From the NCBI GenBank assembly GCA_035764935.1, contig DASTYK010000071.1:1-35673 (forward strand): a DNA stretch of 35,673 nucleotides, given 5' to 3'. Shown piece by piece: positions 1 through 35,673 of this stretch. Positions within the stretch are counted from its first letter, which is position 1. Each line of letters starts with the position of its first letter. The DNA is from Longimicrobiales bacterium (GTDB taxonomy: Bacteria > Gemmatimonadota > Gemmatimonadetes > Longimicrobiales > RSA9). The notes below the pieces were generated by a model, which saw only the letters and a program-made list of their open reading frames with translations, was not told where the DNA came from and did no database searches. A program made the translations under genes and the position numbers.

Positions 1-174
1 CGACGTCGGGACCGCGACGATGTCGCGCAGCGAGCCGTCACGCAGCCTGCCACCGACGATGTCAACGACATGCCACGCGGTCGAGCCGGTGCCGAGTCCG
101 AGACGCATCCCGGACCGGACGTATTCGACCGCGCGCTCGGCGGCGGCGCGTTTCTGTGCGTCGCGGTCGCTCAA
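1..174 (-). CDS. rpiA: ribose-5-phosphate isomerase A, N-terminal part (partial at window edge)
   Basis: Interconverts ribose 5-phosphate and ribulose 5-phosphate in the non-oxidative pentose phosphate pathway. Fifty-eight N-terminal residues are visible. They contain the family's phosphate-binding signature [16 protein letters not shown] (about residues 26-41) and the following VAVPTS strand typical of RpiA; the active-site Asp/Lys region lies outside the window. The start is read as TTG at 174-172, which overlaps the TGA of the upstream transketolase subunit in the string TTGA. No strong ribosome binding site is visible, so translation is probably coupled. RpiA products are transketolase substrates, so the placement makes metabolic sense. 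The identity is well supported; the exact start is less certain. Confidence 0.82.
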
Positions 175-1172
175 CGAGGCGCGCCCGCGCCGAGGCCCGC
201 CGCGCGACCCGACTTGCGCTGCACCACGCGCCGAACGGCGTCAACAACTTCCCTGGCCGTCAGCCCGTACTTGCGCATTAGCGCTTCGGGGTCGCCGCTC
301 TCGGCGTACGTGTCGTCGAGGCCGACGAACTCCATCGGCACCGGATGCGTACCGACGACCGCCTGCGCAACGCGCGCACCGAGCCCGCCGTGGAGCAGGT
401 GCTCCTCGGCCGTCACGATTGCACCCGTGTCCGCCGCGGCCGCGCGTACCTCGTCGACGTCCAGGGGCTTGACCGTGGCCATGTCGACGACACGTGCCTC
501 GATGCCCTCGCGCTTCAGTTCCTCGTGAGCGACGAGCGCGGCGGCGACCATCAGTCCGTACGCGATGATGGTGACGTCGCCGCCCTCGCGCAGACGCGTC
601 GCCTTGCCGAAGCGGAAGTCGGTTGGCGTCGCGTCATAGATGAGGGGCGCCTTGGGGCGGCCGGACCGGATGTAGACGGGGCCGTCGTGCTCGTAGGCGG
701 CCTGCACGACCGCACGCATCTGGTGCTCGTCGCATGGAACGCAGACCACGAAGTCCGGCAGCGCACACGCGAGCGCGATGTCCTCCACCGACTGCTGTGA
801 CGCACCATCCTCGCCGATCGAGATGCCGCCGTGGCTGCCGCACACCTTCACGTTCAGCTTCGGGTAGCTGACCGCCATGCGCAGCTGGTCGTAGCCCTTC
901 AGGATCACGAACGCGGCAAAGCTCGAGATGAACGGGACCTTGCCGCTGGATGCGAAGCCGCCGGCCATGCCGACCATGTTCGCTTCCTGGATGCCCACGT
1001 TCCAGAAGCGCTCCGGATACGTCTCACCGAAGGTGAAGCTCTTGGTGCTCTTCGCGAGGTCCGCGTCCAGCACCACGATGTCGGGGTGTGTGCCACCGAG
1101 GTCGCGCAGTGCTTCGCCGTAGGCGTCGCGTGTGGCCTTGCCGAACGTCAGGCCCGGAAAGATGCCGTTCAT
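171..1172 (-). CDS. transketolase, C-terminal subunit (pyrimidine-binding and C-terminal domains)
   Basis: Second half of a split transketolase, 333 aa. It should form the active thiamine-diphosphate enzyme with the N-terminal subunit encoded just upstream. Its N-terminal part (about residues 5-170) is the transketolase pyrimidine domain, with [12 protein letters not shown], the [17 protein letters not shown] stretch carrying the cofactor-activating Glu, and [19 protein letters not shown]. The rest is the transketolase C domain, with [12 protein letters not shown] and [12 protein letters not shown]. The ATG at 1172 overlaps the upstream TGA as ATGA, indicating translational coupling to its partner. 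Full-length bacterial transketolase is about 650 aa in one chain; split forms of ~300 + ~330 aa are known in archaea and various bacteria. A 1-deoxyxylulose synthase is excluded because dxs is a separate gene at 27387-29300. Confidence 0.93.
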
Positions 1173-2038
1173 TCGCCGCCCTCCTCGTGCAGCGGAAGCG
1201 CCGCGAGTGCACGCGCCAGCTCGTCCTGCGTCGGCGCGACGCCGTGATACTTGTTCTGATGCTCCATGAACGTGACGCCCTGCCCCTTCACGGTGTGCGC
1301 GATCACGCACGCAGGGCCGTCCTGCGACTGCGCCCAGTCGAACGCCCTGACGACGTCCTCCAGGTCGTGACCATCACATTCCCGGACCGCCCAGCCGAAC
1401 GCCGTCCATTTGTCAGCAAAGGGCTCGATGCCGATGATGTCCTCGACCGCGCCGTCGAGCTGGAACTTGTTGTAGTCGACGATCGCGACGAGGTTGTCCG
1501 GTCGGCTGTGGCCTGCTGCCATCGCCGCCTCCCAGACCTGGCCCTCCTGGCACTCACCGTCGCCGAGCAGCACCCAGACGTTGACGTCACGGCTGTCCAT
1601 GCGCGCGGCCAGCGCCATGCCGAGGCCGATCGAGAGACCCTGCCCTAGCGATCCCGTCGATGCCTCGATGCCCGGCGCGGTGCCCAGCACCGGATGGCCC
1701 TGGAGGCGGCTGTCGATCCTGCGCAGGGTGCGCAGCTCGGACTGCGGGAGGAAGCCGGCCTGCGCGAGTGCAGCGTACTGCACCGGGACACCGTGGCCCT
1801 TGGAAAGGATGAACCGGTCGCGATCCTCCCACTCCGGCCGATCAGCGTCGTAGCGGAGAAAGCCGCCGAAGTACAGCGCGACGACCAGTTCCACGGCGGA
1901 CAGTGAGCCGCCGGGGTGACCACTCTGCGCCTCGGTCAGCATCTCCAGGATGTCGCGCCGCACCGCGACGGCGCGCCGCTCGAGTGCCGCGATGTCGCGC
2001 GCGCCCGCGCCACGCGCCTGTCGTTGGTCCTGCTTCAC
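1169..2038 (-). CDS. transketolase, N-terminal (thiamine diphosphate-binding) subunit
   Basis: First half of the split transketolase, 289 aa. It carries the pyrophosphate-binding domain: SGHPGGSLSAVELVVALYF near residues 30-50, KGHGVPVQYAALA, the GDGECQEGQVWEA motif that binds ThDP through Mg2+ (GDG followed about 25 residues later by N in DYNKFQ), and a closing EHQNKYHG stretch. The chosen start is GTG at 2038, preceded by AGGGAG seven bases upstream. Upstream in-frame codons would run into low-complexity non-homologous sequence. The gene leads the operon N subunit, C subunit, rpiA. A candidate promoter is listed at 2094-2122. Confidence 0.93.
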   Translation of the reverse strand: MKQDQRQARGAGARDIAALERRAVAVRRDILEMLTEAQSGHPGGSLSAVELVVALYFGGFLRYDADRPEWEDRDRFILSKGHGVPVQYAALAQAGFLPQSELRTLRRIDSRLQGHPVLGTAPGIEASTGSLGQGLSIGLGMALAARMDSRDVNVWVLLGDGECQEGQVWEAAMAAGHSRPDNLVAIVDYNKFQLDGAVEDIIGIEPFADKWTAFGWAVRECDGHDLEDVVRAFDWAQSQDGPACVIAHTVKGQGVTFMEHQNKYHGVAPTQDELARALAALPLHEEGGE

Positions 2039-2093
2039 GCTCGCTCCCTGGCAGGTGCACGAATCGCCGCCGCGCCCGCGACGGCAGCACCGG

Positions 2094-2122
2094 AATGTAG
2101 CCGGGCGCGAAGTCGCCCGCAA
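2094..2122 (-). promoter_or_regulatory. candidate promoter of the transketolase/rpiA operon
   Basis: On the minus strand TTGCGG (2122-2117) and TACATT (2099-2094) are separated by 17 bases, which fits a housekeeping sigma promoter with an imperfect -35. The predicted start is near 2087, leaving a leader of about 50 nt before the GTG at 2038. The rest of 2123-2264 shows no gene. Confidence 0.4.
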
Positions 2123-2245
2123 AACTGCCGGAATCGGCTGCAGGCAGCGCTGCGCGGCCATGTTTTCGCCTGATTGGAGACGACTGTCCCCACAAGGAAA
2201 CCGGCCGTGCACCCCCTCCGAGACGGGCGCACGACCGGACCGGTT

Positions 2246-2262
2246 CCCGGCACGGAGCCGGG
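2246..2262 (-). terminator. short GC hairpin just after the stop of the duplicated-unit protein
   Basis: A 6-bp perfect stem, CCCGGC and GCCGGG with a 5-nt loop, lies three bases beyond the TAG at 2265. It has no U-tract on either strand. It may be a weak or Rho-assisted terminator, or a 3'-end stabiliser. Confidence 0.25.
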
Positions 2263-2264
2263 TG

Positions 2265-2903
2265 CTAGCGCTGCTGCGGAACGATCTCGATCTCGGGCGC
2301 CTCGACCGGCACGGTCGGCGTGGGAAGGTGCTCGTTCGCGAGCCGCGCCAGGGCCATGTACGCGGTGACCTCGGCGATGCTGTCACGCACCTGGAGCGAG
2401 TCCAGGTACATCTCCACCGCCTCGATATACGGCATCTCGTTCTCCAGCAGCTCGACGAACTGGAGCGAGTTCTCGACGTGCGTGTTGAGGATGGCGACTT
2501 CCGTCCGCGCCGCTGCGAGCTCGACCTGGCGCCGCAGGTCGTCGTTCACACGCCCGCGCAGCCGCGAGCGCATCAGGTTCATGAACGACTTGCGCGGCTC
2601 CCGCTGCTCCGGCGCCTGCTCGACCGACAGCTCCGGCCAGATCTCGCCGCGCACCCCCTGCTCGCCCAGCGTTGCCAGCGCGCGCGTCGTGATCACGCGC
2701 GACTCGTCCTCCGACAGCCGCAGCATGCGGGTGTAGATGGCGAGCGCGTTCTCGAACGGTACCTGGTCGCCCACGATCTGGATCAGCTCGAGGGCGTGCC
2801 GGACGTGCGTCGCCAGCAGTCGTTCCTGCGCCACTGCTACCGCAAGCTCCACGCGGCGTTTTACGGAATCTGACAGATCGTTAGACGAAAACGGGTTCTT
2901 CAC
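2265..2903 (-). CDS. uncharacterised protein made of two copies of a ~65-residue helical unit
   Basis: A 212-aa soluble, charged and probably all-helical protein that I do not recognise. Residues 16-79 (starting RRVELAVAVAQERLLATHV) and 124-188 (starting RRQVELAAARTEVAILNTHV) align without major gaps: both have RR.VELA, THV at the same place, an acidic turn followed by P, then an aliphatic helix ending ALATL/ALARL. The copies are joined by a charged, Pro-containing linker (81-120), and the tail is Pro/Glu-rich. No signal peptide or membrane segment is visible. The start is GTG at 2903 with GGAG eight bases upstream. It lies between the arginine operon terminator and the transketolase operon and is probably transcribed alone. 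No function can be assigned. Confidence 0.7.
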   Translation of the reverse strand: MKNPFSSNDLSDSVKRRVELAVAVAQERLLATHVRHALELIQIVGDQVPFENALAIYTRMLRLSEDESRVITTRALATLGEQGVRGEIWPELSVEQAPEQREPRKSFMNLMRSRLRGRVNDDLRRQVELAAARTEVAILNTHVENSLQFVELLENEMPYIEAVEMYLDSLQVRDSIAEVTAYMALARLANEHLPTPTVPVEAPEIEIVPQQR

Positions 2904-3078
2904 GTGCGCGCTCCGCGTCGGCCGGGCATATCGGGAAATCCGTGTCCGGAACGCCCGGATTTGCAACTTCCGTTCCGAGGGAGGATCTCACCGGGTCGGC
3001 ACGACGCAGCCGCGATCGCCCATGTTTCCACGACGACACAGTCCCGCCTGCCGGAGTGTCGGTGCTGACCGCAAAAGC

Positions 3079-3114
3079 GAAAACGGCGCCGGAACCACGT
3101 CCGACACCGTTTTC
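3079..3114 (-). terminator. strong intrinsic terminator of the arginine operon
   Basis: A 15-bp stem (two G-T wobbles on the minus-strand RNA) with a 6-nt loop. The outer arms are GAAAACGG and CCGTTTTC and the inner arms CGGA and TCCG. It is followed on the minus strand by GCTTTTGC. It lies 54 bp past the argH stop and is oriented to end that transcript. The remaining 2904-3078 should hold the promoter of the gene at 2265-2903, but I see no convincing -35/-10 pair. Confidence 0.85.
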
Positions 3115-3168
3115 GACCAGACCGGAGCGCCGCGTTCGCCCCGACCTGGAGACGCGGTATGCACCGCC

Positions 3169-4598
3169 TCAGCCGAGGCGGCTCCGTGCCTGTGTGAGCT
3201 GCGCGAGCACCGCCTGCCGGGAGGTCGCGCCGGGCACAGAGCGCGCCTCCACCGAGGCGAGCGCGGTAAGCTCCGGCCGGCCGCCCTCGAGGAGCACGGG
3301 ATGCGCGGCGCCCCACGCGGCCTCCGGCAGCTCGGACACGCTGCAACCGGCGGCATCGGCCGCGCGCAACAGTCGACCGACTGCACCGTGCGCTTCCCGG
3401 AACGGCACACCGCGGCGCACCAGCTCGTCGGCGATGTCCGTCGCGATGAGCGATTCGTCGCTCACTGCGTCGGCGAGCGGCTGCTCGTTGAAGCGGAGCA
3501 GCGCGACGGTTTCGCGCGTGGCGGGCAGCAGTGCGAAGAGCGCGTCGAGTGCGGAGAACAGCAGTCGCTTGTCCTCCTGCAGGTCCTTGTTGTAGCCGCT
3601 GGGCACGGACTTCACCATGGCCAGTGCGGCCGTCAGCTCGCCGATGAGGCGGCCGGCGATCCCGCGCGCCAGCTCCAGTCCATCCGGGTTGCGCTTCTGC
3701 GGCATGAGGCTGGAACCGGTCGTGTACGCCTCCGGCAGCTCGACGAAGCCGAACTCCTGCGTCGAGAAGACGATCAGGTCCTCCGCGAGGCGCGACAGGT
3801 GCGCACCGACCGTCGATGCGACGAAGATCGTCTCGATGATCCAGTCCCGGTCGCCCACCGCGTCCAGCGAATTCTCGCTGATCGTCCGGAACCCGAGCAG
3901 CTCCTTGAGCAGCGTGCGGTCGACATCGAAGCCGGACCCGGCAATGGCGCCGGAGCCGAGCGGCAGCACCGCAACGCGCTCGAGGGCGCCCTGCAGTCGC
4001 TGCCGGTCGCGATCCAGTGCCCAGAAATGCGCGAGCAGCCAGTGCGCCACGCGAACCGGCTGAGCCCGGCGCAGGTGCGTATACGACGGCATGAGCAGAT
4101 CGATCGTGTCCGTGGCCTGGTCCACCAGTGCCGCCTGCAGCGCACGCAGCTCCGCGTCGATGCGGGTCAGCGCGCGGACCGTCCAGAGGCGTGCATCGGT
4201 TGCGACCTGGTCATTGCGCGAGCGGCCGGTGTGCAGCTTGCCCGCGACCGGACCGGCGACTTCGTAGAGAAGCCGCTCGACCAGCGTGTGGATGTCCTCG
4301 TCGTCGCTGTCGAACAGCGCAGGCTCGTGGGCCAGCCGGTCCCGGACCTTGCGCAAACCCGTGTCCAGTGCGCGCGCCTCCGCGACCGTCAGCACATCAG
4401 CGCGCGCGAGCGCCTGCACCCACGCGCGGCTCGCCTCGATGTCCTCACGCCACAGCCGGCGATCGACGGGCAGACTCCGGTTCAGCTCCTCGAGCGAGGG
4501 TGCCGGGCCGGCAGCGAACCGCCCCCCCCAGAGCCGGTGACCCGGATCGGTGGGTGCCGACTGCGTCGTATCGACCTGCTGCATTGTGACGCTCCGCG

Positions 4599-4602
<4 letters not shown>
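3169..4602 (-). CDS. argH: argininosuccinate lyase
   Basis: Cleaves argininosuccinate to arginine and fumarate, the last step of arginine synthesis; cytoplasmic homotetramer of the fumarase/aspartase superfamily. The 477-aa length is normal (about 460). Visible signatures are LWGGRF (24-29), HTGRSRNDQ (124-132), SYTHLRRAQP (173-182) with the superfamily's active-site His, and the flexible catalytic loop GSSLMPQKRNPD (296-307) with its Ser. The N-terminal ~20 residues before GHRLWGGRF are a small extension. The ATG at 4602 overlaps the argG stop in ATGA. It is the last gene of the cluster and is followed by the 3079-3114 terminator. Confidence 0.97.
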
Positions 4603-5953
<1,351 letters not shown>

Positions 5954-5954
<1 letters not shown>

Positions 5955-6538
5955 CAGCTCCTCCCGGTGTTCGAAAACGTGGGCGCCACCTCGCGCACCA
6001 CGGCGATCTCATCACACGCGTGCCGCTTCGGGCACACCTTGCAGTCTGCTGCGACCTTCTCGGGCAGACGGCTGAGCGCCGTCGTCGTGAAACCGAGCCG
6101 GTGAAAGAACTTGTCCTGCAACGTCAACGCGATGACGCGGTGGATGCCCTGCGCCTGCGCATCGTCGAGCAGTGCGTGCACGATGCGGCGCCCGAGGCCG
6201 TGCTTCTGGTAGGCGGGCGCAACGGCGAGCGCGCACACCTCGGCCAGGTCGGCCGAGTAGACCTTCAGCATGCCCGTCGCGACGATCGCACCGTCGGCTT
6301 CCGCCACGACGTAATGGTCGATGGTCGCGCGGATCTGCTCGATGCTGCGCGCGAGCAGGATGCGACTCGCGACGAACTCCGCCTGCAGCGCGTGCATCGC
6401 CTCGACGTCGGCGGCCACCGCACGACGCACGACGACGGCGTCAGCGGCCCGGACGTCGCTCGACTCCACGCGCAGGAGCACTGCGGGCTCGTACGCCGGC
6501 GCGACCGGCAGCGCGATCCGCTGCGGTGCCGCGCTCAC
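5954..6538 (-). CDS. argA: short-type N-acetylglutamate synthase (GNAT domain), ArgA-like
   Basis: A 194-aa GNAT acetyltransferase, probably making N-acetylglutamate for the first arginine step. The acetyl-CoA loop is QKHGLGRRIV (111-120), and FFHRLGF (144-150) follows. The C-terminus has LPEKVAADC..C.....CDEIAVV, with three Cys at 166, 169 and 175; a similar tail is known in short, kinase-domain-free ArgA proteins such as mycobacterial Rv2747. Classical E. coli ArgA is about 440 aa with an amino-acid kinase domain that is absent here. The first ~36 residues are unconserved-looking. GTG start at 6538 overlaps the argD stop (GTGA), and its stop overlaps the argG start (TGATG). Function rests on family resemblance plus position. 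Confidence 0.85.
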
Positions 6539-7743
6539 GCCAGCACCTCGCCCAGGATGGCGATCGCCTCGTCGATGTCCGACTCCCGGATCACCAGCGG
6601 AGGCAGCAGCCGCACGACTCGCTCACCGGCAGTCGCGACCAGCAGGCCGGCCTCGAGCGCCGCCGCAGCGACCGGTGCGGCGGGTACGTCCAGTACGATG
6701 CCCCACATGAGACCGGCGCCACGGACGTCGACAATGCTCGGGCAGGACGCCGCCAGCTCACGGAGCTGCTCGTGCAGGTAGTCGCCCAGCGCACGCACGC
6801 GACCGAGGAATGCCGGATCCGCAATGCGCGCGACCACCGCAGCGGCAACGGTCGCCACGAGCGGGCCGCCGCCAAAGGTCGTCGCGTGATCACCGGGCTG
6901 GATGCACTCTGCGACGCCGTCGCTGAGCAGCACCGCGCCCATCGGCAGTCCGCCGGCAAGCGGCTTGGCGAGCGTCAGTACATCCGGAACGATGCCGTGC
7001 GCCTGGTACGCGAACAGCCGACCCGTGCGACCGAGGCCGCACTGAACCTCGTCGAAGATCAGCAGTGCATCATTCGCATCGGCCACGGCACGCAGGCGAG
7101 CCAGCACGTCTGCGGAGAGCGGCTGCACACCACCTTCGCCCTGCACGGGCTCCGCGATGATCGCTGCAGTCCGCGCCGGGTCGAGTGCGGCCTCCAGCGA
7201 GGCCGCATCGTTCGGATCGACGAAGCGCACACCGGGCATCAGGGGCGTGAACGGCGCCTGCATCGCGGGCCGGTCCGTCGCGGCGAGCGCGCCGAACAGC
7301 CGGCCATGGAAGCTGTTGCGGAGCGCGACGATCTCGTGCTTCGCCTCGCCGCCACGCGCGCGCGCCCACCGGCGTGCGAACTTGAACGCCGCCTCGTTCG
7401 CCTCCGCACCCGAGTTGCAGAAGAACACGCGATCGGCAAAGCTCGCATCCACGAGCAGCTGCGCGAGTGCAGCCGCAGGCTCGGTGCGGTACAGGTTCGA
7501 CAGATGGATCAGTCCACTGGACAGCGCCTGCTCGACCGCGGCGCGAACGGTTGCGTCGCCGTAGCCGAGCGCATTGACGCCGATGCCGGCGACGAAGTCC
7601 AGCCAGGCGCGACCCGCCTCGTCGTAGACGCGCACGCCCTCGCCGCGTACGAACACGGGCGCCGCCGGACGGTAGGTGCCGAGCAGCGCGCTGCCTGCGA
7701 CAGCGGGCGAAGGCTCGAGGATTGTCGTTGCCGCAGTGCTCAC
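6535..7743 (-). CDS. argD: acetylornithine aminotransferase
   Basis: PLP-dependent class III aminotransferase, 402 aa, converting N-acetylglutamate semialdehyde and glutamate to N-acetylornithine and 2-oxoglutarate. Visible are FFCNSGAEANEAAFKFAR (107-124), IFDEVQCGLGRTG (229-241) with the cofactor-binding Asp231, and TLAKPLAGGLPMGA with the Schiff-base Lys260. HATTFGGGPLVA and the C-terminal VRLLPPLVI complete the family pattern. The GTG start at 7743 overlaps the argB stop as GTGA, and its own stop overlaps the next GTG. It could also serve in lysine synthesis as a succinyl-diaminopimelate aminotransferase, a known second activity of this family; the context supports arginine. Confidence 0.95.
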   Translation of the reverse strand: MSTAATTILEPSPAVAGSALLGTYRPAAPVFVRGEGVRVYDEAGRAWLDFVAGIGVNALGYGDATVRAAVEQALSSGLIHLSNLYRTEPAAALAQLLVDASFADRVFFCNSGAEANEAAFKFARRWARARGGEAKHEIVALRNSFHGRLFGALAATDRPAMQAPFTPLMPGVRFVDPNDAASLEAALDPARTAAIIAEPVQGEGGVQPLSADVLARLRAVADANDALLIFDEVQCGLGRTGRLFAYQAHGIVPDVLTLAKPLAGGLPMGAVLLSDGVAECIQPGDHATTFGGGPLVATVAAAVVARIADPAFLGRVRALGDYLHEQLRELAASCPSIVDVRGAGLMWGIVLDVPAAPVAAAALEAGLLVATAGERVVRLLPPLVIRESDIDEAIAILGEVLA

Positions 7744-8504
7744 GCTGCCTCCACGGCGGCCGCTCCGATGAGCGTCCCCCGATCCGGGTTTACCAGGGCA
7801 GCGACGCTGCCGATGCGCACCTGTGCAACGCCCCGATCGAGAGCGTCCAGCGCCGCGCGCAGCTTCACCGCCATCCCACCACCTGCCACACCGCTCGCGA
7901 GCAGCGCCTCACCCTGCGCGGGCTCGACTGCCGGGAGCGTCACACCGTCCGCGCCGCGAACCCCCTCCACGTCCGTCACGAACAGCAGCTCGCGCGCACC
8001 CAGCGCAACAGCAACGGCACCTGCAACTTCGTCCGCGTTCACGTTCAGCGCGCCACCGCCGGGGCCGCGTGACACCGGAGCGACCACCGGAATCATGCCT
8101 GCACCGAGCAGCATCGAGAGAAGCTCCGCGCGGACCGACGCGACACGGCCGACCCGACCCAGCACGCCACCCGCGGCCAGGCTGGCCGTGACCAGGGCGC
8201 CGTCCTCACCGGACAGCCCGATCGCGTCCGCACCGGCCGTGATCAGCGCGGACACCAGCCGCTTGTTGACGCGACCGTTCAGCACCATGGACGCAGCATC
8301 CAGCGCCCCGTCCGGCGTCACGCGGCGGCCGCCCACCCACTCGACCGCAACGCCGAGGCGCTCGGACAACGCGCTGATCTCCGGGCCACCGCCATGCACG
8401 ATCACGAGATTCTCATCGGCGGCCGCGACGGCCTCGGCGAACGAGCCGACCCAGCCGGCATCCGTCAGCGCGGCTCCACCGATCTTCACGACACGCACGT
8501 TCAC
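7740..8504 (-). CDS. argB: acetylglutamate kinase
   Basis: Phosphorylates N-acetylglutamate at the gamma-carboxylate with ATP; amino-acid kinase fold, 254 aa, at the short end of the family. Motifs are VVKIGGAAL (5-13), IVHGGGPEIS with the GGG oxyanion segment (about 35-44), GLSGEDG, NVNADEVAGAVA and GGGMAVKLRAA near the C-terminus. It lacks the N-terminal helix that forms the arginine-sensitive hexamer in feedback-inhibited ArgB, so arginine control through this enzyme is less likely, and repression by ArgR would matter more (inference). The GTG at 8504 overlaps the argC stop in GTGA. More upstream in-frame sequence lies inside argC and is not homologous. Confidence 0.95.
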   Translation of the reverse strand: MNVRVVKIGGAALTDAGWVGSFAEAVAAADENLVIVHGGGPEISALSERLGVAVEWVGGRRVTPDGALDAASMVLNGRVNKRLVSALITAGADAIGLSGEDGALVTASLAAGGVLGRVGRVASVRAELLSMLLGAGMIPVVAPVSRGPGGGALNVNADEVAGAVAVALGARELLFVTDVEGVRGADGVTLPAVEPAQGEALLASGVAGGGMAVKLRAALDALDRGVAQVRIGSVAALVNPDRGTLIGAAAVEAA

Positions 8505-9472
8505 GCGGGCAGTCCCTCCGCCTCGTCGAAGCCGAACATGATGTTTGCGTTCTGAACCGCCTGGCCGGCTGCGCCCTTCACCAGGTTGTCGAACGCAGCC
8601 AGCACGAGCACCATCGGGGGCTCGATGCGCTCGACGTCCGCAACACCGAGCGCGACGACGTTGCGGGCGACCACATCGCGCAGCGCGGGCAATCCATCGC
8701 TCCACACCTCGACGAAACGCTCCGCCTCGTAGGCCGCACGCAGCGCGTCGATCACCTGCGCGCGCTTCACGTCCGCGCCCACCGGGACGTACATGGTTTC
8801 CAGGATCCCGCGGCGGACGGGAAGCAGATGCGGGGTGAACACGAAGGGGGCACCATGACCGCCGTTGGCGCGGGCGAGGCCCTGCGCAATTTCCGGCACG
8901 TGCCGGTGCGTATTGCCGACACCGTATGCCCGGAAATCCTCCGCCACGTCACCGAACAGCAGCTCCCGCTTCGCGCTGCGCCCCGCCCCCGTTACGCCCG
9001 AAGCGGCATTCACCATCACCGGGCGGGATGCGTCCAGCAGACCCTCCCGGATCAGCGGCGCGAGCGCGAGCAGGATTCCCGTCGGATAGCAGCCGGGGTT
9101 CGCGACCAGCGGCTGACCCGCCACCCGGTCGCGCCACAGCTCCGGCAGTCCGTATACCGCGCCGCCCTGCCCTTCGCGCAGGTCCGCGGAAAGGTCGATC
9201 GCGCGCGCACCCGCCTCGCGCGCGCGCAGCGCCCAGGCGCCGGACGCGCCGGTCGGAAGGCACGTGAATACAATGTCCACCTCGGAGAGCGGCACTTCGT
9301 CCGCGGGGACGTAGCTGAGGGCCGTGCCCGCCACCGGCCGGCCGGCTTCGCCCTCCGACGTCGCGTACACCAGCGCCATCTCCGGATGCCGCCGCAGCAG
9401 TGCGACGAGCTCCTGTCCCGTATAGCCCGTCGCGCCGATCACCGCGGCGCGGACAGAGGAAGTATTCGTCAT
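8501..9472 (-). CDS. argC: N-acetyl-gamma-glutamyl-phosphate reductase
   Basis: NADPH-dependent reduction of N-acetylglutamyl phosphate to the semialdehyde; 323 aa. The Rossmann motif IGATGYTGQELVALLRRHP is at about residues 12-30, and the active-site signature VANPGCYPTGILLAL contains the catalytic Cys. Family stretches NTHRHVPEI and FTPHLLPVRRGILETMYV follow. The ATG at 9472 is chosen because the Rossmann strand starts right after it and because a promoter/ARG-box lies within a few bases upstream, which excludes longer starts. No Shine-Dalgarno sequence precedes the ATG. It is the first biosynthetic gene of the overlapping chain argC-B-D-A-G-H. Confidence 0.96.
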   Translation of the reverse strand: MTNTSSVRAAVIGATGYTGQELVALLRRHPEMALVYATSEGEAGRPVAGTALSYVPADEVPLSEVDIVFTCLPTGASGAWALRAREAGARAIDLSADLREGQGGAVYGLPELWRDRVAGQPLVANPGCYPTGILLALAPLIREGLLDASRPVMVNAASGVTGAGRSAKRELLFGDVAEDFRAYGVGNTHRHVPEIAQGLARANGGHGAPFVFTPHLLPVRRGILETMYVPVGADVKRAQVIDALRAAYEAERFVEVWSDGLPALRDVVARNVVALGVADVERIEPPMVLVLAAFDNLVKGAAGQAVQNANIMFGFDEAEGLPA

Positions 9473-9473
9473 T

Positions 9474-9491
9474 CGAGAATAATCATACATC
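9474..9491 (-). promoter_or_regulatory. ARG-box-like operator (ArgR binding site)
   Basis: The minus strand reads GATGTATGATTATTCTCG. Against the enterobacterial ARG box WNTGAATWWWWATTCANW it keeps TG.AT and ATTC at the right spacing, with half-sites TGTAT and ATTCT each 4/5 of consensus. It is an AT-rich island in GC-rich DNA, two bases before argC, overlaps the -10 element, and lies between the argR and argC genes. Binding is inferred. Confidence 0.6.
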
Positions 9492-9508
9492 CAATGGTCG
9501 TGTGTCAA
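9479..9508 (-). promoter_or_regulatory. argC promoter, predicted to give a leaderless mRNA
   Basis: Perfect -35 TTGACA at 9508-9503. Two -10 readings are possible: TATGAT at 9487-9482 (spacer 15) or GATTAT at 9484-9479 (spacer 18). Either places transcription start within about three bases of, or exactly on, the A of the argC ATG (9472). Confidence 0.65.
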
Positions 9509-9537
9509 CCGCCGAAGCCGGCCTGCCGCAGAATCCG

Positions 9538-9996
9538 CTAGTCGACGGCGCCGGCCAGCTCTTCGATGCGCTGCTGGATCAGGGCGAGCTGCGCGGGGTC
9601 GCGCAGGATGAGGAGGATGGTGTCGTCGCCGGCGAGGGTGCCGAGGACTTCCGGCCATTCCTCCCAGTCGAGCGCCTCGGCGACGGCCTGTGCGCCGCCG
9701 GAGAGGGTGCGGACCACGAGCAGGTTTCCGGTTCCTTCCGCACCGACGTAGAGCGCGGGCAGGAGGCGGGTGAGGGCGGGAGACTGGTCCCAGCTCTCGG
9801 GGGGCAGCGTGTAGTGGGAGCGTCCCTCGGCGTCGGGGACCTTGATGAGGCGCAGCTCGCGGATGTCGCGAGAGAGGGTGGCCTGGGCGACCTCGACGTT
9901 GCGCTGGGCGAGGAGCTCGCGGAGGTGCTCCTGGCTGGTGACGCGGTGCGAGGCGATCAGCTCGCGGATGGCGGCGTGGCGTTCAGGCTTACCCAT
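9538..9996 (-). CDS. argR: arginine repressor ArgR
   Basis: Arginine-responsive hexameric DNA-binding regulator, 152 aa, normal length. The N-terminal winged helix (about 1-70) has IRELIASHRVTSQEHLRELL and the family's recognition stretch ATLSRDIRELRLIKV. The C-terminal oligomerisation/arginine-binding domain shows VVRTLSGGAQAVAEALD and GTLAGDDTILLIL with the DD that contacts arginine in known ArgR. The ATG at 9996 is preceded by no ribosome binding site. A TTGACC (10032-10027) with a weak GCATTC 17 bases on would start RNA next to the ATG, so this gene may also be leaderless (weak evidence). It lies 65 bp upstream of argC in the same direction, with the argC promoter in that gap. Confidence 0.96.
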   Translation of the reverse strand: MGKPERHAAIRELIASHRVTSQEHLRELLAQRNVEVAQATLSRDIRELRLIKVPDAEGRSHYTLPPESWDQSPALTRLLPALYVGAEGTGNLLVVRTLSGGAQAVAEALDWEEWPEVLGTLAGDDTILLILRDPAQLALIQQRIEELAGAVD

Positions 9997-10033
9997 GGCG
10001 GGAGAATGCCGCCGGCCGCGCAGGATGGTCAAG

Positions 10034-10387
10034 TCATGGGGGCGGCACGATGTAGACGAAGGCAAAGACGACGCCGTAGAGGGTGCGTGCGAGGAACGTG
10101 CGGACGCGCACGTCGGCGCTCGGTCGATCGGGGCGCAAGGAAGCGGCGACCAGCTCGATGCCGCCGTGCGTGGCGCCCAGGACCACGCCCGTCGTGAGAT
10201 CGGCCTGCCCGATCAGCTCGAGGGCGACCGCATAGAGCAGCGGGAACAGCAGCAGATCGGCAACGGCCGCAATCGCGCGTGGGCGCCCCCGCGCAGCCGC
10301 AGGCGTGTGTCGCGCGATTGGCCCTGCGACGACTGTCGCAGCGATGCCGCACCAGAGCAGCAGCAGAAAACCGGGTTGTGGCAGCAT
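10034..10387 (-). CDS. small hypothetical integral membrane protein
   Basis: A 117-aa hydrophobic protein with about four predicted membrane segments: residues 4-24, roughly 38-58, 63-82 and 98-115. An Arg-rich loop (25-37) and another polar loop around 83-95 (RPDRPSADVRVR) would sit on the cytoplasmic side by the positive-inside rule. No motif identifies a family. The ATG at 10387 has only a weak ACGAGG/GAGCGG upstream; TTGACA lies further upstream (about 10422-10417) without a good -10. It ends 37 bp before argR on the same strand, so read-through into argR is possible. The coding call rests on the consistent hydrophobic pattern and absence of a better frame. Confidence 0.6.
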   Translation of the reverse strand: MLPQPGFLLLLWCGIAATVVAGPIARHTPAAARGRPRAIAAVADLLLFPLLYAVALELIGQADLTTGVVLGATHGGIELVAASLRPDRPSADVRVRTFLARTLYGVVFAFVYIVPPP

Positions 10388-10580
10388 GTCCGCTCAGCCT
10401 CGTTGCGGGACAGCCGCCTGTCAAGCGAGAGCGGATCTGCTTGCGGCTGGCGACCATGCAGTGATGGTGGCGGGTCCACCCGGGCTGCGGCCGGGATGGG
10501 CGCCGCTGACCGGAGCACGCATACGGGCCCGCTGCGTGCGTTGCAGGCCTGGAGAGCGGAACGGTAAGGGAGCCGAAGGC

Positions 10581-11159
10581 ATGAATCACGACGTCCAGGC
10601 AGCGCCACTCGTCGCGCTGCGCCGAATCCTTTCTCATCAGCACCTGCGGTTCGCGGTGCTGATCGGGATCCTGGCCTGGCTGGTGGACTGGGTCTCGAAA
10701 TCGTGGGCGCTGACGACGCTCGCGCAGCGCCCGCGCGAGCTGGGCGACGCGCTGCTGCTGGGCGTTGCGCACAACGATGCGCTCGCGTTCTCATCCTTTC
10801 AGTCCATCCCGGTCGAGAGCGTGCTGTCGCTGCGGCTCACCTGCATCGTCGTGCTGGCGCTGCTTGCGGTCCGGTTCGCGACGGAAAGCCGCCGGCTGGC
10901 GTGTGCCTTCGCGCTTCTTCTCGCGGGCGGGCTGGGCAATGTGGCGGACCTGGTCCTGCGCGACGGCGCGGTGATCGACTTCATCGGCGTCAGGCCGTTC
11001 CTGTTCGCGGAGCCGGACCTGGCCGTCGTGTTCAACCTGGCCGATGTCTGGATCAAGGTCGGCATCATCCTGGCATTTCCGCTGATCCGCCGGGCGGCAC
11101 AACGGACGCAGGAGGCCAGCGACGCGTTCGAGCGCCGGCTCCAGCTGCGTCTCCGCTGA
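10581..11159 (+). CDS. divergent signal peptidase II (LspA)-like membrane protein
   Basis: A 192-aa membrane protein with the skeleton of lipoprotein signal peptidase: LVDWVSKSW in the first membrane helix (D..SK), VAHNDALAFSS matching the N.GAAFS region, GGLGNVADLVLRDGAVIDFIGV and FNLADVWIKVG. The two aspartates corresponding to the catalytic pair (in VIDF and FNLAD) are present. Differences are ADL where canonical LspA has DR, ALAF for GAAF, a ~20-residue N-terminal extension and a charged C-terminal tail. ATG at 10581 follows AAGGGAG about ten bases upstream. It may be a second, specialised lipoprotein peptidase or an inactive paralogue; a canonical lspA would be expected elsewhere. It is the only plus-strand gene in its neighbourhood. 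Confidence 0.75.
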   Translation: MNHDVQAAPLVALRRILSHQHLRFAVLIGILAWLVDWVSKSWALTTLAQRPRELGDALLLGVAHNDALAFSSFQSIPVESVLSLRLTCIVVLALLAVRFATESRRLACAFALLLAGGLGNVADLVLRDGAVIDFIGVRPFLFAEPDLAVVFNLADVWIKVGIILAFPLIRRAAQRTQEASDAFERRLQLRLR

Positions 11160-11179
11160 GCGGCGCGCGGTGCCGACGC

Positions 11180-13957
11180 TCATGTCGGCGCGCGTTCCGC
11201 CCCTTCCCTCTCCCTGCTGAGCCACCCGATCAGCTGCCCGATCACGGCAGGCATGAGCGCGGCAGGCACCACGATCATCCAGTCCTCCCGCGTGAGCGGC
11301 ACCACGTCGAGCAGGCGTGCGAGTGGTGCGAAGTAGAGCGCGAGGAACTGCAGTGCTACGGTCAGCAGCACGGCGGCGATAGCCCAGCGGTTCGCGATCA
11401 TGCGTCCCCAGCCGAGAACGTGCGTCCGACTGCGCGCATTGCCGAGATGGAACGCCTGTGCCAGTGCGAGCGTCATGAACGCGATCGTGACGGCCCGGTC
11501 CGGATCGTCGCGCTGGAGCGCGTACAGGAACGCACCAAGCGTTGCGATGGTGATGAGCGCCGCAAACAGCGCGATGCGTCTGAGGAAACCGGGCGAAAGG
11601 ATGGCCTCGTTCGGATCACGGGGTGGACGTCGCATGACGCTCCGGTCGCCCGGCTCAGCGGCGAGGGAGAGTGCGGGAAACGTGTCGGTGACCAGGTTGA
11701 GCCAGAGGATCTGCAGCGGCAGCAGCGGTTGCGGCATGCCGAGGATGCTGGCGCCCAGGATGACCAGCACCTCGGCGAGGTTGCAGCTGAACAGGTAGAA
11801 GACGAAGCGGCGGATGTTGTCGAAGATGACGCGCCCCTCTTCCACGGCGGCGCCGATGGTTTGAAAGCGGTCGTCACGCAGCACGACGCCTGCTGCCTCC
11901 TTGGCGACATCGGTGCCGCGCCCACCCATTGCGACGCCGATGTCCGCCTTCTTGAGAGCCGCGGCGTCGTTCACCCCGTCTCCCAGCATGGCGACGATCT
12001 CGCCGCGCTGCTGCAGCGCCTCGACGATGTGCAGCTTGTCCTCCGGACTGATCCGGCTGAGCGCAGCGATGCGACGCAGCTGTTCACGTGAGCGCGCCAC
12101 TTCGTGCGCCTGCAGCTCGCGCGCGTCCAGGACCAGGTCATCCTCGCCCATGATGCCCAGCTCACGCGCGATCGCCTGCGCCGTCAGTTTCTGGTCGCCC
12201 GTGATCATGATCGTGCGGATGCCGGCCGCATGCAGCGCGTCGATCGTTTCACGCACGCCGGCGGCGGGTGGATCACTGATGCCGACGAGACCGGCGAATG
12301 TCAGCGGCGGGAGTTCCTGCGCGGTATCGACGGAGCGGCCTGCTGCAACGCTCACCCCGTGATCGTACGACCCGGCGTCGTCCGGCTGCCGGTGCAGCGG
12401 GACCGACGCCTGCGCAAGCGCGAGGACGCGCAGCCCGCGTGCGGCCATGTCGCGGTTGCGGACGAGGATCGCCTCGCGCGCGGCATCGTCGAGCTTCTCA
12501 GTGGGGTCGCCGATCGCATCGACGCAGGCTTCGACGACGCGAGCGGGCGCACCCTTCACGGCGACCAGTGTGTGATCGGTTTCGGAGTGGAAGCTCGCCA
12601 TGAGCATCCGCTCGCTGGAGAACGGCATCTCACGGCTCCGCGGTGGCAGCGCATTCCGATCCAGGCCGGCCTTTTCGGCCAGCACGAGCAATGCGGCCTC
12701 GGTGGGGTCGCCGCGGATCGTCCAGCCGTCCTTTGCAGTGTGCAGCAGGTCAGCGTTGTTGGCGAGCGCGCCGACGCGCAGCGCCGACCGGAGTGCCGCA
12801 TCGCGTTCGGCATCCACGGGTGTGCCATCCCGGAGTATGTCCCCCTCGGGGGTGTACCCCGCGCCGGTCACCTCGTACGTGCGTCCGGCGACCCACAGCT
12901 CGGTGACGGTCATCTCCCCGGCCGTGAGCGTGCCCGTCTTGTCCGTGCACACGACGGTGACGGAACCCAGTGACTCCACCGCGGGCAGTCTGCGAACGAG
13001 CGCGTTCCTCCTGGCCATGCGCGCGGTACCGATCGCCAGCGCAATCGTGGAGACCGCGGCAAGGCCTTCGGGCACGGCAGCGATTGCGAGCGCGATGGCT
13101 GTTTCCACGAGCTGGCCGACGGGCTCATCGCGGAGCATGCCCGCGACGATTACGGTAGCGGCAACGACGAGCGTGATCCCCACGAGACGACCGCCGAGCA
13201 CGTCCAGCCGCCGCTCGAGGGGTGTGCGCTCAGCGTGGATGCCGGCGACCAGCCCACCGATATGGCCGACCTCCGTTGCATTGCCGGTCGCCGTGACGAC
13301 GGCCCGAGCGGTGCCCGCGACGACGTTGGTCGACATGTAGATCGAGTTGATGCGCTCGGCGAGCGGCGTATCGGTCCCGAGCACCACGTCTGCCCGCTTG
13401 TCGACGGGCAGTGACTCGCCGGTGAGCGCGGCTTCGCTGGTGCGCAGCTCTGTCGCCTGCAGCAGGCGTGCGTCGGCGGGCACTGCCTGTCCAGCCTCGA
13501 TCAGGATGACGTCGCCGGGAACGAGCGTGGTCGCCTCGATTTCACGCGCACGGCCATCACGCAGCACGGTCGCGTGTGGCACTTCCAGTGCGAGCAGCGC
13601 TGCCATGGCGCTGCGCGCACGCAGCTCCGTCACGAACCCGAGCGCGGCGTTGATGATCAGGACACCGAAGATGGCAATCGCTTCGATCGGATCGCCGAGC
13701 AGCCAGGCGACAGTCATGGCGGCGACGAGCAGCAGCACCACCACTCCGCGAAACTGCTCGAGCAGGATCCGCCACGCCGACGTGGGCCGGGCGAGGCGCA
13801 GCGAGTTGGGGCCGTATTCGTGGAGCCGCTGCTGTGCCTCCGCTTCACGCAGACCCTGGACACCAGTCGACAGCCGGTCCAGCAGTCCCTGGAGATCGGC
13901 CGCGTGCCAGTCGTCGGTCCGTGTCAGAGCCTCGCGCTCACCCGCAGCAGCGCTCAA
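11180..13957 (-). CDS. P-type Ca2+-transporting ATPase (type P2)
   Basis: A 925-aa inner-membrane cation pump, probably exporting Ca2+. Order: cation-transporter N domain, two membrane helices (about 68-110), actuator domain with TGES (179-182), membrane helices 3-4 with AAVPEGLAAV (Glu297), phosphorylation motif CTDKTGTLT (Asp339), nucleotide domain with KGAPARVVEAC, ITGDQK and the hinge GDGVNDAAALKKADIGVAMG, then six C-terminal helices. SCNLAEV in M5 and LWLNLVTDTFPA in M6 match the SERCA Asn/Glu and Asn/Thr/Asp ligands. This favours Ca2+ over Mn2+ or Na+, though P2 subtypes are hard to separate by eye. The TTG start at 13957 is supported by GAGGAG eight bases upstream, which overlaps the stop of the preceding gene. 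The 3' ends of this gene and the lspA-like gene converge with a 20-bp gap. Confidence 0.92.
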   Translation of the reverse strand: MSAAAGEREALTRTDDWHAADLQGLLDRLSTGVQGLREAEAQQRLHEYGPNSLRLARPTSAWRILLEQFRGVVVLLLVAAMTVAWLLGDPIEAIAIFGVLIINAALGFVTELRARSAMAALLALEVPHATVLRDGRAREIEATTLVPGDVILIEAGQAVPADARLLQATELRTSEAALTGESLPVDKRADVVLGTDTPLAERINSIYMSTNVVAGTARAVVTATGNATEVGHIGGLVAGIHAERTPLERRLDVLGGRLVGITLVVAATVIVAGMLRDEPVGQLVETAIALAIAAVPEGLAAVSTIALAIGTARMARRNALVRRLPAVESLGSVTVVCTDKTGTLTAGEMTVTELWVAGRTYEVTGAGYTPEGDILRDGTPVDAERDAALRSALRVGALANNADLLHTAKDGWTIRGDPTEAALLVLAEKAGLDRNALPPRSREMPFSSERMLMASFHSETDHTLVAVKGAPARVVEACVDAIGDPTEKLDDAAREAILVRNRDMAARGLRVLALAQASVPLHRQPDDAGSYDHGVSVAAGRSVDTAQELPPLTFAGLVGISDPPAAGVRETIDALHAAGIRTIMITGDQKLTAQAIARELGIMGEDDLVLDARELQAHEVARSREQLRRIAALSRISPEDKLHIVEALQQRGEIVAMLGDGVNDAAALKKADIGVAMGGRGTDVAKEAAGVVLRDDRFQTIGAAVEEGRVIFDNIRRFVFYLFSCNLAEVLVILGASILGMPQPLLPLQILWLNLVTDTFPALSLAAEPGDRSVMRRPPRDPNEAILSPGFLRRIALFAALITIATLGAFLYALQRDDPDRAVTIAFMTLALAQAFHLGNARSRTHVLGWGRMIANRWAIAAVLLTVALQFLALYFAPLARLLDVVPLTREDWMIVVPAALMPAVIGQLIGWLSREREGAERAPT

Positions 13958-13969
13958 CGGCCGTGCTCC

Positions 13970-14425
13970 TCAGCGCCGGCTGCTCTCGCGACCGGTGACG
14001 TCCTGGGCGGAGATGCGAAAGAGCACCGTGCGGAACGCGAATGGATCGTCTTCGGCGAACGTGTCGGGGATGAGCGTGCGCAGCAGGCGGACCGCCTCGA
14101 CCCACAGCTCCTGCTCCGCTTCTTCGATCACGTAGAAGCCGCCATGGATGAGGATGCTGCGCCAGTTGAAGAGGTCGTCGATCTCGCTGACTTCGAATGC
14201 GACCGGCCACCAGCGGTACTGGTTCTCCGCCAGCACCTCGTACTTCTGACCGTACGACGTGCGCCCGTAGAGCCACCCGTCCGAGTACACGTAGTTGACG
14301 GGCTGCACGTCCACGTTGTTGCCGACCGCGTAGGCGAGTCGCCCGATGCTGTTGCGCTCGAGGATCGCGTCGATCTCGTCCCTGTCCAGCTCACGGAACG
14401 TCGGCGCAGATGCGGACTGTGCCAT
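13970..14425 (-). CDS. pyridoxamine 5'-phosphate oxidase-like flavin-binding protein
   Basis: A 151-aa split-barrel protein of the PNPOx-like superfamily (flavin or F420 binding). The region after residue 12 fits the family pattern: LDRDEIDAILERNSIGRLAYAVGNNVDVQPVNYVYSDGWLYGRTSYGQKYEVL, containing the L..N..GRLA and P.NYVY.DG.LYGRT elements, then VAFEVSEID and a W near the centre of the barrel. The true reaction is unknown; such proteins include oxidoreductases, haem-binding and antibiotic-modifying enzymes. ATG at 14425 follows GGAGGAG. It lies 60 bp after egtD and directly before the Ca2+ ATPase, whose ribosome binding site overlaps its stop, suggesting one transcript with the ergothioneine genes. 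Confidence 0.8.
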   Translation of the reverse strand: MAQSASAPTFRELDRDEIDAILERNSIGRLAYAVGNNVDVQPVNYVYSDGWLYGRTSYGQKYEVLAENQYRWWPVAFEVSEIDDLFNWRSILIHGGFYVIEEAEQELWVEAVRLLRTLIPDTFAEDDPFAFRTVLFRISAQDVTGRESSRR

Positions 14426-14484
14426 CCACTCCTCCCCATGTCACCGGTGCGAGGCGGTTCTGCAGCGTGTGTGAAGATCGTGCA

Positions 14485-15483
14485 TCATGCGGCCTGCCGG
14501 CCAGCCAGGCTGAGCGCGAACATCCCGTCGCTGTCCTGGCGCCATTCCAGCAGATCGAGTCCTGCTGCCGCGAACATCTCCTGCACCACCTGCCGGTCGT
14601 ACTTGCAGGAGATCTCCGTACGGATCGTTTCACCCTTGCCCAGGTCGATCGTGCCGATGCCGGGCACGCTGACCGACTGCGCGGCCGTCGAGACGAGATG
14701 CATCTCGATGCAATGGACGTCGCGGTTGTACACGGCGCTGTGTCGAAACGCACCCGGGTCGAAGTCCGCGCCGAATTCGTCGTTCATCACCCGGAGGATG
14801 TTGAGGTTGAACTCGGCAGTGACGCCCCTGGCGTCGTTGTATGCGGCTTCCAGTGTCGCTGCGTCCTTGCGCAGGTCTACGCCGAGGATGAAGCGGTCGT
14901 CGGGCTGCATGACGTTGCCGACGCGGCGCAGCAGATCGACTGCGGCGTCGCGTGCGAAGTTGCCGATCGTGCTGCCAAGAAACGTGAGCAGCACCGGCCC
15001 CGGGAGTGAGCCGACCAGTTCCAGCGCACGGATGAAGGTTGCCGCGACCGGTCGAACGGTGAGACGCGGGTGCTCCTCACGCAGCCGCTCGGCGGTGTTT
15101 GCCAGGAATTCGGCGCTCACATCGATCGGTACATAGGTCACGCCACCTGTATCCGCATGCATGGCCGTGAGGAACGGCCGTGTCTTCAGGGCACTGCCGG
15201 CACCCAGCTCGACCAGTGACCGCGGACGATGGCGTTCGATCCAGGAGGGCACCTGGTCGGTGATCAGCGCCTGCTCGGCGCGCGTGAGGTAGTACTCCGG
15301 CAGGCGCGTGATCTCCTCGAACAGCCGGGAGCCGCGCTCGTCATAGAAGAGCCTGCTCGGCAGCTCCCTCTGCTCGCGGGCCAGGCCGGCGCGGATCTCG
15401 TCGAGAAGCTCCTGCCGCTCGTCGCTCAGCGTGCGCCCCCGGATTCGACGTCGCGCGCGAGCCGCACGCCCGTGAACTGCCAC
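14485..15483 (-). CDS. egtD: L-histidine N-alpha-methyltransferase EgtD
   Basis: Trimethylates histidine to hercynine with S-adenosylmethionine, the first step of ergothioneine synthesis. Motifs: LPSRLFYDERGSRLFEEITR, LPEYYLTRAE, the SAM-binding VELGAGSALKTR, LLTFLGSTIGNF, FILGVDLRKD and YNDARGVTAEFNLNILR. All are characteristic of EgtD (family about 320 aa). The start is uncertain. GTG at 15483 gives 332 aa but no clear ribosome binding site and a ~58-bp overlap with egtB. The alternative is CTG at 15429, which overlaps the egtB stop as CTGA and gives 314 aa, aligning better with known N-termini. EgtB encoded immediately upstream uses the hercynine product. Confidence 0.93.
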   Translation of the reverse strand: MAVHGRAARARRRIRGRTLSDERQELLDEIRAGLAREQRELPSRLFYDERGSRLFEEITRLPEYYLTRAEQALITDQVPSWIERHRPRSLVELGAGSALKTRPFLTAMHADTGGVTYVPIDVSAEFLANTAERLREEHPRLTVRPVAATFIRALELVGSLPGPVLLTFLGSTIGNFARDAAVDLLRRVGNVMQPDDRFILGVDLRKDAATLEAAYNDARGVTAEFNLNILRVMNDEFGADFDPGAFRHSAVYNRDVHCIEMHLVSTAAQSVSVPGIGTIDLGKGETIRTEISCKYDRQVVQEMFAAAGLDLLEWRQDSDGMFALSLAGRQAA

Positions 15484-16751
15484 GTTGCTTCGGGCGGAAA
15501 GAAGTTGCGGTATGTGGGTCGGATGTGGCTGCGCGACGTCGCACAACTTCCGCCACGAAGCACGTACTGGTTGCACATGAACTTGCCGTTGTACTCGCCG
15601 ACAGCACCGGGAGCAGTGCGGAAGCCGGGGTACGGCGCGTAGGAGCTGGACGTCCATTCCCACACGTCCCCGTACATCTGCCGCAGGCCGGCGGCTGGCG
15701 AAGCGACACCCGGGTGGTGGTGCCCATCGTCGACGAAATTGCCCGCCACCGCTACCGTTGCCGCGGCGACCTCCCACTCGGCTTCCGTCGGCAGGCGTGC
15801 GCCGGCCCCGCGCGCAAAGGCGTCCGCCTCGAAGTAGCTCAGGTGGCAAACCGGCTCATCCGCATTCACCTCACGCATGCCGCTGAGTGTGAACGTCATC
15901 CAGGTATCACCGTGCCGCTCCCAGTAGAACGGCTCGGCCCAGCCGTGCTGCTGCACCGTGGCCCACCCGAGGGAAAGCCACAGTTCCGGCCGCTGGTACC
16001 CGCCATCCCGCATGAAGTCGAGATACTCGCCGTTGGTGACCAGCCGGTCGGCCAGCGCGAAGGCCTCGACGAACTCGCGATGGCGCGGCTCCTCGTTGTC
16101 GTACGCGAAGTCGTCCCCCTGGTGACCAGTTTCGTACACGTCCGCATCGAAGCTCACCCATTGCAGCGGACGAGTGGCATGGGGCTCCTGTCGTCCGGGG
16201 ATCGTGCGATACACGGGGCGCAGCGGATTGACGGAGAACACGTGCTTGATGTCCGTCAGCATCAGCTCCTGATGCTGCTGCTCGTGGTTCAGCCCGAGCG
16301 TGACGAGCTGGACCAGCGACGTCTGTGCGACCTCATCGAGGCCCTGGAGCAACCGCACCATTGCCTCGTCGACGTGCCTGCGGTAGGCCAGGACCTCCGC
16401 CACGGTCGGTCGCGAGATGTAGCCGCGCTGATCGCGGCAGTGGCGCTCGCCCGCCTGCTGGTAGTACGAGTTGAAGAGGTACAGGTACGTGTCGTGGAGC
16501 GGTGTGTAGCCGCGTGCGTGCTCCATCAGCACGAAGCGTTCGAAGAACCAGCTGGTGTGCGCCAGGTGCCACTTGGTGGGGCTCACATCGGGCATCGACT
16601 GCACGACCATGTCCTCCGGCGCGAGCCCCTCGACCAGGTGCTCCGTGAACGCGCGCACCGCCATGTAGCGTCTGGCGAGTGTGGAATCGGCGGCCGCTGC
16701 TGTCGGGCTCCCGGAGCCCGGCGTGGACAGGGTGGCTTCCGTCGTTGCCAT
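15426..16751 (-). CDS. egtB: ergothioneine biosynthesis sulfoxide synthase EgtB
   Basis: Non-haem iron enzyme joining hercynine to a cysteine-type thiol with O2, giving the hercynyl sulfoxide. The 441-aa protein has an N-terminal DinB-like bundle with KWHLAHTSWFFE (60-71) and NHEQQHQE (155-162), supplying the three-His iron site (H62, H156 and H160 are the likely ligands). The C-terminal FGE-sulfatase-type domain shows RLPTEAEWE, YGDVWEWTSS, VLRGGSC and RPTYRNFFPP...FTGVRLA. ATG at 16751 is preceded by GAGGAG. No egtA, egtC or egtE is adjacent; this fits an enzyme using free cysteine, but the substrate cannot be told by eye. The upstream SDR gene ends 51 bp earlier. Confidence 0.94.
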   Translation of the reverse strand: MATTEATLSTPGSGSPTAAAADSTLARRYMAVRAFTEHLVEGLAPEDMVVQSMPDVSPTKWHLAHTSWFFERFVLMEHARGYTPLHDTYLYLFNSYYQQAGERHCRDQRGYISRPTVAEVLAYRRHVDEAMVRLLQGLDEVAQTSLVQLVTLGLNHEQQHQELMLTDIKHVFSVNPLRPVYRTIPGRQEPHATRPLQWVSFDADVYETGHQGDDFAYDNEEPRHREFVEAFALADRLVTNGEYLDFMRDGGYQRPELWLSLGWATVQQHGWAEPFYWERHGDTWMTFTLSGMREVNADEPVCHLSYFEADAFARGAGARLPTEAEWEVAAATVAVAGNFVDDGHHHPGVASPAAGLRQMYGDVWEWTSSSYAPYPGFRTAPGAVGEYNGKFMCNQYVLRGGSCATSRSHIRPTYRNFFPPEATWQFTGVRLARDVESGGAR

Positions 16752-16802
16752 TGCAGTCTCCTCGTGAGTTACCAGGCTGGTGACGTCCGCTGGAAGCGTC
16801 GC

Positions 16803-17558
16803 TCAGACTGTCGTGTAGCCCCCGTCGATGAGGTAGTACCCGCCAGTGATGAACGAGGCATCACTCGACAGCAGGAAGCAGACGAGCGGCGCGATTTCTT
16901 CTGCTCTTCCCAGGCGCCCCAGCGGGTGTCGCGCAACGAGTTGCTTCCTCGTGTCGGACGGCAGATCCGCCAGCAGCGGTGTATCGATGTAGCCCGGGCC
17001 GACGCAGTTGATCCGCAGCCCCTGTGGACCGTACTCGGCGGCCGCGTTCCTGGTGAGGCCGACCACACCGTGCTTGGCTGCGGTATACGCGCCGTTGCCG
17101 ATGGCAGCCACCGCTCCATGGATCGACGCCATGTTCACGATTGCGCATTCCCCGGCACCGGCATCGAGCATCGCAGGGATCTGGTAGCGCATGCCGTAGA
17201 GCACCCCGTTCAGGTTGATGTCGATCACGCGGTTCCACTCGTTGATGTCGGTCTCGCCCGCAGGTGCGGGCGCACCGCCGATGCCCGCATTGTTCACGGC
17301 ATAATGGAGCGCACCGTACATTTCGATGGCGTGGCGCACGACCTTGTCGGCGTCCTCAGGGCTCGCTGTGTCCTGCCGGAACGCGCTGGCCAGGCCGCCG
17401 GCTTCCGAGATCTCCCGCGCAACGCGTTCGGCCGATTCGAGATTGATGTCCGAAAGGACGACACTCGCACCCTCCCGCGCGAGTCGCTTGCCGATCGCCT
17501 CGCCGAGTCCTGACCCGCCGCCTGTCACCAGTGCGACCTTGCCATCGAACATCCCCAT
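16803..17558 (-). CDS. short-chain dehydrogenase/reductase (SDR)
   Basis: Classical SDR, 251 aa, single Rossmann domain. The nucleotide motif is TGGGSGLG (12-19), NNAGIG is at 89-94, and the catalytic residues are Ser145 in NMASIHG and Tyr158/Lys162 in AYTAAKHG. PGYIDTPL and the C-terminal ITGGYYLIDGGYTTV are typical. Asp37 at the end of the second strand suggests NAD(H) rather than NADP(H). The substrate is not predictable. ATG at 17558 follows GGAGG five bases upstream; a second ATG is at 17552. It leads the minus-strand group SDR-egtB-egtD-PNPOx-ATPase. Confidence 0.9.
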   Translation of the reverse strand: MGMFDGKVALVTGGGSGLGEAIGKRLAREGASVVLSDINLESAERVAREISEAGGLASAFRQDTASPEDADKVVRHAIEMYGALHYAVNNAGIGGAPAPAGETDINEWNRVIDINLNGVLYGMRYQIPAMLDAGAGECAIVNMASIHGAVAAIGNGAYTAAKHGVVGLTRNAAAEYGPQGLRINCVGPGYIDTPLLADLPSDTRKQLVARHPLGRLGRAEEIAPLVCFLLSSDASFITGGYYLIDGGYTTV

Positions 17559-17823
17559 CAGCGCCTCCGCGTGCCTGAGCCGATTGTCAGTGGTCTTCCG
17601 CCCCATCCGGGTCGTTGCCGGGTGAAAGAATGGGGCCAGTGGAACGTGGAGGCAGAGCCTTCCCTCGGAGCTCGAGCGTTCCGGGTCGCGGGGCAGCTCT
17701 GGAACTGTGCGGGAGGCCTGGAGGCCGGAAGACGATGGGCGAGGCGAGCGGCGATCCGGCAGCAGGCGCTGATCCGGGGCAGGTGACGGATCGCGACTGG
17801 CGCTGCGTCAGCGGTATGGAACA
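17559..17823. other. gene-free stretch upstream of the SDR gene
   Basis: About 265 bp between the SDR start and the tRNA terminator hairpin. It presumably holds the SDR promoter on the minus strand, but I see no convincing -35/-10 pair. Open frames here lack a start with a ribosome binding site or any recognisable protein pattern. Confidence 0.4.
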
Positions 17824-17851
17824 GAAACGGCCACCCGTGGGTGGCCGTTTC
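17824..17851 (-). terminator. intrinsic terminator after the tRNA genes
   Basis: A 13-bp perfect inverted repeat, GAAACGGCCACCC with GGGTGGCCGTTTC, almost no loop beyond the central GT. On the minus strand the arm ends CCGTTTCTGTT, U-rich, 19 bp past the tRNA-Cys. The plus-strand exit CGTTTCATTTCTG is also U-rich, so it may act in both directions. Confidence 0.75.
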
Positions 17852-17869
17852 ATTTCTGCCTCGTGCGAG

Positions 17870-17942
17870 AGGCCCCGAGCGGATTCGAACCGCTGCATGA
17901 GGGATTTGCAGTCCCTTGCCTTACCAGCTTGGCTACGGGGCC
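17870..17942 (-). tRNA. tRNA-Cys (anticodon GCA)
   Basis: A 73-nt cloverleaf with acceptor stem GGCCCCG/CGGGGCC, D-arm region AGCCAAGCTGGTAAGGC, anticodon loop CTGCAAA giving GCA, T-arm GCGGTTCGAATCCGC, and discriminator U73 as expected for tRNA-Cys. The 3' CCA is not encoded. It lies 8 bp downstream of tRNA-Gly on the same strand. Confidence 0.95.
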
Positions 17943-17950
17943 GAAGCAAG

Positions 17951-18023
17951 AGCGGGAAACCGGGCTCGAACCGGCGACCTTCACGTTGGCAACGTGACGC
18001 TCTACCAACTGAGCTATTCCCGC
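17951..18023 (-). tRNA. tRNA-Gly (anticodon GCC)
   Basis: A 73-nt cloverleaf with acceptor stem GCGGGAA/TTCCCGC, D-arm TAGCTCAGTTGGTAGAGC, anticodon loop TTGCCAA giving GCC, T-arm CCGGTTCGAGCCCGG and discriminator U73. CCA is not encoded. The first 18 nt plus 31 bp of upstream DNA are repeated exactly 92 bp upstream. Confidence 0.96.
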
Positions 18024-18054
18024 GCGATGCAACCTGAACTACGGGTCCGGTGAC
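18006..18054. repeat. 49-bp direct repeat, copy 1 (includes 5' end of tRNA-Gly)
   Basis: Exact copy of 18098-18146 at an offset of 92 bp. It contains the first 18 nt of the functional tRNA-Gly (18006-18023) and the 31 bp in front of it. Confidence 0.98.
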
Positions 18055-18097
18055 CGGAGCCACCAGTACTCTCAGTGCCCTGCGAAGTCGCCGCAGG

Positions 18098-18146
18098 CAA
18101 CTGAGCTATTCCCGCGCGATGCAACCTGAACTACGGGTCCGGTGAC
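18098..18146. repeat. 49-bp direct repeat, copy 2 (truncated tRNA-Gly remnant)
   Basis: Identical to 18006-18054. On the minus strand it carries the same upstream segment and then only the first 18 nt of tRNA-Gly (18115-18098). After that the sequence becomes a CCTGCG/CGCAGG hairpin region unrelated to the tRNA body. It is best read as a broken tRNA-Gly duplicate. Confidence 0.95.
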
Positions 18147-18160
18147 GTGGCCACCGAGCT

Positions 18161-18187
18161 GAAAAAGCTACCGATTCCGCGCTTTTC
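18161..18187 (-). terminator. possible weak terminator of the glycogen operon
   Basis: On the minus strand GAAAAGC and GCTTTTTC form a 7-bp stem (one bulged T) with a 12-nt loop and end in a run of five T. It starts nine bases after the glgA stop. The stem is AT-rich and weak, so the call is tentative. Confidence 0.35.
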
Positions 18188-18195
18188 CGTCAACC

Positions 18196-19596
18196 TCACA
18201 CCGCACCGATCGCGACTCTGTACAGCGCCTCGTAGGACCGCGCGGAAGCGTCCCAGGAGCGGTCGAGGCGCATGCAGCGACGCCGCAGGGCGTCCCAGCC
18301 GCGCGCACGCCAGACCTTTCGTGCTCGCGCCACCGCGGCCACGAGCGAGGGCGCGTCGGGTTCCTCGAACAGGAAGCCGGTCCGGCCGTCCTCGACGGTG
18401 TCGATCAGCCCGCCCGTCGCGCGTGCAATCGGGGGCGTGCCGTAGCGCTGTGCGATCATCTGTCCGAGGCCGCACGGCTCGTAACGCGACGGCATCAGGA
18501 AGAAGTCCGCCCCGGCGTAGATGCGGTGAGCCAGGGCGTCGTCGAAGCGGAAGATCGCGGCGATGCGACCGGGGTGTGCGCGCTCGACGGCGGCGAGCGC
18601 GGACTCCGTCATGGAATCGCCGTCACCGAGCACGACGAGGTTCACCCCCTGCTGCAGCAGTGCATCGAGGCCATCCACCACGATGTCGATGCCCTTCTGA
18701 TGCGCGAGTCGCGTGACCATGGCGAGCACCGGCCCTCCGTCGCCGAGGCGCAGCTCCTCGAGCAGTGCGGTCCTGCACCCGTCCTTGCGTGAGAGCGTGC
18801 TGACGCCGTAGCGCACGGCGAGTGCATCGTCGCCTGCGGGGTTCCACACGCGCGTGTTGATGCCGTTCAGGATTCCGGTGAGAGCCCGCCTGCGGAACCG
18901 CAGCAGTCCGTCCAGCCCGGCACCGAATGGTGGTGTCTGGATCTCGCGTGCGTACGTGGGCGACACCGTGACCACGCGATCGGCGAGCGAGATGCCGGCC
19001 TTCATGAACGACACCTGTTCGTGGAACTCGACACCGTTCTCGGTGCGGTACAGCTCCGTGGGCACCCCTACGGATGGCAGCAGGGCGCGATCGAAGTTGC
19101 CCTGGTACGCGAGATTGTGGATGCCGAACACGGTGGGGATGTTGATCTCGTCGATCAGCTCGTAGACCGGTACGAAGCCGGTCTGCCAGTCGTTCGCGTG
19201 CATGACGTCGGCGCCCCAGGCCGCTGCATACGCGACGACCGCGCGGGAAAAGAACGCGAAGCGACGGCCCGGCCCGAGGGGATCGAAGAACGGCATCTCG
19301 TAGGGGCCGAACTGCTCGAAGAATTCGGGCGCGTGCGCGAGCACGGCGGGCGCGACGCCGGCCGGGTCGTGCAGGTGAAAGCGCACGTCGCGACCACCGC
19401 CCGGCCACGGCACGTGCAGTGTCCGCTCGAGCGGGAGCGTAGCGGTGCGCGCGCGCAGGTGCGCGTACGCGGGCACGATGATGCGGACCTCGTGGCCGAG
19501 GGCGTGCAGCGCGTCGGGGAGGGAGCGTGCGACGTCGCCGAGTCCGCCTGTCTTGTAGTACGGAATCGCCTCTGCGGCGGCGAGCAGTACCTTCAT
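18196..19596 (-). CDS. glgA: glycogen (starch) synthase, GT5 family
   Basis: Adds glucose from ADP-glucose to the non-reducing end of alpha-1,4-glucan; 466 aa, normal for bacterial GlgA, GT-B fold. The N-terminal signature YYKTGGLGDVARSLP (13-27) has the ADP-glucose-binding Lys15. Central motifs are HANDWQTGFVP, FGIHNLAYQG and NGINTRVWNP; the C-terminal domain carries RLAHQKGIDI, PSRYEPCGLGQMIAQRYGTPP and RATGGLIDTV. The ATG at 19596 overlaps the upstream glycosidase stop in ATGA; longer reading into that gene is not homologous. A GT4-type maltose synthase is less likely because KTGGLGDV and the EPCGL motif are typical GT5. Confidence 0.95.
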   Translation of the reverse strand: MKVLLAAAEAIPYYKTGGLGDVARSLPDALHALGHEVRIIVPAYAHLRARTATLPLERTLHVPWPGGGRDVRFHLHDPAGVAPAVLAHAPEFFEQFGPYEMPFFDPLGPGRRFAFFSRAVVAYAAAWGADVMHANDWQTGFVPVYELIDEINIPTVFGIHNLAYQGNFDRALLPSVGVPTELYRTENGVEFHEQVSFMKAGISLADRVVTVSPTYAREIQTPPFGAGLDGLLRFRRRALTGILNGINTRVWNPAGDDALAVRYGVSTLSRKDGCRTALLEELRLGDGGPVLAMVTRLAHQKGIDIVVDGLDALLQQGVNLVVLGDGDSMTESALAAVERAHPGRIAAIFRFDDALAHRIYAGADFFLMPSRYEPCGLGQMIAQRYGTPPIARATGGLIDTVEDGRTGFLFEEPDAPSLVAAVARARKVWRARGWDALRRRCMRLDRSWDASARSYEALYRVAIGAV

Positions 19597-21491
19597 GAAG
19601 CGCGACGCACGGCGCTTCGCATCGGGCGGCGGACGCGCATGGCGCGCGTGAGCGCCCAGCCGAGGAAGCCGGCGGCGGCGGCGGCGTGGACGCCACGTGC
19701 GGCGTCGCCCGTATCGACGTCGTACGCGTCGCATGCAATGCCGCCCGGCAGGCGCAACCGCTGTATGAGCGCCTGCGCGTCCTGGCTGCGGTCGGCAAGC
19801 AGGTCGGCGCACAGTGCGGCGAGGACCGCATGATCCGGATCGCGGCGGGACGCCTCTCCCGGAAACGCCCGCTCACCGTGCCAGAGCGGGTAGCGACGGG
19901 AACGCAACAGGCTCATCGTGTCGGTCCACACCGGATCATCGAACTCGCAGAATTCGAGGAATGGCAGCAGCCGGAGGCTGCCCACCGGATCGTCGTAGAT
20001 TGCCGCATCGCGCTCGAGGTCGGTCGAGCAGGCGAGCACGTTGCTGCCCTCGACCTCCACCGTGCAGCGGCTCCAGATGGTACCCGCCAGCTCGTCGGCT
20101 GCGTTCTGCAGTCGCGGCGGATCCGGGAGCGCCCAGATGCGGTCGAGTGCACGGACGAACGCCCAGAGCAGCACGTTGTCCCAGGTCACGTACGGCTGGT
20201 CCGCAGGCGCTCCATCCGGCAGCACCTCACCCCGCGCGAGGAAGATCTCCGGGTGAAGCCGTGAAAAAAGCAGCTCATCGATGTCGCGCAGCCCATCCTG
20301 GATGGTGGGCTCGTCCAGCACTGTTGCATCCTCGGTCGTCGCCACGTACTGATCGACGGCGATGCCGTACGCGCACAGGTTCGCCACACTGAGCCCCGGA
20401 TCGAGCACGGCTCCGTTCACGTAGCGTGCATGGAACCCCGGCCGGTCGGAAAACAGCTCATAGATGCGGAGCAGCAGCTCACGCGCAAGCTGCGGGTCCG
20501 TCTCGCAGAGCGCGGGCAGCGTCCAGAGCAGCGCCTCGCGCTCGCTCACGACGGCGGTCTCACCGTGCAGCGGTGAGCGCGACGCCAGCGGGTAGATGAA
20601 GTCGTCGTCCACCCCACGCGCCACCCCGCAGTAATAGTTGAACGTCAGGTTCCGGTTCAGCAGCTCCGACAGTGCAACCTGGTCGCTGCGGCGCGCGAGG
20701 CGTGCAAGCTCCAGGCGCGCGTTGCGCAGCAGCTGCTGCGCCCCGAGGCGTGCCATCCGCCCTGCTGTCGCAAGGGCGCCGTCACGCTCCGGGGCAACGC
20801 CGATGTGCACGGCGAGGCGTGCGCGACCGCCGGGTCGCAGCCGCAGCGTGCCGAGAGCACGAAAGGTGATCGGCACCCCATTGTGGACGGTGTGGGCTTC
20901 GCCCGGGACAGAGGCGCGGCGGCCGACGCCGGCGTCGGCGATCTCGTAATGCACGTCGCTGCCTTCCACGCACAGGCCGAGCGCAGCACCCGACGCGATC
21001 GGGCCCGCTTCCAGTGCAATGCCCGGGTGTCGCGAATCGCCCTCGCTGATGCGGTTCGGCGCGTGCAGCGGACGCGGCGTACGGATGTGAAGCTGCGACC
21101 AGGCCCACACCCCCTCGACCCCGACCTGGAGAGTCTGCTCGATGTTGGCGTGGTTTTCGAGCTCGAAGAGGAGCACGGCACCGCGCACGATCGGATCGTA
21201 GCCTCCGGGCCCGAATGCCGTCACCCGCAGCGAGAGATCGGGAAACGGGTCCGCGCGGTACTGCGGAATCCAGCGGTCGACGCGCTCGTGCGTGAAGCGT
21301 CCCGTCGCGAGCGGTTCGCCCGCGCGCATCACGACCGGTCGCAGGAGGCCGGGGCCGTCCTCGGTGCCGGTGTTGCAGCTCCACTCGAGGAGGCCGCCGA
21401 GACCTGCATGCAGCACGTTCACGCGCTGCACCGCCGCCTCGTCATCGAGGCAGAGGGTCACGTAATGATTTCCCGTGATTTCCCAGGCCAT
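19593..21491 (-). CDS. putative six-hairpin-type glycoside hydrolase next to glgA (family unassigned)
   Basis: A 632-aa protein without signal peptide. Residues 1 to about 260 look like a beta-rich domain. From NLTFNYYCGVARGVDDDFIYPLASRSPLHG onward the repeated helical pattern and short conserved-looking loops (SRSPLHGE, LLWTLPAL, RYVNGAVLDPGLSVANLCAYG, YVTWDNVLLWAFV, YDDPVGSLRLLPFLEF, YPLWHGERAFPGE) resemble (alpha/alpha)6-barrel glycosidases such as amylo-1,6-glucosidase-like or GH15/GH125-like enzymes. No exact catalytic motif could be assigned. The stop overlaps glgA as ATGA, so it probably acts on glycogen or a related glucan. ATG at 21491 is chosen; GTG at 21500 (GTGACCACCATG) is an alternative with GGGGACG upstream. 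Confidence 0.7.
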   Translation of the reverse strand: MAWEITGNHYVTLCLDDEAAVQRVNVLHAGLGGLLEWSCNTGTEDGPGLLRPVVMRAGEPLATGRFTHERVDRWIPQYRADPFPDLSLRVTAFGPGGYDPIVRGAVLLFELENHANIEQTLQVGVEGVWAWSQLHIRTPRPLHAPNRISEGDSRHPGIALEAGPIASGAALGLCVEGSDVHYEIADAGVGRRASVPGEAHTVHNGVPITFRALGTLRLRPGGRARLAVHIGVAPERDGALATAGRMARLGAQQLLRNARLELARLARRSDQVALSELLNRNLTFNYYCGVARGVDDDFIYPLASRSPLHGETAVVSEREALLWTLPALCETDPQLARELLLRIYELFSDRPGFHARYVNGAVLDPGLSVANLCAYGIAVDQYVATTEDATVLDEPTIQDGLRDIDELLFSRLHPEIFLARGEVLPDGAPADQPYVTWDNVLLWAFVRALDRIWALPDPPRLQNAADELAGTIWSRCTVEVEGSNVLACSTDLERDAAIYDDPVGSLRLLPFLEFCEFDDPVWTDTMSLLRSRRYPLWHGERAFPGEASRRDPDHAVLAALCADLLADRSQDAQALIQRLRLPGGIACDAYDVDTGDAARGVHAAAAAGFLGWALTRAMRVRRPMRSAVRRAS

Positions 21492-21599
21492 GGTGGTCAC
21501 CCGCGGATCGTCCCCGCCGCCCCGCGGAAGATGCGGGACGGTCTGCCGGCCGCAAGGGATGGGTGCATTTCCCGGGCCCTGCAATAGCAGGAATTTCGC

Positions 21600-21629
21600 T
21601 TGACGCCGCGCGCGGGCGGCCGGTATACT
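21600..21629 (+). promoter_or_regulatory. promoter of the TonB-dependent receptor gene
   Basis: TTGACG (21600-21605) and TATACT (21624-21629) are 18 bases apart, close to consensus on both elements. Start is expected near 21636, giving a leader of about 190 nt before the ATG at 21828. The region 21492-21599 should hold the divergent glycosidase promoter, which I cannot pinpoint. Confidence 0.75.
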
Positions 21630-21635
21630 GGACCG

Positions 21636-21827
21636 AATCTCCGGGCTGAAAAAGCATTGTGCTTCTTGTATTTCCGCCCGAGTCCCCGAATGGCACCGAC
21701 CGAAGAGGGTGAGGCTGTCGCAGCGGCGCTGGCGCTGCCCTTCCCGCCCGGCGGGCACGTCGCAGGGGATCAGAACCGCGGGGTCCGGGGATCCGGCCCG
21801 CCCTTCCACATCAATCCGAGGTCATCC
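21636..21827 (+). other. long 5' leader of the TonB-dependent receptor mRNA
   Basis: About 190 nt with several GC-rich inverted repeats (for example around 21739-21760) and a GAGG ribosome binding site at 21818-21821. I do not find the cobalamin B12 box or another riboswitch signature. An in-frame ATG at 21690 exists, but the signal peptide starts at 21828. Confidence 0.45.
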
Positions 21828-24641
21828 ATGGGTTTGCACGTTCGCAGGGCTCTGGTCTTTGCGTTCGCCTGGCTCGTACTCGGCGCAAGCGCCGCCTGGG
21901 CGCAGACCGGCGCGATCGTCGGCCGGGTAACGTCTGCGTCGGGCCTGTCGCCGATCGCATCCGCACTGGTGGAAGCACAGTCGGAGGATGGGCGCACGGC
22001 CGGTTCTGCAATCACCGACGGTGACGGGCGGTTCCGGATGATCGGCGTGCCGGCGGGCACGTACACGGTTCTGTTCAGTGCAGTCGGTCACACGGACCAG
22101 CGGGTGCCGAACGTGACGGTCTCTGCAGGCGGTACCGCGGTGGCGGATGCATCGCTTGCCGTGCAGGCGTTCGATCTCGACCCGGTCCAGGTCACGGCCA
22201 GCCGTGGCGTCATCGAAAAGGCAGTGGACGCGCCCGCGCACGTGGAAGTGCGCGGTGAACAGGAGCTCGACGTCCGCCCGACCGTAACGCCCGCGGACCA
22301 CCTGCGCGGCATGGTCGGCGTCGACATCGTGACGCAGGGTATCCAGTCGACCAACGTGGTGCTGCGAGGCTTCAACAACATCTTCTCGGGTTCGCTGCAC
22401 ACGCTGACCGACAACCGCATCGCGGGTGTGCCCTCGCTGCGCGTGAACCTGTTGCACTTCGTCCCTGCGACGAACGAGGACCTGGAGCGCATGGAGGTCG
22501 TGCTGGGACCGGGCGCCGCGCTGTACGGCCCGAACACGGCAGATGGTGTGCTGCACATCATGACCAAGTCACCGCTGGCGGAACCGGGCACGTCGCTGTC
22601 GGTGGCGGGAGGCGAACAGAGCTTCTTCGAGGCGACGGGCCGCACCGCGATCCGCGTGTCGGACAACTTCGGCATCAAGGTGTCGGGGCTGTACATGCAG
22701 GCGGAGGAGTGGGAGTACGAGGATCCGGTCGAAGCGCAGGAAACGTTCAACTACCGGACGGGTCCTGATTCGATCACCCAGAGATTCCGTACGCAGCTCA
22801 CCAATGCTCTCGGCGGCGACGCCGCAGCCGCCGAGGCCCGCATCTCGCGCATCGGCACGCGTGACTTCGATATCGATCGCTGGAGCGTGGAAGCGCGAGC
22901 CGACTGGGTGCCGACGGCCGGCGTGAACACGATCCTGTCTGCCGGCATGACGAACGCCGGCAGCGGCATCGAGCTGACCGGTCTCGGTGCTGGCCAGGTC
23001 GACGACTGGAAGTCGTCGTACTACCAGATCCGCACGAACTGGAACCGCCTGTTCGTGCAGGGCTACCTGAACGCCAGCGACGCCGGCGACACGTACCTGC
23101 TGCGCAACGGCGTCGCGATCCAGGACGAATCGAAGCTGTGGGTCGGCCAGATCCAGCATGGCTTCCGGCTCGGCGACCACAACTTCACGTACGGCGGTGA
23201 CGCGCTCTACACGGTGCCCGAGACCCACGGCACGATCAACGGCATCTACGAGGACGACGACGAGACGACCGAGCTCGGCGGCTACCTGCAGTGGGAGTGG
23301 GCGTTCGACCCGAAGTTCGACCTCGTGCTGGCCGGTCGCGTCGACGATCACTCGGGACTCCCTGACCCGATCTTCTCGCCGCGTGCGGCCCTCGTGTTCA
23401 AGCCGGCGGAGAACCAGGCGATCCGCGCGACGTTCAACCGCGCGTTTTCGACGCCCAGCTCGCTGAACCAGTTCCTGGACCTGCCGAGCGCGGCACCGGA
23501 TCCGGCGCTGGCAGCGCTGGGCTACAGCGTGCGCGTGCAGGGCACCGGACGCGACGGCTTCCAGATCGCACAGTCGGACGGCAGTTTCCTGATGCGTTCG
23601 CCGTTTACGCCCGGCGACCCGTCGGCGCTGGTGCCGGCCAATGCGGCGCTGTACTGGAATGCCGCGGTGGCCGTGATGGAGGCGCGCGGCCTGCCAGCGC
23701 AGATGGCGGGCTATCTGCGGCAGATTGCGCCGCTCGCCGCAGAGGCCGTTGGAACGTCGTTCCTCGACGCTGCGACGGGAGACCTGGTGTCCGCACCGCC
23801 CTTCGATCGCGTCGATCCGATCCGGGAATCGACGACCACGTCGATCGAAGGCGGGTATCGCGGCGTCATCGCCAACAAGCTGCTGCTCGCGGCCGATGTC
23901 TGGTGGGCGCGCAAGAACAACCTCGTGACGCCGCTCACGCCCGTCACGCCGCTCGTCCTGCTCGAAGGCACCTCGACCGTGCAGTTCCTCGTGCCGCGGC
24001 TCATGCAGGACCTCGGCATGTCGCAGGAGCAGGCAACGGCAACGGCGATCCAGCTTGCGGGAAGCGCCGCGGCGCCCGGCCTGGCCTCGATTCCGGTTGG
24101 CGTCGTGTCCTCCGCGGACATCAATGCCAACGGCGCGCAGCTCCTCACGACGTACTACAATGTCGATGACGAGCTCGACTATTACGGGCTGGACCTTTCC
24201 GCCAACTACCTGTTCAGCGATGCTTTCTCGCTCGCTGGCACGCTCTCGCTCGTCAACGACAACGTGTTCGAGACGGATCGCGGCGAGAGCATCACGTTGA
24301 ACGCACCCAAGACGAAGGCGAGTGTCAGCGGCACATACCGTCATCTCGGCATCGGCCTCTCCACCGAGCTGAGGATGCGCTATAACGACTCGTTCCCGGT
24401 GCGTTCCGGCGTGTACAACGCCACGCGATGCATCGAGCCGGATGTTCCAGGCACCGAGGAGTGCGTCGACTCCTACACGCTCCTCGACCTGACGACCTCG
24501 TACGAGATCCCGGGGTTCCGGGGCGCCGCGATTCAGCTCGCGGTGACGAACCTGCTGGACGAGGAGTACCGCAGCTTCCCGGGCGTTCCGAACATCGGGC
24601 GGATGGCGATCCTCCGGCTCAAGTACGCGTTCGGTCACTGA
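21828..24641 (+). CDS. TonB-dependent outer-membrane receptor with carboxypeptidase-regulatory-like domain
   Basis: Outer-membrane importer energised by TonB; 937 aa. A signal peptide (1-25, cleavage after AWA) precedes a carboxypeptidase-regulatory-like domain (about 27-125, GAIVGRVTSASGLSPIASALVEA and AGTYTVLFSAVGH). A plug domain follows, with VLRGFNNIFSG and EVVLGPGAALYGPNTADGVLHI, then a large beta-barrel with long extracellular insertions (two Ala/Gln-rich helical stretches near residues 580-670 and 730-760). The C-terminus is LRLKYAFGH, so the usual terminal aromatic residue is followed by two extra residues. The ligand is unknown: no SusD partner, siderophore or metal genes adjoin it. 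GAGG lies six bases before the ATG. The gene stands alone between a strong promoter and a strong terminator. Confidence 0.93.
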   Translation: MGLHVRRALVFAFAWLVLGASAAWAQTGAIVGRVTSASGLSPIASALVEAQSEDGRTAGSAITDGDGRFRMIGVPAGTYTVLFSAVGHTDQRVPNVTVSAGGTAVADASLAVQAFDLDPVQVTASRGVIEKAVDAPAHVEVRGEQELDVRPTVTPADHLRGMVGVDIVTQGIQSTNVVLRGFNNIFSGSLHTLTDNRIAGVPSLRVNLLHFVPATNEDLERMEVVLGPGAALYGPNTADGVLHIMTKSPLAEPGTSLSVAGGEQSFFEATGRTAIRVSDNFGIKVSGLYMQAEEWEYEDPVEAQETFNYRTGPDSITQRFRTQLTNALGGDAAAAEARISRIGTRDFDIDRWSVEARADWVPTAGVNTILSAGMTNAGSGIELTGLGAGQVDDWKSSYYQIRTNWNRLFVQGYLNASDAGDTYLLRNGVAIQDESKLWVGQIQHGFRLGDHNFTYGGDALYTVPETHGTINGIYEDDDETTELGGYLQWEWAFDPKFDLVLAGRVDDHSGLPDPIFSPRAALVFKPAENQAIRATFNRAFSTPSSLNQFLDLPSAAPDPALAALGYSVRVQGTGRDGFQIAQSDGSFLMRSPFTPGDPSALVPANAALYWNAAVAVMEARGLPAQMAGYLRQIAPLAAEAVGTSFLDAATGDLVSAPPFDRVDPIRESTTTSIEGGYRGVIANKLLLAADVWWARKNNLVTPLTPVTPLVLLEGTSTVQFLVPRLMQDLGMSQEQATATAIQLAGSAAAPGLASIPVGVVSSADINANGAQLLTTYYNVDDELDYYGLDLSANYLFSDAFSLAGTLSLVNDNVFETDRGESITLNAPKTKASVSGTYRHLGIGLSTELRMRYNDSFPVRSGVYNATRCIEPDVPGTEECVDSYTLLDLTTSYEIPGFRGAAIQLAVTNLLDEEYRSFPGVPNIGRMAILRLKYAFGH

Positions 24642-24690
24642 GCAGGACCGCGCTCCGGCAGCACGGGGCGCGGCTGGAGGACTCGGAAAC

Positions 24691-24722
24691 GGAAAGGCCC
24701 GGCAGAAATGCCGGGCCTTTCC
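24691..24722. terminator. bidirectional intrinsic terminator between the receptor gene and recN
   Basis: A 14-bp perfect stem GGAAAGGCCCGGCA/TGCCGGGCCTTTCC closed by a GAAA tetraloop. It sits 49 bp after the receptor stop and 57 bp from the recN stop, in the space between converging genes. U-rich exits are short on both sides. Confidence 0.9.
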
Positions 24723-24778
24723 CGTTGTCATGCACCAGGTCTGCTGCACCGCGGAGAGCTTCTTCGGCCTGAGGCTCG

Positions 24779-26446
24779 TTACGCGCTCTTCCCCGCCAGC
24801 AGCTCCTTCGCGTGCGCAAGCGACGTCTCGCTCTCCGGATCACCGCCCAGCAGCCGAGCGAGCTCCGCAACGCGGGCCTCACCAGCAAGCTCGTCGACTG
24901 TGGTGGTCGTGCGGGCGCCACGCTCCTCCTTGCGAACGAGCAGGTGGTGCTGTGCGCGGGAGGCGATCTGCGGCAGGTGCGTGATGACGAAGACCTGACG
25001 GTCGCGCGCGACGTCGCGCAGCTTGTCGCCCACGGCGTGCGCGACCTTGCCGCCGATGCCGGCGTCGACCTCGTCGAAGACCAGTGTAGGCACGTCATCG
25101 AGGCCGGCCAGGATGGTCTTGAGCGCGAGCATCACGCGGGACAGCTCACCGCCGGAAGCGATGCGCGCGAGTGCGCGCGGCTCGAAGCCCTTGTTCAGGG
25201 CAATGCGGAACTCGACGTCCTCGGCACCGTGGGGTGACGGCTCGTCGACGTGCTCCAGCACTACGTCCATCGTGCCGCCGTCCATTCCGAGCTGCGGCAG
25301 GATCGTACCGACCGCCTTGCTGAGCCTGCGTGCAGCGCGCGCCCGTGCGGCGGACAGCCTGGCGGCGGCCTGCACGAACGCGGTGCGCGCCTGCTCCGCA
25401 GCCTGGTCGAGCTGGCGACGCTCGAACTCCGCGCGGTCGAGCGTATCGAGCTCTGCACGCGCCCTGGCACCGACCCCGATCACCTCGCCGACGCTTGCGC
25501 CGTACTTCAGCTTCAGTCGGTGGATGCGGTCGAGCCGGCGGCGGATGAAATCGAGGCGCGCCGGGTCACCCTCGATGGCCGTCGCGTACTCGCCCATGCG
25601 GCGGCCCAGCTCCTCGAGGTTGTAGAGCGCCGCGGCGAGCATCTCGTGCGCGTCCTGCTGCGACGGATCGATGCGCACCAGGTGATCGAGCGTCCGTCGC
25701 ATCTCGCCCAGACGGGAGCTGAGCGACTCGTCCGCGGCGTACAGGTCCAGGTGCAACGAGTTCGACAGCCGTGCGAGCTCCTCGGCATGATCGAGTCGCG
25801 ACGCCTCCGCCTCCAGCTCCTCCTCCTCGCCTTCCCGCAGCTCCGCCGACTCGATCTCCTCGGCCTGGAAGCGCAGGAAGTCCTTGCGCTGCTCGGCCTC
25901 GCGGCGGCGCTCGTCGAGCGCGTCCAGCTCGCGCAGCGACGCACGCCAGTGCGCGTGCGCCCGTTCGACTTCGGCCGCGAGTGGGAGCGCGTCCGCGTAC
26001 GCGTCGAGGATGCGGCGCTGCTCGCTCCTGCGCAGCAGCGTCTGGTACTCGTGCTGGCCGTGCAGATCGACGAGCTGCCGACCGATCTCGCCGACCAGTG
26101 CGGCCGTGCTCGCGGCACCGTTGATCCACGCGCGGTTGCGTCCCTCGGCCGCGACCTCGCGGCGCAGGATGAGCAGCCCCTCCTCGGTCTCGATCCCCTG
26201 CTCCGCCAGCGCACTCACGATGGCGGGGTGTGCGCTGACATCGAAGACACCCTCGACGCTCGCGCGCTCCGCGCCGGTGCGCACCACGTCGGCGGACGCA
26301 CGCTCGCCCAGCAGCAGCGACAGCGCGCCCACGATGATCGACTTGCCTGCACCCGTCTCACCGGTGAGCGCGTTCAGCCCCGCCTCGAGACGCAGCGACA
26401 GGCTCTCGATGACGGCGAAGTTGAGGATGCGCAGCTCGATCAGCAT
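24779..26446 (-). CDS. recN: DNA repair protein RecN
   Basis: SMC-like ATPase of double-strand break repair; cytoplasmic, nucleoid-associated. The 555-aa protein has the N-terminal LRILNFAVIESL and Walker A LTGETGAGKSIIV (28-40), a long Glu/Arg/Ala-rich coiled coil (about 160-370), then the ABC signature ASGGELSRVMLALK and Walker B TLVFDEVDAGIGGKVA with VFVITHLPQIAS. Length agrees with the family (about 555). ATG at 26446 has no clear ribosome binding site; nadK ends 44 bp upstream on the same strand, so it is probably the last gene of the folD-to-recN transcript. Confidence 0.96.
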   Translation of the reverse strand: MLIELRILNFAVIESLSLRLEAGLNALTGETGAGKSIIVGALSLLLGERASADVVRTGAERASVEGVFDVSAHPAIVSALAEQGIETEEGLLILRREVAAEGRNRAWINGAASTAALVGEIGRQLVDLHGQHEYQTLLRRSEQRRILDAYADALPLAAEVERAHAHWRASLRELDALDERRREAEQRKDFLRFQAEEIESAELREGEEEELEAEASRLDHAEELARLSNSLHLDLYAADESLSSRLGEMRRTLDHLVRIDPSQQDAHEMLAAALYNLEELGRRMGEYATAIEGDPARLDFIRRRLDRIHRLKLKYGASVGEVIGVGARARAELDTLDRAEFERRQLDQAAEQARTAFVQAAARLSAARARAARRLSKAVGTILPQLGMDGGTMDVVLEHVDEPSPHGAEDVEFRIALNKGFEPRALARIASGGELSRVMLALKTILAGLDDVPTLVFDEVDAGIGGKVAHAVGDKLRDVARDRQVFVITHLPQIASRAQHHLLVRKEERGARTTTTVDELAGEARVAELARLLGGDPESETSLAHAKELLAGKSA

Positions 26447-26490
26447 ACGCGACGTTGCATGGAGGGTGGGACGAGCGGCGCCATGTGCGG

Positions 26491-27387
26491 TCAGCCGCGC
26501 GAGCCGCGTCGTTCGTGCTCGAGTCCCCAGTGCAGCTTGCGACGCAGCGTGCTGAAGAAGCTCTGCGAGGCGAAACGCACGAGCGGAACGGTCGCGGTGC
26601 CGCGACGGACGACGAGCCGGTCCTGCGGGTGCAGGTCGGCACCATCCTGGCCGTCGACGGTGAGGATCAGCTCACCGGTCGTCGACACGACCTCGATCGT
26701 GATCTCGACCGTGTCGGGCAGGATCAGCGGTCGCAGTACGAGCGTGTGCGGGCAGATCGGCGTCGCCAGGATGCAGTCCACGGAGGGATGCACGACCGGT
26801 CCGGACGCAGACAGCGAGTACGCGGTTGAGCCGGTGGGTGTCGCGAGGATGATCCCGTCGGCGGTGTACTGCGCGACCTGCTGGCGATCGGGCCCCACGA
26901 AGACGGCGAGGCGAATGACGCGTGCGAATCCTCCCTTGTGCAGCACGGCGTCGTTCAGCGCGAGAAAGGACGGTCCTTCACGGCCGGTCCCATCGACGAC
27001 GCGCGCCTCGAGGGTGAAGCGCTCGTCCAGCCAGTAGTCGCCGCTGAAGACGCGCGGCAGCGCTTCCTCGAGCTCGGACGGTGCGATGGACGTGAGGAAG
27101 CCGAGGTTTCCGAGGTTCACGCCGAGGACCGGGACGCTGCGCGTTGCCACGAGACGCGCGCCGCGCAGCAGCGTGCCGTCACCGCCCAGCGTGATGAGGA
27201 GATCGACGTCCTCGGGCCGGAACTCCGTCGCGCCGGGGAGGCGATCGAGGAGCCCCTCCTCTGCGCGGATCTCGACGTCCTGCGCCTGGAGCTGCCGGCG
27301 CAACACGTCGAGCGTCTCCGCGAGGCCGTCGCCGTGCGCCGGACCGATCACGCCGACGCGGCGAAATGCGGTGGCGACGTCGGGCAT
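26491..27387 (-). CDS. nadK: NAD kinase
   Basis: Phosphorylates NAD to NADP; 298 aa, ATP-NAD kinase family. The GGDG motif is ITLGGDGTLL (65-74), followed by GVNLGNLGFLT (89-99), LALNDAVLHKGG (normally NE, here ND) and the signature DGIILATPTGSTAYSLSASGP. Asp for Glu in the LNE motif is a visible deviation; in NadK this residue contacts the NAD ribose/nicotinamide, so it deserves a check. ATG at 27387 shares one base with the dxs stop (TGATG). NADPH is needed downstream of Dxs (IspC) and in FolD chemistry, which fits the operon. Confidence 0.95.
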   Translation of the reverse strand: MPDVATAFRRVGVIGPAHGDGLAETLDVLRRQLQAQDVEIRAEEGLLDRLPGATEFRPEDVDLLITLGGDGTLLRGARLVATRSVPVLGVNLGNLGFLTSIAPSELEEALPRVFSGDYWLDERFTLEARVVDGTGREGPSFLALNDAVLHKGGFARVIRLAVFVGPDRQQVAQYTADGIILATPTGSTAYSLSASGPVVHPSVDCILATPICPHTLVLRPLILPDTVEITIEVVSTTGELILTVDGQDGADLHPQDRLVVRRGTATVPLVRFASQSFFSTLRRKLHWGLEHERRGSRG

Positions 27388-29300
27388 CAGGCTGTCGAAC
27401 GCACCATGTCCACGGGCAACGTGGACGCCACCGCGCGCACGCGCTCGCAGATGCTGTCCACGTCGAGGCCGCACTCGGCCAGCTGCTCCTCGCGCGAGGC
27501 GTGCTGGATGATGCGGTCCGGGACGCCGAGGATCTCGTGCACGAGCGGGTGCTCGCGACGGTGCGGCTCGAGCGCGGCAGCCATCAGCGCACCGAATCCG
27601 TTCACGACCGTGCCCTCCTCGATCGTCAGGATCGCGGAGTGATGCGACGCGGCCCACGCGAGCGTCGTCTCGTCGTACGGCTTCAGGAACCGGCAGTTCA
27701 CGACGCTGACGTCGACGCCCTCGGCGGCGAGCCGCTGTGCGGCCTCCAGTGCGGGCATGACCATCGTTCCGACGGCGAGCAGTGCAACCTGCCGGCCGCG
27801 GCGCAGCACCTCCCACGTGCCCATCTCGACCGGCGGGATCTCCGCCAGCGTCGGTACCGGTGCGGGCACGTTGTCGCGCGGGTAACGCAGCGAGAACGGC
27901 TGGTCCTGTTCGACGCCCAGCCGCAGCAGGGCGAGCATCTCCGCGCCATCCTTGGGCGCGGTCACGACCATGTTCGGCACCGCGAGCAGGTACGCGATAT
28001 CGTAGAGCCCCATGTGTGTCGGCCCGTCATTGCCGACCAGGCCACCGCGATCCATCGCGAAAACGACCGGCAGGTTCTGGATCGCCACGTCGTGGATGAT
28101 CGAGTCGTACGCGCGCTGCAGGAACGTCGAGTAGATCGCGACCACCGGGCGGATCCCTTCGGTCGCCAGTCCGGCGGCGAACGTGACGCCATGCCCCTCG
28201 GCGATGCCGACGTCGTAGTAGCGATCCGGGAACCGGTCACCGAAGGCGCCGGTGCCGGTACCGCTCGGCATGGCGGCGGTGATGACGACGACGTCCTCGC
28301 GCTGCTCGCCCAGCTCCACCAGCCCCTTGCCGAACGCGGCCGTGTATGCCGGCGTCGCGGTCTTCTTCTTCGTGATCTCGCCGCTGAGCTTGTCGAACGG
28401 CGTTGCACCGTGCCACACGACCGGGTTCTGCTCCGCGAGCGGGAAGCCCTTGCCCTTCTTGGTGATGACGTGCACCAGGCGCGGCCCCTCCCACTTCCGG
28501 ACTTCCCGGAACGTGTCGACCAGCTGGTCGAGGTCGTGGCCGTCGATCGGGCCCACGTAGCGGAAGCCGAGCTCCTCGAACAGCATGCCCGCCGTGAAGA
28601 ACCCCTTCGCACCCTCCTCCATCTTGAGCACGAGCTGCTCGAGCCGGCCCGTGAGCCCGCCCTCCGACCGCTGCAGGAACTGCTTGATCTCGTCGCGAAT
28701 CCGGTTGTAGAACGGGTTGGTGATGATCCCCGTCAGGTACTTGTGGATCGCACCGACGTTGGGCGAGATCGACATCTCGTTGTCGTTCAGGACGACGATG
28801 AGATCACGATCCGTGTGGCCGGCGTTGTTCAGCGCCTCGTATGCGATGCCGCTCGTCATGGAGCCGTCGCCGATGATCGCGACGACCTTGAAGTCGTCCT
28901 CGTTCAGGTCGCGCGCGGTGGCGATGCCGAGTGCGGCGGAGATCGAGGTGGCCGCGTGGCCGGCGCCGAAGACGTCGTACTCCGACTCCTTGCGCGACAG
29001 GAAGCCCGACGGCCCGGTCTTCGCGCGGATCCGCGCGAACGCCTCGTTGCGGCCGGTCAGGATCTTGTGCGGATAGCCCTGGTGACCGACGTCCCAGATC
29101 AGCTTGTCGTCCGGCGTGTTGAAGACGTAGTGCAGCGCGATCGTCAGCTCCACGACGCCCAGGCCGGGCGCGAAATGGCCGCCGGTGCGGCTGATCACGT
29201 CGACCATGCGTTCCCGTACGGCCTCCGCCACGACCGGCAGCTCCTCCTCCGTCAGGGTCCGCAGGTCCACGGGCGACTGAATCCGATCCAGAATCGACAC
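27387..29300 (-). CDS. dxs: 1-deoxy-D-xylulose-5-phosphate synthase
   Basis: Condenses pyruvate and glyceraldehyde 3-phosphate with ThDP, the entry step of the MEP isoprenoid pathway; 637 aa, normal. Motifs include HFAPGLGVVELT (42-53), DVGHQGYPHKILTGR (70-84), SRKESEYDVFGAGHAATSIS (102-121), GDGSMTSGIAYEALNNAG (144-161, the ThDP/Mg2+ motif) and DRGGLVGNDGPTHMG in the pyrimidine domain. GTG at 29300 is chosen for the AGGAGG ribosome binding site four bases upstream. ispA ends 59 bp earlier, so the two isoprenoid genes are co-transcribed. A transketolase assignment is excluded by the DXS-specific YDVFGAGH and DGPTHMG stretches. Confidence 0.98.
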   Translation of the reverse strand: MSILDRIQSPVDLRTLTEEELPVVAEAVRERMVDVISRTGGHFAPGLGVVELTIALHYVFNTPDDKLIWDVGHQGYPHKILTGRNEAFARIRAKTGPSGFLSRKESEYDVFGAGHAATSISAALGIATARDLNEDDFKVVAIIGDGSMTSGIAYEALNNAGHTDRDLIVVLNDNEMSISPNVGAIHKYLTGIITNPFYNRIRDEIKQFLQRSEGGLTGRLEQLVLKMEEGAKGFFTAGMLFEELGFRYVGPIDGHDLDQLVDTFREVRKWEGPRLVHVITKKGKGFPLAEQNPVVWHGATPFDKLSGEITKKKTATPAYTAAFGKGLVELGEQREDVVVITAAMPSGTGTGAFGDRFPDRYYDVGIAEGHGVTFAAGLATEGIRPVVAIYSTFLQRAYDSIIHDVAIQNLPVVFAMDRGGLVGNDGPTHMGLYDIAYLLAVPNMVVTAPKDGAEMLALLRLGVEQDQPFSLRYPRDNVPAPVPTLAEIPPVEMGTWEVLRRGRQVALLAVGTMVMPALEAAQRLAAEGVDVSVVNCRFLKPYDETTLAWAASHHSAILTIEEGTVVNGFGALMAAALEPHRREHPLVHEILGVPDRIIQHASREEQLAECGLDVDSICERVRAVASTLPVDMVRSTA

Positions 29301-29359
29301 AGCTCCTCCTGGTGGTCCGGGCCGGCGCAGGCTGCTGCGCCGCGAAGCCCGGAATATAG

Positions 29360-30247
29360 CTACCGATCCCGCTCTACGGCGAATGCGAGCAGCTCGAACA
29401 GCGCAGGATCCGCGACACCCGCGTCGGTCAGCGCCCGTCGGGCCCCCGCGGCGGCATCCGCGGCGCGGTCGCGGGCCTCGTCCACGCCGAGCAACAGGGT
29501 GTACGTGGCCTTGGCGCTCGCGCGGTCCTTGCCGGCCGTCTTCCCGAGCACCTCGGCGGTCGCCGTCTCGTCCAGCACGTCGTCGTGGATCTGGAAGGCG
29601 AGGCCGAGCTGTTCGCCGGCGCTGCGGAAGGCCCTGAGCACGTGCGGCGCCGCGCCGGCGGCCAGCGCGCCCAGCGCCATGGACGCCGCCATCAGTGCGC
29701 CGGTCTTGCGCCGGTGCGTCTCGGTCAGCGCATCGAGCCGCTCCGCACCCGCGAGGTCGAGCCATTGCCCGCCTACCATGCCGGCGGCCCCGGCGGCATG
29801 CGTCAGCTCGTGGACCATGGCCGAGCGGGTTGGCGGGGGCAATGCGAGCGCGTCTGCGGCATGCAGGAGCTGGCGCACGGCGAGCGGGATCATGAACGCC
29901 CCCGCTACCGTGGCCCTGCGCGCGTCGAATGCGCGGTGCGCTGTGGGCCGGCCGCGACGCAGGTCGTCGTCGTCCATGCACGGCAGGTCGTCATGGACGA
30001 GCGAGTACGTGTGGATGATCTCGATCGCCGCGCCGACCTGGTGGATGGCGTCGGAGGTGCCGCCGAGCGCGCGGTACGACATGGCGCAGAGGATCGGCCG
30101 CAGTCGCTTGCCGTCTCCGGCGAGGGCGTAGCGCACGGGCTCGGCGAGGAGCGGGGGCACGCCGTCGAGCAGCGCGCGGGCTGCGGCCACGAGAGCGGCG
30201 TCCGCCGCTGCGCGCTCGACGCCCAGCAGCGCCGGCCGGGCCTTCAT
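29360..30247 (-). CDS. ispA: short-chain polyprenyl diphosphate synthase (farnesyl/geranylgeranyl type)
   Basis: Joins isopentenyl diphosphate to allylic diphosphates; 295 aa, all-helical. GDGKRLRP (44-51), the first Asp-rich motif HDDLPCMDDDDLRRGRPTAH (85-104) with the two-residue insertion typical of bacterial FPP synthases, KTG near 181 and the second motif FQIHDDVLDE (218-227) followed by LGKTAGKD are all present. Product length (C15 versus C20) cannot be settled by eye. ATG at 30247 overlaps the xseB stop as ATGA. Operon xseA-xseB-ispA-dxs is a widespread bacterial arrangement. Confidence 0.96.
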   Translation of the reverse strand: MKARPALLGVERAAADAALVAAARALLDGVPPLLAEPVRYALAGDGKRLRPILCAMSYRALGGTSDAIHQVGAAIEIIHTYSLVHDDLPCMDDDDLRRGRPTAHRAFDARRATVAGAFMIPLAVRQLLHAADALALPPPTRSAMVHELTHAAGAAGMVGGQWLDLAGAERLDALTETHRRKTGALMAASMALGALAAGAAPHVLRAFRSAGEQLGLAFQIHDDVLDETATAEVLGKTAGKDRASAKATYTLLLGVDEARDRAADAAAGARRALTDAGVADPALFELLAFAVERDR

Positions 30248-30477
30248 TCCTCGTGAAACGGTTCGGTGGCGAGCGACCCGTCCGCTTCCTCGACCAGCCG
30301 CTCGACCTGCAGCTCCGCATCGCGCAGCATGCCGCGCACCTCGCGCAGGTGGCCGATCCCCTCCTCGAACAGGCGGAGCGCCTCGTCGAGCTCCAGCTCC
30401 TCACGCTCGAGCCGGGCAACGATCTGCTCCAGGCGCGAGATGCGCTTTTCGATCGCGCCGGATCCGGTGTCAGCCAT
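30244..30477 (-). CDS. xseB: exodeoxyribonuclease VII small subunit
   Basis: Small subunit of ExoVII, 77 aa, a helical hairpin that binds along the coiled coil of XseA. The family pattern is clear: EKRISRLEQIVARLEREELELDEALRLFEEGIGHLR, including the LE.IV..LE...L.L..AL.LFE.G motif. The ATG at 30477 lies eight bases inside the 3' end of xseA, and the stop overlaps ispA in ATGA, so translation is coupled on both sides. Confidence 0.95.
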   Translation of the reverse strand: MADTGSGAIEKRISRLEQIVARLEREELELDEALRLFEEGIGHLREVRGMLRDAELQVERLVEEADGSLATEPFHEE

Positions 30478-31711
30478 TCGTCGCCTCCGGCAGCTCGATC
30501 GTTCGTACCCCGCCAGCGCTGCAGTCGACGACGCCGTCGGCGACGCGCAGGGCGAACTCCGCACCGGGCTGGAACTCGCTCACCGAGCGAAGGATGCGAC
30601 CGTTGCGCGCCAGCGGAACGGCGTAGCCGCGGCGCAGCGCGGCCAGCGGGGAGAGCGCATCGAGCATCTCGGCGCAGCGGTTTGCGCGCTCCTGACGGGC
30701 ATCGATCAGATCGCGGATCCCCTGCTCCAGCGCTTCCGCCGCGCCGTCGATCGAGTCACGCGCCGCATTGACGCGCCAGTCGATCGCGCGCTGCATCCGC
30801 GTGCGCAGCCCGTCCGTTTCGCGCGACAGGGATGCGTGATCGGGTACCGCGCGCTCCGCCGCGGCGCTCGGCGTCGGCGCGCGGTAGTCAGCGACCAGGT
30901 CGGCGATGGTGACGTCGATCTCGTGACCGACGGCGCTGATGACCGGCACGCTGCATGTCGCGATCGCGCGTGCGACCGGCTCCTCGTTGAATGCCCACAG
31001 GTCCTCGATCGAGCCGCCACCGCGACCGACGATGATGACGTCGCAGAGGCCGACGCGATCCAGCCGTGCGAGCGCCCGCGCGATATCAGGGGATGCGCCT
31101 TCACCCTGCACGCGTGCGGGCGACAGGACCACGCGCGTCCAGGGTGCACGCTTCTGCACCACGTGCAGGATGTCGTGCAGTGCGGCACCGGCCGCAGAGG
31201 TCACGACCCCGATGGTGGACGGATGCGCGGGCAGCGGCCGCTTGCGCTCCGGCGCCAGCAGCCCCTCGCCTTCCAGCCGACGCCGCAGCTTCTCGAACGC
31301 GAGCCGCCAGAGTCCATCGCCGCCGCCCGCCTCGAGCTCGCGCACACCCAGCTGAAAATCGCCGCGCCGTTCGTAGAGCGTGAGCGTACCGAACACGCGC
31401 ACCTCCATGCCCTCCTCCGGATCGGCAGGAAGACGGGCGGCATCACGCGAGAACATCACACAGCGGACCTGTGCGTTCCGGTCACGCAGCGTGAAGTAGC
31501 AGTGGCCGCTGGATGCGTAGCGCTTCCACCCCGTGACCTCGCCCCGCACGAAGATGGGCGGGAACGAGCCCTCGATGATGTTGCGGGCGTAAGCATTCAG
31601 AGTGGACGGCGTGTAGTCATGCTGCCCTGCGTTCTGCAACGACCAGCTGCTGCCCTGCCGGACATACGCGCGCCGCGGCGGCCGCGCATCGCCCTCGAAG
31701 AAATCCCGCAT
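30470..31711 (-). CDS. xseA: exodeoxyribonuclease VII large subunit
   Basis: Catalytic subunit of the ExoVII single-strand DNA nuclease, 413 aa. An OB-fold domain (about 32-135; FVRGEVTGWKRYASSGHCYFTLRD and GTLTLYERRGDFQL) precedes the nuclease core with IGVVTSAAGAALHDILHV, DVIIVGRGGGSIEDLWAFNEEPVARAI and VPVISAVGHEIDVTIADLVADYRAPTPS. The C-terminal coiled coil is somewhat short, and the tail has LSPLAALRRGYAV. ATG at 31711 shares one base with the folD stop (TGATG). The N-terminal ~30 residues before the OB-fold are an extension. Confidence 0.97.
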   Translation of the reverse strand: MRDFFEGDARPPRRAYVRQGSSWSLQNAGQHDYTPSTLNAYARNIIEGSFPPIFVRGEVTGWKRYASSGHCYFTLRDRNAQVRCVMFSRDAARLPADPEEGMEVRVFGTLTLYERRGDFQLGVRELEAGGGDGLWRLAFEKLRRRLEGEGLLAPERKRPLPAHPSTIGVVTSAAGAALHDILHVVQKRAPWTRVVLSPARVQGEGASPDIARALARLDRVGLCDVIIVGRGGGSIEDLWAFNEEPVARAIATCSVPVISAVGHEIDVTIADLVADYRAPTPSAAAERAVPDHASLSRETDGLRTRMQRAIDWRVNAARDSIDGAAEALEQGIRDLIDARQERANRCAEMLDALSPLAALRRGYAVPLARNGRILRSVSEFQPGAEFALRVADGVVDCSAGGVRTIELPEATNG

Positions 31712-32613
31712 CAGCGCGCAACCGCCTCCGACGCCGTGATCGCACGCGCCGCGCGCAGCGTGTTCTGCAGCAGCATCGTGATCGTCATGGGACCGACACC
31801 ACCGGGAACCGGCGTGATCGCCCCCGCGACCTTCTCCGCCTCCTCGAACTGCACGTCGCCCACCAGCCGGTACCCGCGCTTCGCGCTCGGGTCCTCGACC
31901 CGGTTGATGCCGACGTCGATCACGACCGCACCCGGCTTGATCATGTCACCGCGGATCATCTCCGGCCGGCCCACGGCCGCGATGAGAATATCCGCCTGGC
32001 GCGTGATCGCACCCAGGTCCTGCGTGCGCGAGTGCGCGACCGTCACCGTCGCATCACCGCCACGCCCGTTCCGGAGCAGCAGCAGCGCCATCGGCCGGCC
32101 GACGATGGTCGAACGGCCGACGACCACGGCGTGCCTGCCGCGCGTGTCGTAGCCGGAGCGCAGGATCATCTCGATTACGCCGGCCGGGGTGCACGGCGCC
32201 AGCACCTCCGTATCGCCGACCGCGAGGCGCCCCGCATTCACCGGGTGAAAGCCGTCGACGTCCTTGGACGGATCGATCGCCAGCAGCACGCGGTTGGAGT
32301 CGATGTGCTTCGGCACCGGCAGCTGGCACAGGATGCCGTGCACGCGCGGATCCGCGTTCAGCCCCTCGATCACGCCGAGCAGCTCGTCTTCCGACGTTTC
32401 CTCCGGCAGCTTGATCGTCCGCGAGTAGAAGCCGGCCGCCTCCGCCGCCTTGCCCTTGGAACGGACGTATACCTCGCTCGCCGGGTCATTGCCGACGATC
32501 ACGACGGCGAGGCCGGGCTGTACGCCGGTCTCCTCGCGGAATGCCGCGGCGTCCTGCGCGATCTCCGCGCGGATGGTTTCGCTCAGTTCGGTGCCGCTGA
32601 TGATCTTGGCCAT
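31711..32613 (-). CDS. folD: methylenetetrahydrofolate dehydrogenase / methenyltetrahydrofolate cyclohydrolase
   Basis: Bifunctional one-carbon enzyme oxidising 5,10-methylene-THF with NADP and hydrolysing the methenyl form; 300 aa. Visible are [17 protein letters not shown] (46-62) with the catalytic Tyr49/Lys53 pair, [13 protein letters not shown] (93-105), [13 protein letters not shown] (114-126), [10 protein letters not shown]-like TPAGVIEMI, the Rossmann motif [17 protein letters not shown] and the C-terminal [21 protein letters not shown] at 32613 is chosen; no ribosome binding site precedes it, only an A-rich tract. A perfect -10 TATAAT is 65-70 bp upstream inside a repeat-rich region. 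It leads the folD-xseA-xseB-ispA-dxs-nadK-recN transcript. Confidence 0.97.
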
Positions 32614-32628
32614 TTGCTTTTTTTCTAC

Positions 32629-32655
32629 CACGGAGTGCACAGAGGGCACTGAGTT
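32629..32655 (+). repeat. periodic repeat module A, left copy
   Basis: Three tandem 9-mers: CACGGAGTG, CACAGAGGG, CACTGAGTT, consensus CACNGAGNN. It starts 16 bp upstream of the folD start codon. The preceding TTTTCTAC is part of the usual border of such elements. Confidence 0.85.
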
Positions 32656-32677
32656 ATTTGTGTTCTACGCTCTGCTA

Positions 32678-32683
32678 ATTATA
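32678..32683 (-). promoter_or_regulatory. folD operon -10 element
   Basis: A perfect TATAAT on the minus strand between repeat modules A and B, with transcription expected to start near 32671 (leader about 58 nt). The -35 position holds only GTCTCA at a 17-base spacing, so either the promoter depends on an activator or the -10 alone, or it is fortuitous. Confidence 0.45.
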
Positions 32684-32697
32684 ACGGAAATTTTCAC

Positions 32698-32723
32698 CGC
32701 TGAGACGCGGAGGGCGCTGAGTT
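32698..32723 (+). repeat. periodic repeat module B, left copy
   Basis: Units CGCTGAGA, CGCGGAGGG, CGCTGAGTT, a CGC variant of module A, bordered by TTTTCAC and TTTTTC. It has close reverse-complement relatives at 32977-33004. Confidence 0.85.
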
Positions 32724-32776
32724 TTTCTGGTTGGCTTCGACGCGTGGAGGGAGGCCCGTTTTTCATCCGGTCCTGA

Positions 32777-32871
32777 TGCAGCCTCGGAGCCCGTTGTATT
32801 TGTAATGGCATTCACAGCGGGTGCCAATGCTACAGACTCCGAGGGTGAATGGAACTCGAGCATGATGCATC
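32777..32871. repeat. nested imperfect inverted repeat (hairpin) in the centre of the repeat region
   Basis: Outer arms GATGCA/TGCATC, middle arms CCTCGGAG (32782-32789) and CTCCGAGG (32837-32844), inner arms TGTAATGGCA and TGCCAATGCTACA (32801-32833, small bulge). The pairing could form in DNA or RNA on either strand. No U-tract follows, so it is not an obvious terminator. Confidence 0.6.
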
Positions 32872-32911
32872 CCACGTCGATCTCACCCCACGGCGAACCG
32901 CTACAAGAAAA

Positions 32912-32947
32912 CCCTGTGCATCCTCAGTGTGCTCAGTGATCTCTGTG
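32912..32947 (-). repeat. periodic repeat module A, right copy (inverted)
   Basis: Read on the minus strand: CACAGAGAT, CACTGAGCA, CACTGAGGA, then the degenerate TGCACAGGG. Same 9-bp period and consensus as the left copy but opposite orientation. Confidence 0.8.
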
Positions 32948-32976
32948 GTTGACAACGCTGTTGGGCGTGGCTCGAA

Positions 32977-33004
32977 AACTCCGCGCCCTCCGCGGCTCAG
33001 CGGT
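32977..33004 (-). repeat. periodic repeat module B, right copy (inverted)
   Basis: Read on the minus strand: CGCTGAGC, CGCGGAGGG, CGCGGAGTT, preceded by TTTTTCAC, nearly identical to the left B module. It begins 19 bp beyond the rny stop codon. Confidence 0.85.
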
Positions 33005-33023
33005 GAAAAAGATCCGTTCGAGA

Positions 33024-34589
33024 CTACCGGGCAAAATCAACAGCGCGCGTCTCACGGATCACGACCACCTTGATCTGCCCCGGATACTGCAGCTCGTCCT
33101 CCAGCTTGCGGGCGATCTGCTCGCTCAGCTCCGACATGGTCGTGTCGTTCACGTTCTCCGGGTCGACGAGCACGCGCACCTCGCGGCCGGCCTGGATGGC
33201 GAAGCAGCGCTCGACACCGGGGAAGCCGTTCGCGATCTCCTCCAGCTTCTCGAGGCGCTTCACGTAGGTCTCGAACATCTCGCGCCGCGCGCCGGGGCGG
33301 GCGCCGCTGATCGCGTCGCCGGCGGTGACCAGGAAGGTCTCGGCGTAGCGGTGCGGCTCCTCGTCGTGGTGCGCCTTGATCGCGTTCAGCACCTGGTCGG
33401 GCTCGTTGTACTTCTTGCACAGGTTCCAGCCGAGCTCGACGTGCGTGCCCTCATGCTCGTGCGTGAGGCCCTTGCCGACGTCGTGGAGCAGGCCCATGCG
33501 CTTGGTCATGGTCGCGTCCAGGCCCATCTCGGCGGCCATGTTGCCGGCCACCCGAGCGACCTCCTTGGCGTGCAGCAACTGGTTCTGCCCGTACGACGTG
33601 CGGAACTTGAGCCGGCCCAGGACCTTGAGGATCTCCGGGTGGACGCCGTGCACACCGAGCTCGTAGCACGCTTCCTCGGCCGCCTGGATCATCCCCTCCT
33701 CGACTTCCTTGCGGCTCTTCTCGACGACCTCCTCGATCCTGCCCGGATGGATGCGCCCATCCGCCACGAGCTTCTCCAGCGCCAGGCGCGCAGTCTCGCG
33801 CCGGATCGGGTCGAAGCCGGAAAGGATCACGGCTTCGGGGGTGTCGTCGATGATGACGTCGATGCCGGTCGCCTGCTCGAACGCGCGGATGTTGCGCCCT
33901 TCGCGCCCGATGATGCGCCCCTTCATCTCGTCCGACGGAAGACTGACGACGGAGACGGTGCTCTCGGCCGTGTGGTCCGCGGCAATGCGCTGGATGGCGA
34001 GTGAGACGATGTTGCGAGCCTCACGCTCCGCTTCCCGCTTCGCGTTCTCCTTGATCTCGCGGATCGTGTTCGCGGCGCGGGCGCGCGCCTCTTCCTCCAG
34101 CCCCTGCATCAGCCGCTTGAGCGCTTCCTCGGAGCTCAGCCCCGCCAGCGCCTCCAGCCGCGCACGCGCCTCCTGCTCCACCCGCGCCGTCGCCTGGTCG
34201 CGCGCCTGCAGCTCGGCTGCCCTCGTCTCCAGGGCACTTTCCCGATCCGCGACCTGCCGTTCCTTGCCGTCCAGCAGGTCGTACTTCCGGTCCAGTGCGC
34301 TGCGACGCTCCTCGATCCGCTGCTCCGTCCGCTCCAGGTCCTCCCGGCGCCGCGCCTCCTCGCGCTCCCAGTCCTCGCGCGCGCGATACGCCTCTTCCTT
34401 GCCCTTCAGCTCGGCGGCCCGCTTGAGCCGTTCGGCCTCCGCCCCGGCTTCCTCCCGGATGCGCGCTGCGACGGATTCTGCATCGGCCTTGTGCCTTTGC
34501 AGTCGCCTGCGCTCGAGCCACCATCCGGCGAGCACGCCCACGAGGGCGGCGCCGACGGCGATCACGCCGAGCAGCAACGGAGAATCCAT
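33024..34589 (-). CDS. rny: ribonuclease Y
   Basis: Membrane-anchored endoribonuclease starting mRNA decay; 521 aa, normal. One N-terminal membrane helix (about 4-25), a long Glu/Arg-rich coiled coil (30-200), a KH domain with MKGRIIGREGRNIRAFEQATG (222-242), and an HD domain with LLHDVGKG (367-374) and IKAHHDEE. The C-terminal region VDPENVNDTTMSELSEQIARKLE is family-typical. ATG at 34589 is chosen because GGAG lies five bases upstream; an in-frame GTG at 34595 would overlap that site. Upstream are pheT, a ZapB-like gene and zapA on the same strand. Confidence 0.97.
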   Translation of the reverse strand: MDSPLLLGVIAVGAALVGVLAGWWLERRRLQRHKADAESVAARIREEAGAEAERLKRAAELKGKEEAYRAREDWEREEARRREDLERTEQRIEERRSALDRKYDLLDGKERQVADRESALETRAAELQARDQATARVEQEARARLEALAGLSSEEALKRLMQGLEEEARARAANTIREIKENAKREAEREARNIVSLAIQRIAADHTAESTVSVVSLPSDEMKGRIIGREGRNIRAFEQATGIDVIIDDTPEAVILSGFDPIRRETARLALEKLVADGRIHPGRIEEVVEKSRKEVEEGMIQAAEEACYELGVHGVHPEILKVLGRLKFRTSYGQNQLLHAKEVARVAGNMAAEMGLDATMTKRMGLLHDVGKGLTHEHEGTHVELGWNLCKKYNEPDQVLNAIKAHHDEEPHRYAETFLVTAGDAISGARPGARREMFETYVKRLEKLEEIANGFPGVERCFAIQAGREVRVLVDPENVNDTTMSELSEQIARKLEDELQYPGQIKVVVIRETRAVDFAR

Positions 34590-34603
34590 GATCACTCCAG
34601 AAA

Positions 34604-34620
34604 GGCGGCCCGGGGCCGCC
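34604..34620 (-). promoter_or_regulatory. terminator-like hairpin in the rny leader, touching the ribosome binding site
   Basis: On the minus strand GGCGGCC, loop CCG, GGCCGCC, followed by TTTCT and then GGAG five bases from the stem. It may be an intrinsic terminator of the pheT-zapA transcript, an attenuator of rny, or an RNA structure affecting ribosome access. Confidence 0.5.
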
Positions 34621-34697
34621 GCGGTAGGCGACGTCTAACTGGTTATGACAGTTGAGGCTGCGGCGTTATCGACAGGTCACGCCGCGCCGTTCCGCGC

Positions 34698-34727
34698 AAA
34701 GTAGCGGGCGCGCGCGAGGCACCGCAA
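34698..34727 (-). promoter_or_regulatory. candidate rny promoter
   Basis: TTGCGG (34727-34722) and TACTTT (34703-34698) with an 18-base spacer, downstream of the zapA stop. Start would be near 34691, giving a leader of about 100 nt that includes an AACTG/CAGTT palindrome (34637-34653) and the hairpin at 34604-34620. Both hexamers are imperfect. Confidence 0.3.
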
Positions 34728-34754
34728 GGTGGGCTGGGGAGTGATCCGGGGGCG

Positions 34755-35075
34755 TTACCGCTGGGCGCCAACCGTGTCGGACGGCTCGAGGCGGGCGCGC
34801 ACGTCGACGGTGAGCTGCTCTGCGAGGCGGCCGATCTCGTCACGGAGCGCCTCGGTCTCCCGGCGGGCCTGGAAGAGCTGGTCCGTCAGGGAGAGGGCAG
34901 CCAGGATGGCGGCCTTGTGGGTCTGGATGAGCGCGCCGCCCTGGAGGATCTCGGTGATCGTCTGGTCGACATGCGCCGCACACTCCACGGCGTACTCGGG
35001 GGTCGTGTCCGCACGAAGCGTGTACTCCTCGCCGGCGATCTCGACAGTGACGACGCTCTTCGCCTGGTCGCTCAT
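34755..35075 (-). CDS. zapA: cell division protein ZapA
   Basis: FtsZ-ring-associated protein that bundles FtsZ filaments; 106 aa. The N-terminal VVTVEIAGEEYTLRADTTPEYAVECAAHVDQTI matches the ZapA pattern (V.I.G..Y.....P.Y....A..VD..), followed by a helix with KAAILAALSLTDQLFQARRETEAL. ATG at 35075 follows GGAGG seven bases upstream and overlaps the stop of the upstream coiled-coil gene as ATGA. ZapA next to pheT is a recurring arrangement in several phyla. Confidence 0.92.
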   Translation of the reverse strand: MSDQAKSVVTVEIAGEEYTLRADTTPEYAVECAAHVDQTITEILQGGALIQTHKAAILAALSLTDQLFQARRETEALRDEIGRLAEQLTVDVRARLEPSDTVGAQR

Positions 35076-35374
35076 CGGTCTGCCTCCAGGTAATTGAGCC
35101 GTGCGGCGATGCGCTCGACGAGCGCATTGGCTCGCGCGAGCCGGTCGATCAGCTCCCTGTTCTCGCGCTCGAGGGTGGCGGCTCGCTCGGACAGCTCGAG
35201 CGGGTCGAGTGCGCCGCTGGAAACGCGGCCGAGGGCCGATTCCAGCTCACGCACGCGCCGCTCGGCGGTCTGCGTGCGACGTCGCAGGGCATCGTGGGTC
35301 TCGAGCAGGCGTCGAACGGACAGCTCGAGGGCATCCCATTCCGGCGGCGGCAGGGGGGTCTGTCGATCAGGCAC
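35072..35374 (-). CDS. small coiled-coil protein, ZapB-like
   Basis: A 100-aa protein almost wholly predicted as coiled coil after a Pro-rich start (PDRQTPLPPPEW). Heptad-like Leu/Ala spacing with many Arg/Glu runs from residue 14 to the end, ending LNYLEADR. It resembles the ZapB/small coiled-coil proteins encoded with zapA, but the sequence is too simple for a firm family call. GTG at 35374 overlaps the pheT stop by eight bases with GGAG upstream, and its own stop overlaps zapA (ATGA). Coupling to zapA suggests a divisome role (inference). Confidence 0.7.
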   Translation of the reverse strand: MPDRQTPLPPPEWDALELSVRRLLETHDALRRRTQTAERRVRELESALGRVSSGALDPLELSERAATLERENRELIDRLARANALVERIAARLNYLEADR

Positions 35375-35673
35375 GGCGCGTGACTCCGTGGGACTGTTCC
35401 AGTGCGCGCAGGACGCGGGCGACGGCCTCGTCGATCTCCTGGTCGGTAAGTGTACGCTCCGGCGAGCGGAAATGCAGCCGGAACGCAATGCTGCGCATCC
35501 CGGCAGGAACGCCCTTGCCAGTGAACAGGTCGAAGGGTGCGACGTCCTGCAGCAGCGCGCCTGCGCTTTCGCGGATCGTCGCCTCGATGTCGCTCGCCGG
35601 GATCGCGACGGGCACGAGCAGCGCGAGATCGCGCTGAATACCGGGATACAGGGGCGGCTGTCGCAGCGTGAAC
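35367..35673 (-). CDS. pheT: phenylalanyl-tRNA synthetase beta subunit, C-terminal end (partial)
   Basis: The last ~101 codons of PheT; the gene continues beyond the right edge. The visible part is the ferredoxin-fold anticodon-binding (FDX-ACB) domain: YPGIQRDLALLVPV near the window edge, then AGALLQDVAPFDLFTGKGVPAGMRSIAFRLHFRSPERTLTDQEIDEAV, matching the family's RDLA, LFD.Y.G, KS.A.R and F.S.ERTLTD.E elements. An internal GTG should not be taken as a start. It lies upstream of the ZapB-like gene with an 8-bp overlap. Confidence 0.95.
   Translation of the reverse strand, partial: FTLRQPPLYPGIQRDLALLVPVAIPASDIEATIRESAGALLQDVAPFDLFTGKGVPAGMRSIAFRLHFRSPERTLTDQEIDEAVARVLRALEQSHGVTRRA

Follow-up and report, generated by a model that had tools for sequence, protein, structure and literature searches.

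In a 35,673-nucleotide stretch of a Longimicrobiales genome (hereafter, the window), the gap between folD and rny holds inverted repeat modules of the kind that also forms the ends of small elements built around a single GxxExxY gene. The folD–rny stretch is probably a non-autonomous, MITE- or REPIN-like derivative of these GxxExxY elements that was mobilised in trans, with the GxxExxY protein as the putative catalyst. Many phyla have inverted repeats with short periods like these, for which no explanation is accepted; the GxxExxY proteins make up an abundant curated family that is uncharacterised and named from its motif only. A link between the two would provide a candidate enzyme for the repeats and a candidate substrate for the GxxExxY family, both of which are directly testable. 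If the mobility is true, the elements would rank with the smallest autonomous DNA elements described (~450 bp, with one gene of ~120 codons).

Repeat modules between folD and rny

Two related modules of ~33 bp each, the CAC-type module A and the CGC-type module B, lie on the plus strand at the folD end of the gap and inverted at the rny end (Table 1). In A and A', a T-tract and a YYAC-type box precede three perfect units, (CACNGAGNN)3; B and B' follow the formula CGCTGAG-N-CGCGGAG-GG-CGCNGAG; the outer AACGGA extension of module B was also found by blastn in other B copies. The A-tract of module A is no more than ~8 bp away from the folD ATG (32613). A combined CRC pattern with up to two mismatches had four matches in the window versus a shuffle mean of 0.15, with none of 100 shuffles reaching four, and the B-type pattern had two exact matches versus none in shuffles. 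The 9-bp-periodic repeats in opposed orientation described in the initial annotation are thus real. Strict periodicity holds for the A modules and fails for the B modules, in which the first spacer is one base short, a constant feature of this family across the genome. The order A-B...A'-B' had been given correctly, and the spacers, put at about 40 bp on the left and 30 bp on the right, are close to the ~44 and ~31 bp that separate the cores (36 bp for A–B and 23 bp for A'–B' when counted between the 33-bp modules).

The ~95-bp inverted repeat whose three arm pairs (GATGCA/TGCATC, CCTCGGAG/CTCCGAGG and GGCA...TGCC) are nested, also noted at the outset, is present in the interior and measures 97 bp, though as a single strand it is only modestly stable (DNA fold z = -2.1; 5 of 200 shuffles equally good). 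It had no second copy among the examined elements, and blastn with the whole insert recovered only the modules elsewhere. The pairs A/A' and B/B' enclose no intact gene, the longest stop-free stretch being 81 aa (32654-32922, with no gene-like frame), and no similarity to GxxExxY was found when gene-less elements were searched for a decayed copy. A known structured RNA was also considered and set aside, the stretch having no Rfam match at E ≤ 1, and a search for plasmid DNA similar to the insert returned none.

Table 1. Features of the folD–rny region and the GxxExxY genes of the same genome. Positions are those of the window unless a contig is named.
Feature	Position	Strand	Description
Module A (left)	32621..32653	+	T-tract + CTAC + (CACNGAGNN)3, outer end towards folD; PWM score 48.0
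Module A core	32629-32653	+	perfect (CACNGAGNN)3 pattern match
Module B (left)	32683..32721	+	AACGGA + T-rich + TCAC + CGCTGAG-A-CGCGGAG-GG-CGCTGAG; without the outer extension 32690-32721; core 32698-32721
Module A' (right, inverted)	32923..32955	-	perfect (CACNGAGNN)3, core 32923-32947; PWM score 42.4
Module B' (right, inverted)	32979..33019	-	without the outer extension 32979-33010; core 32979-33005; outer end ...GGTGAAAAAGATCCGTT, rny stop 4 bp away
Interior inverted repeat, three nested arm pairs	32775..32871	.	from sequence
Complete inserted stretch, outer limits approximate	32617..33019	.	occupies nearly all of the 410-bp rny-folD gap
folD (flank)	31711..32613	-	PF00763, PF02882; start from sequence
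rny (RNase Y; flank)	33024..34595	-	PF12072, KH, HD; stop codon 33024-33026
GxxExxY gene, contig C81	3693-4040		modules 3653-3677 (+) and 4052-4076 (-), A-type; cores 15 and 11 bp from domain match
GxxExxY gene, contig C84	8381-8728		bracketed by C-type modules

Insertion into a short intergenic gap

The rny–folD synteny is conserved in relatives. The gap measures 16, 18, 26, 32, 33, 54, 56 and 76 bp in eight genomes of the same family, 18 bp being found in the closest rny relative (G002), and 146 bp in G008. Since it spans 410 bp here versus 16–76 bp in most relatives, the repeats arrived by insertion, as the comparison with relatives proposed in the initial annotation shows. The reading as mobile DNA given there is likewise supported. 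In a genome of another genus (G004), this gap has independently received an insertion of 213 bp that contains CGCCGAG modules, which counts for a GxxExxY-element origin, and two further genomes (G025, G027) also have CGCCGAG-type units in larger rny–folD gaps. These gaps suggest a permissive, insertion-prone site.

No target-site duplication was found in 36 module pairs, whose flanks did no better than permuted ones; a MITE derived from a classical IS, which requires such a duplication, was rejected on this comparison. The interleaved A-B-A'-B' order is unlike the product of a simple two-ended element and, like the missing duplications, counts against a GxxExxY-element origin. Separate insertions of single ends could have produced it, as could a combination of A and B ends. 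The same order occurs in one further copy in the genome (C99:2669-3104), in which A' and B' are 24 bp apart versus 23 bp in the window, with weak similarity (71% over 90 bp). A shared interior of the two copies was rejected, as only the modules and this 90-bp stretch align.

A dispersed family of modules

Genome-wide pattern searches of the 3.83-Mb genome, a member of the Gemmatimonadota, were combined with a study of the modules in 66 segments (176 kb). The CAC pattern, with up to two mismatches, had 104 matches and the CGC pattern 27 (nine of them overlapping within one tandem stretch on C13), versus none for either reversed control. The copies that the initial annotation expected from a genome-wide search therefore exist. 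A PWM run over the 66 segments recovered 138 modules versus none in reversed sequence.

Once the modules were aligned on their cores, information was limited to exactly three units and the ~10 bases upstream of them (a T-rich run followed by YYAC), with no conservation outside this part. Three families were distinguished: A has CAC units, B has CGC units and its constant short spacer, and C reads CACAGAGGTCACAGCGGACAC.... Most modules lie in inverted pairs 34–440 bp apart, and the pairs are often layered with gaps of 0–4 bp (A-B...B'-A', B-C...C'-B') into long potential hairpins. Single modules are not individually palindromic and fold no better than shuffles (z -1.6 and -0.3). In four elements (C36:4672-4970, C182:3761-4063, C129:25065-25364 and C186:6885-7115), the interiors have in common a hairpin similar to GTAGTTGCTTCGCGGC...GCCGCGAAGCAACTAC, the loop of which is conserved in part; it may be an additional module or a structured portion of these elements.

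GxxExxY genes and their inverted ends

Both PF13366 (GxxExxY) genes found in the genome lie tightly between inverted modules, and the modules of the window match the termini of these elements (A-type on C81, C-type on C84). The linked gene exceeds the curated HMM cut-offs of TIGR04256 (149.5 bits versus 35) and PF13366 (147.1 versus 22). Among 42 paired modules examined, only the C81 pair held a recognisable gene.

The association extends well beyond this genome. An alignment scan of public genomes for GxxExxY gave at least 585 relatives, from which 80 loci in many phyla, including archaea, were kept; positions shifted by 1.1–1.9 kb within the same loci served as controls. An inverted repeat with a score of at least 35 flanked GxxExxY in 45 of 78 testable loci versus 1 of 385 controls, and at a score of at least 45 the counts were 28 of 78 versus 0. 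When arms were found without the use of the motif (score at least 30), 46 of 56 contained two or more CRCNRAR units 8–12 bp apart versus 17 of 1600 control 40-mers. Most arms at GxxExxY loci contain CRCNGAG units at 8–10-bp spacing, in agreement with the earlier remark that similar repeats exist in several phyla. Mismatches between left and right arms affect 4.5% of the positions in the motif, 24.8% of N positions and 37% of spacer positions. Such retention of the motif, far better than that of N and spacers, argues for a protein that reads the repeated unit; hairpin pairing alone was rejected as the constraint for the same reason. Spacer identity within pairs was above that of permuted pairs (3.54 versus 2.69 of 7), driven by young C-type pairs. 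Whole elements typically measure 425–480 bp, and at one locus (L159), with an element of 463 bp, both sides end in TTAACCACGGAGGACACGGAGAGCACGGAGG.

About 40% of the named GxxExxY loci have no clear inverted repeat at a score of at least 35, which counts against the element reading. Among Gemmatimonadota loci sampled by PF13366, 17 of 30 reached this score versus 0 of 159 controls. Only 6 of a further 17 loci did so, and thus not every GxxExxY member has such ends; several Gemmatimonadota copies are without any inverted repeat. Two loci have other arrangements, with GxxExxY flanked by 6-bp (CAACTG)n arrays at L130 (G250) and accompanied by everted CACAGAG arms at L131 (G057).

Across 41 relatives, GxxExxY is present in all six genomes with at least 10 module matches (Fisher p = 0.006; Spearman 0.60, both ignoring phylogeny), and none of the f2 genomes among them has the gene. 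Presence and absence of the gene were also seen at a syntenic site in family f3 (L355–L367), where six genomes have GxxExxY and others with a conserved left flank are without it; these 'empty' versions diverge too strongly downstream to serve as a clean empty site of a gene-bearing element. At that site, G015 has an apparent solo module.

The GxxExxY protein

The product of the GxxExxY gene has ~116–125 aa and its AlphaFold model a pLDDT of 94.7. Its conserved residues include E23, D63, E73-x-K75 and Q87, of which E73 is nearly invariant, and amount, by sequence, to a PD-(D/E)XK pattern. The best fold match was the catalytic domain of the I-Bth0305I homing endonuclease, with a probability of 0.99, although its E-value was 0.011. 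Cas4-like and XisH-like folds ranked next, and a Holliday-junction resolvase came further down. The confident model with such fold matches counts for a GxxExxY-element origin, and the weakness of each match by itself counts against it. A search of the PDB gave no sequence relative of GxxExxY.

A parallel family of four-helix-bundle genes

Genes for a four-helix-bundle protein (PF05635/TIGR02436) were examined in the same manner at loci L100–L103 and L325–L354. In Gemmatimonadota, inverted repeats with a score of at least 35 were present at 27 of 33 loci versus 0 of 192 controls, with arms that are mostly 6–7-bp-periodic, e.g. (GGAGTCA)n. All four copies in the genome of the window are bracketed (L100–L103: C165:36665, C90:3072, C59:7139 and C173:21874). 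These loci suggest that elements with one gene between short-period ends form a broader class. A bolder proposal, for which we judge the case evenly balanced, is an unrecognised class of minimal mobile elements in many bacterial and some archaeal phyla, each with one tiny gene (the PD-(D/E)XK GxxExxY nuclease or, as a sister group, the four-helix-bundle protein) between inverted arrays of 6–10-bp tandem units acting as repeat-counted recognition sites, the gene-less copies making up many CACNGAG/CACGAAG-type intergenic repeats.

A possible mode of spread

We propose that the inverted modules would be the terminal recognition sequences of GxxExxY elements with one PD-(D/E)XK nuclease gene each. 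An end would begin with a T-rich edge, followed by a YYAC box and then by CRCNGAG units spaced at ~9 bp, of which this genome has exactly three, and would be read through repeated sequence-specific contacts and not by arm pairing alone. An intact element would provide the nuclease, which could then act on any inverted module pair and so spread gene-less copies. An A-type and a B-type unit would in this way have entered an ancestrally short folD–rny gap, where they are now interleaved. We infer that GxxExxY catalyses the movement, presumably by cutting at the modules and subsequent DNA copying; for example, the ends might be nicked or cleaved, with gap or template-switch copying as the next step. 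Speculatively, the absence of target-site duplications would fit nicking with repair or template-switch copying. GxxExxY could also be cargo, or a nuclease or regulator that acts on the repeats.

By analogy, the system whose working appears most similar is that of REPINs with RAYTs (TnpA_REP; PMC3116915, PMC8266576), with which the modules share short, dispersed, often gene-less inverted doublets without detected target-site duplication and one linked gene flanked by the same repeats. The differences are that the gene linked here is a putative PD-(D/E)XK rather than an HUH gene and that the modules are 9-bp-periodic. The folD–rny stretch resembles MITEs of classical IS as a non-autonomous terminal-inverted-repeat pair akin to the ends of an element that carries a gene, but has short-period tandem-unit ends, showed no target-site duplication and is linked to a PD-(D/E)XK protein in place of a classical transposase. 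The intervening sequences of 23S rRNA with an S23/four-helix-bundle ORF (PMC4990558; 428 nt in the Coxiella IVS) are likewise selfish elements of ~430 bp with a single small gene; that gene is of the S23 type and lies inside 23S rRNA, whereas the genes considered here are PF13366 and intergenic. In a search of open-access journal papers, no link between such repeats and GxxExxY was found.

Alternative explanations

The elements might instead move through a host or unrelated factor, e.g. by replication-template switching at inverted repeats, with GxxExxY as cargo or as a selfish nuclease that lands on pre-existing repeats. We consider this unlikely. The missing target-site duplications, the layered and interleaved repeats, a homing endonuclease as the nearest solved fold and the parallel architecture of the four-helix-bundle genes, which had no nuclease family match here, would all fit it; a dedicated role for GxxExxY is favoured by how tightly the gene fits the ends, the element often being only 425–480 bp, and by the co-occurrence of the gene with repeat number.

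It is very unlikely that the modules are binding sites of a chromosome-wide DNA-binding protein (a global regulator or a nucleoid or segregation factor) and that their inserted look is secondary. The far better conservation of motif positions than of spacers would be expected of such sites, and Geobacter metallireducens has inverted pairs of arrays, made up of four octanucleotide or five heptanucleotide repeats, that were annotated as 'predicted global regulator binding sites' (PMC2700814). These arrays and other multicopy sequences (PMC2996986) share with our modules opposite-strand pairs, variable distances and short-period units; they differ in unit sequence and in being read as regulator sites, and the passages that describe them name no GxxExxY gene. 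Binding sites would sit poorly with a gap that is expanded here and short in most relatives, with a module copy number that varies between 0 and 253 within a single order, and with the same arms flanking one gene family across phyla.

Least probable of all, and strongly disfavoured, is a spread of REP/REPIN elements by a RAYT (HUH, Y1_Tnp) transposase with GxxExxY as a passenger. The likeness to REPINs already described (PMC3116915) speaks for it, as do the GTAG that A-type modules give in reverse complement, a Spearman correlation of 0.47 between module count and Y1_Tnp, and the two Y1_Tnp genes of the repeat-richest relative (G029, 253 matches); high copy number and Y1_Tnp presence, however, show no significant association by Fisher's test (p = 0.32). 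A RAYT-type transposase had been raised in the initial annotation. PF01797 has no match in the 96%-complete genome of the window, for which RAYT/Y1_Tnp was rejected as the mobiliser, and is absent from the repeat-rich family members G002 and G004; of the four genomes richest in repeats, three (G000, G002 and G004) have no Y1_Tnp. The RAYT genes of G029 (L305, L306) are flanked by a classical non-periodic REP (GGGCGAATGAATTCGC...GCGGAC) unrelated to its CACAGAG hairpins, while module hairpins lie to either side of its only GxxExxY gene. As RAYT is absent from three repeat-rich genomes and adjoins a different repeat in the fourth, it is not the common factor. Membership in the REP/REPIN of RAYT was also rejected on the modules themselves, which do not fold as palindromes and have YYAC, not only CTAC, at their edge.

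The CACAGAG hairpins of G029 number ~100 copies, and at L236–L274 they form a mosaic with a second repeat that has the ends TGATACCA...TGGTATCA.
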